DNA from: Ascidia mentula
Taxonomy: Eukaryota > Chordata > Ascidiacea > Phlebobranchia > Ascidiidae
NCBI GenBank assembly: GCA_947561715.1
Contig: OX387202.1
Coordinates: 7,019,001 to 7,083,000 of the forward strand
DNA length: 64,000 bases
Reading direction: 5' to 3'
The notes beneath the pieces were generated by a model. The model did no database searches. It had not been told where the DNA came from and saw nothing but the letters and a program-made list of their open reading frames with translations. This document shows positions 1 to 64,000 of this stretch, one piece after another; positions within the stretch are counted from its first letter, which is position 1, and each line of letters opens with the position of its first letter. The position numbers and the translations under genes were made by a program.

Positions 1-1614
1 TGTGGCGCAAGCGCGGATCTGAAAGAACAATAGGTCGTATTAACAAGGTCACTTGTTCCTACTATTGTTTCACGATTACTAATTTTACGGGATTGATTTT
101 TTTTCGTAAAATTAGGTCAGGCAATTAACTTGTTGAATTGATTGCATCGTGAACGTTTTAAACGATTTATGCAAGACTGTCGCCTTTTATCTCTCTGCGA
201 AAAATTCGTTTCATAGTCTTCATGCGCATATTATTGTTTGCACTTCATACAAGCCCACATACTTTTGTTTTAAATACAAGTATCTTTTCCCCTCCAGGGT
301 CCATTCTTTATTGTGTTGGAAACAAATGTGGCGTATGTTAAAGTGCATATGACACGTAAAAATAAAACATGTTAATAATCAAACTAAGAGATGTTCATAA
401 CTTTAGAACATTTTTGGCGAAAAAAGTAGCTTGATACGACGACTGGTTTCTGAGATACAGCTGATCATAGTCGCACGTTTGCCGCTGCGAACGAAATCGT
501 GCGAAAGCGAGATATTGTTGCGTGGCGTCATAGAAGGCGCTTCAGTCGTGCGCGAGTGCTGGCAGCAAGCCTTATGCATAGGAATGGAAAACATTGTAAA
601 ACTGGTTTAAGCATAATATTGCATTAAACAGGGGACAAAAAGTGAACAAGTGCAATAAACGGATTTTGATGTTAATTTAAGCTGAAGACAAATGGCCGCT
701 GTTCGACCTATTATGTCTTATTTAGTTGTGTAATAATAAAACAGTTACTGGGACAGGGTGTTCTTGTTGTTACAGCATTTATGATCGCTAACGTGATACA
801 TGAACTTTTGAAAACACGACAGAGAAAAACCGTTAGTTTAGCATTGTAGTTTTGTCCACTCACAGTTATGTCGTTTCTGCTATACCCTCTGGTCTTCCGC
901 TATTTAGGGACAAATAAGCATTTGATTCGTGACGTCACAATGACAATTTTTTGTGTGATGCAAAACCCTGTCCTGACCTTTACGGTAACGTAATCTGTGG
1001 ATTCTCCTATGTTTGAAACTATTCGATATCTGCAAACAAAGGCGCCTTCTCCTATCTGAACAATGCATTTTTTCGACGCAAGCGCCTTATGTGATGTCCT
1101 TTTCTCCTCAGCGCAAAAGGTTAACGATTTTTGGTCGCCGTTACTTTTCGTGCAGTTTTCTACATTTTTTAGTTGACGTAGAACCGTAAAACTTTAGATA
1201 TATGTTTGTTGTAGATGTACCTTTAGTTTCACGCAAAGTTGTCTTGGCCGTGTCATATGCACTTTAAAGAAGAAAAAATAGGCCTGGGTTTCAGGAACCA
1301 CTAATTGAGTGACTCATCTCATAACTTTGAACATATGTTGATTATAATACAAACGGTTTTAACGACATCCCCTTGCACCAAAAAAATGTTGCGAAGAAAG
1401 TTAGGAATTTGTTTATAGGTTATAGTTTGTTATTTTTTTAGATAGCTATATGTTTTGTGTTAATTCCAAAGGTTATGAAGCGGGTTTATTTTTACTAACA
1501 AAAGAGGCACAGAAAGTTATACTGTAGACTATGAAAAGCAAGAGTAAAACTGTTTTGATATTAATATTTCATGCAATTCGTACTATTTTCTTACATTTGT
1601 TTAGTTGTTGCAAA
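1..1614. other. 5' flank of methyltransferase copy A
   Basis: No gene is supported here. The stretch is AT-rich and matches 4127-5296 upstream of copy B. Short open frames are not conserved between the copies: a frame open at 4886-5098 is broken by a stop in the matching stretch near 848. It probably holds the promoter and 5' UTR, but no clear TATA or initiator element can be assigned. Confidence 0.6.
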
Positions 1615-2508
1615 ATGGCAAGTTATCTGTTTACGGGTGAAGACGTAACAGCTGACTATAATAGATATAGACCTCAGTACGAGGAAGAAGTTGTTAATTA
1701 TGTGATACAACAAGTTGAAAAGCAATCTGGACATAAACCAAAATTTCAAGTTATGGTTGATGTTGGTTGTGGAAACGGGCAAGCAACCAGAGGTTTTGCT
1801 CCTTATTTTGAAAAAGTTATTGCTAGTGACATCAGCGAACAGCAAATTAAACATGCAAGGAAACAAAACAAGTATGAACATGTTACATACAAGGTCGGAA
1901 AAGCTGAAGAAATTCATGTAGAAGACAATAGCGTTGATTTGCTACTGTCTGCCACAGCTGCACAATGGTTTGATTTAAAGGCGTTTTTGGCCGAAGCGTC
2001 TCGAGTTTTGAAGCAAAGTGGTATACTCGTACTGCTGGGATACACAGCACCCAAAATTGCATTATTACCAAATACGACCCCGAATTCAATGATCGATCTG
2101 AAAGAAATGTTCCCAACAAAAGTCTTAGAGGGCTTGATCGGCCAATACGTCACCGAAACCGAAGAAGTGGAAAGCCAATATTCGGGCATATACAAGAAAA
2201 TTTCTGCTGCGAGCAAGCACAGATATTCTGTAACGCAAATTTGGAGAGACTGGACCATTTCTGATGCCAAGGGTTTTGTGCGATCTTTGGGCTCTTACCC
2301 CGATTACATGAATAAAAGGAAAAGTGAGGTACAAACCGCAAGAGGCATTTTAACTGATCTTGATGTCAAAAATATAGATCCAGCAGAAATATTGGCAGAA
2401 AACCTGAAAAAAGCACTATCCTTGAATGATCAAAATGATGACCCCATTTCGTTAGAGGCTCATTTTGAAATATTCACGGTCGTGTTCACAGGTCTTATAA
2501 AGCAATAG
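1615..2508 (+). CDS. Class I SAM-dependent methyltransferase, copy A
   Basis: Predicted 297-residue, single-exon methyltransferase, probably cytosolic. SAM-binding motif I is VDVGCGNG near residues 48-55. It is followed by the acidic end of the second strand (VIASD), and the later DLLLSATAAQWFD segment fits the post-I/motif IV region of the Methyltransf_11/25 family. The N-terminal YNRYRPQY block is typical of animal and Dictyostelium 'putative methyltransferase' proteins of unknown substrate. The ATG at 1615 was chosen over one at 1531 because only the protein from here on is shared with copy B; the upstream frame differs by a 4-base indel. An AATAAA signal lies at 2552-2557. The substrate cannot be told from sequence. 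The absence of introns, unlike the other genes here, may indicate a retrocopy origin before the duplication. Confidence 0.9.
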   Translation: MASYLFTGEDVTADYNRYRPQYEEEVVNYVIQQVEKQSGHKPKFQVMVDVGCGNGQATRGFAPYFEKVIASDISEQQIKHARKQNKYEHVTYKVGKAEEIHVEDNSVDLLLSATAAQWFDLKAFLAEASRVLKQSGILVLLGYTAPKIALLPNTTPNSMIDLKEMFPTKVLEGLIGQYVTETEEVESQYSGIYKKISAASKHRYSVTQIWRDWTISDAKGFVRSLGSYPDYMNKRKSEVQTARGILTDLDVKNIDPAEILAENLKKALSLNDQNDDPISLEAHFEIFTVVFTGLIKQ

Positions 2509-3776
2509 CAATATTGTACAGTACATCGCAATATTTCGTTATTTGCGTGTCAATAAACCTAATTATCCGGAACTAAGTTAACAAATATTACGGACATATT
2601 CAATGAAAAGAAAGACAAGTGTCTGCCAGTGCACTGTTTTTTTTAAAGAATAAAGTGCTGTTCGTCGGTCGCACTATCGCTATCATAGCGGAATGGTGAT
2701 AAAGAATACGCAACGGTGCAATCCTTGTAGTCCTTTCGCACCCTTGGTTATCAGCCAGACCGACGTTTTCCAACCTTTCTGTGACGGTTACGTATCACTT
2801 GGAGGTAACGCAACGTCACCGGTACCACCAAGTCCCATTCAAATTTCGATCAGATGTCTGCTTGATTTTCTGAATCGAATAACATAAATGCAACAACGAA
2901 CGCTGTTTAATTCAAAGTGCGATCTGTATTTTTACTCACGCCAGCCGATCGATTTAAGCAGATCTTTTACTCATTGCAATTGATTTCATATTTAGGAAAA
3001 GACTTCCACTCTATGATTTTATATTTGGATTGCCGAAAAACCTCGTGGTGACTGCAGTAACCCCTGAGGTATAAGCGAAGTATAACAAATAATGGAAAAC
3101 ATTTATTGTATTGCCTTTAAAGTATCGTTAGCCTGAATATCAATGAGCTTTTCTTGTTCCACACATCTCATAGGTAAACTGGATCGATCGGGAAGGATGA
3201 AAAATTAAGGTTCAGCCGAAAAATATTTCAAAAACTCAGCGTTTAGCAATTACTATTATTAATACGAGGTTACAGATTATTTCTTCGTCACATTGACCGG
3301 AGCATCCGCTTTCAAAATTCATTTCTCACTTTCAAACAAATGTCGGAAGATTGGAAGTAAACTGCACCTTAATGCTGTCGGGTTTTTGAATTGAGAGGTT
3401 CACGTGGGGTTGATGACATTAAAATTGTCCGAAACATCAGCTAAGTTTGCCAGATCTTTTGGGATATCAGCTTTTAACAGACCAACATATTTGAAGGTAG
3501 CACCTAAAAACAAACGGTGATTATATGTGTGAGACAAATCACAAACTCGACGTCACATGAGCATGGGCTTGAAATCCATACCTATTTCAGCTGAAACCAC
3601 GTCTGCCGGTCATCCGACCAATTATTATGACATGTTTTCCAAAATTTGACGCACACCAGGTTAAATGCAATTAGCGATATCTGCGGATTCGTCATGTTAA
3701 GTTGAAAACACCAGCAGAAATTTTTAATTTTTGGACGTCGCGGCGCGTAAGAGAGGTAGCATTGTAGAACGTATGT
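2509..3776. other. 3' flank of copy A, non-coding
   Basis: This holds the polyadenylation signal (2552-2557) and then duplicated flank shared with 6191-6883. No coding region is supported; short frames here are not kept between the two copies. Confidence 0.55.
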
Positions 3777-4014
3777 CAGTAATTCCCAACCTTTTTGTGG
3801 TTGCGTAACGCTTGGAGGTAAAACAATTTCAACGCGTACCACCTAGTTGGATGTTACTAATTAACCTAGGGGATGAAGCAACTAACATTTCGGGATCACT
3901 TACGGTTTTTTAAATTCGAACTATATTCGCAAATTACGGAAAGGTGCTCGCGTTCCACCTGGAATGCCGTCGCCTACCACTAGTGGTACGCATACTATCG
4001 GTTGGGAAACACTG
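3777..4014 (+). mobile_element. hAT-type MITE, copy 1
   Basis: A 238-bp non-coding element. Its ends are inverted: cagtaattcccaacc on the left and ggttgggaaacactg on the right. The flanks are acgtatgt and acgtacat, an imperfect 8-bp target duplication. It is the same family as the copies at 7322, 20873 and 22763. It lies in the left duplication unit only. Confidence 0.85.
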
Positions 4015-5296
4015 ACGTACATGTTACCATGAATTGATTTATCAAGTTTGTTTATTGCACGAATACACACACAAAGCGTATCTGAAACACGTGATGCGGG
4101 TGGCTAGACAACGTGTGTCATTGTCGTGTGGCGCAAGCGCGGATCTGAAAGAACAATAGGTTGTATTTACAAGGTCACTTGTTCCTTCTATTGTTTCACG
4201 ATTACTAATTTTACGGGATAGATTTTTTTCGTAAAATTAGGTCAGACAATTAACTTGTTGAATTGATTGCATCGTAAACGTTTTAAACGATTTATGTAAG
4301 ACTATCGCCTTTTGTCTCTCTGCGAAAAATTCGTTTCATAGTCTTCATGCGCATATTATTGTTTGCACTTCATACAAGCCCACATACTTTTGTTTTAAAT
4401 ACAAGTATCTTTTCCCCTCCAGGGTCCATTCTTTATTGTGTTGGAAACATATGTGGCGTATGTTAAAGTGCATATGACACGTAAAAATAAAACATGTTAA
4501 TAATCAAACTAAGATATGTTCATAACTTTAGAACATTTTTGGCGAATAAAGTAGCTTGATACGACGACTGGTTTCTGAGATACAGCTGATCAAAGTCGCA
4601 CGTTTGCGAAAGCGAGATATTGTTGCGTGGCGTCAAAGAAGGCGCTTCAGTCGTGCGCGAGTGCTGGCAGCAAACCTTATGCATAGGAATGGAAAACATT
4701 GTAAAACTGGTTTAAGCATAATATTGCATTAAACAGGGGACAAAACGTGAACAAGTGCAATAAACGGATTTTGATGTTAATTTAAGCTGAAGACAGATGG
4801 CCGCTGTTCGACCTATTATGTCTTATTTAGTTGTGTAATAATAAAACAGTTACTGGGACAGGGTGTTCTTGTTGTTACAGCATTTATGATCGCTAACGTG
4901 ATACATGAACTTTTGAAAACACGACAGAGACAAACCGTTAGTTTAGCATTGTCGTTTTGTCCACTCACAGTTATGTCGTTTCTCCTATACCCTCTGGTCT
5001 TCCGCTATTTAGGGACAAATAAGCATTTGATTCGTGACGTCACAATGACAATTTTTTGTGTGATGCAAAACCCTGTCCTGACCTTTAAGGTAACGTAATC
5101 TGTGGATTCTCCTATGTTTGAAACTATTCGATATCTGCAAACAAAGGCGCCTTCTCCTTATCTAAAGAAAAAATAGGACTTGGTTTCAGGAACCACTAAT
5201 TGAGTGATTCATCTCATAACTTTGAACATGTTTTGATATTAAGATTTAATGCAATTCGTACTATTTTCTTACATTTGTTTAGTTGTTGCAACTAAA

Positions 5297-6190
5297 ATGG
5301 CAAGTTATCTCTTTACGGGTGAAGACCTAACAGCTGACTATAATAGATATAGACCTCAGTACGAGGAAGAAGTTGTTAATTATGTGATACAACAAGTTGA
5401 AAAGCAATCTGGACATAAACCGAAATTTCAAGTTATGGTTGATGTTGGTTGTGGAAACGGGCAAGCAACCAGAGGTTTTGCTCCTTATTTTGAAAAAGTT
5501 ATTGCTAGTGACGTCAGCGAGCAGCAAATTAAACATGCAAGAAAACAAAACAAGTATGAACATGTTACATACGAGGTCGGAAAAGCTGAAGAAATTCATG
5601 TAGAAGACAATAGCGTTGATTTGCTACTGTCTGCCACAGCTGCACAATGGTTTGATTTAAAGGCGTTTTTGGCCGAAGCGTCTCGAGTTTTGAAGCAAAG
5701 TGGTATACTCGTACTGCTGGGGTACACAGCACCCAAAATTGCATTGTTACCAAATACGACCCCGAATTCAATGATCGATCTGAAAGAAATGTTCCCAACA
5801 AAAGTCATAGAGGGCTTGATCGGCCAATACGTCACCGAAACCGAAGAAGTGGAAAGCCAATATTCGGGCATATACAAGAAAATTTCTGCTGCGAGCAAGC
5901 ACAGATCTTCTGTAACGCAAATTTGGAGAGATTGGACCATTTCTGATGCAAAGGGTTTTGTGCGATCTTTGGGCTCTTACCCCGATTACATGAATAAAAG
6001 AAAAAGTGAGCTACAAACCGCAAGAGGCATTTTAACTGATCTTGATGTCAAAAATGTAGATCCAGCAGAAATATTGGCAGAAAACCTGAAAAAAGCACTA
6101 TCCTTGAATGATCAAAATGATGACACCATTTCGTTAGAGGCTCATTTTGAAATATTCACGGTCGTGTTCACAGGTCTTATAAAGCAATAG
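5297..6190 (+). CDS. Class I SAM-dependent methyltransferase, copy B
   Basis: A 297-residue, single-exon duplicate of the gene at 1615-2508. I count eight amino-acid differences: V11L, an I/V change after VIASD, K to E before VGKAEE, L/I in KV(L/I)EG, Y/S in HR(Y/S)SV, V/L, I/V, and P/T near the C-terminus. All motifs, including VDVGCGNG, are kept and the frame is intact, so both copies look functional or only recently duplicated. AATAAA follows at 6236-6241. The upstream region is shorter than in copy A because of two deletions of about 200 bp, so the two genes could be expressed differently (inference). The likely role is small-molecule or protein methylation; the substrate is unknown. Confidence 0.9.
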   Translation: MASYLFTGEDLTADYNRYRPQYEEEVVNYVIQQVEKQSGHKPKFQVMVDVGCGNGQATRGFAPYFEKVIASDVSEQQIKHARKQNKYEHVTYEVGKAEEIHVEDNSVDLLLSATAAQWFDLKAFLAEASRVLKQSGILVLLGYTAPKIALLPNTTPNSMIDLKEMFPTKVIEGLIGQYVTETEEVESQYSGIYKKISAASKHRSSVTQIWRDWTISDAKGFVRSLGSYPDYMNKRKSELQTARGILTDLDVKNVDPAEILAENLKKALSLNDQNDDTISLEAHFEIFTVVFTGLIKQ

Positions 6191-7321
6191 GAATATTGTA
6201 CATTACACATCGCAATATTTCGTTATTTACGTGCCAATAAACCTAATTATCCGGAACTAAGGTAACAAATATTACGGACGTATTCAATGAAAAGAAAGAC
6301 AAGTGTCTGCCAGTGCAGTGCTTTTTTAAGAATTTAAAAGAATAAAGTGCTGTTCGTGGGTCGCACTATCGCTATCATATCGGGATGGTGATAAAGAATA
6401 CGCAACGTTGCAATCCTTGTGGTCTGTTCGCACCCTTGGTTATCAGACAGACTGACGTTTCCCAACCTTTCTGTGTTTTCCCAACGCAACGTGACCGGTA
6501 CCACGAAGTCCCATTCAATTTTCGATCAGATGTCTGTTTGATTTTTTAAATCGAATAACATAAATGCAACAACGAACGCTGTTTAATTCAATCTGTAATT
6601 TTTACTTACGCCAGGCGATCGATTTTAAGCAGGCCTTTGCTCACTTGAATTCATTATCAGGAAAACCAAGCCGACTCCCACTCTATGATTTTATATTTGG
6701 CTTGCATGAGCTTGAAATTCATTCCCATTATAGCTGGAACCACGTCTGCCGTTCATCCGACCAAGTATTATGACATGTTTACAAAATTTGTCGCACACCA
6801 GGATATATACAATTAGCGAAATCTGTGGATTCGTCACGTTAAGTTGAAAACACCAGCAGAAATTTTCACTTTTAGACGTCGCGGCGCTTTACAGTGTTGT
6901 TAAGAGACGTACCAAAATTTTTCGGCGCTGGTGTGGCGACCTCTTTTGGTACACCGCTTCTCTTTCATCAATACGTAGTAGCTTTTGTACCAGACCAAGC
7001 TGAAGAATATACGGCAAGCGACACGATACCTTGCGGACAAAGTAAGCAATACTTTGTGAGCACTACAAATTATCTGACAAAAAAAACGGACTGAACCTGC
7101 TACAACATGGAGGTGCTCGCGTGTCTGGAATGCTTCTTGTTTTGATTTGGCATTTTGGTTTCTTGGCTAATTATGTCTCCTTCATTATTATTAATTGCCT
7201 CTCATGCAAGTTGCACAGTTAGAAATTGTCGATTACCCTTGATTACATGATTTAAGGATATTCGCTCCTGGCATATTTTTGTTTTGTTGTCGTAAACCTT
7301 TTTTATTTTATTTACCTAGAT
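6191..7321. other. 3' flank of copy B and unassigned spacer
   Basis: Up to about 6883 this matches the 3' flank of copy A, with gaps. From 6884 to 7321 I see no gene or repeat. The open frame 6894-7094 has no recognisable motif and was not called. Confidence 0.5.
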
Positions 7322-7573
7322 CAGTGATTCCCAACCTTTTCGTGGTTACGTACCACTTGCGGGTAAAATAATTTCGACGCGTACCACCTAGTTGAGTGTT
7401 ACAAAGTAACCTATATGGGATAAAGTAACAAACATTTTGATCTGTTTTTAATTTTTTAAAATGATTTCCTAAATTTGAACTATATCAGCAAATTACGGAA
7501 AAGTACTCGCGTCCCACCTGGAATTCCGTCGCGTACCACTGGTGGGACGCATACCACCGGTTGGGAAACACAG
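7322..7573 (+). mobile_element. hAT-type MITE, copy 2, with perfect 8-bp TSD
   Basis: A 252-bp element running from cagtgattcccaacc to ggttgggaaacacag. It is flanked on both sides by acctagat (7314-7321 and 7574-7581), a perfect 8-bp target-site duplication diagnostic of the hAT superfamily. No coding capacity. Confidence 0.95.
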
Positions 7574-7827
7574 ACCTAGATGACTGTTAGCAAAACCACG
7601 TTTTGTCGTAACTATTACAATTTCTCGCATATCTGGTGCTGACTGATAAAAAAGGCTTCCATTGTCCTTCTGTCACTATCACCCTTAAAAACAATCAATT
7701 CTACTCCTTCAATCTGTGTGAATATATTTTGATTGTGTTTTCAGAGTAAACCAACTGAAAATAAAATTAAAACAAAGGACGAATGACGACCAAAGTTAAC
7801 CATTATTTCTCGGTTTTTGATGCAAAA

Positions 7828-10800
7828 CTATGCAGAACCCATGCATTCCAGGGATCCGAGAGTAAACCAGCCCGCTTCCCCAGTTTCACCGGCATCCCCA
7901 AACATAAGTTTGGTCACCGGTAACTTGGTTTTATCAGTAAGGAATCCCTCATCAAAAGTTTCCGGTGCAGAATTTTTGTCACAATTGCACAGAGTGCCTG
8001 ACTTATCACAAGTTCCTGCAATAGTGTAGTAAGATGTTTAATAAACGATTTTTATCAATTTTTTGGATGTTTGATGAAGCGAATACAAAATTATCGTAAC
8101 TTCTTATTTGAATAGTGGAAATAGAAATCGTACAAATAACATCTTAAAATGTATGCATTTAGTCATAGGGTCTCCAACCGTTGCGTAGTTATTTGCAACC
8201 GGTCCCAACAGAGGCAACAAGTTTTTGGCCATAAACACCAATGCCCACGGCAACAAAGACACTTTGTACACTTAATTAATTCAGCCGCAAACAACAGCTT
8301 ATGCCAAGGTTGCCCTTGATAAAGCGTTGTGTTAAATTAGGTTCGTAAGGTTCGTTCTTTCGACATTTCTAATAATGTTGTTCATTATCAGTTATCCGCT
8401 ACATACCTTCGTACAAAAATTGCCTGTCTTAAACAAGTCCGTTGTGCAAAAAAGTTGCGGACCTCTGCATTAAGTGACGGAAGTATAAATTTAAATAATA
8501 ATTGCACCGTGATTTTAAAAGTTTTTAGGCTAAATATCGGGACTCTTCATTCGCGTTTAAATTGCAATTGTAATGTTCATTTATATTTCACTATTTTGAC
8601 AATATGTGAGCCAATTGTAAGCCTTTGCATGCTATATTACATCTGATTAATGTGAATATAAAGAAAGCTGTGAGTGGACCCAACTCTAAAAATCCTAAAA
8701 TCCTGTAAAACCGTTTCGGGTGCCTTAGGATCTTATAAAAATTGTCAATTGCTTTGACCAATGCCGTGTTTGTGTAAACCTTTTAAATATGAAGCGACTA
8801 CACAATATAGACTGTGACGTTTTTGTGTCTGAATAATATTGTGTCTATCTGTGGAGTGTTTTTTTGTTACCGGGTAATGATGAAAATAAACTGAATTGAA
8901 TTGAATAAGAAACTATTACAACGCCTATACGCACGACGTCGTTACTTTTATATTTTACTTTGTCATAGAAATATAAAGATTATCAGGGCGGGTAATTTGC
9001 TGCATTGGTCAAGCGACCCATATACCAGGATATTCTGGGTTGAAACCCCGGTGTGGTCAAAAAATATATAGATTGTCGGTGCTATTTGTGTCCGCTTCAC
9101 CCACAAAAAAATATGGAGTACCTGTTTCACCACATGCACAGTAGTTGTCTCTTCTAGACGTCGCCCCACCCCAATATCTCATCGTTTCGCCGTCACGTGA
9201 CACCCAAGCGCCATGTTGGTTCGCAAGCAAAACGCTAGCGAGGCAGCGATACTAGAAAACGTAACATCGAAACGTCTGAGGAATCGAAGGCCACGTGTGC
9301 CTTTTGTAACAAAAAATGAGAAACATGCCTTACTTTGATAAACTGGCGGCAATTGTTGGAAGCACGGGTTAGAGATACAATCTGATCCATGTTAACGTTG
9401 TATTTTACCGGACGTTTGTGGCACTGGATTTGCTCGCAGGAAACTCTTCCTTCGGATAGAGTGTCATGGCGGATTGAGGTAACGGCTGAAAACAAGGTGC
9501 TGTTTTTACTTGTAGGACTAAAACCTCGTAAAAGTTGTATTAAAATGTTTTAAATGTGAAAACACAAAATGATTACGCACTTTGCCAAATATTCTTGCAA
9601 TTAAAAGTAAATACTGATTGCCAGTATGCAAGAGAGTCCCTTTGTTTTCCTACGATCGTTTGCACGAAGTTTATTGTGGATACACATTGATTTTGCTGTT
9701 TGTCAATTATTACTTCACAGTTAAATGTTGAATGTGCTTCAGGCACAGGTGACTACAGCAAAACTGCATATGTGTTATGCCTTTATTTGGGTCTCGTGTC
9801 ATCTGGAATATTATTTATAAGTATTTGCTGACCCCTATGTAGCTAACATTTTATCTGCAATGACGGTAGGACTGACTTCTTGTAACCCTCATCAAGTCCA
9901 ACAAATGGATCCCAGCATGAAATTGCTTTTTCAATAATTTTGCCTTTAGCGTTGAAAAAACGCGTCCAGATTAAAACGTGAGGTCGATATAGCATTTTAC
10001 TTTGGATTTATCATCTTTACAACGAAAAAAGTAACTCAATTTGCAACCTTTCCTATTCTTGGGAATTTTTGGCGTAACAACAGTCAACTGCCACCATTAT
10101 GATCTTTCTATGTTCATAAATATCACGATAAAGAGTGGGTTCCAATAAAACTGGATCTCTTAAGGGGACAGAATCCCCTGTTGTTGCACTGCCCTAAAAC
10201 CCACGACAGCAAAGCCGATAGAAAATGTTTCAAACAAAGTGTTTGTTTTGTTTTTTTCAAAAAATAGTAAAAACAAACATAGTTCTTACCTGTTTCACCG
10301 CTAAAATCACAATGTACATAGAAAGGTTGAACACGATCTGGATCAGGTGAAATGAGATATGTTCCAGAATAATCCGGACTTATGTCGTAACACGCACGTG
10401 GAACATCTAAACCGTATAATGTCGCTGAATACTGCTTTTCTGGAAAATTTTATCGTGTCGACGTTTCTCGTTTTTTCACTTCTTCTTTTCTATTGTAGCG
10501 TTTTTTCTTTGTTTATATGCCACAATATTGTCCACATTGTCCACACATTGCTTGATGCGCATTTCATACCTCCTGATGAAGACTGCTGCATAACAGCCGA
10601 AACATGGATACAATAAAATTTGCCAGAATAGCAGTATTCAGCAATAAAACATGCCTGGTAGCGTCAATGACCGTACAATATCGTTTGCCCACCGTGTAAC
10701 AAATACTAAAAAGTGTAGTTTGAATTTACCAATTGAGCAGAATCCCCCATATCCACAACGCACACATTTGTGAGGATGCCTTACGTCGCACTGACAACCG

Positions 10801-11756
10801 CCTATATCCCAATTACAACACGCGCAATCATTTCGGCTGTGGTTGAAGTAACAACGACAGCCGGAAAGTGTATTGGTCCACTTGTTCTTGACGCCTGCAG
10901 AAAAAAACAAATGCAAAAAAGTTCAGGACAAGAAAAAAAACATTCGCTCCAAAGCTTCATCTCTATCAAAACAAGAATTACCGGAAAATCGTCTGAGAAC
11001 TTTCAATTCATCTCGGAGTTTTTGCATTTCCGCCAAGTCGCAGTCTGCACCTGCTGCTCCTGGGTCACCCTATGCAAATATTGACTCGCGACTGAATCGT
11101 GTTAGAAATGATCAGAATAATTTCAGTTTAGGGTAATGATTTCAACGGCCCACCAATGTTTGTGTTCGATTAGTTTGTACTGCACACAATTAATATTGCC
11201 TGGGGCCGTTAGCAAGGCGGCGTAACTTTCTGGAGACAAGCTGTTCTAATGAATATACTTCTACAGTTGGTGGTGCACGTTTTTTGACAAACTGATTGCA
11301 CAACAACAACTTTAATGGAACTAGCTTTGGCGAGACACTTCTCGCTTTATCAGGTGCGACAAATGGCTAACAAATATTACACAATTTAAACACAGCATTG
11401 TCCACTTATTGCCATAAAAGCACCAATATACATTACATTATGTCTGGTAGCAGTAATATCTATGTACATCATCCGCCAACCTTGTTTCCTATCCCAGGGG
11501 GACCTTGTGGTCCAGTTGGTCCAGGTGGTCCAATAGGTCCAGCTTTGCCTGGCCTGCCTGTGCGGCCTTGTGTGCCCCTTGTGTTTGCTTCAGTAGTCGT
11601 TACGTTGTGGTAACTTGCTGGTCCATCAGATCCGTAGATGTGGTTTATGGTATAACTTGAACATTTACTTTCCCTGTTTCCCTTACTGGTCTCCAACAAC
11701 AACATAAACAGCAGAAACTTTGTAATCTTTCTAAAGGCGCTGATTTTCCCGGCCAT
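7828..11756 (-). CDS. Secreted collagen-like protein with fibrinogen/CNTNAP-like C-terminal domain
   Basis: Seven exons in consistent phase give 371 residues: 11756-11481, 11069-10982, 10894-10730, 10406-10290, 9485-9334, 9251-9122 and 8015-7828 (TAG). Order of parts: hydrophobic signal peptide (about 12-22); short Gly-X-Y stretch (GRPGKAGPIGPPGPTGPQG) continuing into exon 2 as GDPGAAGAD; a short helical neck (LRDELKVLRR); a Cys-rich module rich in Cys pairs (exon 3); then a globular domain. The globular domain has RACYDI and VHCDF, a conserved QI-SLTRAS-C-QFIK block, WVSRDGETMRYWGGA and a CDKSG-LPVTK tail. This resembles the fibrinogen-like region of contactin-associated proteins and fibrillar-collagen propeptides. 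The protein is probably an oligomeric extracellular or ficolin-like molecule. No lectin activity can be proven from sequence. Confidence 0.85.
8995..9062 (+). repeat. tRNA-like (SINE-type) fragment in intron
   Basis: The stretch reads ggcgggtaatttgctgc, then attggtcaagcg (A-box/D-arm like), and ends with gggttgaaacccc, which resembles a B box. It lies in the last intron of the collagen-like gene. There is no complete cloverleaf that I can fold, so it is either a tRNA-derived SINE piece or chance. Confidence 0.3.
10422..10646. repeat. Intronic inverted repeat with ribozyme-like core look-alike
   Basis: The stretch gctgaatactgc at about 10425 is matched by its reverse complement gcagtattcagc near 10632. 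Arms are about 27 bp, allowing mismatches. Between them lies CTGATGAAGAC...GCCGAAAC (about 10568-10600), which resembles a hammerhead core but has no proper cleavage triplet. The left arm overlaps the acceptor side of exon 4 of the collagen-like gene. Confidence 0.5.
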
Positions 11757-13119
11757 CGTTAAAGGTTAGCTGCCATAAATCAGAATTTTTACAAAAGATC
11801 CAAGTTATCAAAGGCTGACAAGTCAAAAAAGGAATAAACTTATCACAGAATTATACTACTATTGTATGTTGCCACTTTTTAGCTTTTAAGGCAGGAGATA
11901 AATTGAATAGCTCAGCACTAAATTCACTAATGAATGAAAATGGCGACAGTTTACAAATGTACCACAAAATTCATGAAGAAAAAAGGAAACAAACCCGCAT
12001 CGACTTGTACAGCGCCTTAGAATCGTAATTCAATTTGACACATAACTCTACTTTCCAAAAGTGCTTCTGCAGGGTGTCTCTGTCAAAAGCAAGCTCTAAT
12101 GGTTTAAACAGAATGCTCTCTCATGTTACACAAATAATTCTGTTTCTGGGAAAGCCAATACAAATGTGTTTACGTGCGATTTGTCTTTTGAACATATTTT
12201 AAAGGTTATATTATATGTATACTGACGTCACAAATAAATAAACGGCGAAATACCGCAAATTACACACCGTAAAATTACCTACAAGTTTATTTCTCTATTA
12301 TTTCAATTAGTAATAATGGACGCAATATGTTTATTAAACAAAAATGCATTACAGGAATTCCAAATAAGATATCTGGCAGCGAGACTAAAGATGACCTAAT
12401 TTCACAAAGGGCAATGGCCATGGCTTTTGTGCCAACTTCATAAAATAAAGATTGCAAATATTTTTGTGTCCAATGGACGAGAGCTGTCAGTTATCTGTGG
12501 CAAGCTAAAGTAAATAACAATATTTAAATGGAAGTTACAGCTGCCTGCTGGTACCTAGCCAATGAATGAAAAACGTACGTTATATTAAATACGATACTCA
12601 AAAAATTTGGGTTTCGACTATTTTGCTCAGTCGTTTCTTTTTATCATAGACGTATTACTAGTTTATGATTTAGATCAGTGAGTTTAAGGCAGTGCTTTTC
12701 AACCTGTGGGACCATCCGCACTGGTGCGGATATGAAAATTTGTAGTGCGTATGGCAAACATGGTGCGGATGAGTGCGGATGACAATCGCCTGATAAGTAG
12801 GCTTTTTAGTCTAAGAATTTTTCATATTTGGTTACGTACAAATCGTCGGTAGGCTTCCAATCGTTTAAATTTCGAAACTGTTGTTTTCTTGAGTCACAAA
12901 CAGTTGAAATGTATTTGTAGAAAACGGTGCGCAGGTTTTATAGCCAAAGCAAACAGGCAAATAACGCCAGGAACGCAATTAACTCTTACCGAGGCGCGCA
13001 GTAATTCCACAGGCGCAAGTCACATTGCAACACATGTTGATTACATGGTGAATCTAAAACGCCCTTTGTTAGGTCAACTGTAGGACACAAAACGATATAA
13101 TTACACAACAGAAACGCTC
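11757..13119. other. Intergenic region with one hAT-like end
   Basis: No gene is seen. At 12691-12780 the sequence starts cagtgcttttcaacctgtgg and goes on with repeated gtgcggat blocks, like one end of an hAT element; no matching right end was found. The rest is AT-rich spacer upstream of the collagen-like gene (transcribed leftwards) and next to the Gypsy remnant. Confidence 0.5.
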
Positions 13120-14880
13120 AAGATAGGGCAATTTATCATGCCGCCTGGAGGTTAGTATTAGTTACATCCCATTTGCATGTGACCCACTCGACCCCATTCT
13201 GCATGTGAGAGTAAACAGACGCAATAGCGCTGTCACTTGAGTGACAGTCCAAAGTGAATTTCCCATCCTCGAGAAAACAGGTGCAGTCATGACTTTTAGA
13301 TTCTGCTGGTGAATGCCAGTCTACTGGAAATTACCATTTTTCTTCTTTGACAACTTGCAAAAAGGACCAGCGATTTGTGCAAGGTTTTGAATGAAACGAC
13401 GATAATACGTAACTAAGCCAAGAAAACTTTTATTATCCCAAACAGATCGGGGAACAACCTTACGTAATACAGAGCTCACATTTTAGGGTTGAGACAAACA
13501 CTACGATCGCTAACCAAATAACCAAGAAACGGTACTTTATCACGATACAGTCGACACTCAGATGGTTTCAGTTTTAGCACAGAACGCTTAAAACTTTACC
13601 CAAATTGACATTGTGGACTTTTATTACAGCAGCACAACACAAAATATCGTCAATTGAGCACAGGTAAATATTATTACGGGTCTTTAAAACAACATTTTTT
13701 AAACGTTGAAAGGTGACACATGCTAAAGTCAATAAGCCAAACGATTAACGCTTAAACTCGTACAAACCATTGTGAGTATCGAAGGCGGTTTTGTTTTTAT
13801 CCTCTCCGCTCAAGAGCACCAAGGCGTGTAAGGTGTCATCAATACGTGAGGAAATCGACCCTGTGTTTGTCCACACAAAGACAAAACGAAAAAAAAAGTT
13901 TTTGTACCAAAACGTCAGGAGAGCTCCATCAAGAAACAATGCGGGATTTATTTTTCGGTGCATTAAAGGTGTGCGTTTTGGAAGCTGTTTGATAGAGGTG
14001 CCTGTGGTTTCACTCTTGTGTTCTTATAGGCGACATCATCGTAATGGTTGGAAAATACTTCACGGTTATACCAGATGAGTTGTGGCAAGTTTCTTTAATT
14101 GACCTTCGATATCTTCAAAATGGAAATGCTTCAACAAGGTCGCAAAATCCAAACCGTTTCTACATATTTCCGAGCAGTGCGCCATAGTCTCCGTCGTTCA
14201 CTGCATCCACATCACCCACCACCACTGCTCACAACCATCCAAAACCCGTCACAGGGTGCAACACATTAACAATCGTCCCTCTCCTTAAAATACACCGATG
14301 AGTCAGAAGTATTGAGCGCAGATGACAACAACTCAGTTTTTAGAAAGACTCAAACATACCCACCATTTGGCTACTTGCACGTTGACTCCAAGATCAGTGT
14401 CCACCTGGTCATAGAAACCCTTAGAAATAACGAAATTTTGACTAGCAAACACGCGTGGACATGAGAGTAATGTAGTTGTGTAAAGTGAAAAGGAAACAAA
14501 GGCACCAATGGACCGGTTGTGATGTAAAACTGAGACATGTTCGGTATTCCTCCAAGTTTAAAGGACGGCGATACAGCGCTGTTAGTTGGAAGCAAGGTTT
14601 TCCCATCCGCCTGAAACAAAGCGATTTAAAGAAATATTCTGCAACCTGAATCCTTGTCGATTGCTGTAACCAATTACACTTGCTGGTGATCCGGTATCCA
14701 CAGTGAACACGACAGACCGAGATTCGACGGTGGCGATAACGTGCGCTATACCGAGCATGCGCCACAGGAATGCTAACATGCACATTGCAGCACCGCTGTT
14801 CAATTCCCCACAAAAAAGCATGATTTTAAACAGCCTGTGAAATAATTGGTCACGCTCTTGTGTTTGGGTAAAGCTCATTT
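13120..14880 (-). pseudogene. Decayed Ty3/Gypsy-like retrotransposon pol (protease and RT)
   Basis: Read on the minus strand, the part near 14680-14740 encodes FTVDTGSPASVIG, the active-site signature of a retroviral-type aspartic protease. Further on, about 13745-13963 encodes KTAFDTHNGLYEF, matching the RT strand of Gypsy elements before the MPFGL motif. Later frames show a SIDDIL box (YLDDIL-like), a KLKPSECRLY-like piece and a lone FLGYLVSD-like piece. Frames change repeatedly and there are many stops, so it is dead. No long terminal repeats or primer-binding site could be found. Classification rests on the motifs and their order (PR before RT). Confidence 0.75.
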
Positions 14881-15063
14881 TCCTAATTCTTAAAATTACT
14901 TTCTGGCTGCCGTCAAACTGTGGTGATTAATTCACCCATTTGGAAAATATTTCAAGATTTTGTCTCAACCTCCAGGCATGAAAACAAGCTGAACGGCGCG
15001 ATTCGATAGGTTGTTATGTGGATTTGAATAGATTGTCACCCTACCGTTTCGTAACGTCCCCGC

Positions 15064-15333
15064 ACGAAACCTTGGTTTCGTCTCAATCACCTTTTTATCC
15101 AAATCAACGATCCATATTGTATTGCAGCGAAACTTTGGTTTCGTCTCAACCACCTTTTTATCCAAATCAACGATCCATATTGTATTGCAGCGAAACTTTG
15201 GTTTCGTCTCAACCACCTTTTTATCCAAATCAACGATCCATATTGTATTGCAGCGAAACTTTGGTTTTCTCTCAACCACCTTTTCATCCACACCAACGAT
15301 CCATATCGTATTGCAGCGAAACCAAGGTTTCGA
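15064..15333. repeat. 63-bp tandem repeat bounded by inverted palindromes
   Basis: About four copies of a 63-bp unit (ttgcagcgaaactttggttt starts at 15122, 15185, 15248 and 15311). The array begins with gaaaccttggtttc and ends with gaaaccaaggtttc, reverse complements of each other. Because 63 is divisible by 3, several frames on both strands stay open, which is a by-product of the repeat and not evidence of a gene. Confidence 0.9.
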
Positions 15334-15586
15334 CCTATTGTGATTTGAACAGTTTGTGCCAACGTGGCATTACCTGACGCCAAAATACCCTTTTTTCTGT
15401 ACTATTCAGCTTATATTTAAAATGCGCACACAGAATGATCTATAAAATAGATTTGCCCATCGTCAATTTTGCAGCCCAATAAGACTGTTTTAGTTGGTGA
15501 CACAAGAAAAACTATACTGCTTAGTAAAAAGTGTTTTACATATTTTAGTTTATTTTCACATCTCATAGTTACAGAAAATCTACAAC

Positions 15587-17938
15587 ATGTGGAAGATAAC
15601 GATGCAGTTTTTCGGTGTAAATTGTGCGACTTGTGTGGATGATTCCCAGGTCGCAAATGAAGAGGGTGTTGGTTACTATTCTTGGAAATTGGCAGATCCT
15701 GAAAGTTTCGTTGATGCCTTAACTAGCTATCTACAGTTGGGAGAGTTCATGTTGTCTTTTTGTAAACGAGAAGGTTGTTTCGAGGTTACAGCAGTGTTGA
15801 ACGATTTGAGGAAAAAACAGGTCATAGTGGACGCCTTGGACGGTTTTATACTTGATCTTGTAAACGACCACTTGGAGAAATATGCGAAGGAGCATAAATC
15901 CGAAAAGGTGTCCAGGTTTGACAAAGTTTTGATAGACAGGTTTGAAAGCTTGACAAAATGTGACAGCTTAATGGAAAACATGAGGTTTTCTGCTAAAGAA
16001 ACACGAAAGACGATTTTGAAACATGGAGTCCCCCAGGTTGGTATAAATTATGTAAATACATATTTTTTACGATTTGCCACCTTTTTCATTTCTACATTGT
16101 TTCTTATGTTTTGTTGAAGGGTTCAACACCATCTACATACGGATATTCCTCAGGTATGCTTTTGGGCAATTTTTATACTCTAGCAGTTGTACATATATAT
16201 ATATATAGGAACAGGTTTTCGTCGGGTGTAAATAATTTCGATTGTTTCTCGTTGTAGAAAGTTCTCATCAACTTTCAAGTGATCAATCGGAGGATGGTGG
16301 CACAGTGGAAGCAGGCAAGGTGGGAAATTTGTTTTTATTCACAGCTTGGTAATTGACAATACGCCGACAATTTTCCCAGCAAACATTGTCATGTTTCCAT
16401 GTTGGTAAAAATAAATCGTTTATGTTCCCTATAGGTCACTGGATATGGAGTCGTTGATGCGAATGCAGTCCCAATGTACAGTGGAGAATCTACGAGTATC
16501 GGCGAAGGTGAAGCTATAGAAGCCGACAAAATAGTTTTTGTTTTTAGGCACTTGCAATTTTGTTAGTACAAGTTGTCCACAATATCGTTTGCTTTATCTA
16601 ATTTGCGGGTGATTCCATTCTAAAATCTTTGTACGTATTAAATAAGTATAGTGTAATTTATACACATAAATATATGTTTATTTGCGGCCACCACATGCTA
16701 TGACTTTAAAACAAAACTAATGGCATCGCATTACTAGCACAAATTTCATTCTTTTACGAATATAACTATAATTTTGTTTATGCCATGCATCATAACTTTT
16801 TATCATGCATTTTAAGATACAATCCCACTGTTACCTCGTTTTCTCAAAATGGAAGCTTATGTATATAAATAACCATATTTCAAATAAATATTTCAATGAG
16901 GTTCTCGTCGCATATTTCATTAGGACGTGCCTTAAAGTAAAAACTAAACCAGTTGTAATTACATTTTGACCAAGTTATGCAATGCAAGCTAATTTTCTTA
17001 CCTTGTGGCTTTTTGACAGATGGTCACGCTGATGAAAGGCAGACGCCTGTCTTAGACCTCAAAGACTTGCTAAATATTCGCGGTAAGTTCGTAATCGATC
17101 TTTCTTATGCTTTTTTTACCTTACTCTATAACGCGCAAATCTTGACGCAGATGCCGAGAACAAGGATCAATTCGAGGACGACTACGAAAGGCTGAAACGC
17201 AGGTGTGGAAATCCCAATATGGCCGCCTTGCCCTACCAAGTTCAACTCTACGTCGCCGCAGTGCGCGCAAATCAATTTGATGAAGCAGTGGAAATCAGGA
17301 ATGGTGTTTGTACCATTATTCAGAAGCTGGGGTACAACATAACGCACGTGTTGGTTGCCGCTCAAAACCATGTCACAGAGGGCCTTGAACAGAAACTTCA
17401 AGCGTTTCTGCTTTACCAGGTAGCGGCACGCATGTGTGAAACCCCACCCTTAGGAGAGAATGAAGCCCGCAGTATTGAGAAATGTGTGTGGAATATAAGA
17501 GAACTGTTTCCAAAAAGCTTTACACCCCCAGCGGGAAATCGTTTTATTTCAAGACTAGTTCTACCTTGGATGGAAGGAAAAGCAAACGAAATTATTTGTA
17601 TGGACGATGTGGATGAGAAAGTTGTGGCAGAACAAGCAGCACTGTCGTACAGTGCCATTCATTGGGTTGCTTTAAACTTCAGTGATAGAAGTGTGCGAGA
17701 TCGTATAGTTGGCAAGGGAGTGGAGATATTACGACAGGCTTATGGCGAAAACGCAAAGAGTCTGAACGTCTTCACCTATTGCTTGATAAATGATGCCCAT
17801 ACTCACAGACCCAACAAAAAGGAGACTGAAGCCCGTCAATGCATCAAGGAAGCACTAGAAAGCATGAAGTTTGCAAGGTTCAACGAAGACGAAGAAATTC
17901 GTCTTAAAATCAGATGCAACAACTTTCTTCATAACTAA
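15587..17938 (+). CDS. Unrecognised six-exon gene, 489-residue protein
   Basis: Exons with consistent GT/AG phases: 15587-16036, 16120-16153, 16258-16319, 16435-16507, 17020-17082 and 17151-17938 (TAA), 1470 nt in all. The first ATG is used; a second in-frame ATG five codons later (MQFFGVN) is possible. Residues 1-150 are compact and helix-rich (VDALTSYLQLGEFMLSF, VSRFDKVLIDRFESL). Four small exons encode a Ser/Gly/acidic linker. The last exon encodes about 260 residues with alternating helices (YVAAVRANQFDEAVEI, QKLQAFLLYQVAARMC) that might be TPR-like. No signal peptide or membrane segment is seen. I do not recognise the family. A signalling adaptor with an N-terminal helical domain is a guess only. 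Confidence 0.75.
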
Positions 17939-18802
17939 CTTGCTGTTGGACTTTTGTGTTTGCTAAAATGACCTGCGTAATATGATAGTTAGATGTGTAG
18001 ATTTTGTCATTCTGCTTTTTGTGCTGTGTACTTATACTAAAATCTTGCATTGATGGATGGCACAGTGGAATTGTAACGTGATATAACAAGCAAAAAAGGC
18101 CTAATGTGGTATAATGACATGTTACTGCGTTGTTGTGATTCAAATTATTGTTAATATGGGCAATTTAAAGCCTTCGTTAGCGTACTTTTCAAAATAACGA
18201 TGTTATAACCAGTGAAAAAAAACCACCATTACAAACATAAACCATTTTCTTCAAAACATGCTGTGTAAATTGCAATTACGCTTTTAACGCCGCTTGAATG
18301 CTTTGGTACAGTATTTTTATTCGGCTCTGCACCTTATTAGCCCCTGTATATGCTTAAGCTTTGCCTGCCTTTGTGTCCAAACTTCGGACCAGGGTAAGAA
18401 ATAAATGTACATAAATATAACGCAAGAGAAACTAGCAATAATAATGACTGCAGTAAAAATGTTACAACGAGGTATTGCAAATGTCCGCCATGCAGTTGAA
18501 AAGGCAAGTTCGGGTTAAAGAAGATTAATCATATTCCAAAGAGTACCTTGCAGATTGGTGCCCAAATGGAATGCAAGCTTAAAATAATTTTTCAAAATGC
18601 TATTAGTGTTTATTGCATTCAACACTTTCACAGTAATTTGTATCAGCTCGTTATTAATTTAAACACTGTTACTTAATAAACCTTACTATTGTTCCGTCAT
18701 CAACAATGAATGATGAACAACACAAAGTTTGGTGCTTACATGCAATACCGGTGAAAGTGCCTTTGCGCATAAAGGTTTTCTAAAATAAACTTATATCATG
18801 TG
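17939..18802. other. Intergenic spacer
   Basis: AT-rich with no convincing coding, RNA or repeat feature. An aataaa at about 18400 could be a polyadenylation signal for the upstream gene, but it is far from the stop codon at 17938. Confidence 0.45.
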
Positions 18803-20582
18803 ATGACGGGAGATCGAAAACGAATTCATGTCGTTTCTTCCATAATTTTGTCCTTGCTTGGAACTGTAGCGGCATTTGAAGCTTGGCATTTTAACAGCTG
18901 GGCAAAATGGAAAAAGATATCAGGTTCAGTTTCTGCAGGTTACCCTACTTCGACTACTAAATTCATTATGAAACTATATCTTTGTTTTAGGGCATAAATA
19001 TATTGTTTTTCCTGGCATTTGAGTTGTTTTAAAGTGTTTTATGAGTCTTAATAGCAAGTAACATTAAAACTGTGTAGTAGTTTTAAGTTTTCAGCGGCTT
19101 TAATGTTCAGGTGTTCTAAGCTTATGTTGCTTTATTTGTGGTGACGATTTACAACCACATGTTGTGTCTGAACTACTCCATACAACATCCTTTGTAAACA
19201 AAAATGAAATGCAGTATTGATACGTTACTGCACCATTTTTTAAGCAAAACCTATTATTTTCGTCATAATATTTTCTTATTGTAGCTCTTGGAAGCTGTTT
19301 GCCCCTGCCGCCACCTCTTGGCTGTGCTAACGACGAATACTTACGTGATGTTTTGACTGGATCAGAAACTGATTTCTCCAGTTTATCGGCACTTGCCTCT
19401 TTGCTGTCGTTTCTAACCATGTTTTCACTGTGCACTGTTGTTGTTGAAGTAAACGACTTTAACCAAACCATTAAAAATTTGACAGAAAAAAGTAACCTGG
19501 TTTTACTTGCCACTTGTACGGGTAAGTTTGTTGTCAATGATTAAGCCAAACAATGTTTTGTAATATCTGAAATTTTGCACTGCTGTCTTTTTGCAGGGGT
19601 ACTTAATCTTTTGTGTTGCGTAATTGCTTCTTTCCGAATTCATGTGGTTGGAACCTTACATGCACATCAGGGAATTTTCACGGCTGTTGGACTTGTTCCT
19701 GTCTACTCTTCTTCGTATTACCTTGCTGCGATGGCAGCGGTGTCCTCCCTTATTATTGGTATTGTGATTTCAAAAACAAACTTCGAATATGACGAAAACA
19801 AAAGAAAAGTTTCGAAAACTGTTAAGCAGGTACGTATATATTGGGGTCAACTTTAAATGATTTGGACTAGTTTCAAAAGTTTAACACAGCTGTGAAACAT
19901 ACTAGGCTACCAAACAAACATGTTATGTTTTCATTACATAACGTGCATGCTATATAAATCCGTAACAATGCTGACCAATGATTTTGTACGGAACTAAACA
20001 TTAATTTATGGATGGCCATCGGTGTCATAATTCGTCATATTGTACGCCTACCTTAGATAATGTGCGTGTGCCTTATTAAGGTGAATACATGCGTGACATT
20101 TGCAAAAGTGAACGCAGAAAACAAGAGCAAATATATCGACTCACATTAGCTGATGACAGTACAAGTAATTTGCCCTAAGACTATGACACGATCGGCCAAC
20201 TTACATGCGCGTACGTTAATAAGTTGCATGTTCCTTAATTAGGTACGCGTACACGAGTTTGACTTATGACACGGTTGGCCATGAAATGTATTCTATTAAC
20301 GTGCATGTACACTAGTAGCGAACGTGCTGCTCATTAACGCGCGCATACCTTATTATTCCACATGATGTCGTTCTTATTCGGATTTTGACACTGTTGGCCA
20401 GGCTTTAGATAATGTACACGTTCGTTAATAAGGCAAACGCATGTTATCTAAGGTACGCGTACAATATGATGAATTATTACACCGATGGCCAACCATATTA
20501 ATTTAACGTTGGATTTTTATTATAGGCTGGGACTACGTGGTTAACGAATACAACAAAAAGAATGTTTTCTAAATATATTTAA
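18803..20582 (+). CDS. Four-pass membrane protein, claudin/PMP22-like
   Basis: Four exons in phase give 220 residues: 18803-18938, 19285-19521, 19597-19829 and 20526-20582 (TAA). Membrane segments: about 10-26 (VVSSIILSLLGTVAAF), about 75-97 (LASLLSFLTMFSLCTVVV), about 118-137 (LVLLATCTGVLNLLCCVIAS) and about 168-188 (AAMAAVSSLIIGIVIS). The first extracellular loop has W-W and then C-x8-C (CLPLPPPLGC), resembling the W-C-C signature of claudins. The length is also typical of claudins (around 210-230). It probably acts in cell junctions or membrane organisation. Intron 3 carries a 487-bp MITE. The last exon is short and assigned only by splice sites and phase, so the C-terminus is the least certain part. 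Confidence 0.72.
20009..20495. mobile_element. Intronic MITE with about 65-bp terminal inverted repeats
   Basis: Left end tggatggccatcggtgtcat, right end the inverse of tggttggccatcggtgtaat; the inverted match runs about 65 bp inward. A 9-bp direct repeat, attaattta, flanks it at 20000-20008 and 20497-20505 (one extra base on the right). The interior is full of short gtacgcgtac/ttaataag blocks in both directions. It lies in intron 3 of the claudin-like gene. No coding capacity. The superfamily is uncertain; an 8-9-bp duplication would fit hAT or MULE. Confidence 0.88.
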
Positions 20583-20612
20583 CCTCAATTAACTGTTTGT
20601 TCGTAACAGCAC

Positions 20613-21582
20613 ATGGCTCGGAACCTGATGTACCCAGACGACCAACGTAACACAAAGATGGTGACATTTTCAAGCATGGAGCAAAATATGGAAGAGGCCG
20701 CTGCTGAAATATGCGTCAAGGCTTTGATGAAATATACTCTGGAAGAAGACATTGCTGAACACATTAAACTAGTAAGATACTGATTTGAACAGAATTTTCG
20801 GTTAGTGAGGCCTGCAGCAAGGTTTGCGTATTGTACGTACATTATTTACATTGACATCATTTTGGTTTAGAACAGTGATTCCCAACCTTGTACCAATAAT
20901 TTCAACGCATACCACCTGGAGTGTTACAAAGTAGCCTAGGAGATGAAGTAACGAATATTTTGAGATCACTTTTAATTTTAATTTATTTACATTCGAACTA
21001 TATCCGCAAATTACGGAAAGTTGCTCGCGTACCGCCGGTTGGGAAACACTGCTTTAAAGAATACTGTATAGTAATTAATAATTATAGCGTTGAATGTAAA
21101 GAATGTATATACCAATTGATTTATACTAGTTTGTTCTTTTATAATTAGGTATAGGCGTAAATGCGTGATCTTAAATTGCTATAAACATGAATCGCAGTAG
21201 TGCTGCCGGTTCTATTTTGGATCGCACACTGCCGTTTAAAACGTTGCAGTTTTTGCGCCATTGTGTTTGTTAAAACATTCATAAAAAACACATTTTATGC
21301 TCCTCTATACGAAACAAAGCAAATGTTTTTGTAACGACGCATTGAAAACTTGTTCTCACGTTTGCAGTAACCCATATTTTTTGTCCGAAGACTTTTGATG
21401 ATCGCTTTGGACCGACGTGGCACTGTGCGGTTGGTGCAAATTTTGGCAGTGCCGTACACCACATCGCCAGCGAGTACATCGAAGTATCCATGCCAAACTT
21501 ATCAGTCCTGCTGTTCCGATGTATCAGACCAAACACCACACCAGATCAAATTCCTTTGTCGTATGTCGGAGATTTAACGTGA
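20613..21582 (+). CDS. LC8-type dynein light chain, divergent
   Basis: Two exons (20613-20771 and 21391-21582, phase 0) give 116 residues. The first encodes MEEAAAEICVKALMKY and LEEDIAEHIK, matching the N-terminal helices of LC8. The second encodes TFDDRFGPTWHCAVGANFGS, aligned without gaps to the FDKKYNPTWHCIVGRNFGS region of animal LC8, and then the last strand SVLLF. LC8 dimers act in cytoplasmic and axonemal dynein and as hubs binding short linear motifs. This protein is longer than the usual 89 residues: about 20 extra at the N-terminus and a 20-residue C-terminal tail after LLF. It is therefore a divergent paralogue, perhaps axonemal. Its single intron lies at the conserved HIK/K-EFD position and holds an hAT MITE. 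Confidence 0.85.
20873..21051 (+). mobile_element. hAT-type MITE, copy 3 (short)
   Basis: A 179-bp relative of the elements at 3777 and 7322, from cagtgattcccaacc to ggttgggaaacactg. Its flanks gtttagaa and ctttaaag are a weak, mutated 8-bp duplication. It lies in the intron of the dynein light chain gene. Confidence 0.85.
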
Positions 21583-22019
21583 TTATATTTTTATGCAATT
21601 CAACCGTTGCGCCAAATATATCTCGATTTTTATTATTTTTGACATTTTAAAAAAATATTTGGGAGAATTAATGAAGAAATGAATAATGCGGGGGTATACG
21701 GTATAAGCAGTTTTTTGTTTATATGAACGACATCCGTTTAATCGCATATTCTGATTCATTTCATACGTATATTAAATACCAAACCGTATCCTATAAAAAT
21801 CTGTTAAGATTATCGCAGAATTCGTTTAAATACTGACGACAATATAAACAAATTATTCTATCAATCAAAGTATTAACTTCACACGTGCAGTGAAAACCTT
21901 GCGTTAAACTTCGAACACAAAATCTAACCATGTTCAGTGAACCCCCCAAATCCCTTGCAGAACACGTATTAGAAGCGTTTCTAATTAACATGTTTACTCC
22001 GAAGGTTTTTGTTCTAAAC

Positions 22020-22110
22020 CAGTGATTCTCAACCTTTTTGCACATGTGGACTGGTTTAATTTCAAACAACGTTTGCGCGCGGTGATGTGCAAAATCCAAA
22101 CTAAAGTGTA
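22020..22110 (+). mobile_element. hAT-like 5' end fragment
   Basis: It begins cagtgattctcaaccttttt, a typical hAT terminus, followed by gcacatgtggactggttt. No matching inverted right end was found down to 22760. The rest of 21583-22762 holds no gene that I can support. Confidence 0.5.
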
Positions 22111-22762
22111 ATGAACGGAAAATGTGAATAAAAAGAATATTTAATGAGAATCAATTCATTTAATGTGGAAAGAATATATTGGGGGACCGATCTTAACTGT
22201 AGTATGAATGTGTTTTCTTCAGGCATATTTAATGCGTTACACTAATATCGCGTTATCTACGTAGCAAACAAATAACTGCAAAATATTCATCAACATCACA
22301 GTTTATCACGCCATTGACAGAACCAGGTTAGGGTTTTGTTGGTTGCCTTTTAGTAGTCGCTATTTTCAATCTAGAGCTAAGGGGCAACGATTTTATTTAA
22401 GGGTTTGGCGATGGATGCTTGTTTTATTGAAAGCAAAGTTGCCTAATCGCAAATTTTTCCAAAAGGGATTTATACCGCTGCGCTACACGCATTTTATTAA
22501 AGAACTATCTTATCTGAACCAATCTTTCCTTGCAGCGTTGTGATGCGAGCTGGTTAGAACCATGCCATTTAAATCTTTTTGGAAGATTTTATGCATAAAG
22601 TAGCTTAGCTGAAATTAAACAAAAGTGAGTAGCCCTTCTAACTAGGTTCATATTGACAACTTTTAGTCGCGTAAGTCGGACTTGAATGTTTTCCTCCATG
22701 TTTCGTAGTGTAAATTCGACCAACAGTTCAGCAAAAGAACGCGCATTGTGGACACCCTAAAT

Positions 22763-22900
22763 CAGTGTTTCCCAACCGGTTGTACGCGAGCCACTTCCCG
22801 TAATTTGCGAATATAGTTCGAATTTAAAAAATCCCAAGTGGTCTCAAAATGGACCTGACTAAACTTGGGCAACTAGGTTATATCCGTTTATTCTTTACAA
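22763..22900 (-). mobile_element. Truncated hAT-type MITE, reverse orientation
   Basis: It starts cagtgtttcccaaccggttg and continues ccgtaatttgcgaatatagt, the reverse complement of the right half of the element at 3777-4014. The other end is missing. Confidence 0.8.
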
Positions 22901-23056
22901 ATTGAATAAAAGTTAGAGTTACTTTATTTTTTTTTTAAATTACCGGCATTTTAATGAAATTCGTCTAACTTGAAAATTGGAATTATCTCGTTGTCCTAAT
23001 CATTAACACACCTGGTTCCCGTTTGCAAATTACCGCAAAACCCGCATGTTGTCAAT

Positions 23057-23793
23057 TAGGGATGTGCCAAGGCGAGCCCGAATCTATTCGCCGAATAACA
23101 GCACAGATTTCATATTCGTGCGAACCCAAATAATAAGCAAGATTCGTATGCGAATATATATTGGAGCGTAATATGGTTATGTGATACACTAACTGAGGTT
23201 TAGTGCTTTTTTGCATGATCGACAATAGAAGCATACCGCTAGGAGAGCAAGTCTGGTCGTTTTTGCTATTGGTTAATCACCATGAATGTACAAAACGTGA
23301 TGAAAAGAGCGTTTCTCTTGCAGCGAAATCCCTTTCGTCCAACATCATATCATAGTTATAGGCGCAACAAAGTAAGTCTATTCGTGGCACGGGTTTGCAA
23401 AACTAAAACACAGAAGCGCATTTGAAGACAAAACAACTTAAGTCCTGAGTTGTTTAACATTATATTTGATCAATCTGAAGGCACAATTACGTCATGTTAG
23501 GTCAAAGTATCGTTCTTCCAAAACAGTTGCGGTATAGCGGCCACTATTCGCCTGTGCGATAGTAGACTTAGTGGTTGGTTTCTTTAAGTTTGTCATACTT
23601 TGAAGAAATCAACTGTATGCAATCATTTTGTCGTATGACAGTAAAACAATCGTTCGTCAAGGAACACAGGCTACATGCGCGCGTGATCTATTGGTCACGT
23701 CTTACTTACACACGAATATATTCGGGTTCGTGCGAATAATGATTCCTATTTATTCGGGTTCGCACGAACCTTTGTCCATCTGGCACATCCCTA
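23057..23793. mobile_element. 737-bp hAT-type non-autonomous element
   Basis: Ends are tagggatgtgcca and its inverse tggcacatcccta. The flanking 8-bp duplication ttgtcaat is perfect (23049-23056 and 23794-23801). Subterminal regions on both sides carry repeated attcgggttcg/cgtgcgaa blocks. No transposase can be read inside. Confidence 0.93.
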
Positions 23794-23920
23794 TTGTCAA
23801 TGTCAAAACATAATATCAAAACTGCTTTATTCAACGGTTACAAATAACTTTAACCTCCTGCAACACAATTCTACCGTAATATGTCGATTTGCACAGTTTT
23901 ATTGCTAAAAAACGTAAAAC

Positions 23921-25952
23921 TTACAAATCATCAATATCATTTGCATTTAATTCTTCCCAGTATTTATCGTCTAGATAGGTGTCATTGTCCAAAATTGACG
24001 TCACAATGCCACTGTTTTCTTTTGCCCAAGAACCAAACGCATGTTTAAACAAGTCCATCGTTGCTTGCGAGTCTTCTACGGAGCAATGTGTGTGTTTCTG
24101 GAAATACACAAACCTTGTCAGTAGTTAATCTACTTTGCCATGTGTGTCACAATATTATATCCACATGTATTTTGGCATAAATAGGTATTATAGGTATGGA
24201 ATCTGCATTATAGAATCACAATCCTATCAATTTAAAACTACCTAATAAAACAGCTAGTTTTGTTGAGTCATAAAAAACAAACACATAATCAGCATGCCTA
24301 GGGATTGACAATACAGAATAATACACTATTGCAGAATAGTTAAATCGAATCCAATTCTGTTTTTGTTGGATGCCCTGCTAGTCGTATGTTACGTGGTCTA
24401 AACTATACGACTTGCATACCTTTGCTGGTTCCAAACAGGGCAGCCAATTTTCACTTTTAAAGGTGACGCATGATTTTGCGGGTACAGTGACGTTATAATG
24501 GGGTTCCAAACATTTGTTTCCGCCTTGATCTCATTGTTTATTTTTTTATATGACAGCTTATAAAATGTATGTGCTACCAGTGCTGATCGCGGATAGTAAA
24601 CAATACTTACTCAACGCGATGTAAATAAATTTATTACAGAAAAGTAATAAATTATTCGAGTTTAACGCAAGCTTATTTTTGATCACACGTATTTTGAGTT
24701 TGGGCAATAGCCTACGTAAGTTTAATGATTCGCTAGGCTCACTGGCAGTTGCAAGACGTTGTGTGAGGTATATAAAAACTTTTGATACGTTAAATCTTAC
24801 ATGCGGTAGAAGTCGTGTACAAAAAATATTCCATATCTGTAATAAAGCTTGAAGGAGAAAGGCAAATAAAAATGTAATAATGTAAAAGAAATAAATCTGT
24901 CTAAAAACAACATTTACCTGGATGTGTTTGTTCATTATTACACGAGACAGCATTTTAAGACTTGACTTTTTTGTTCCATTGTCTTGCATCAGTTTGAGCA
25001 ATGCTGGCAACTTATGAATGTCCACAACATTCTTAGATGGCAGGAAAAATTTCAAAGCATTGAAATCATTGAAAATAGAATGCCCAACTACTATCTTTCC
25101 TTTAACAATTCGCAAAACCTGAATTGCAAGTTAAAAGTACCTTAAAAACTCTTCAATAAATGTTGCAGTAATACAAAACATACAAGCAATGCCAACATGT
25201 ACCAATAGTTACAATGGAACTTTTATTATGAGTGATCATGACAACACACTTACTTTTTTTTGGGTAGATTGAAAAGTTTCAGCAGATGAAGAATTTAAGT
25301 GTTCTGGCTTTATGCCGCTGTATTTATAATGGTAATCTGCAACAGCATGTTGTGGCTGAACATAAACATCCAAAAGAACATCACCTGTAAAAAATATACC
25401 AATCAGAAACCAAATGTTTTAACTTCATACCCACAACTATGTAAATTAAAATACAAGAGTTAAATAAAAATAGGTCAGTTAATTTATTTTCAAAAACACT
25501 TTTTACATACCATCGTGATCTACCACTGAGCACCTTGCAAGTTGAGACCCTCTATATATATTTTCAACCATTTCACAGTCTAAAGCAACAAAATGTTCTT
25601 TGCACTTTTCCCACATTTCATTTTGTTCATGGTTTTGCAGCCTATCGGATTCATTGCTTTTCAAAGTCGGCGATGAGTTTATGAAATGTGAAGATGACTT
25701 CTTTGTACTTGGTTTGCTAAGAATGTTTGCTGGAGAGGAAGTTCCAAAAAAATTCAATGCAGATTTTGTCCTTGAATCTGTATTTGCCATCCTAATGAAA
25801 CTTGCAGATTTCGTACCCGTCTTATATCTTGCTTGTTTAATTGGACAGGTTGTTATAGCTAATAGTGAATGGTCCAATGTGGAATGTTTATTTGTGGGGT
25901 GCTTCATATTGTTCCATAAGAGCACAGCAGTGTTGGAATAAAATACCCTCAT
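23921..25952 (-). CDS. DEDDh 3'-5' exonuclease, AEN/ISG20-like
   Basis: Four exons give 316 residues: 25952-25511, 25384-25254, 25118-24918 and 24097-23921 (stop). The first ~110 residues are Ser/Lys/Asn-rich and probably disordered. The nuclease domain has all three Exo motifs: HFVALDCEMV (Exo I, D and E), VVGHSIFNDF (Exo II, D) and HCSVEDSQATMDL (Exo III, H and D). The total length and the acidic YW-containing tail (KYWEEL) fit AEN (about 325 residues in vertebrates) better than ISG20 (about 180). Such enzymes degrade RNA or DNA in the nucleus or nucleolus, including in apoptosis and rRNA processing. The start could be the second Met 15 residues later. It lies next to ACOT13 on the same strand, about 460 bp downstream, without a known functional link. 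Confidence 0.88.
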
Positions 25953-26415
25953 TTAGTGGAGCATGTCCAATTACAATGAAACCTACCAGTCTACTGCAAA
26001 TTGCAACAACTGTTATATAACGGAACACAAATTTACAACACATGCAGCACCAGTAATACTCTTGGAATGAAAACTTTCAACACTTACAGCATAGTTCCAA
26101 GGATAAAAAAAATTTCTTGAATTCTGTTTGCAAAAAACTTATTTCTAATTCAAACTGGATCAACACTTTTATGTTTAATGGTATATAACCCGTGTCAAGT
26201 TTATCATCTATATATGCTAGTTTTTACATATGTTGTATACACAGAAAAACTTTCAGTATTTTACACACTGACTGCATAGTTGTCCATTAGGTCACTGTAA
26301 AAAGATTATTTTGTGCATACATTACACAAATTGCTCGTAAGCAATCATGCTTTTTGCCACAATAAATATTCAAAATTACATTGTTGCAAAATTTGAAATA
26401 AAATAATGTGTGCTC
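25953..26415. other. Spacer between ACOT13 and exonuclease genes
   Basis: AT-rich with no gene or repeat seen. Both neighbours are transcribed leftwards, so it probably holds the 3' UTR of ACOT13 and the 5' region of the exonuclease gene. Confidence 0.45.
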
Positions 26416-26829
26416 TTATGCAACATGTTTTGTATGTCTGCCATAGGCAATTAGTTTACCATCTTGGTTTCGAATTTCAACATTTGCAAATGCCAATGTT
26501 CTCCCTCGTTTCAAAACATCCGATGTGATGGTAAGAGTGTCACCCTTGCTTGCACTTCCCGTGTAAGAAACGTTTATGTCAACCGACACACCAAACTTTG
26601 GGTCTTCCATTGAGCCAAGAGCATAAGTAGACACAATGTCTACTAATGTCGCAGTCATTCCACCATGAAGATTTCCATTTAAATTAAGGTGCTCATCAAG
26701 CACCGGCATTTCACACTTTACTTTGCCATTGTCCGCTGATAGAACATTAATATGTTCGCAAACTCTGTCAAACCTTCTTACCCCTGCCAAACTTTTTACA
26801 AGTTGCCGCAATGCTGATGTTGCCATCAC
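26416..26829 (-). CDS. ACOT13: Acyl-coenzyme A thioesterase 13 (THEM2 family)
   Basis: A complete single-exon frame of 137 residues; the vertebrate protein is about 140. ACOT13 is a hotdog-fold thioesterase that hydrolyses medium- and long-chain acyl-CoA, mainly at mitochondria. The hallmark LNLNGNLHGGMTATLVD contains the catalytic-site Asn and HGG turn and the Asp of the active-site helix. The following GVSVDINVSYTGSASKGD and a final GRHTKH complete the PaaI/4HBT-type domain. The first ~20 residues are basic and hydrophobic, possibly a targeting segment. Of two adjacent start Mets the first is annotated. The gene is intronless here although vertebrate ACOT13 has introns. Confidence 0.92.
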   Translation of the reverse strand: MMATSALRQLVKSLAGVRRFDRVCEHINVLSADNGKVKCEMPVLDEHLNLNGNLHGGMTATLVDIVSTYALGSMEDPKFGVSVDINVSYTGSASKGDTLTITSDVLKRGRTLAFANVEIRNQDGKLIAYGRHTKHVA

Positions 26830-27119
26830 TATAATATTTTGCAGTTGTCAATTACTAAAGCTTTTAAATTCTAGAAAATAAATGTAACAATATTAATTTT
26901 TCAGAAAAAGCACAATTTTGAATTTAATTACCAATACTTGAATTAACATGTGAAATAGCGTGCCTGACAGCAACAACTAAGCTGTTGTGTGCATTTTTAC
27001 TGTGGCGAATAAGTCTTGATCATATGGAAACTGACAGCAGACACTAAAGCTTGTCTGTTGTGTTTTTTCTAAGTGTGTACAACTAAGCTAGGAAATATGT
27101 GCAAAAGAGCCATAATAAT

Positions 27120-27190
27120 CAATGAGAGCTGCAGACAGGGTGTATACACGCACTGTCTCGACCTGTAAGGTCTCATCAGTGCAGCTGTTG
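27120..27190 (-). ncRNA. Hammerhead ribozyme, copy 1 (core mutated)
   Basis: Same fold as the copy at 27673, read on the minus strand. The core GAAA is changed to GAGA by one substitution (plus position 27157), so it is probably inactive. Stems I, II and III and the C before the cleavage site are kept. Confidence 0.8.
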
Positions 27191-27412
27191 ATGTGGCACT
27201 GTGCTAGCTGGTAGACTAGCAGGCACACAGATTTCCACTTTGTGGTACCTTTCGGCCAATCGTCGATATGTTGGGTACCAAACTAGGTAACAATCAACAC
27301 AGACGAACCACGTGGAGCGCACTATGGCCAAAACAACTGTTTGGGATCCATTAGCGCTATCGGCTCGGCTTTCACCCAAATCATATTATATGCGCAAAAG
27401 AGCCATAATAAT

Positions 27413-27483
27413 CAATGAGAGCTGCAAACAGGGTGTATACACGCACTGTTTCGACCTGTAAGGTCTCATCAGTGCAGCTGTTG
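27413..27483 (-). ncRNA. Hammerhead ribozyme, copy 2
   Basis: Read on the minus strand. CTGATGA and GAAA core boxes are intact, stem II is GACC/GGTC, and stem I is AGCTGCA/TGCAGC with flanking pairs. The nucleotide before the cleavage site is U instead of C, which is allowed (H) but usually slower. Confidence 0.85.
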
Positions 27484-27672
27484 ATGTGGCACTGTGCTAG
27501 CTGGTAGACTAGCAGGCACACAGTTGTTTTGGCCATAGTGCGCTCCACGTGGTTCGTCTGTGTTGATTGCTACCCAACAGTTTGGTACCCAACATATCGA
27601 CGATTGACCGAAAGGTACCACAAAGTGGAAATCTGTGTGCCTGCTAGTCTACCAGCTAGCACAGTGCTACAT

Positions 27673-27743
27673 CAACAGCTGCACTGATGAGACCTTACAG
27701 GTCGAAACAGTGCGTGTATACACCCTGTCTGCAGCTCTCATTG
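27673..27743 (+). ncRNA. Hammerhead ribozyme, copy 3 (intact type I)
   Basis: All parts are present. Stem I: AGCTGCA pairs with TGCAGCT (27730-27736), with a further CAA/TTG pairing beyond an internal loop. Core CTGATGA is at 27684-27690. Stem II: GACC/GGTC with loop TTACA. Core GAAA is at 27704-27707. Stem III: ACAG/CTGT with an inner GTGT/ACAC hairpin. The predicted cleavage is after C27729. The helices open at stem I, so this is type I. Confidence 0.92.
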
Positions 27744-27754
27744 AGCTAGGAAAT

Positions 27755-28210
27755 TTTTTTGAATTTTTATATCTTTTGCCGAACTTTCCGAAGTGACCTA
27801 GAGAATTAGGAGAGCACATATATAATTTGATTTTGGGTTTCTTGTTTCAAATGCTGCAATTTTTTCCCTACTAATGAGACATCAAACGCACACTTCAATG
27901 CAAAGCAGCTGCCAGACGGCAGACGCACTACGTGTAGTTGATTCCATACTTATTTCTTCGTCTAAACGTAAATTATTTGTTTTTGGTGCCTAAACAAAAA
28001 AACTTTCCACAAAATGATTTGCCACAACGCTACACGTGTTTTATCAAAGAACCCCCTATCTAAAAACCAACACAATTTCCTACCAGAAAGACGCTAGTCG
28101 ACAAAACTTTAAACGCACACAACTCTACAGTTTCTCTGTGGATTCCGATATTTTTTTGGCACGATGCATAGATTGACTCAAAATTTAAATTATTAATTTT
28201 GAACGAATTT
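27755..28210. other. Spacer, no feature
   Basis: AT-rich sequence between the hammerhead element and the foldback element. No gene or repeat is seen. Confidence 0.4.
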
Positions 28211-28749
28211 TGTAGCGCATATTAATATGCAATGTCATAAATCTGCTATAACTTTTTTCATAGGTCGACAGGAAAGATAATTCTACCACCGTTGCAAAGC
28301 TCTTTAAAATGCATATTTTTATACATATTACACAAATATAATGATATTCAAATCAATTGTAAGAGTTAGAGATTTTTTTGAAAAAAGTTACAAGTGAAAA
28401 CTGATTTTCTTATGACGGTCATAATAAATTCCGGGACATATTCCCACACGAATGAGAAGACAAATTGGTATCGTTGAAAAGGTTTTGCAATGAACTTCGC
28501 AATGGTGGTAGAATTGTCTTTCCCGTCGAACTGCAGCCAAAGTTATAAGCAAAAGACTGATATTTATTATGGCGGTCATATTTAATATTCGGCCGGTAAA
28601 CACATTTCCCCCCAAAAATCGCGCACAAGTTAGGTATCGCTGTAAAGGGATTTTAAAGAGCTTTCCAACGGTGGTAGAATTATCTTTCCTGTCGACCTAT
28701 GAAAAAAGTTATAGTTGATTTATGACATTGCATATTAATATGCGCTACA
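28211..28749. mobile_element. Foldback/MITE-like element with about 100-bp inverted arms
   Basis: Starts tgtagcgcatattaatatgc and ends with the inverse; the arms (28211-28320 and 28640-28749) match over about 100 bp, including a ggtcgacaggaaagat block. The interior holds further degenerate copies of the same arm motif (about 28470-28550), so it is built of repeated arm modules. No coding capacity; no clear target duplication. Confidence 0.8.
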
Positions 28750-28832
28750 GGTCCGCTAGGTACCTTCTAATACTACAGGTCCGCTATGTTTGATCTAATA
28801 CTACAGGTTCGCTGTATTCAACCTTCTAATAC
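28750..28832. repeat. Three copies of a 28-bp tandem repeat
   Basis: acaggtccgctaggtacctt and two diverged copies (acaggtccgctatgtttgat, acaggttcgctgtattcaac). The first contains one 9-bp minisatellite unit in reverse orientation. Its ggtaccttctaatactacag part reappears inverted at about 30618-30638, right after the minisatellite. Confidence 0.75.
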
Positions 28833-29530
28833 AGGGGTGTCCAAAATCTGGCCCGCGGGACAAATGTGGCCCCGCCACGGAATTTTACATTCGTTGCAAA
28901 ATTTCTCTGTGCTTGAATAAGATGACGTTAGTAGCTCATTCCGCCTTTTTCTGGAAAAGTAGTCCCAGCTATAATACTTTATCACTGAAAGTCGCAGCAC
29001 TTGTATGCGCCCAACTTGTCACTGATGGTACACCTGTCCTGACTGGCATATGAAGTGGATCTTTAGCAAAGTCAGCGAAGAAAGGGCAGCTGTATTAAAT
29101 TGCCCTGCATTATCCACCAACAGACTCTCTGTGCAAAAGATTTTAAATCTGATCACGTCGTAAAACCAGTGATAAAAAGAATTAATGTTAATGTTGTTTT
29201 GTGTAAAAGAGGAACAATGAAAGAACTATCAGAACCTGCTTGGCTCCCGGATTTAGCTTTGTGAACGTAACGAAACATTTGAATATACACTGAATGTTAA
29301 ACTTCAAGAACGAGATGAAACTGTGAGCCACGTACCTTTGTACTCACCCCAAGGTTTCCCGCACAACAACTTGAGTGTACAAGTTACAGTATCTTCTCTT
29401 TCGAGAGAGTTTTCCAATCGCATTCCAGATTTTGCAGCACTGAAAAAGGAATAATTGATCTTGTAGAAAATTCGGCATGTCATAACTCGAAACATTTAAC
29501 CTTGATCTTTTCAAACTCCTCTCTTCTCTT
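28833..29530 (+). pseudogene. Decayed hAT transposon (Zaphod/GTF2IRD2-like transposase remnant)
   Basis: It begins caggggtgtccaaaatctgg, a terminus common to hAT elements of the Zaphod type. Downstream plus-strand frames give short pieces such as EPAWLPDLA, LNVKLQERDE and LSREFSNRIPDFAALKKE, resembling the C-terminal part of GTF2IRD2/ZBED-type hAT transposases. There are multiple stops and frame changes and no right terminus, so only a broken remnant remains. Attribution rests on these short matches from memory of the family. Confidence 0.6.
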
Positions 29531-29685
29531 TAACAACTACTCCCCGTCTTCTTTACGCTTTCGCTAGTTATCTCGCATGCGTTTTGTCTTTTTACCTGCA
29601 CTACTTCTTCTAAGTCTCCTTTGTCGCGTAATCGCAGCAATTACCTCTTTGTTTCTGCCTCGACTTTGGTATCTCTCCACAGACC

Positions 29686-30618
29686 GGACCTAGCGGACCT
29701 AGCGGACCTAGCGGACCTAGCGGACCTAGCGGACCTAGCGGACCTAGCGGACCTAGCGGACCTAGCGGACCTAGCGGACCTAGCGGACCTAGCGGACCTA
29801 GCGGACCTAGCGGACCTAGCGGACCTAGCGGACCTAGCGGACCTAGCGGACCTAGCGGACCTAGCGGACCTAGCGGACCTAGCGGACCTAGCGGACCTAG
29901 CGGACCTAGCGGACCTAGCGGACCTAGCGGACCTAGCGGACCTAGCGGACCTAGCGGACCTAGCGGACCTAGCGGACCTAGCGGACCTAGCGGACCCAGC
30001 GGACCTAGCGGACCCAGCGGACCTAGCGGACCCAGCGGACCTAGCGGACCCAGCGGACCTAGCGGACCCAGCGGACCTAGCGGACCCAGCGGACCTAGCG
30101 GACCCAGCGGACCTAGCGGACCCAGCGGACCTAGCGGACCCAGCGGACCTAGCGGACCCAGCGGACCTAGCGGACCCAGCGGACCTAGCGGACCCAGCGG
30201 ACCTAGCGGACCCAGCGGACCTAGCGGACCCAGCGGACCTAGCGGACCCAGCGGACCTAGCGGACCCAGCGGACCTAGCGGACCCAGCGGACCTAGCGGA
30301 CCCAGCGGACCTAGCGGACCCAGCGGACCTAGCGGACCCAGCGCACCTAGCGGACCCAGCGCACCTAGCGGACCCAGCGGACCTAGCGGACCCAGCGGAC
30401 CTAGCGGACCCAGCGGACCTAGCGGACCCAGCGGACCTAGCGGACCCAGCGGACCTAGCGGACCGAGCGGACCTAGCGGACCGAGCGGACCTAGCGGACC
30501 GAGCGGACCTAGCGGACCTAGCGGACCTAGCGGACCTAGCGGACCTAGCGGACCTAGCGGACCTAGCGGACCTAGCGGACCTAGCGGACCTAGCGGACCT
30601 AGCGGACCTAGCGGACCT
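29686..30618. repeat. 9-bp minisatellite, about 104 copies
   Basis: Uninterrupted array of ggacctagc, 933 bp. The first part (29686 to about 29990) and the last part are pure 9-mers. The middle (about 29992-30470) is an 18-bp higher-order unit alternating ggacctagc and ggacccagc, with two gcacctagc variants (about 30342 and 30360) and three gaccgagc variants near 30460-30500. Since 9 is divisible by 3 the array reads as a long Ala-Asp-Leu/Pro frame, which I do not regard as a protein. Confidence 0.97.
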
Positions 30619-30675
30619 GTAGTATTAGAAGGTACCGATCACGCAGTACCACAAACAAATAAACTGACATACAAA

Positions 30676-30800
30676 GTGACACGCACCAACGGTGACATGC
30701 AAAGTGACACGCACCAACGGTGACATGCAAAGTGACACGCACCAACGGTGACATGCAAAGTGACATGCTGAAGTTTTGTGACACGTGAAGTGACATGCTT
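30676..30800. repeat. 28-bp tandem repeat
   Basis: gtgacacgcaccaacggtga recurs at 30676, 30704 and 30732 (period 28), followed by degenerate gtgacatgc/gtgacacg pieces to about 30800. Non-coding. Confidence 0.85.
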
Positions 30801-30941
30801 GGAAAAAGTGACATATGTCACTGTACTGATTGCAGCGGAAACATCACTGTTCGTTGGCGAGTACTTTAATGGCGCGTTTGTAATGCTGAAAAGTTACCAC
30901 GTGGTGCCGCTGTGCGTACATTTTCATTAAAACCCAGTGTT

Positions 30942-31327
30942 ACGAACGGGCGAAACGGGATTTCCCCGTTTCATGCGTGGCTACTCAACATTAGTTTTCA
31001 CGAAGACTTTGCAATATTATAACTCTAATATTTAGTTTGTTTATGCAAAAACGTTATGACGCACTGAGAACATTTTGTTTCTTGGTAGATTTGCCTAAAG
31101 TCGAGAAATTTCGATACTTTAGTACGTGTGTAGCATTGCCGAAGCAACTCGTGCACGAAACAAATGTTTCATTAATAGAATATGTTTTGCTTGCTTTCAA
31201 AATACCTCTATACAATGCCTTGATAACTATTTTAGTTCAGAAAGAATGATATTTCCAACAAACATGTCTGAAAAGCTAGTTTAACCATATCACGATGAAC
31301 CGGGGAAATCCCGTTTCGCCCGTCCGT
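30942..31327. mobile_element. MITE-like element with 27-bp TIRs
   Basis: Left end acgaacgggcgaaacgggat, right end the inverse of acggacgggcgaaacgggat; 27-bp inverted termini with one mismatch and 386 bp in all. The small open frame inside (31037-31249) has no recognisable motif. Target duplication not identified. Confidence 0.75.
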
Positions 31328-32849
31328 GAGGTGGTTTAAGCATGGTTTTAGTGTCTACCGTTACGAACAGTTTAACCATTTAATAACATTTCTATGTTGC
31401 TTAAACCCATGTGTGTATATGTGCACATTTGCAACACATCATCGCATCCTTTTGTCTCACAAAGCGTGCTCGCTGGCTTACTTGCGGGAAATAGCCACAG
31501 TAATCGTTAACATTATAATGTAGATTTGACTTCGTCTAGGTTCTAGTAATACTTTTAATGTTTGTGAAGCGTTATGTAGACTTAAAGTCCTGTCATGTGC
31601 CTCTTTCAATGTTTTGTAAGCCAGTTGACTACATTGGCAATTTGTCACGTTTGTTTGTATGATTTAGACGCTAAGCTAACTCCACAGTGCCTTTGGAAAC
31701 GTGGTACTGTGGACTTCAGAAATGCTGAACGTGTCCTGTATAACTGACTGCGCTAAACTGCGCCCTGTTTGTACTGACTACCCCAATGCTGTCTTGTTGC
31801 TGATGTATTGTGTCTCACCCATTCTACACTGCTGTCATCACGAATCTGTGAACGATTTAGCGTAACTGATTCGTTGTTCTTTCACTGAACAATATATTCA
31901 CTGAAAACCAAGAGACTGGGGTGCGGTTGCGAATTTCTGAGTCATCGTACCTGACGTTGGTACCTACGAAGACCTGATATATAGGCAGACCGATAGCGTA
32001 GGCCTATGCATCACTTTATTTATGAAGATAATACCGAGCATCCGGTTTACCATGGAGCGCAGTCTGTAGTTTGTTCAAACCTTCAAGCAAAAATTACGCA
32101 GATGACCTTAAGCTTATAAAAGCCATTCCAACAAAATAGAAAAACCCCAAGAAAACAACCAAACAAACGGGAAACCCACATGGAATCGACCTTAACGGAA
32201 ACCCAATAGCAGTCGCTCTACTATGATAATTTTAAATGCACTCTGAAAACGAAATTAAGATCTTTTAAAGTTAAATTTGTGGGCATTGGTAACGAATGAC
32301 GCTTTATTTGGCTTCAGGCTGGTTGACAGCACGGGTGAATGTGTTTTTCTTTGCGAAAACGAAATGGAAACAATTTAGCATGTATTTTTTGTGTGTAACA
32401 AATGTTGCAATATTCTGGGAAGATGTAAGTGCATGGTTGGACGCCAAATTGATGGAAAGAATTCTACCCTATTTAAAATTTCCTATTTAAAATTTTAAGG
32501 TACCCTATTTAAAATTTCCATAACTCCCGAAATTGTGCGAATTTTAAAATAATTCGACTGTTGACTGAATCAGTGTGAACACCAAGACGCAATAAAGCGA
32601 CTGGGTCGCTGCATTTGATATTTTTGAGCGACGGTGCTGTCTAGTAAACTGAAATTTTAGGGAGTTATTTTGGTATAACCTACTTATACTGTTAGTTATT
32701 GCTTGTAAAAGGGCTTGTAAACTTTATAACACAGCTCAGGCGTTTGCTAACTGATAGCAGATGAATTTGACAGCACTTCTAAAAAAATTTTTTTTGTTTG
32801 TTTCTTTTTGTGTTTAACTGGTAGTGTATGTCAGCAAGTTGATGAAAAA
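31328..32849. other. Intergenic region without clear features
   Basis: No gene, RNA or transposon can be supported. A short local duplication of ccctatttaaaatttcc lies near 32470-32520. Confidence 0.4.
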
Positions 32850-35190
32850 GAAGGCATAACATCAAAGTATATTGATAATTGAATAGACAAGCCTTCTACC
32901 ATTGCATATAAACCTTTTCCACAACATAACAGAGACAATGTAGAAAAAAAACAAGGAAAAAAATCAGTTTTATGAAATTGAAGCTACCCTAATTACTGGG
33001 TGACGCCCACAGCCACACCCACAACTGTTGGATACTTGAACAAATTGCATGAATATGGTTCCATATATGATGCTTTGATAGCAAATTATACATCAGGGAT
33101 GTTACATAGGTGATTGCCAGATTGGAAAGTTTGCAAACTGCGCGGAGGATTTTTTTCTGTCGGTGGTGATTGCGCGGATTGTGCGCGGAATAGCGATTTT
33201 TTTGCGCGGATTGTAGTAGATTTTTTTGTTGTTTAGTGCACTGTGCCTTTAGTAACAAGCCTATTTTCCCTTTGACAAAAAACACTGGAATAATGTATTT
33301 TTAAGAACCGATTCATAATACTTTAATGTTATTAGCGTTTACTTAAATAAAATTGCACTTTTAACAGATGATTATATCCGCTTTTGAAGCGGCTGTCAGG
33401 TACAATGAATTGGCGTAGTTGCCACGGGTGGCGAAAGCTAGTCTGGAGGGTTGCGAGTTGGAATCCCGTGGTTACAACTTTTTTCTCCAGGAACTTATTA
33501 ATGGTGTTCTTCTTTCTGGCACGGAGCTACAACGCATTTAACCTAACAAAACCATTTGCCACAAACAACTGTGAAGCAAAAACAAGTGTTTCAAAACGTT
33601 TTAACTTTATTTACGCCTGATTTGTAACTTGCCAGTTGCCATCACGAAAATTTATGCAAGAAAGGGAAACTTTGGTTCCTAATTTTTTTGTCGTGTAACC
33701 ACTTTAGAAGCAGCGCCATGCCTATGTTTACTCCGACGACCTTTCGATACAGGGATGAGTGCCATCCCATGTTTCTTGCTGCCTTTAACATAAAGTTTGG
33801 CCATCTCGTATAACGCCTCGTCACACTGGATTGCATGGGGCATAGAACAATCAACGATTGTTCCGTTTTTGAGAACTTCAAAACTTTTTTCCATTACTCG
33901 TAGATTGACTCGACAACTGCTTCAGTGCCTGTTTTTGCATACATAATATGAAAAACCAAGCAAAATTCCTGACCAATTTTCGCGTATAGCTCGGGGTCGA
34001 TGTACCTATATGGCGCGGATAAACTTTCTTTCGTTAAATAAGGCAGCATTAAACGATCTTCCATCATCGAAAGAAACTTTGGTGAACGTTTTAGAAAAGA
34101 AGGAAAACTCAAGAAACCGAGTTGTAGAAACATCAATTTTAGAAAATGGCTCTTAGCTTGGGTCGCAATCTTCCGTCTTAATGTGATCAAACATTACGGC
34201 AAAGTGAGTTTGAAACATAGGCTAATCCCCAAACTACATTAAGTAAGGTTGACTGTAACCTCCTATATATGCGCACAGAAAACTCGGCCCAAGAATTCAA
34301 AAACGCATGTTTTTCCAAAAAAAGATCAAATGGATTTCCAAATTTGACGAATATGCGTAATTTCGCCATTATAAAATACAGATGGCAAATACTGCATTCA
34401 CCCCGTTCGACCTTGTCCTTTTTTCGTTGTTCGTGATTTTCGAGAGAAGGAGAGAAAAAAATCAACGCTCAGGTCAGTGAAGCATATCCAAAGAGCCTTC
34501 AAACCGAACATTGGCACAGAACAGTTGGGGTCTTGGGGAAAAGTCATCAGTGTTGCAAGCGATTTGTGCGCGGATTAATAATTTTTGCGCGGATTGCTAG
34601 TAAAATAACGAAAATTGCGCGGATTTTCGACCGATTTTAAAAATTCTGCGCGGAGGATAAATCCTCCGCGCACGACATATTTTCCAATCTGGGGTGATTG
34701 TGACATGACCAAATCATCATCATTGAACTTTTTGTGGTTCTGTGTTGGATATACCCTTCCGAAAACAATTGGCGATTGTTATGCAAAGAAAAGAATATCA
34801 ATAATTGAATATACAAGCCAACTACCAGTGTATAAGCCTTAGCCACAGCATGACAGAGACACTCTAGAAAAAAGACAAGGAAAAAATCAGCTGTATGAAA
34901 TTGAAGCGACCGTATTCACTGAGTCATGCCTTCAACGACACTCACAACCCTTTGATTCTTGAACAAATTGCATGAATATGGTTCAATATATGATGCTTTG
35001 ATAGCAAATTATGCATCAGGGATGTTACAGAGGTGTCTGTGACATGACTAAATCATCATCATTGAACTTTTCGTGGATATGTTTTAGATATACCCTTCCG
35101 AAAACCATTGGCGATTGTTATGCTGAGAAAAGAATTACTCAATTGTCTATTGTCCGGAAAGCAAAACCAGTGTTATGGAACCAGAATAAA
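32850..35190. repeat. About 340-bp tandem repeat split by an hAT element
   Basis: Three partial or full units: about 32850-33116, 34693-35037 and 35038 to about 35190. Shared stretches include gaacaaattgcatgaatatg, gatgctttgatagcaaatta and gtgacatgac(c/t)aaatcatc. The first two units are separated by the hAT insertion at 33117-34692. The units show no conserved reading frame. Confidence 0.8.
33117..34692 (-). mobile_element. 1.58-kb hAT-type element with perfect 8-bp TSD
   Basis: Ends ccagattggaaa and tttccaatctgg. The 8-bp duplication ggtgattg is perfect (33109-33116 and 34693-34700). Subterminal regions are rich in gcgcggatt blocks, and the right one forms a gcgcggagga/tcctccgcgc hairpin near 34655. 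Minus-strand frames (34190-33894, 33894-33679 and others) carry remnants such as KNGTIVDCSMPHAIQCDEAL that may derive from a transposase, but no catalytic motif can be recognised and frames are broken. Confidence 0.9.
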
Positions 35191-36488
35191 AACCTGTAAC
35201 TATAAGTAATGAAGGTGTTCTATTTTTTTTTGTAAATTGGTGTTTTTTTTGCTTCGGCGAAAAAAAAAAAATTTTTTTGTTTATTTATTATAATTTTTTT
35301 CTTTATTTTTTTTTTTATACTGCACCCTCATAATGTTTATTTCATGTTATGTACATTTCTTCCTGCTATTTTGTTGTTTTGTACGCAAAAAATACAGCAA
35401 TACCACCAGTCAAAATTTGCATGCGCACATCTCGCCATTGTGACGTCATAGAGAGAAACGGAAACCGCCGATCGAAAGCTGAGACCCTCGCGCACAATTC
35501 GTCTGTAGAACGTTTCGCGCTACTCCCAACGGGTAGTTGGCCATTTAATTGGACATGCAATCAGACCACCTGCTGTGCTGGTTTGTTCATAATGATAATC
35601 ATCATCAAATGAATGACTAATTAGTTAAAAAATTTCAATACAAATGTATTTTTATTTTTTTTTTCAATAAACTTCACGCTTCAAGTTGTCTGTTGCTGAA
35701 AACCTTATGTCTCTAGGCCAATCACAACGGAATTGATAATTTATCAAAAAAAGCACCGTGGCGCTTAAAGGGTTAAGCTAGTTTCAAATGACCTGTGTTA
35801 TCACCGTCACAATCAGGACAAACACAAGAATCTCGTGGATTGTTACGCAACAAAATGACACAAAACGAAACTTGCGTTGTTTGCGTTATGTTTAGGGCAA
35901 TACGACTGACGAAATGTTTTTTGCGTGTTTCCAAAACCTGGAAAAGTCACCCTCATATTTTACAAAACGTTAAAAAATCGACGCCTATGCCCACAGGCAT
36001 AGGTTTGAACGCATGACAAAGTGGAAAACAAAGGTTATGAAATAACGTAGACAACAAAAGCGAAACCGACGCATTTCCTGCTCCTTAAGAAATGCCACCA
36101 TAACTTCCTTGTGTTGTTGGCTGCACTCCAAAAAGTTTCGTGTTAGATCATCTTGCGCACACGTAGAGGTGGTTGTTTGTTTTTATTTTCTGGTCGATCA
36201 ACATTTTCATCGAAAATGAATCGCGAAAGTTATGAAATGACGGCTCGCTCTGTTCCCCAGGAAAACAGTAAGTCGTACAAACCGATTTTATTATCTTTGT
36301 GTGGAGAAACTAAGATATTGTTGTCTGACGCGGTTTCCCAACCGGTGTGAATAAAGCAGAAAAGTCAAAACTATTTTTTAACAACTTTTGACGTCACAAT
36401 TGACGCTTTGTACCAAAATGACATTTATTTGACAACGTGTATTATGACGTCATAACCTTTACATAATGAAACGCCAGTAAAAATGGAC
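35191..36488. other. AT-rich spacer with homopolymer tracts
   Basis: Contains a T/A homopolymer-rich stretch (35220-35320) and a segment around 36400-36470 (caaaatgacattta, ttatgacgtcataac) that has a diverged relative at about 59655-59715, so it is a dispersed repeat. No gene supported. Confidence 0.5.
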
Positions 36489-36725
36489 TTTTTGTTTCAA
36501 CGAAATATAATTCACGCATGAATAAACACCACTACAAGGGATTCAACAAAAACAAAACGCAACTACATACCCAAATTAGAACACATTGACTATCGAAAAA
36601 CATCAAATGTAACTTTAACATACCTATGCTATCGAATCTGACAATATTCGTTCACATAAGATATACTTTAAGGTCACAAAACTTGTAAATTTGATGCAGT
36701 CATGTATCAGGCAGATAGTGGTGTA

Positions 36726-39700
36726 GTCGCTTGATATAGGCGAACATTTGAAACCTTTCCGGGCCATAAGATTTTTTTAAATTTTGCACAGGGCTTGCCT
36801 GAGGCCTGCTGATGAACGTGGTATAAGTTAAAATACCAACTCATTTCAAATTTCCCAGCGAAATGAACTTAACTGCAGGTCACCGACTGTGACGGCATAG
36901 AGCCCATTGCCCGCGTACAGCTTGGCGACAAGGTCTCTTGTATAGGCGAACATTTGAAACCTTTCCGGGACATAGGATTTTTTTAAATTTTGCACAGGGC
37001 TTGCCTGAGGCCTGCTGATGAACGTGGTATAAGTTAAAATACCAACTCATTTCAAATTTCCCAGCGAAATGAACTTAACTGCAGGTCACCGACTGTGACG
37101 GCATAGAACCCATTGCCCGCGTCCCAGTCAAACTTTATCCCAGTCGTATCACTGAATCATTAATGGAGACCACTGGCTATCTGTGATCTTTCCTAGTTTG
37201 TCACGGAAAGGCGTTATCACTGATTGTCGGCAATAAAGATCGGAAGTTTATCATATCGTTGACACGCATATGACAAGTAAACTATTTTTTTGTGATTTAT
37301 TCCCAAATTATACCACAAGCCCTGTGGTAATCTGACGAAAATATGGAATAAATCTCGTAATATATGGTATTGACTGTTTGGCTGCGCAAATTTTATCTTT
37401 TTTCGGATTTGTTTCATTTGAGTAATCACGAATTTAGGCAATTCCCGACCATTTAATTCCATGTTCTTACTGATTTTATGGGTCTTAGGGTTTGGACAAT
37501 ATAATGATTTAGGTCTTTCGGTTTGAGTACTGCAATCAAGGCATTGTAAAATAATAGAATATATACAATTCATTGCATTACCAATTATGCATTACAAGCC
37601 ATGGTGTCTCCATATTCAGCGCAAAGTTTCCATCGCCCAGACATTAACGGCCGAATTTAGATGCCCTCCCCCAACAAATGCGCAACAATTCCTTTGTTCG
37701 CTTACGATATAACCGTCAGCGAATCACCACATTCCCTCAAGCTAACTCCCAATCTGTGCCGCAGCCGGTGGTGTGTGACGTCACCCCCTTTTTCAAAATT
37801 CAATTTGAAAAAAATCGCGCCAAATATGTGCGCCACAAAGTTATAGAAAGTTGGGACAAAAAGGATGCTCTAACTTTTTAAGTGTTGCTTGTTAACAGTG
37901 AAATAAGCCACGCTTACTGAAATACGTATTTGTATCAAATTAATAAAAGCTTCGGCTCAGGTGCTTAAGGCCAAGCAAGTAATTAGTGCAAAAAGGTGAG
38001 TTTGTATCCTGTTAGTTTTGTTGTCGCCAAAAGGAAGGATGTTAGGTGAGGTACTTGCTGAGTTAATGTTCGATGCTACCATGCGTGGCGTCGGGCTAAA
38101 TGTTTACTAGGCTACCGGTATACAAATATAATTGTTTTCGCAGGATTAGCTACTTTTAATTTTTCAAGTGTTTAGCAAAATGCCTCGCACTAAAAGCAAT
38201 ATGAGTTTCTACAAACCTTGTGACAAATTATCAAGAAAACAAGTGGGCAAGAAGAAAAAATCAACAAAAGAAGAATGCCTATTCACGGAGGGGACTTGAG
38301 TTGGTAATCAGCGCCATCACAGCAAAAAAGCATTTCAAGACACAAAGCTGTTCTTCAAACTGTTAGGTAAGGATTTGGAAATCTTTTACATTATTGTTAC
38401 TGAACATAACCACGGGTAAAGTGGAGCGTTATTCCACTGGGACTCCCTTATACGCACGGCTTTGTTATGCCATTGTTCATCGTTTCACACCCCATTAAGC
38501 ACCAACATTCACTGGTCGTGATGGCGGTCACATCACACAACCAGAACTAATTGATTTATACTTTTGATTTTTTTGCAGATTCTCTACAATTTATGGGATG
38601 AAAGGATTAAAAAATTCCAATATTAACAAAGAAATCGTGGTAGTGCTTTCCAACACCTAAGACTGGGACGGAGGGAAAAAACGTTGAAGGCTATGCGCCA
38701 GTTCAAGCGGTAGTTTTATGGAACCTCTTGACGAGGTCGACCGCGACTGACGCCAAAAACACGCTCTGTCCGGTTTAATGCAGTCGGTCAATGTCGTTGT
38801 GAGCTCACATGTTCGTTTTGGTTCTCAATAAAGTTATGAAAAGATATATTGTGTGAGCATGTCGTTTTTTCAAGCAAATGCAGCAGAATTAGGTTATACC
38901 CGACATTAGCGTGATTATCCATGAGCAGTATCTGATATATCCCATATTCTCACTCATGACGGTCAAGTATATTCATTCATGATCAGGTGTTACCTTTCAT
39001 GTATTAACATGGGGATATATCCCAGAATTATTGCCGAATTTGGGGGTGCAAATCTATAATGATAATTAATGATGGCTTGATAAAACATGAGTGATACCGG
39101 GATAATTTTCTGACTGGGGTACAGCTTGGCGACAGGGTCTCTTGTATAGGCGAACATTTGAAACCTTTCCGGGACATAGGATTTTTTTTAAATTTTGCAC
39201 AGGGATGGCCTGGAGCCTGCTGATGAACGTGGTATAAGTTAAAATACCAACTCATTTCAAATTTCCCAGCGAAATGGATTTAAGCGCAGGTCAACGACTG
39301 TGACGAAATAGAGGTCGTTGCCCGATTATACCTTGGCGACAAGGTCTCTTGTATAGGCGAACATTTGAAACCTTTCCGGGACATAGGATTTTTTTAAATT
39401 TTGCACAGGGCTTGCCTGAGGCCTGCTGATGAACGTGGTATAAGTTAAAATACCAACTCATTTCAAATTTCCCAGCGAAATGAACTTAACTGCAGGTCAC
39501 CGCCTGTGACGGCATAGAGCCCATTGGCCACGTACAGCTTGGCGACAAGGTCTCTTGTATAGGCGAACATTTGAAACCTTTCCGGGACATAGGATTTTTT
39601 TAAATTTTGCACAGGGATGGCCTGGAGCCTGCTGATGAACGTGGTATAAGTTAAAATACCAACTCATTTCAAATTTCCCAGCGAAATGGATTCAAGCGCA

Positions 39701-40978
39701 GGTCAACGACTGTGACGAAATAGAGGTCGTTGCCCGATTATACCTTGGCGACAAGGTCTCTTGTATAGGCGAACATTTGAAACCTTTCCGGGACATAGGA
39801 TTTTTTTCAAATTTTGCACAGGGCTTGCCTGAGGCCTGCTGATGAACGTGGTATAAGGTAAAATACCAACTCATTTCAAATTTCCCAGCAAAATGAACTT
39901 AACTGCAGGTCACCGACTGTGACGGCATAGAGCCCATTGCCCGCTTATACCTTGGCGACAAGGTCTCTTGTATAGGCGAACATTTGAAACTTTTCCGGGA
40001 CATAGGATTTTTTCAAGTTTTGCACAGGGCTTGCCTGGAGCCTGCTGATGAACGTGGTATAAGTTAAAATACCAACTCATTTCAAATTTCCCAGCGAAAT
40101 GGATTTAACCGCAGGTCACCGACTGTGACGAAATAGAGGTCATTCCCCGCTTATACCTTGGCGACAAGGTCTCTTGTATAGGCGAACATTTGAAACCTTT
40201 CCGGGACATAGGATTTTTTTAAATTTTGCACAGGGATGGCCTGGAGCCTGCTGATGAACGTGGTATAAGTTAAAATACCAACTCATTTCAAATTTCCCAG
40301 CGAAATGAACTTAACTGCAGGCCACCGACTGTGACGGCATAGAGCCCATTGGCCACGTACAGTTTGGCGACAGGGTCTCTTGTATAGGCGAACATTTGAA
40401 ACCTTTCCGGGCCATAGGATTTTTTTAAATTTTGCACAGGGATGGCCTGGAGCCTGCTGATGAACGTGGTATAAGTTAAAATACCAACTCATTTCAAATT
40501 TCCCAGCGAAATGAACTTAACTGCAGGTCACCGCCTGTGACGGCATAGAGCCCATTGGCCACGTACAGCTTGGCGACAAGGTCTCTTGTTTAGGCGAACA
40601 TTTGAAACCTTTCCGGGACATAGGATTTTTTTAAATTATGCACAGGGCTTGCCTGGAGCATGCAGGTGGACTTGGTATTAGTTGAAATACCCACCGGTTC
40701 CATAATTCCCAGCGAAACGGCCTCAACCCCAGGTCGTTGTGTGTAACGGCATAGAGGCTGTTTGTGAGCGTAATGGCGGCGGAGATATCTGGACATATAG
40801 GCGAAAATTCAATCACTTTCCGGGCGATAGAATTTCGTTAATTTTGCACAGGGCTTGCCTAGAGGTTGCAGGTGAACGTGATACAAGTGAAAATTCCAAC
40901 GGGCTTCAAAATTTCCCAGCGAAATGGACTTAACCGCAGGTTATGGTGGGTGACTGCATAGAGGCGGTTGGATGTGAG
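36726..40978 (+). repeat. 206-bp satellite array, left arm, about 11 units
   Basis: ggtctcttgtataggcgaac marks unit starts near 36932, 39136, 39343, 39549, 39755, 39962, 40168, 40374 and 40580 (spacing 206-207), with a terminal partial unit before and a diverged unit (about 40787-40978) after. Two sub-variants alternate (gacttaactgcagg and gatttaagcgcagg types). The array is interrupted by a nested element at 37123-39118; removing it restores a unit of 208 bp. Confidence 0.93.
37123..39118. mobile_element. Nested 2.0-kb element inside the satellite array
   Basis: Inverted ends cccagtcaaactttatccca and the inverse of cccagtcagaaaattatccc, extending about 30 bp inward. It is flanked by gt on both sides (possible 2-bp duplication), and the surrounding 206-bp unit is cleanly split. 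A minus-strand frame (37217-37573) and a short basic plus-strand frame at 38180 (MPRTKSNMSFYKP) are inside. Neither matches a family I recognise, and there is no visible transposase motif. Confidence 0.75.
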
Positions 40979-41449
40979 ATGTAATGAATTAGCCTATTTT
41001 GTATCAGTATGCCGGTATTGGTATAAAGCCGGTACACCACGTCAAAGTTCCGGCAATCGTAGTGGTTTTATTTTGCAGATAAAACTACATTTGGATGCAA
41101 TCACATCCAAATGAAGAAAAGAACTGATCTGAAATGTAAACATATTGTGTTATTCTGAATGTATAACAAAAACATAAGTGATAAGTTAGTTCACATGCAT
41201 GGTTGTGTTCCTATACACTGGTTTAGAACCATTTTGTAGTCAGCCACCCACTTCCGAAAAACTTTTGTTAATCTAAAATGTATACCAAATGAACGGGAAA
41301 ACAACAAGTATACATAAGAAGGCTGGCAAATTTAACTGCGTCCTTTTAAACACAAATCGATGGTTTGAAACCGACCCTTCAACACGTTTCCTCGCATGTA
41401 CTGCTACTCGTACTCATTAAATAGCAAAGTACCAAACGTTGTTTAGGAA

Positions 41450-42689
41450 AAGTTCACATTCAGTATTTTGTCAATCAACATTTCACTCAACATGCTTCCT
41501 TCCACAATCGAACCTGGTTTCAAATCTCAGCCGCAAAATGATTCACGGAAAACCTGACTACCAACAAGTCGTTGACGCAGGAGACGTCGACAAAACGAAT
41601 ATTCAACGAATCGCATTATATTGTTCATTTCATCCTGGGAAATTGTAAGGGGGGGAATTCAGTAAAAATTCAGTGGGGTCTTGCTTCTCATTTAAATTAT
41701 AATTAGGGTGACTACAAACGTCTTTAACCAATTGCAAGTATGATGAGAAATCAACGTTGTTCAGTGTAAGATGACAAACTAAGTGACCAATCCTACCTTC
41801 TATCGTTGTTTTACTGGGAAAAACTCAAGGGCGATCTAACAAACTTTGAAGAGCTTGTAACACAGAATTTAACCGGCAGTTATTGTATAAATTTGTAAGA
41901 CCGGCCAAAACTAGCTTGTTTTTAACAATCCAAGTATTTAATTTGTCACTGCAACTGATCGATTCCTGGACAAGCGCAAACACCATCCAAATACGATATC
42001 GTGCAACGTCGAACTCCATCTTATCAATCCCAATTACGTTGTTTACAATTTTTTCTATGGTGAAACATACACACAAACCGCAACTAGACAGATCGCTTTG
42101 ATGTACTAGTGAGTCGGATTTAAAAGAAACATCACGACCGGTTATTGAAACAAAAATCGAAATTAAAAATTTTCTTACTAAAGACCTGAGTTCCTTTCGC
42201 GAACTTCCAGTAGAATCATAAAGAACCATTTCGTTCTCAAAATTTTTAAACCACAAAATCACAAAATGCCCTTCAAAAAGAACTGGAATAAAAACATGCT
42301 CACACAAACGTTCGTTGTGAAACATACCATGAAGTGCTTTGCGAATATTTTTGAATTGTTTGCCCTGCAAAATTTCTCCCGCTGTAATAGTTGACACAAA
42401 CCCAAAGGCGCCGTAAATTACAATAACGGAGTGTTCTGGAAATATAACAATCTAGAACGTTGTCCGTTAACCAACTAATTGTTAAGTCGTTATGTGTTTT
42501 CGCCGGGTTTTGAGTTAAAGCACAATAAGTTTTCCCACGAGGTCTACTGCAAAGGGAACACAAATCTAACCAAGAAACTGACTGACGACAGGGCATGACG
42601 AGGGCGGTGTCAAAAATTGAAGTTGGGGTTAAAGGTATATGATTCCAAACGAAATCTGCAATTTTCTTACAGTCGTAAAAAATTTTCAT
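41450..42689 (-). pseudogene. Ulp1-like C48 protease joined to a USP-like domain (broken)
   Basis: Read leftwards. WLTDNVLDCYI (N-terminal Ulp1 motif) is followed, after a frameshift near 42440, by the catalytic set: GHFVILWF (His), MVLYDSTG (Asp), and HQSDLSSCG (Gln and Cys six residues apart, as in Ulp1). The same frame runs on into GLTNLYNNCRLNSVLQAL, the Cys box of C19 ubiquitin-specific proteases. After a stop and a frame change at about 41825 comes EKQDPTEFLL, like the USP QQD box. The protein would cleave SUMO/ubiquitin-type conjugates. The frameshifts and stop make the present copy non-functional unless unrecognised introns exist. It lies inside the 9.1-kb transposon, downstream of the transposase remnant. 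Confidence 0.75.
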
Positions 42690-42933
42690 TTTGTTTTGGA
42701 CAGTTTGTAAAAATTGTCATCGTCGGGGTGCATTTAAGTGTTGACATTGGTTGTGGAGAAAGTGATTTTTGGTTTTCGTATTTCAAACGTTTACATATGA
42801 TTTCCGAAGAGTAAAAACTAGTTTTGTTTCTTTTCCTCTTTTTAAACTTTGACTCCACAACCAATGTTCGTTTAGCGGTTTTAGTGTTGTTTGGGTTTGA
42901 AGGGGATTTGTTCGGTTTTCCACGAAAGCTCAT
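42667..42933 (-). pseudogene. Basic linker frame of the transposon
   Basis: An 88-codon frame rich in Lys/Arg/Ser (SKFKKRKRNKTSFYS), likely a nuclear-localisation or linker region between the transposase and Ulp1 remnants. It overlaps the ends of both neighbouring frames. No domain recognised. Confidence 0.35.
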
Positions 42934-43618
42934 TAACGAATCGGCAGAGTTTTTCTAAAACTTTAATGGCATCATAGTTTTTCAAAGCAAAATCGTCTAT
43001 TCGAGCTATTCGCTTTCCATCAATTATGTTTCGTTTTAAATCTCGAAAATTTTGCTCAATAATTCCTTGAGTTTTGTTGTTGTGAAGGATTGTTTGGTGG
43101 AGGCAACTCTTTATCACATTGCAATCTTTCGAGTACGTAATAAACATGTTGGCCTGTTCGTTGGTGGATTTACCGTCGTGGAATTGCCGTGACAAATCCC
43201 CAAGCATTATAAGTTATAACTTAGACGTTGAACATATTCTGCTTAAAACCACATCTATCAAACGTTCACATAATTTCGGATTGTAATAGACATTGGCGCC
43301 AATATGTGAGGAAGTTCCAGTGCCAGTGGAATCAAAATACGCAATATCAAACGCGCACACGCGATAAAATTTTTTTATCTGTGCGTCGGAATACATTACC
43401 ACCATAGGAAAATGCGCCGAAATACAACGAATAAATTTTTTATCCATTTTTAGTCGCTGCATATTTAAATTTACAAACCATAAATCGCTTATTCGTTTGC
43501 TGCCACTATGTTCGCATTTAATGTTGTTTAAAACTGATTGTGAAGGCAAATATGTGCAAGCCCCGAACCAACGTTCCTCTGGCAATAATTTGTCAAACAT
43601 ATCGCGATATTGTTTCAC
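42881..43618 (-). pseudogene. Probable DDE-type transposase remnant
   Basis: Two adjacent frames. The upstream one (43618-43214) contains AFDIAYFDSTGTGTS, like the first catalytic Asp strand of MULE/KDZ-type transposases with a D-S/A-T-G motif. The next (43207-42881) contains GIIEQNFRDLKRNI, which resembles the region of the catalytic Glu (E-x2-FR-x-LK). The stretch expected between them, with the second Asp, is too short, so an internal deletion is likely. Attribution is from motif shape only. Confidence 0.45.
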
Positions 43619-43837
43619 TGCAGTTTGATGCTTCTAAATTGTGTATACAGCTGTCAAGGGTGTAGTAAAAGCAGGTAAAAGTGCGACAGGTGAACTTGTT
43701 ACATGCGACTGAAAATCTAGTCCAGAAAACGATGATGGAAACATCTCTTCATCGGTGTCAATCACTCTTTGCTCTCTATTGTTTGTCACAGTTTTATCAC
43801 CACCAACAGCAAAATCATCGGATTTTAATGGCCTATG

Positions 43838-44065
43838 TTATACAAAACAAGATTTCGAGCACAAATCAAATCCAGGACAAACCAAATGCGACCGTTTCCA
43901 TTGATTTTCCGTTAAACCTACAGCGACGGCCGTTTCCTCAAATACACATCTGGGATGAAACCATTGCTGGAAAGATTCACATTCAACCATTAAAGCGCCA
44001 TCATAGGGCGCGTTACAAATACAAAATAAAGCCTCACCGAAAGGCGTTTTGGGCTGTGTGGACAA
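43838..44065 (-). pseudogene. PHD-finger-like module of the transposon
   Basis: A 75-codon frame with LFCICNAP, MVECESFQQWFHPRCV and LVCPGF, the order and spacing of a PHD finger (C-x-C ... C ... W-F-H-x2-C ... C). Two ligand positions are changed: F replaces a Cys after VECES, and F follows CPG. It is therefore degenerate. PHD fingers bind histone H3 tails; in a transposon this could guide integration (inference). Confidence 0.6.
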
Positions 44066-44136
44066 CTTCGGTGATGGTTCGCAACAATTACGTTGTTTGA
44101 AATACGACTGTGCCGTTTTGCGAAATGATTTATCTT

Positions 44137-44766
44137 CTAGCCAAACTTTTTCACTTTCATCCTGTTTTTTTCATTTACTGGAAGTTTGCAATGTTTCAAA
44201 ACTGCTTTTACGGCCTTATTTGGTAGTTTTAACTTGTGGGGGCATTCTTGTAGGCACTCCACTAAAGATGGTAATGTGGCGTAAAACAAATTTTGCTTTT
44301 GGTGACCTGGGCTATGTGGAGAAAGATCAAGACGTTGAATCAATGTGTTTTGTAATTTATGGACTTCACAAAAATTCAGCAACTTTTTAAATCGCCTGTT
44401 AACTTGCATTCCGGTCCAAAGATCTTTGGAACGAAGAAAGTTCAAACGACTTTTCGTGGTAAACTTTTTCAATCGATGTAAACGCAAGTACTTACAAATT
44501 GTGTCAATTTTTTCATTGCAAGTTTTACACCGTGAACCACCGGTGAGGACCAGGCGACAAGACAACTGCACCGGCGTTAATAAAAACAAACCGGGAATAC
44601 CACTATTTGGAATGATTTTCCGAGTTAATCGCTGGACTCCGGAAACAAAACCAAAGCTGCTTAAGGCGAAACAACAAATATACCCAAACCCAACCGAACA
44701 TGTTCGCTTATATACAAGTGACCTTGTCGCCAAGCTGTATGCTGGCAATGGGTTCTTTGCCGTCAC
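44137..44766 (-). CDS. Unrecognised 5' frame of the transposon
   Basis: A 209-codon open frame starting inside the satellite array, so its first ~20 residues are probably not real. The later part has CKTCNEKIDTICKYLRLHR and many Lys/Arg, suggesting a nucleic-acid-binding N-terminal region with Cys pairs. It lies upstream of the PHD-like frame on the same strand. I do not recognise the family. Confidence 0.4.
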   Translation of the reverse strand: MTAKNPLPAYSLATRSLVYKRTCSVGFGYICCFALSSFGFVSGVQRLTRKIIPNSGIPGLFLLTPVQLSCRLVLTGGSRCKTCNEKIDTICKYLRLHRLKKFTTKSRLNFLRSKDLWTGMQVNRRFKKLLNFCEVHKLQNTLIQRLDLSPHSPGHQKQNLFYATLPSLVECLQECPHKLKLPNKAVKAVLKHCKLPVNEKNRMKVKKFG

Positions 44767-45345
44767 AGGCGGTGACCTGCAGTTAAGTTCATTTCCCTGG
44801 GAAATTTGAAATGAGTTGGTATTTTAACTTATACCACGTTCATCAGCATGCTCCAGGCAAGCCCTGTGCAAAATTTAAAAAAATCCTATGTCCCGGAAAG
44901 GTTTCAAATGTTCGCCTATACAAGAGACTTTGTCGCCAAGGTATATGCGGGCAATGACCTCTATTTCGTCACAGTCGGTGACCTGCGGTTAAATCCATTT
45001 CGCTGGGAAATTTGAAATGAGTTGGTATTTTAACTTATACCACGTTCATCAGCAAGCTCCAGGCCATCTCTGTGCAAAATTTAAAAAAATCTTATGGCCC
45101 GGAAAGGTTTCAAATGTTCGCTTATACAAGAGACCTTGTCGCCAAGATGTATGCTGGGAATGGGCTCTTTGCCGTCACAGGCGGTGACCTGCAGTTAAGT
45201 TCATTTCGCTGGGAAATTTGAAATGAGTTGGTATTTTAACTTATACCACGTTCATCAGCAGGCTCCAGGCCATCTCTGTGCAAAATTTAAAAAAATCTTA
45301 TGGCCCGGAAAGGTTTCAAATGTTCGCCTATATCAAGCGACTACA
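44700..45345 (-). repeat. 206-bp satellite array, right arm, about 3 units inverted
   Basis: The same unit as at 36726-40978 but in reverse orientation; gaccttgtcgccaag-type borders recur near 44718, 44925 and 45130. It runs directly into the right TIR. Confidence 0.93.
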
Positions 45346-45791
45346 CCACTATTTGCTTGATACATGATCGCATCAAATTTACAAGTTTTCTGACCTTAAA
45401 GTATATCTTATGTGAACGAATATTGTCAGGTTCGATAGCATAGGTATGTTAAAGTTACATTTGATGTTTTTCGATAGTCAATGTGTTCTCATTTGGGTAT
45501 GTAGTTGTGTTTTGTTTTTGATGAATCCCTTGAAGTGGTGTTCATTCATGCGTGAATTATATTTCGTTGAAACAAAAAAATATTTCGCCGAAATGACAGT
45601 AGTGATTTGGAATATTACAATGACAAACTCAAGGAGAAAGATACTAGACCTCGTAACGTAAGGTTTTGTTGGAAGCTAAATTACCCGAACTAAAAGCACG
45701 TCTGTAAACTTAACAACAATCAGTTTACGAGGAACCTCAGCAAAGCGCGGAGAAAGAGAAGTTGCCACAGTTACGCTCTGAGATTAGAAGA

Positions 45792-48700
45792 ATGAAGATT
45801 GTGCTGGTGGTACAGGGTCTGGTTATCGCAACAGCTCTCGCTCTGGTAAGTTTCATATCAGTAAGAAATTAGCTTTGCATGCTAACATGCTATGGGTAAA
45901 CGTAAGCTGGAGCGTAATAAATCAACCGTGTGCTTTGTGAAACGAGATATATTCAATCATGACCAATATGAAAGTTTCCTTTCTGGTTTGGGAGCTAACG
46001 TAGATCTTGTAAGCTTCCACTACTTGGGTAAATACGAATGGAATAAAACAATGTTTGAAACAAAGTGTTTCTGATTACCGTCATTTGGTTTATTTTTTTA
46101 ATTTGTGAAAAATCGAATTCTCGTACAACATACGTCATCATCAGTTTCTGCAAATAAAATGCATTAAAACACTCGAAGTACCTAAAATAACCAAACAAAT
46201 AAAATAAAACTGAAATGGTGAACACAGTGTCCCCTACCATTGCATCTACACAACTGTTAACTTCACTGCAGTGCAAGGCCCTCTAACACAGGAGGCAGAA
46301 AGATAAGAGAGTGCGAATCAAAACCATGACGACCCGCAGCACGAATGCACAACGTCATTGAACAACATTAAAACAATGGTAAAAGATGTTCTCCATCCAT
46401 AAAACACACAACACCAAACAAAACTGCCTGCAACCGCTTACGAATTCGGGGAGAATCATTTTTTAAATTTTTATTGAAACTTGGGTGCGGTTCAGCCATT
46501 TGGCTTCGCACACATCCAGTCCTTTGTCCATAGGCTGTTCCACAAATACCACCGAAAAACAACTTGAAATGCTTATGCGCGTTCCTGTCGGTTGATGCGC
46601 GTTTGCAAAATGATGGCGCAGAGCCGTTTTGTCGTTGCTTCCCAACTTGCCTTTGGTTGAATTCCAAAAATGTCGCCCAAGGAGGGGGGTCGTTTGTAAA
46701 CGATTTGGGCCTGGATCTTTAATTGCCCTTCTTTTTGTGTGAGCTTGAGAACCTGAGGAAATGCTGTACCCCAAGTTCTGTCTTTCGTTGTTGCGGCGCA
46801 AGCGGAATGCTTCACCGAGGACAATCAACTTGTCCTGCAAACGAACTGCAACGACCGTCCTGGTAGCTATAGCTATAGGTATACCCTTGTGGGCGGTTCG
46901 CATTGGGCAGTCACCATGGTAACTACATATCCATGGTTAATGAAACGACAACATTAACAACAAAAGCAGGCAAACAATATAAACTGCTGCAACATGTAAC
47001 GTGTGCGAGTTTCAGCATTGATGTTGCGACGTGCACAACATGTCATGATCAATACGTTGGCAAAACCAAAAATAAATTTTCAACAAGATGGACACAACAC
47101 AGATTGGAATTCAACCAAAGGCAAGTTGGGAAGCAACGACAAGACGGCTCTGCGCCACCATTTTACAAACGCGCACCCATTGGCAGGAACGCGTCTAAGC
47201 ATTTCAAGTTGTTTTGTGGGTTGTGTTTGTAGAACAGTCTATGGCTGAAGGATTGGATGTGTGCGAAGCCAAAATGGCTGAACCGCACCCAAGTTTCAAT
47301 AAACATTAAAAAATGATTCTCCCCGAATTCGTATGCAGTTGCTGGCAGTTTTATTTGGTGTTGTGTTTTATGGATGGAATACATCTTTCACCATTGTTTT
47401 AATGTTGTTCAATGACGTCGTGCGTTCGTGCTGCGGGTCGTCATTGTTTTGATTCGCACTCTCTTATCTTTCTGTCTCCCGTGTTAGAGGGCCTTGCACT
47501 GCAATGGTGTTTGCAGTTGTGTAGATGCAGTGTTAGGGGACATTGTGTTCACCATTTCAGTTTTATTTGTTTGTTTATTTTAGGTACATGTAGCTTCGAG
47601 TGTTTTAATGCATTTTATTTGCAGAAAGTGATGATGACCGATGCTGTAGGCGAAAATCAATTTTTCACAAATTAAAAAATAAACCAACTGGCGGAAATCA
47701 GAAACACTTGGTTTCAAACATTTGATAATTGCTGACGTGTTTTAAGGCTGTGCAACATCAGGGGCTAGATTCTGTCCACATTAAAGATCACGGAATAAAA
47801 CAAAATATTTTTCAGGGTTTGATTCAGATCTTCGTGACCAATGGTAGGAAAATATGAGAATTTATGAGATTGTGAAAGCTGACACTTAAATACAAATGAA
47901 GTTATAATTACTTTAAACAAAGAATTAAATATTACCGGTTTTGTAATAAAAATATTTCCCTTTTTCGTTAAAGATCGCACTTTCAGGTCAACTTACGAAC
48001 AAGTTGCAGGAAATTCAGACCCAACAGACTGACCTGGTGGATATTCAAAGTAAAATATCTTTCTATAGCGCCACCTTTTGGCCTTATCATCGCCACCTAG
48101 TGATTACTAGTGCAGCTATCCAGTTACTGACTACATTAATGACCTTTGTGTATAGAGTATATCTTACAACTTAACTAATACCAGCAAAAAAATACAACTG
48201 AACCATACAAAGAAAACCCGGTGAAGTTTTTTTTACACTTGTGCAAAATTACATGTGAGTGCAGGAAACCGATGAAAACAAAGGGATAGCAGGGGTGCGT
48301 TGCGTGCATAAACAACACAGATAATCAAAGAAAACGTGAAGAAAAGTATCAATATGTGGTTTTCCTCCATACGATGTTGGGAAAAAATTATGTTGTATTT
48401 TTTGAGAAGGTCCGCACAGTAAATAACATCAGGCACTTTATTAATTTCGGTGAATAACACAAAGACGCACTGACCTGGACTAGTCTAAAAAATACCTTGT
48501 TTTGTTTCTTAAGAGTTATATTAGAAAAACATGCATGTTTCCAGGCCAACTTAAAAAAGACAAAAAACAAATCCAAGAAATGCAGACCGATTTCATTGGA
48601 GTTCATGGTAACAAGGGTAATGCTAGTGACATAAAACATGTCAACGTTAACGTAAGTTTTGTTCACAGAGTTGTCGAACAGAGTGGATCAACTGCAAGGT

Positions 48701-51700
48701 CAACTGAGTAACACTTCCAGCAGTTGAGTTTTACTTTATTTAAGTATAAATCTCACATATGTGTCAAATTCTGAAAACCTTTGCCCGTAAGTCACGTCAT
48801 GACTCGCTTCTGCCTCTAGCGGTGTAGATACTTGCGTGCTCACCAATCTACACCACTAGGAGCAGAAGCGAGTCATGACGTGAGTTACGGGCAAAGGTTT
48901 TGGCAAACCCAACATATACGTCATCAGGTGCGACTCAGAGAGGGTTCCATCTGGCACCGGTATAGGTCATAATGCAGGTCGTGCAAATATTGTTGTGTTT
49001 TCACCGCCTACTCGCGTGTGAATGAGTTTAACTCAAATACTTCTGCCAATCTGATGAGTTTTAACCGTCTGCAGATCTTTGGAGGAATCTCATAGATTCT
49101 CTTCCACCGTTTTCCTGTAAAACTTCAGATATTAAAGGTCGCCAACATCTCATAACGGGAGATGAAGTTTACTGTGAAGATGGGTGGCAGGTATTCATAC
49201 TGTGGTAAATATAACAGGGGTGGACAATCCATGGCACCAGCGCTAAGTTGGTTAAGCGAGGTGAATATGCACGCCAAGTAATATACGGTTTCACACTACA
49301 ATGCTTAACCATACGCCCGGGATTGTGTTGTTTATAAAGGTCAGGAAATTACACATGAATGTGAAAAGTCATATATTGACAAAGAGGTCATCTAACTTTT
49401 TTAGACCAATTCACCGAAAATCAGTGTCAAGTGTTTTACTTGATAAATACCAGGTGTTCCAGCGTCGTTATGATGGATCTGTGAGTTTCGATAGAGATTG
49501 GGTGGATTACAAGAATGGGTTTGGGAATCTATCAACAGAATTTTGGATGGGTTTGTATTCCAATAAAGCAATCCTTAACCAAGTACAAATTTTGCAAAAC
49601 TTTGAATAATAGTTTGTTTTAGTTTAAAATGTACCGCTCTTCTGGCATAAAATATACGTGCTGTATTTTACGACGTTTCGTCTGCCATTCAGCGAGACTT
49701 AATCAAGTATTGATACCGCAATTTCAAAGTAAACTACACTAAAACATTTAGGGGCACAAAAAAGAAAAAAGGGCAGGTTGACACAGCTTGTCAGATCACG
49801 TGGCAGAGGCAAAACACGAAACACTGCGGGAGGCGAAACAGTTACAACAAATTGTTATAAACTGCCGGAAAGTAAACACATTGTTCTTTGTCGTTGACGC
49901 ATCCACTGTTTTTGTGAATGTGAAGCGACTCAAAAATGCTAAAATAATCGTTCCTATTCCTGGGCAATAGTCCGCACCATGTAAAAAACTCACGCGAGTT
50001 TGCAGTCGAGGTACGGAGCTTACGAGTGGCGCAACATGGAAGCATGGTATCCTTTAATGTGGTGTCATTGTTCACCAATGTACCGATATCCCTAGCAATC
50101 ACCATTGTTATGGCACGCTTAAAATATACCGGCAGTCACCCGTAAGGATGAAACGCCCACTAGCGGAGCAGTTGTTATTCCCTTCGTCCCTGACCTTAAC
50201 GAAACATTGCGAAGATTGATGTCGGATAGCATTAAAGTCTACACTAAGCCCCATACAACACTTGGCAATCTAATTTCACGACCCATTGCTACGGGGGCTT
50301 CCGAGCCAAAGAGAGTGGTCTATTTAATACCATGCAAATATTGCGATGGTATTTTCATCGGCGAAACCGGAAGGGCCTTTATGATGCGACTGAAAGAGCA
50401 TCGCCGTGATGTCGCATCGAAAAATGCCAGCAAGACTGCGTTGGCCAAGCATGCGGTGACATTGCGACACGAAGTTGCCTTCGATAAACCCCTTTCCAAG
50501 TTCTGAAAAAGGAGTTGGATCACACCAAGCGGCTCTTTCTTGAGTCGCTTCACATTCACAAAAATAGTGGGTGCGTCAACGACAAAGAACACTGTGTTTA
50601 CTTTCCGGCAGTTTATAACAATTTGTTGTAACTGTTGCGCCTCCCGCAGTCTTTCATGTTTTGCCTCTGTCACGTGATCTGACAAGCGGTGTCAACCTGT
50701 CCTTTTTTCTTTTTTCCTGAATGTTTTAGTGCAGTTTACTTTGAAATTGCGGCATCAATACCTGATGAAGTCTCGCTGAATGGCAGACGAAACGTCGTAA
50801 AATACAGCACGTATATTTTATGCCAGAAGAGCAGGACATTTTAAATTGCATTATGACTGGCAGCAACAGGAGTTCCTGGTTTGTTTTACTGAACACATTG
50901 TTATAACTTGTGCACACCCAGTTAAATATACAGGCCTACCAAGCAAAACGTTTCAAGCACGCTACGTAACAATTCTAGAGTCAATATAACAGTATCAGTT
51001 AATCCAATTTAAATTCCAGTGTTTTCAGCAATATTATTGCAACCAACAAATTTTATCAGGTTTGGAGAAACTGCATAAAATCACCAATGCGTCCACTAGA
51101 TGTCGTCTTCGTGTTGACCTTCAGGATTTTTCCGGAGGTCAAGGTTTTGCCGAGTATAGGTGAGACTATGACGTATTTAACGTTTTCAATTTAATGCTTT
51201 TGTTCCAACGATAATTTACCCGATGCTGCCATGTCGTCATAACTAACAAAATCTTAAAAGACATTAGGGGAATACCCCCCTTATTACGTCAGATTCACAA
51301 AATTCGTGTTTTAAGTTTGAAGCAACACAGAATATTCTTGCTGTGTTTCAATGCATTTACTCGGTTCGGAAAAATTATGAAACAAAAAGTTTAGATACCG
51401 CACACACATAGGGATGGTAATCAACTCGTAACGACCCCACATCACCGCTCTTGAGGTTTGCGCGATCGCTTGGTCGCGGATTGCCGGGACCGAGCTCAGT
51501 GGGGCTCGGATTGGGTCGAACGCCACCTTTTTGCGCTTAGAGAATGTGGCTGCAGAAAATTTTCATTCCCTTGATTCCAAATCTTCTGAAGCGTAGGCAT
51601 CTGGAAGACAGTTCAAGCGAAATTAACCACGGCCAAACCGTTTGACAATTGATGGCAGCAATCCAGTGAATATTAGTGCTGTGTTCCGCATCGATATATG

Positions 51701-53590
51701 GGATAAAAAGATATTATATTCTCCATCTAACACCCATGCATAATCCAGTATTTGAAATTTCAATTTTCTGCCCAACATGCTCGGCTCCAATGTTTTGAAT
51801 GAGGCAAAAAAAATCCCGTAATCGCGACGTGTAAGACGCTGACACAACTTGATTGTCAGTGTATAAGTTGTATAGTGTAAACACTCTGTGTTCTCTTTGC
51901 CCACCCTTTGGGTTAGCTGCTGGTCGTTGCGTGGTTGATTGGATATTGTTGGGTGTCTATTCAAGAAAATGGGTGCATTGGCATGCAGAGTTAATTCCTT
52001 AGGCCAGTGGTTCTTATCCTGTGGGGAATTTAAGGGTTGTACGTGGATAATTAGTCGGCACCGAAATACACAAAAATAGTCGGAAAAGAAATAAAAAGAT
52101 CTGTATTCACTGTGTGTTGAACACTTATTGGTAATTGGTAATGCCATGCGGTAGAAAAAGTTAAAAAAAGTTTAACAGATATAGCGAAAATACAATGATT
52201 AAATTCTCAGTTAAAAAATGTAAATACCATTGGGAAATAAGGATTCCGTTTACACTGGAAGTGGGAAATGAGATAAAAAATGTTGAGAACCACTGCCTTA
52301 GGCGATAGTCGCAGTGTTGCAGGAAAGTCTGTTGCCCAGATGAGTTTATGCGGTCGTTGTTGCCCAACTCCTTGTGGTAAAATCTTGATTGCGAAGTACT
52401 GACCTTTGCCACAACGTTGCATTTTGACTGGAAAGTTAGATTTATCCGCTTTGTTCTTTAGCTACAATAAAATCTCTTTGTAATCGCCTTAAATGAACGT
52501 TTAACCGAGGCACACGTCCCCTGCCAGTGACGTAGGATCAGAAATATTAAGAAACTCCGTCACAAACAACATAGTTAAATGCGGGTTACAGAATAGTCTC
52601 GGCAAAACTCAAACTGTACTTCTCCTGTAAGTTATTCCAAATACATCTTGCAATGTCAGCATCGTATGCTGGAACAGGTTTCAGGTTGCTTAAAAATTGA
52701 CCTCAAGTCGTTTGTGAACTTATAGTTGAAAAATATCTGGGTTTCCTTCTCAAAACTTCTAATCCCACTTTGTGTTTATTGCTTGGTTGACAAATAATTA
52801 TCCCACACAACACGACACAATGTATGACACATATCGTTTATTACGTCATAAAGGGTTTTATTTTTAACAATCATTTCCATGAGCAACAAACCAATGTAAG
52901 CGGATTGATTTAAAACAACAAATTATCCGTTGTTATTTAAATTACTTTGCATGAAATTAAACATTATGACATTGTTGTTTTCAGTAATTTCAGCATTGGC
53001 GATGAAGGAAGTTCTTACACAATTACTATATCCGGATATTCGGGGAATATATCAGATTCCATGATTAATTGGAAGTACAGTCTAAACGGGATGAGATTTA
53101 CAACACGCAACAGAGAAAATGATGTGTGAGTAAAAATGATACAACGTGTCTGATTATATTTCTGTTTCACTAACGAAGTAAATCGAGTTGTTTTAAAAAA
53201 CATAAAATGCATTTCCTCAAATAGTTGATTTTCGTTGACAAGGCAAATACTTTACACCGCCAACCCTAAATCAACAATTGCAAAATCGATTGCTCGGAAA
53301 CAGGGGGTTGCGTTAAAGTTTTAGTTAAACATAAGTTGTAAATGAGTTTAAATAAGTTGTAACACAGAGTTGTTGACAACCGACCTAATTATAATTGCAG
53401 GTGGTCAGAAGGTAATTGTGCTGTGACTCATGGTGGAGCTTGGTGGCATCGTGCTTGTTCAGATGCCCGCCTCAATGGTTTGTGGTCTAGAACTTCTAAT
53501 AGTGTTGCTTACAACGATATGAGTTGGTATTATTGGAAGGGATCATGGAGCGGAATAATAAGTTCTAAGATGAAAGTGAAATGCGAATAA
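45792..53590 (+). CDS. Secreted fibrinogen-related protein (FReD), multi-exon
   Basis: Exons: 45792-45845 (signal peptide [18 protein letters not shown]), 47987-48049, 48545-48607, 48669-48722, 49075-49190, 49454-49550, 51060-51159, 52985-53125 and 53401-53590 (TAA). The three short exons are phase 1-1 and encode coiled-coil heptads ([19 protein letters not shown]). The FReD runs from SCKTSDIKG and VYCEDGWQ through [36 protein letters not shown] and [11 protein letters not shown] to [14 protein letters not shown] and C...ARLNG...SSKMKVKC. Such proteins are secreted oligomeric lectins or matrix proteins. The calcium loop is altered (RNREND). Exon 1 ends in phase 0 whereas exon 2 starts in phase 1, so a small exon may be missing. 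Exon 4 uses a weak donor. The introns carry two Penelope-like elements, a hairpin MITE and an hAT MITE. Confidence 0.82.
46463..46700 (-). pseudogene. GIY-YIG endonuclease C-terminal remnant, left arm
   Basis: The minus-strand frame has [19 protein letters not shown] and [16 protein letters not shown], the C-terminal part of a Penelope endonuclease with its conserved E-x-x-W. The same residues appear in the other arm. Disabled by truncation. Confidence 0.65.
46930..47310 (+). pseudogene. GIY-YIG endonuclease remnant, right arm
   Basis: [17 protein letters not shown] followed by QHR is the YIG-containing half of the GIY-YIG domain. A frameshift then leads to [15 protein letters not shown]. 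Part of Penelope-like element 1; not functional. Confidence 0.7.
48774..48901. repeat. Near-perfect 56-bp hairpin (palindromic MITE)
   Basis: aaaacctttgcccgtaagtc to gtagat is matched by the inverse arm, ending ttacgggcaaaggtttt, with a short loop near 48834. The arms contain gtcacgtcatgactcgc. It lies in an intron of the FReD gene. No duplication of flanks is evident. Confidence 0.92.
49621..50847. mobile_element. Penelope-like element 2, inverted insertion
   Basis: Arms at 49621-49950 and about 50525-50847 are inverted copies carrying the endonuclease C-terminus and 3' end. The longer plus-strand copy extends into endonuclease and reverse-transcriptase remnants. It lies in the intron between exons 6 and 7 of the FReD gene. 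Confidence 0.85.
49969..50631 (+). pseudogene. Penelope-like RT/GIY-YIG remnant
   Basis: The first frame has [12 protein letters not shown] and [17 protein letters not shown], the RT region A of Penelope-like elements, with the catalytic Asp replaced by Asn. After a deletion and a stop comes [14 protein letters not shown], the usual linker, and [10 protein letters not shown]...FIGETGR...RLKEHRRDV, the GIY-YIG domain. A frameshift near 50505 separates [10 protein letters not shown] and YNNLL, the end of the ORF (TAA 50629-50631). The central RT domains are missing. Dead. Confidence 0.85.
52005..52295 (+). mobile_element. hAT-type MITE with perfect 8-bp TSD
   Basis: A 291-bp element from cagtggttcttatcctgtgg to tgttgagaaccactg. 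ccttaggc flanks both sides (51997-52004 and 52296-52303). It lies in the intron between exons 7 and 8 of the FReD gene. No coding capacity. Confidence 0.95.
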
Positions 53591-55749
53591 ATGTTGGGGA
53601 GGTTTAAAGTGACGAAAATTAACATTGCGTCGTTTACCATGGCAACGTTGTGTTGATTTACAATTATTGAAAGACATTGTAAATACTTCACCTGTTTTGA
53701 TAAAGGCTTTAAATCGTAAATAACAGGAAAGCAATTATACCGAACCGAATTAATTTCACAAATCCTTACAGTTTTTGTGTTAAGAGAACTTCACTTTTCT
53801 GCATGTTTGTTATTATCATGGTATTTGTAGGGCGTTACTTAAAACGTCTACACAAATAATAACACTGCAGTATATCTGACTCCTGATAAAAAGGCTGCTA
53901 TCAAACCCAAAGTCAATCGATCAGTTTAATACATAATAAACAAGCGCACGAGGATTAGCAATAACACGTTACAAACCACGCGTACAAAAAGTCTCTGTTC
54001 TATATGTCCTTTGTCCTCTGTCCCTTCGTATCTTTTTACGCAAATACATGTGGCCTATATAGAAAATGCATACCAGGTTATTTGAGTTCGGATTACAACG
54101 TGACTCATTTAAAAAGGCGGCTTGTTGCTGGAAGTGTCAACGGACGAATAGCACGTTCGCTGTAAATGAGTTAAACTTGGTTTACAGCGTGATTATTATC
54201 CGACGTTAATAAAAAAACGGTTGATGCCAAAAAAACACAACGTAATAATTGTAAATATGAAGTCGACGCTACTTATTATTACATTTTCTGTGTTTCGGAT
54301 GCCACTTCTTCCATAGAATTATGTCAACGTGTCAATTAGATATTGACAACATATTCCGTTTTATCATTCCTTGTATATCATGTCGTTGTTGTAATATCGC
54401 ATGTAACCGTTTCCATGCTTTATGTTGATAATCTGTAAATATAAACATTGATCCATCAGATTTGACAGTTGATTTCTGATTCGAGGATGTCAGTAAATTT
54501 GATTCAGTTCAGTTGGGTTTCTCTGATAAACTCAAAAATGCATTCACGCAAATTTACCGCAAATATTTACAGAAATGCCCGGATATCGCGGTGCAATCTC
54601 AAAAACTTATGGAAAAGGTTTTATGTGAGGGAAATTGTGTAACAAGGTTTCTTGTCAACACCCAGGTCCTCACTGCACCCCAAATGATGACGTCACGGCC
54701 GTGGCCTTGAGTGGCGTCTGTCACGTGGGGCATGACGTCAGTTTCAGGCCATGTTAAAAACCAGAATTTTCCGACAAGATCTCAAAATATGAATTTCTTC
54801 TCGATCCCAATTCAGGGTTTGTTTCTTTTTTAAACCGAGCGACAGTGAAACAATAGCAGTAATTGGAACGTAACAATAAGCAACTGTGACATCACAGGCC
54901 TCAACTGGCTTGCCGCAGACATACAAGGAACTGTGTTTATAAAACAACCAAATCGAAGAAGCAATAAATTGATGCAAATGTACAATAAATAATATTAGAC
55001 AGATAACAATGTTAAAAGATGGGCAGTCTAAGGATAAAAGGGCTGACAACAATAGGTACGAAAGCGGTTGGAATATTTCATGTTACGCGGTGACGTCATC
55101 GTATGGGTGTAAACGTCTTTGTTCGTTTTGTTTTTCACGCGCTTTATTTCTTTTTGTATTTTCACTTCACCTTCACTTTTACTCACATGTTTTTCTTTGT
55201 TTACTTACACTCACCTTTTATAATATATTTGGAATTATTTTTATTTTACTCGTTTTTATACGCCCGAGCAGTCACGCTTGCGTGGCAAACGTGGACAGTG
55301 ATAATTGGTGATATATAATAATAATAAATTGGGAATAAGGTGTTGTTGCGTGTGTGAGGTAATTTGTAGTACGAAGGTTAAAGAGATTACTGAGGGGAAG
55401 TCCAAGATCATATTCTATGAAGGAAAGCTGCGGAGTAGTTGGGAATTCCAATAGGCGGTGATTGTAATGTAACTTTCCGTGTGCGTTGAGCTGAGGCGGG
55501 CCGAGGCAGAGCAGCGCAGCTGTACTGTGCTCACCTCAGTTCATTGATTTTGTGATTTGGTTCTGTTCAATTCTGTCTGTGCGTTTGGGCGTAAGTTCAC
55601 TCAGTTTGGCGTTGGTATAATTGCGCATGTTAATTTCGTATCCAAATTTGTTCATGGTAATAAATATTGTTAGAATGTTTGCATTAAGTTTCAATTAAAG
55701 TCAGGTTAGGAAAACACAACAATTAGAACTCACGTGCGATCTTATGTCA
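53591..55749. other. Intergenic region, no gene called
   Basis: An aataaa overlaps the FReD stop codon (53586-53591) and could be its polyadenylation signal. A 65-codon frame at 54513-54710 (LKNAFTQIYRKYLQKCPDI) looks protein-like and could be a single exon of an unrecognised gene, but no partner exons were found. The rest is AT-rich spacer. Confidence 0.4.
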
Positions 55750-57462
55750 AATGCGTTAATCAAATAGGATTTCCCATCGATCATAAATAATATTGTTAAG
55801 TACCGGATTGAGGCTCATAATTGGCATAGAGGTCGCAACAAGTTTAAGTCAAAGGTTCAAAAGTTTATGGAGAATTTTGACATCAGTAATTTAAAGAGAA
55901 AAGAGATTTTATTTTAGAGTGGGATCGTTTTTCATGTAGATCATGGTCAGATGTCATAGGATAAATTCTGTTGTGGTTGAAAGAGTTGAAATAGGAAAAG
56001 TTGAGAGCTTGGGTGAGGTCGGCCCCGATGAGGTCCCAGTAAAGCGAGTAAAACTCGATGCTAAGACCGTTTGACAGAAGGAAAGAGGGAAAGTGTTTTT
56101 CTTACTTCGTGCAGTGTGATGGGGTTCGATAAGGTTGCAAGGTTTTGATCTGGTATTACTTCAGAAGGAGTTTTACAAATAAATTAGAAGGGTCGGGTAT
56201 TGGAAGGTGTTTATCAGAATAACGAGTTTCGAAGAATTGCTGGGTGTGGGAAAGAAGTTCTTGGGGTGCAGGAGGAGGGAGGCCGTGGATGTCTTGAAGC
56301 TCGGGTATAGAAGTGTGGATGCGTGAGGGTAGCAGTCAGGAATAAAGAAGTTTATCAGTAATATTTTTAAAGTGGAAGTCGGAGGAAAGGGATTTTAGAA
56401 TAAAAGAACGGGATTTAGAAAGGTAAAGAGTATTTTTATAGGAGAGGACGGAAGTTTTCAGGAGGTGGGTTGTCGTTGAGAATTTGGCGGGCGATGTCGA
56501 GTTTGCTGTTGTAGTAGATTTGATCTCGGAATTGTTGACCCAGGCGTTTCGAGTGGAGTTTTATCTGTGATTTAAATTTAAATTTATAAGTTACCCAAAA
56601 GTCTATGGGGTTAGAGTGGAAAGGTGCGAGAGTTTACCATAGAGGGTAAAAGCGGTGAAAGTCGAGGCGAAAAAGAGGGTCGTTAAGGGATTTAGTTTTA
56701 TTCTTCCCTCGTCCCTTGGGTGGGACAGAGATAAGGTTAACGGAAACCGAAACAGAGTCATGATCCGACAAAGGGCATGGGGTGAATAAATGTTTTTGGG
56801 AATTTACGAAGAGGAAAGATAAATTCTATCAATTCTGGACTGTGTATTTAGGGCACAGCGGGAAAATTGACGGAGGTTTGGGTGAAGAAGCAAAACGATT
56901 TTCTTGGGGGCAAAAATGTCATAGTTTAAAGAGGAAAAGTACCGGAACAAGGCTTTCATATTGGGGGCTTTGCCGGGGCCGTTAAGATTAAGGGTGCAAA
57001 TCTTTAAATACGAAGCCATTGTGTGAAATTAAATAAAACAAAATAAATAAATAAACACGCAACAAAATGGTGGGGGAGAGGGTTGGTGAAAAACATATTG
57101 AGTTAAAATCATCGGGGATTACTGCTTTACAACTGCACACTAATTTCTCTCCCGGTGCAAGGTTATAACATGATCCGCAAGTACATCCTATTCTATTAAA
57201 GTCGCCGACATTTAATGTTGAGGTAGCGTGAAAGACTGAGGTAAACCTCTTCTGCGGCGAAGTTGCCACATCTGACGAAAGGTGCAAGTTGCAACAAAGT
57301 CATTTGATACTCTCGCCTGTCGTGTACGCTGTACTGCATCAGGGGATCTTCTGTGACTTTGAGGTGAGTTGGACTCGTCTTCCGTTTGCTGGGGCGAACT
57401 TCCGTGAATTCTTCGTTGAGATTTGGATTGGGGGTGGAAGTTGATGATGGAGATGGTTGCAC
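55750..57462 (-). pseudogene. Decayed LINE (non-LTR retrotransposon)
   Basis: Read leftwards: an 88-codon ORF1-like piece (57462-57196), then ASYLKICTLNLNGPGKAPNM (start of an APE-type endonuclease), CPLSDHDSVSVSVN (its C-terminal SDH motif), and a piece between endonuclease and RT domains (LGQQFRDQIYYNSK, then LHEVRKTLSLF). Frames change and stops are frequent. The order ORF1, EN, RT fits a LINE; the clade cannot be set. Confidence 0.75.
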
Positions 57463-58744
57463 GCTTGTTGCGACCTATATGCCAAATGTTGTTAACTTAA
57501 TGTTGGATATTAACAAGATTGATTAACACTTAATAACAGAATCCTATTTGACTATTTCATTTGGCATAAGGCCACTCGTGAGTTCTAACCGTTGTGTTCC
57601 TGACCTGCTTTTAATTGCAAACCTGATACCAAGTTACTTTACCATTTATTAGACTAAGGATATGCGATTATATTGAATATGTCGAATCAAAATTTACAAG
57701 TTACGAGATCACGATATCAACTGATTACAAGCAACGCATAGCTAAAGTAGACAGATGCTGAGAGTAAGCGTGACTGGGTTAGTCTAGAAAGCATGCACAT
57801 ATATACACAAAAATACAAGTCAGTTCTAAGTTACGACAACAAAAAAAGTCGGTTCAAAATTACGACGACAAAGCTATTCTTATCTTGATGGACAGCAGCC
57901 CATCTCAATTACGTGAGAAGCGAACCTTCAGCAAACAATCGCGTGAGATCTCGTGCGTACATGAAAAGCGGTCATTTTAATGAAGTGGTCAAGAAGTGAC
58001 CAACCACTTATCAATCAAACAGAACAACGAAAATAGCGTGCGAATAGCAACGAACTTCGCGTGAGAATAGCGTGATATGTTTGCAAAAGCATAGTTCTAC
58101 TGTAAATTGGGAAATGAGGTCACCAACGAATGCGCATTCCTATTTTACCGCAGTACAGTCCAAATTTGAGAGGTCCCGAACTTTAATGACGTAATTTGGC
58201 TATTTGTGATCAATGTTCATGATATGCGTAAATGTCCAATGTCCATGTTACGTGAACACGTGAACGTAACATCGCTGTTGCTTGAGGTTGAGGCGGTATT
58301 ATTTGTTATGTTTTTTTTACCATACCGTGATTGGAACCCAGAATGTCCTGGGCACGAATCCCAATCAGGTTTTCATTTTAGTATATGGGTCGGGCGCTTG
58401 ACCAACGCTGCCAATTACACGCTTGCTTCAGCATACTGTGGTGGCGCACCGCCTCGACGTCAGAAGTCGCTTCATTGTGCTGATCAGGTGTGACGTCAGT
58501 GGTCTCAGTTGGCGGCGGATGATCAGTGACGCCAGTTGTCACATTAAAAAGATATCATTGTGAGGCAGGATTACTTTTTCTCATCGAAACTCGGTTTTAC
58601 TATTACTAAAAGTATTACATGTAAATTATCCAAATCCTGACGGTTTACTCGCATCACCAAAATAAATGAAATTCCATTGATCGGCCAGCAATGTGTGAAT
58701 TTAGTCGAGAAAACGATGGCGCAGAAACCTTTCAAAAGATGCGC
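57463..58744. other. Intergenic region without clear features
   Basis: AT-rich. The open frame at 58206-58493 has no recognisable motif. Nothing else seen. Confidence 0.4.
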
Positions 58745-61040
58745 GTTTGCAAGACATTTAGTTTTTGTCGCAGCACCAAAACGAATGTAATTCGTTGATG
58801 GGCAAGAAATGGTTTAAATTTAGACAATCAAGCGATGGAAGAGAACGTTGTCGAAAGAGTTCAAAGCTCTATTACTTTGCTTACGTTGACGAAGCATCGC
58901 GTGGATTCTCTTAATTTTGAAAGTAATTGCCAAGTTACTGACAAACCTTCAGTCTGATTACCTTTAAGTGTGTTGGATGTTTTTCAGCCTTGATCTGTGT
59001 GAGAATGGGTGACGTAGCATATGACTGAATGATGAATTGTGGGACATTAAACCTATTCAATATATGCTTATATTTAGTAACCTTCTTCCGTTTGAAACAT
59101 ACGTCATCAAATATACGTCACGAGAAGCAAATTATTTGATTGAACTAATGGTTATTCACACAGCGCCTGTCATGAATGAGTGATGATCATTAATAATTTC
59201 AGTTAGAGTTGATTTAATTAAAAATCAGTCCGTCATCTGAAAATGGTTTGGTCGTTTCGTCATCTTGATAAACAATTGCTATAACGGTTAAAGCTTATTG
59301 AAACATATGAACAGATATCAGTAGGTTGAGGTTTTGCCAGTAGATACGAAGCTTTGAACTCAGAGTGCAGACCTTTTGTTAACAGAGGAATATTTATAAT
59401 AGAAAAATACATTGCAAATCATTTTCGTGGATATTTACGAGATAAAACTATTAATGTTGCGATTGCTTGCTTGGTGAATTTAAAATATTTGCAGAAACTT
59501 GTCCTTTATTTAAGCGCAATACAACTTTAATATTCTTGATATCTTTACGTTTCCTGTTTACTTGTAACCGATGTTCTGTCATTTTATGTAGCAATCATAG
59601 TGTGTTATGTTCTGTGTGCTGGGTGCTGGGTGAAGGTATAGCTCTGAATCAAAATGACATTTTTACGACAACTTCTATTATGACATCATAACGTTTAACT
59701 TACTGAAACTATGATGTCACAAACAAAAGGTTGCGGAACACTCGGCTTACGTAAGAATTAAAATTATATATTGGCAAACAAATTACACGAGAAGAAAGGC
59801 TGGGTGAGGGCTTAGGTGGAATTTTAGAGCGCATTTGCAAGAAATTTTGCGGTGAAAGCAAAATTTATGTGGTTTTCGGGTTTGGATTATTATTCATAGT
59901 GAGACAGGATTCCTTTTTCTAATCAAAACTTGGTTTTATTATTAAAGTGTTACTTACAATTTTTTTAAAATACTGACGGTTTACTGGAAGCACCAAAATG
60001 AATGCAATGCTATTGACCGGTCAGCAATGTGTGAATTTAGCCGAGGAAATGATGGAAAAGAAGCCATTCAAAAGACTCTAAAGTAATTAAATATATTTCC
60101 TCTTTAAACGCATCGTCGTGTGTCAAAATGTTGTCGGATTTAAATCACTAAATGTCCAAAGTAATTGTATGTTGTGTTCTATACTCTGTCTAATGTTGTG
60201 GGGGGTGTTTTAGGCGCGCTTGCATCACATTTTTCTTTGAATGGAAAAATCGTTTTGCATCAGATGATTTCGCAAACCAGCTTGGTGAATGTGTTATTTT
60301 TGTTCAGCTTAAAGGTGTTGGGAGTATATTGTGTTTTTGGTTTAATTATAAACCTCTCCAGGTCCGGTGTCTTGCTGTCGCGTTACGTTGTTCTTTATTA
60401 AAAACAGTGTGTTATGTTCTGTGTGCTGGGTGAAAGTATAAGTGGAATTTCGGAGCGTGTTTGCAAGACATTTAGTTTTTGTCGCAGCAACAAAATGAAT
60501 GCAATTCGTTGATGGGGAAGAAATGGTTTAAATTTAGACGATTAATAGGGGAGATAGCATAAGACTGAATGATGAATTGTGGGACATTAAACCTTTTCAA
60601 TATATGCTTATATTCAGCAAACTTCATCCATTTATAATAAGCGTCATCAAATGTACGTCGCGAGAAGCAAAGTAATTGATTGCACACAGCGTCTGTCCCG
60701 AATGGGTGATGGTCATTAACAATTTAAGTTGCAGTTAATTAAACCAAAAATTTCGTCGTTTCGTCATCTTTATAAACAATTGCAAATTAAAGTTTATTGA
60801 AACAAATGAACAGATATCAGTAGGTTGAGCTTTTGCCAGTAGATACGAAGTTTTGAACTCAGTGTACAGAGCTTTTTATAAACAGTGGAATATTTTTGAG
60901 AGAAAAAACATCGCAAATCCATTTTCGGGAATATATACGAGATAAAACTATTAATATTGCGATTTTTAATTTGCTTTAAACCTTTAAATTTCTTGTTTTC
61001 TTGTAGCGTGTGTTCTTTCATTTTATGTAGCAATGATGTT
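58745..61040 (+). repeat. Duplicated 5' region of the LCCL-EGF gene
   Basis: The segment from about 58745 to 59640 is repeated at about 60470-61040 (shared gtttgcaagacatttagttt, gaacagatatcagtaggttg, tcattttatgtagcaat). A third partial relative lies at about 59895-60085. The right copy runs into the start codon of the LCCL-EGF gene (61033). In the left copy the matching position (about 59585) reads caatcatag instead of caatgatg, so the start codon is lost. It contains no other gene. Confidence 0.85.
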
Positions 61041-63020
61041 AAAGTATTATTTGCAAGCTTTCCTGCTTTGTTATCTACAATGCAAGAATCAATGCAATTC
61101 GTTGACAGGTAAGCTGCGTTTCAAATTTACTCACAAAATTTTCATGTACTGCTTACAAGTCTATTAAATATTTCGTTTCCACAGCAACGTGTGACACAAG
61201 GTTATCAGATTTAAATCACTCAATTTCAAAAGTAATCTGCCCACCCAACTGCTTGAGACAATATTCGGATTTGTGTGGAAGTGATGATTACGCCACTGGT
61301 CCCCTTTGTCTGGCTGCAATGCATGCAGGACTGATGGATAGTAAGTTGCATTTACAGTATATTTAATGGATTCTCTTTTATTTGATCTTAAACCAAATAT
61401 TTGAGACAACGGAGGCTACTTTGAAGTATACAAAAGCGATCCAATACATGAATATAAAGGATTGGAGAGGAACGGATTGAAAAGCAAGCGTTGTTCGTTT
61501 GCAAGATGGTCGTACACATTTGAAAGTAAGCTATGCTCCGGGAATGTATTTTGTCCACCTGGTTGTTCGTCCAACTACGTCTGTGGAACAAATTCGTACA
61601 ACAAGAATTCCTCGGTTTGTGCCTTTGCCATTCACGCTGGTATCTTGTCGCGTAAGTTGGTGTAATTAACACTTTGTGGTTTGTTTGAATCAATCATGAA
61701 TATTTTCAGGAAGTGGAAGATACGTGACGTTTTATTCTAGAAACGGAAGACGCTCATTTATTGGTTCGACCAAGGGTGGTGTAACTAGCAAATCGTGTGG
61801 TTCATCAAGTCAATACTTTTCGTTCACTCGCAAGTTAACAAAAAGCCTTCTAACAGATAAACAGGGATTGAAAGTGAAAATAAATTATCAACGAAATAAC
61901 GCTTGTTTTCCAATCAATATTTCAGATGAAGATTGTTTGAGAACTTGTTCTAACAACGGTGAATGTTTGTCTGGAGTTAACGACCAACATTGTTCTTGCA
62001 ACCCCGGGTTGATCGGGTCAGACTGTGAAATAGGTAAGAAATTGCTCTAAAAGCTGAAATATTTGGTACTAAATGTGCCAAGTAAGTCGTAAACGATTTG
62101 AAAGTGCAAATTACGCTTAAAAAATAATACGCTACAACTCACATTGATTCTGGCGCCAATCTTTTCTTAGCTGACGTCAACCAACAGAAAGAAAATGTTA
62201 ATTATTTCATGTTGTATTGTTTCTCATGTTTAAGCAGCAGAATATTTGATAGTTCTGAATTTTCGGCCTTACGAACTTTCACTTATAGCCGTGTTGAAGG
62301 TGCTGTTGTTAATGAAGTTCATGCCTCGCGTTTACTTCGGAGCTAAATGCCACTCAGCATGTAACAGTCCACTGAAATTGATCGTAATTATCATATTCAG
62401 ATATAAACGAATGCGCGAATGTAATGCACAACTGTCATCAACATGCAACTTGCATCAACACCGTTGGCAGTTTTCAATGTTCTTGCAACGAAAACTACAC
62501 AGGAGAAGGCATTGACTGTTGTAAGTTTGACGTTGTTTTTTAATATATCAATACAGGGATTCCAACCTCCGGGCCGCGAACCGATTGAGTCCGTGATGCA
62601 TTTGTAACCGGTCAGTAGAAAAGAGAAAAATAATGTCATATTTTGAGGATTCCACATTCTGTATGACGATTAGTCAAACGAAATAGCGTAGGGTGCTTAA
62701 CTGTGGTTATAATCGAATTACAGAATAAATAAACTAATTTTTACGCAAGCTATTACCCGTGTTTGACGTCATTTTGTTGTAATATCTGTGACTTGTACAA
62801 AGCAATTATTGTGATTTCAAGAAAGTTAGTTTTGGCAGATTGTAATCAACTGCGGAATAAACCAGGAAGAGGCTTGACTGTATTGGGTAAAGGTACATTC
62901 CTTTCTGAAATGCTGCTTACTGATGTAGAACGTTTTATTACACACAAAAAGTATTTTCGCGAAGCGTGCGTTTATGTAAAATCCAATGACACCAAAGAAA
63001 CCGTCGCAATTTTACTTTGA
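61033..63020 (+). CDS. Secreted LCCL-LCCL-EGF-EGF protein
   Basis: Six exons, all introns in phase 1: 61033-61108, 61185-61340, 61406-61651, 61710-62033, 62401-62520 and 62839-63020 (TGA), 367 residues. After the signal peptide come two LCCL domains. The first has ICPPNC, CGSDDYATGPLCLAAMHAG and NNGGYFEV; the second has VFCPPGC, CGTNSYNKNSSVCAFAIHAG and SGRYVTFYS. Then an EGF domain (CLRTCSNNGECLSG...CSCNPGLIGSDC) and a calcium-binding EGF (DINECA...CINTVGSFQCSC). The last exon has no known domain and could be an alternative or wrong end. LCCL proteins (cochlin, vitrin, DCBLD) are matrix or host-defence proteins. Its upstream region is duplicated. Confidence 0.83.
62556..62640 (+). mobile_element. 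hAT-like terminal fragment
   Basis: cagggattccaacctccggg followed by ccgcgaaccgattgagtccg resembles an hAT terminus. No right end found. It lies in the last intron of the LCCL-EGF gene. Confidence 0.4.
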
Positions 63021-64000
63021 GCTACAGAGGTTTCTAGCTTATTCGCCACCCAATTTAAGAACCGCTGGTGTAAACAGAGCGGTTCATAGTCCAATTTAAT
63101 ATTATTAGTATTAATATGTCACATGCACTTTAAGATATCCTTTTGCGCTAATTATTAAATATATAAAGATATCTGAGTAGTTTTGTGTATAACTACATTT
63201 TTCTTGATTCTGTTGTCTGTGAACTCCATTCTGTTGCCTGTAAACTCCATAAAAACGCGTATTTTTTTACTGTGCGTAACATCGGTGCTTATATACATTT
63301 AGCAATTGCCGTAATACAAAGTCTTTCACTTGACTACCGTTGCTATCGTAAATGTATCATATTTGGTTTGCTGGTGCAGCGGACATAAAATCCCGTTTAC
63401 AAGTGCGACAGGAAGAGAATCGGATTGGTCAGAAGTAAGACGAATTGAAACATCTCAATCCGATCCATAATTCACATGTGTTTACATATGAGGTTTGGTC
63501 ATTTTTACTTGCTCAAAAAAGCGGTAAAGTAAACAAACATCTAAAAACAAGGGAGGTTCTTTCGAACAACATGCCGTTTGCGATGGAATCGGAGAAAAAA
63601 AAAAGAAATAAACTGTGACAAACTTAACAAAACCGCACACCAAAAACCCTTCGCATTCGTCTGTTCTCGAAGTGGATTGAAAGCGAAGCGAATTCAATCC
63701 ACCACCTTCGAACGGATTGAGCTCTCCGTCGTTCCTCTTGTGCAAAAAAAACGTGAGGAGCGATTGGGCGAAGCGAATTCGAATTTAGCGTCATTCACCT
63801 GTATGTCTTTGTACGACCATGAACTGTCTTCTGTAAAACGTCAAGCTTACAATAATGTACAATGTTGGAGAAGGCACAGAAGTCGCACAATAACAGTTGT
63901 TTTCTACGTATTATAATAATGTCTAACCAGTGATTGTTGTGTTGGCAAAATTATTATTCTTGCACATGGGATAATCAGCTCGTAACAATATTCTGCTGTA
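63021..64000. other. 3' flank and spacer
   Basis: No coding region supported. A 12-bp inverted repeat (tggattgaaagc/gaattcaatcca-like) lies near 63670-63700. The frame at 63578-63916 overlaps simple-sequence DNA and was not called. Confidence 0.4.

Follow-up and report, generated by a model that had tools for sequence, protein, structure and literature searches.

The window, that is, the whole stretch of 64,000 nucleotides that was analysed, contains an insertion of 647 bp at 27097-27743, bracketed by perfect 11-bp target duplications. The insertion is made of two arms in opposite orientation that carry hammerhead motifs, and its parts are listed below by window position.

27086..27096, no strand: target-site duplication, left copy, AGCTAGGAAAT, a perfect 11-bp match to the right copy
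27097..27523, minus strand: left arm, about 1.46 retrozyme units, with the ribozyme sense on the minus strand
27097..27120, minus strand: terminal 'tail', the stretch from end site A to end site B, which only the left end has
27127..27186, minus strand: hammerhead copy with a broken core (GAGA), 293 bp from the middle copy
27130..27422, minus strand: one 293-bp unit
27420..27479, minus strand: middle copy, type I hammerhead whose cleavage base, 27427, is U (structural descriptor; hammerhead on folding)
27517..27743, plus strand: right arm, second copy, about 0.77 unit, in the opposite orientation
27677..27736, plus strand: type I hammerhead whose core is complete, with C27729 as the predicted cleavage base (structural descriptor; weak Rfam matches)
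27744..27754, no strand: target-site duplication, right copy, AGCTAGGAAAT

The two arms share a 7-bp overlap at the junction, and the strand switch lies at about 27517. Units were numbered with 1 as the C of CTGATGA, so that the predicted cleavage falls between 46 and 47. In this numbering, the 3' end of the left arm, where cDNA would start, faces outwards at site B (unit 83 after adjustment for the target duplication), and the 3' end of the right arm faces outwards at site A (unit 60). An earlier note, made from the letters alone, had described an insertion marked by a perfect 11-bp duplication and free of coding sequence. Both descriptions hold: the duplication was found at 27086-27096 and 27744-27754, and no stop-to-stop frame of at least 110 aa is present in 27097-27743, nor, at that frame length, the reverse transcriptase plus GIY-YIG frame that is the coding hallmark of Penelope-like elements (PLEs).

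Other features were observed elsewhere in the window. Near-identical methyltransferase frames, probably a recent duplication, lie about 3.7 kb apart on the plus strand at 1528-2508 and 5243-6190, the Pfam comparison covering the first. On both strands, about 1 kb of short tandem repeat at 29534-30723 can be read through in several frames (LAD, PSG, GPL and RSA repeats). Several short frames on the minus strand at 41825-44170, with one Ulp1-protease (C48) match and one sub-threshold PHD-finger match, are at a guess a decayed DNA transposon.

The CTGATGA cores of the insertion start at 27684 (plus), 27472 (minus) and 27179 (minus), and the two minus cores are 293 bp apart, which confirms the three copies of a type I motif that had been reported, two in the same direction and the third inverted. 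A structural descriptor demanding CTGANGA, stem II, GAA, A15.1-U16.1, stem III, H17 and a 5-bp stem I matched two places in the whole window, the plus copy and the middle minus copy, and had no match in 100 dinucleotide-shuffled windows. Two of the three copies therefore satisfy the full descriptor: the plus copy is intact as had been stated, with cleavage predicted after C27729, and the middle copy was verified to have U at 27427, while the third fails by its mutated core, the GAGA that had already been pointed out. Since the NUH rule permits U at the cleavage position of a hammerhead, the middle copy may be slow rather than dead.

The comparison with Rfam hammerhead models that had been proposed as a check did not support the motif at curated cut-offs, since no match was found at gathering scores anywhere in the window. 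Below threshold, RAGATH-1-hammerhead gave 29.7 bits (cut-off 56.3) and Hammerhead_3 25.8 bits (cut-off 48.5); the best sub-threshold match was MIR7723 (57 of 200), owing to the long inverted repeat. Both minus copies are predicted to fold as hammerheads, with modest stability relative to shuffles (z -1.39 and -1.65), and the minimum-energy fold of the plus copy with its flanks lacks the hammerhead. The 293-bp unit as RNA showed stability above shuffles (z -2.24), with 3 of 200 shuffles equally stable.

Relatives of the element were expected elsewhere in the genome and are present in thousands. A 25-nt ribozyme core, allowing up to 3 mismatches, gave 3,618 matches in the 196-Mb genome (79 contigs), and a reversed-core control pattern gave none. 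Together with the descriptor matches and the target duplication, these relatives support the reading as a retroelement built from type I hammerheads. For further analysis, 100 loci were studied, consisting of the 40 best-scoring against the window element (L009-L048) and 60 others (L072-L131) drawn from the first 100 core places listed, regardless of layout. The latter comprise all C1 places not already in the sample, with neighbours merged, plus the first on C2, and this set required the exact core and was otherwise blind to structure. Pieces up to 45 bp apart were grouped, and the largest group at each locus (main cluster) was used. Comparison of 200-bp flanks led to 18 loci being dropped as duplicates, leaving 82, of which 45 are two-armed; the pair results were identical when 11 duplicates recognised by eye were removed instead of the 18.

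The repeat unit is 293 bp, and arms are unequal, from 20 to 2256 bp (the longest in L028), with several units per arm in L028, L108 and L114. Since L015, L020, L034 and L035 have common flanks and contain from one to three units, arrays also expand or shrink after insertion. The ribozyme sequence is nearly invariant among copies, in a sample where 60 of the 100 loci had been picked by exact core. Among 135 arm 5' ends, counted with 11 duplicates removed and 7 later-recognised duplicates still included, 6 fall on one of the first two bases after the predicted cut; because all 6 belong to the high-scoring set, they are only suggestive of ribozyme cleavage. Several retrozyme subfamilies seem to exist: L073, L102, L121 and L123 diverge from the window unit at about unit 140 and are similar to each other beyond it. 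A different hammerhead fragment with an altered stem II loop (L069:491-584, minus strand), lying beside a palindromic PLE, is possibly another subfamily.

Concerning the layout, the main clusters of the 100 loci are two-armed with outward ends in 54 cases and one-armed in 46, and none is inward. In all 54 two-armed loci the minus arm lies on the left and the plus arm on the right, an order that places the RNA 3' ends, corresponding to the cDNA start, outwards in every copy; the one-armed loci have either the minus arm (28) or the plus arm (18). With 46 of 100 loci one-armed, either a second arm is dispensable or some second arms were too short to be detected. Some one-armed loci are truly two-armed, as in L036, whose second arm is too short for the search; in L033 and L042 a minus arm lies 450-540 bp away. 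When all pieces at any distance were considered, plus-then-minus order was seen in two loci, L040 (gap 274 bp) and L124 (gap 456 bp). The direct-plus-inverted layout that the earlier note had taken as a possible sign of a new family is thus present, but it does not mark one, and the class itself, that of animal non-LTR retrozymes, was already known. Judged from the sampled copies, the layout is the commonest insertion product of this family and is common to the PLEs of the genome, rather than a one-off rearrangement.

The outer ends cluster at two sites, A and B, 27 nt apart. End classes were set at units 45-65 for A and 74-98 for B, limits that were chosen after inspecting the data. Where the duplication is clear, units 54-60 hold 26 of the 33 A ends (mode 57), and units 82-86 hold 28 of the 32 B ends (modes 83 and 84). 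Both outer ends are RNA 3' ends, and they fall at different sites, which goes beyond what had been recognised from the letters. The 27 non-duplicate pairs with a clear target duplication are BA in 15 cases and AB in 11, with no like-ended pair and one unclassed (L123). When all 45 two-armed copies were included, 38 pairs were classable, 35 unlike and 3 like (L029, L038 and L103, none of them with a clear duplication), and 7 had an end outside both classes. Permuting the right ends gave a mean of 19.3 unlike pairs, and the value of 35 was reached in 0 of 200,000 trials. The structure-blind set alone provided 24 pairs, of which 21 are unlike, 1 is alike and 2 are unclassed.

One-armed copies with a clear duplication end at A (7) or B (5), so neither site is rare. 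The coupling of A and B within an insertion, though both are common in one-armed copies, is new. Independently of the sampled loci, a genome-wide search for 24-mers, tolerating 2 mismatches at most, counted 577 occurrences of the one just before A, 402 of the one between A and B and 94 of the one after B, in agreement with two end sites. A hairpin with site B in its loop is predicted in many copies, not in all. A and B were also considered as copies of one half-site motif, a candidate that was dropped (P 0.54 and 0.08).

Target duplications with a score of at least 7 were found at 47 of 100 loci, compared with 3 of 300 mismatched flank pairs whose left and right sides came from different loci. 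At the 39 non-duplicate loci, the duplication length ranges from 8 to 14 bp with a mode of 12 bp (15 of 39), and the duplicated sequence is 79% AT; in L028 and L043 the duplication is an AT repeat whose edges are uncertain. In the 27 two-armed copies, taking both strands, T is found at +2 and +3 past the cut in 39 of 54 and 37 of 54 cases, an enrichment relative to window composition with P of 4e-10 and 1e-8 at positions picked after seeing the counts. The enrichment is weaker at +4 and +5 (P 0.02 and 0.002), and choosing the longest duplication can move a boundary by one or two bases. Since the cut motif is symmetric on both strands, it fits two like nuclease sites.

PLEs are represented in the window by two fragments:

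46879..47232, plus strand: PLE clade 2 fragment, same endonuclease region as the next, no Pfam match of its own
50123..50506, plus strand: PLE clade 1 fragment, GIY-YIG endonuclease region, recognised by likeness to full-length frames, no Pfam match of its own

By this likeness, the fragment at 50123-50506 is a relative of the candidate helper, lying outside the insertion. Genome searches gave at least 150 matches for clade 1 (150 of 801 candidates scored), with open frames up to 841 aa, and at least 150 for clade 2 (150 of 524 candidates scored), with open frames up to 953 aa. Frames of 755, 801 and 841 aa showed weak matches to reverse transcriptase or GIY-YIG models; the Pfam cut-off was reached by 1 of 4 PLE frame matches, the other three missing it by 0.4 to 3.3 bits. 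A protein search gave 2,586 relatives for the PLE protein, and the named organisms among the 120 matches listed are all animals.

Neighbouring endonuclease matches within 6 kb are outward in 15 cases, inward in 1 and on the same strand in 2 for clade 1. For clade 2 the corresponding counts are 14, 0 and 12, the outward pairs being partly non-independent, since 6 of the 14, at C70:3.07-3.60 Mb, resemble copies of one block. The PLE insertions read were L069, L070, L071, the L052 group (a single old insertion, present in duplicated blocks), L132/L133, L134/L135, L136/L137 and L138-L141 (clade 2), chosen for long frames or as retrievable pairs and covering 3 of 10 chosen pairs. All 8 head-to-head insertions with both ends read have one shorter and one longer end, and 7 of the 8 are flanked by a 10-14-bp duplication; the L132/L133 stretch ends too early to show one. 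The longer end carries an extra piece of about 30 nt in clade 1 and an extra 77 nt of putative PLE sequence in the clade 2 copy L138-L141. L069 forms a palindrome of 4.6 kb at 99.7% identity, in which the 755-aa frame is open on both strands.

Comparison of the retrozyme tail with PLE tails showed no clear similarity in 8 comparisons (lowest uncorrected P 0.013 and 0.049). The retrozyme unit showed no convincing similarity to three full-length PLE loci or to clade 2 PLE ends, and the match of L069 to the unit falls outside the PLE, as a separate retrozyme-like fragment. Larger PLE arrays were also observed. At C52:9243976-9259650, a clade 2 palindromic array with 953-aa frames has three minus then three plus copies at 3493-bp spacing per arm, a shape that matches the multi-unit retrozyme array L028. 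At C70:19.9-21.0 Mb and C52:19.9-20.5 Mb, many clade 1 endonuclease fragments lie on one strand, as if in satellite-like blocks.

The family, the layout, the two end sites and their coupling, the duplication, the cut motif and the likeness to the PLE layout are read directly in the DNA. With these in hand, the insertion at 27097-27743 is very probably an animal-type non-LTR retrozyme placed by the host's Penelope-type machinery through two-site priming. Since retrozyme copies end two-sidedly like the PLEs of this genome, PLEs would be the machinery that moves them; we infer this help, which PLE protein would give in trans, from co-occurrence and from the way the copies are inserted. The PLE-like insertion signature that this retrozyme is read to bear is new.

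In the proposed mechanism, paired GIY-YIG endonuclease sites would make a staggered cut of about 12 nt in AT-rich DNA, and each free 3' end would prime a separate cDNA, with retrozyme RNA, probably a circle or a multimer, as the template. One cDNA would start at site A, about 11 nt past the cleavage site, and the other at B, 27 nt further. The two cDNAs would then meet head to head and join, giving unequal inverted arms with outward 3' ends, one tailed and one untailed, and a duplication of about 12 bp. Arms of up to 2256 bp (L028) would suggest a circular or multimeric template, multi-unit arms being weak evidence for a circle because the unit number changes after insertion. The coupling of A and B may reflect either a dimer holding one RNA across both sites or fixed site preferences of the first and second strands. 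A broader proposal, to which we give even chances, is that Penelope-type integration is a coupled two-ended reaction of an enzyme dimer that would cut both strands and begin a cDNA on each, obligatorily using two different, adjacent start sites on the template RNA, both of which retrozymes, as non-coding parasites, would mimic; every two-armed copy would then be the fossil of one such reaction. Against the favoured explanation stand the three like-ended pairs among 38, the lack of clear tail similarity between retrozyme and PLE and, in the available text of PMC11167929, an in vitro reaction with no start-site difference between strands.

The alternative that survives best keeps the Penelope-type machinery and has two cDNAs made on separate RNAs in a fixed order, one strand using B and the other A, with no dimer. 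This is a possible, if somewhat doubtful, reading: it predicts the same A-B coupling, genome sequence cannot separate it from the one-RNA version, and no decisive point stands against it. Self-priming, as suggested in the accessible part of PMC3846280 for inverted PLE copies, would have a single cDNA fold back and copy itself. Palindromes at PLE junctions were noted in the same source, and here 26 of the 45 two-armed copies have arms that share 1 bp or more where they meet (in 17 a gap separates the arms and 2 show neither, as raw counts). Like ends would be expected from such snap-back, whereas 26 of the 27 pairs with a clear duplication are unlike and none is alike, and we consider it unlikely.

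L1-style twin priming, with LINE machinery and a second DNA end that primes internally so that the 5' part is inverted, also yields an inverted and a direct arm within one target duplication. In that process the second strand can prime anywhere inside the RNA, whereas the outer ends observed here are confined to A and B (26 of 33 at 54-60 and 28 of 32 at 82-86) and the T-rich motif lies past the cut on both strands, so this explanation appears very unlikely. Read from these copies, the counts are explained better by two independent cDNA starts, one for each nicked strand, than by self-priming or LINE twin priming. Insertions that were separate or nested, or a DNA transposon of the foldback type, are scarcely credible as the source of the inverted arms, which resemble terminal inverted repeats and, in L040 and L124, stand in plus-then-minus order as chance neighbours would, since inward and outward pairs should then be equally frequent (0 versus 54 were seen in main clusters), a single duplication brackets both arms, and the arms are unequal and can be multi-unit (L028, L108).

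Two-site priming by Penelope-type machinery, with its coupling of A and B, would address two questions, namely what moves animal retrozymes and how head-to-head, one-tailed PLEs arise. The genome offers thousands of small, readable retrozyme copies alongside PLEs with long open frames, and the A-B coupling is a sequence signature that can be searched for in any retrozyme-bearing genome, so that both questions become biochemically testable.

Compared with known systems, the element agrees with animal non-LTR retrozymes, as presented in the available text of PMC7229834, in the type I hammerhead, a unit within 150-450 bp (293 here), tandem copies, no LTR seen, thousands of copies and the presence of PLEs in the genome; target duplications are given there as >4 bp and are 8-14 bp here. 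That source describes tandem repeats, and the words 'inverted' and 'head-to-head' are absent from its main text, whereas in our sample the form seen most often is the two-armed outward insertion with two end sites. PLEs as likely helpers of animal retrozymes were put forward from co-occurrence and shared features in the accessible parts of PMC7229834 and PMC7761336. Among the open-licence papers listed by literature searches, no title or opening of an abstract connects retrozymes with head-to-head insertion or with the end sites of PLEs. Plant LTR retrozymes, according to the same available text of PMC7229834, are likewise non-autonomous, hammerhead-bearing and thought to move via circular RNA, but have type III hammerheads, LTRs and 4-bp duplications instead of type I and 11 bp.

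For PLEs, the part of PMC11167929 at hand reports that purified PLE protein cuts and extends both strands, prefers 5'-ATT-3' and begins cDNA in vitro at two internal sites past the hammerhead. In the portion of PMC3846280 available, inverted PLE copies are mostly head-to-head and one of the inverted ends may carry a 31-bp tail, and inverted pLTRs and short 3' extensions are mentioned in that of PMC8969392; since both describe such ends, the one-sided PLE tail is not new. The retrozyme resembles PLEs, as far as the available PMC11167929 and PMC3846280 texts describe them, in the head-to-head layout, a one-sided tail, a pair of cDNA start sites past the hammerhead, short duplications, a T-rich cut motif and both tandem and palindromic arrays. 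Unlike PLEs, it carries no reverse transcriptase/endonuclease frame and its tail is not clearly similar to theirs, and its hammerhead has a longer stem III than the minimal PLE hammerhead. SINEs are short non-coding elements that parasitise LINE enzymes. If the coupled reaction is true, retrozymes would be to PLEs what SINEs are to LINEs, with the differences that the helper would be a PLE and that both DNA ends would prime.
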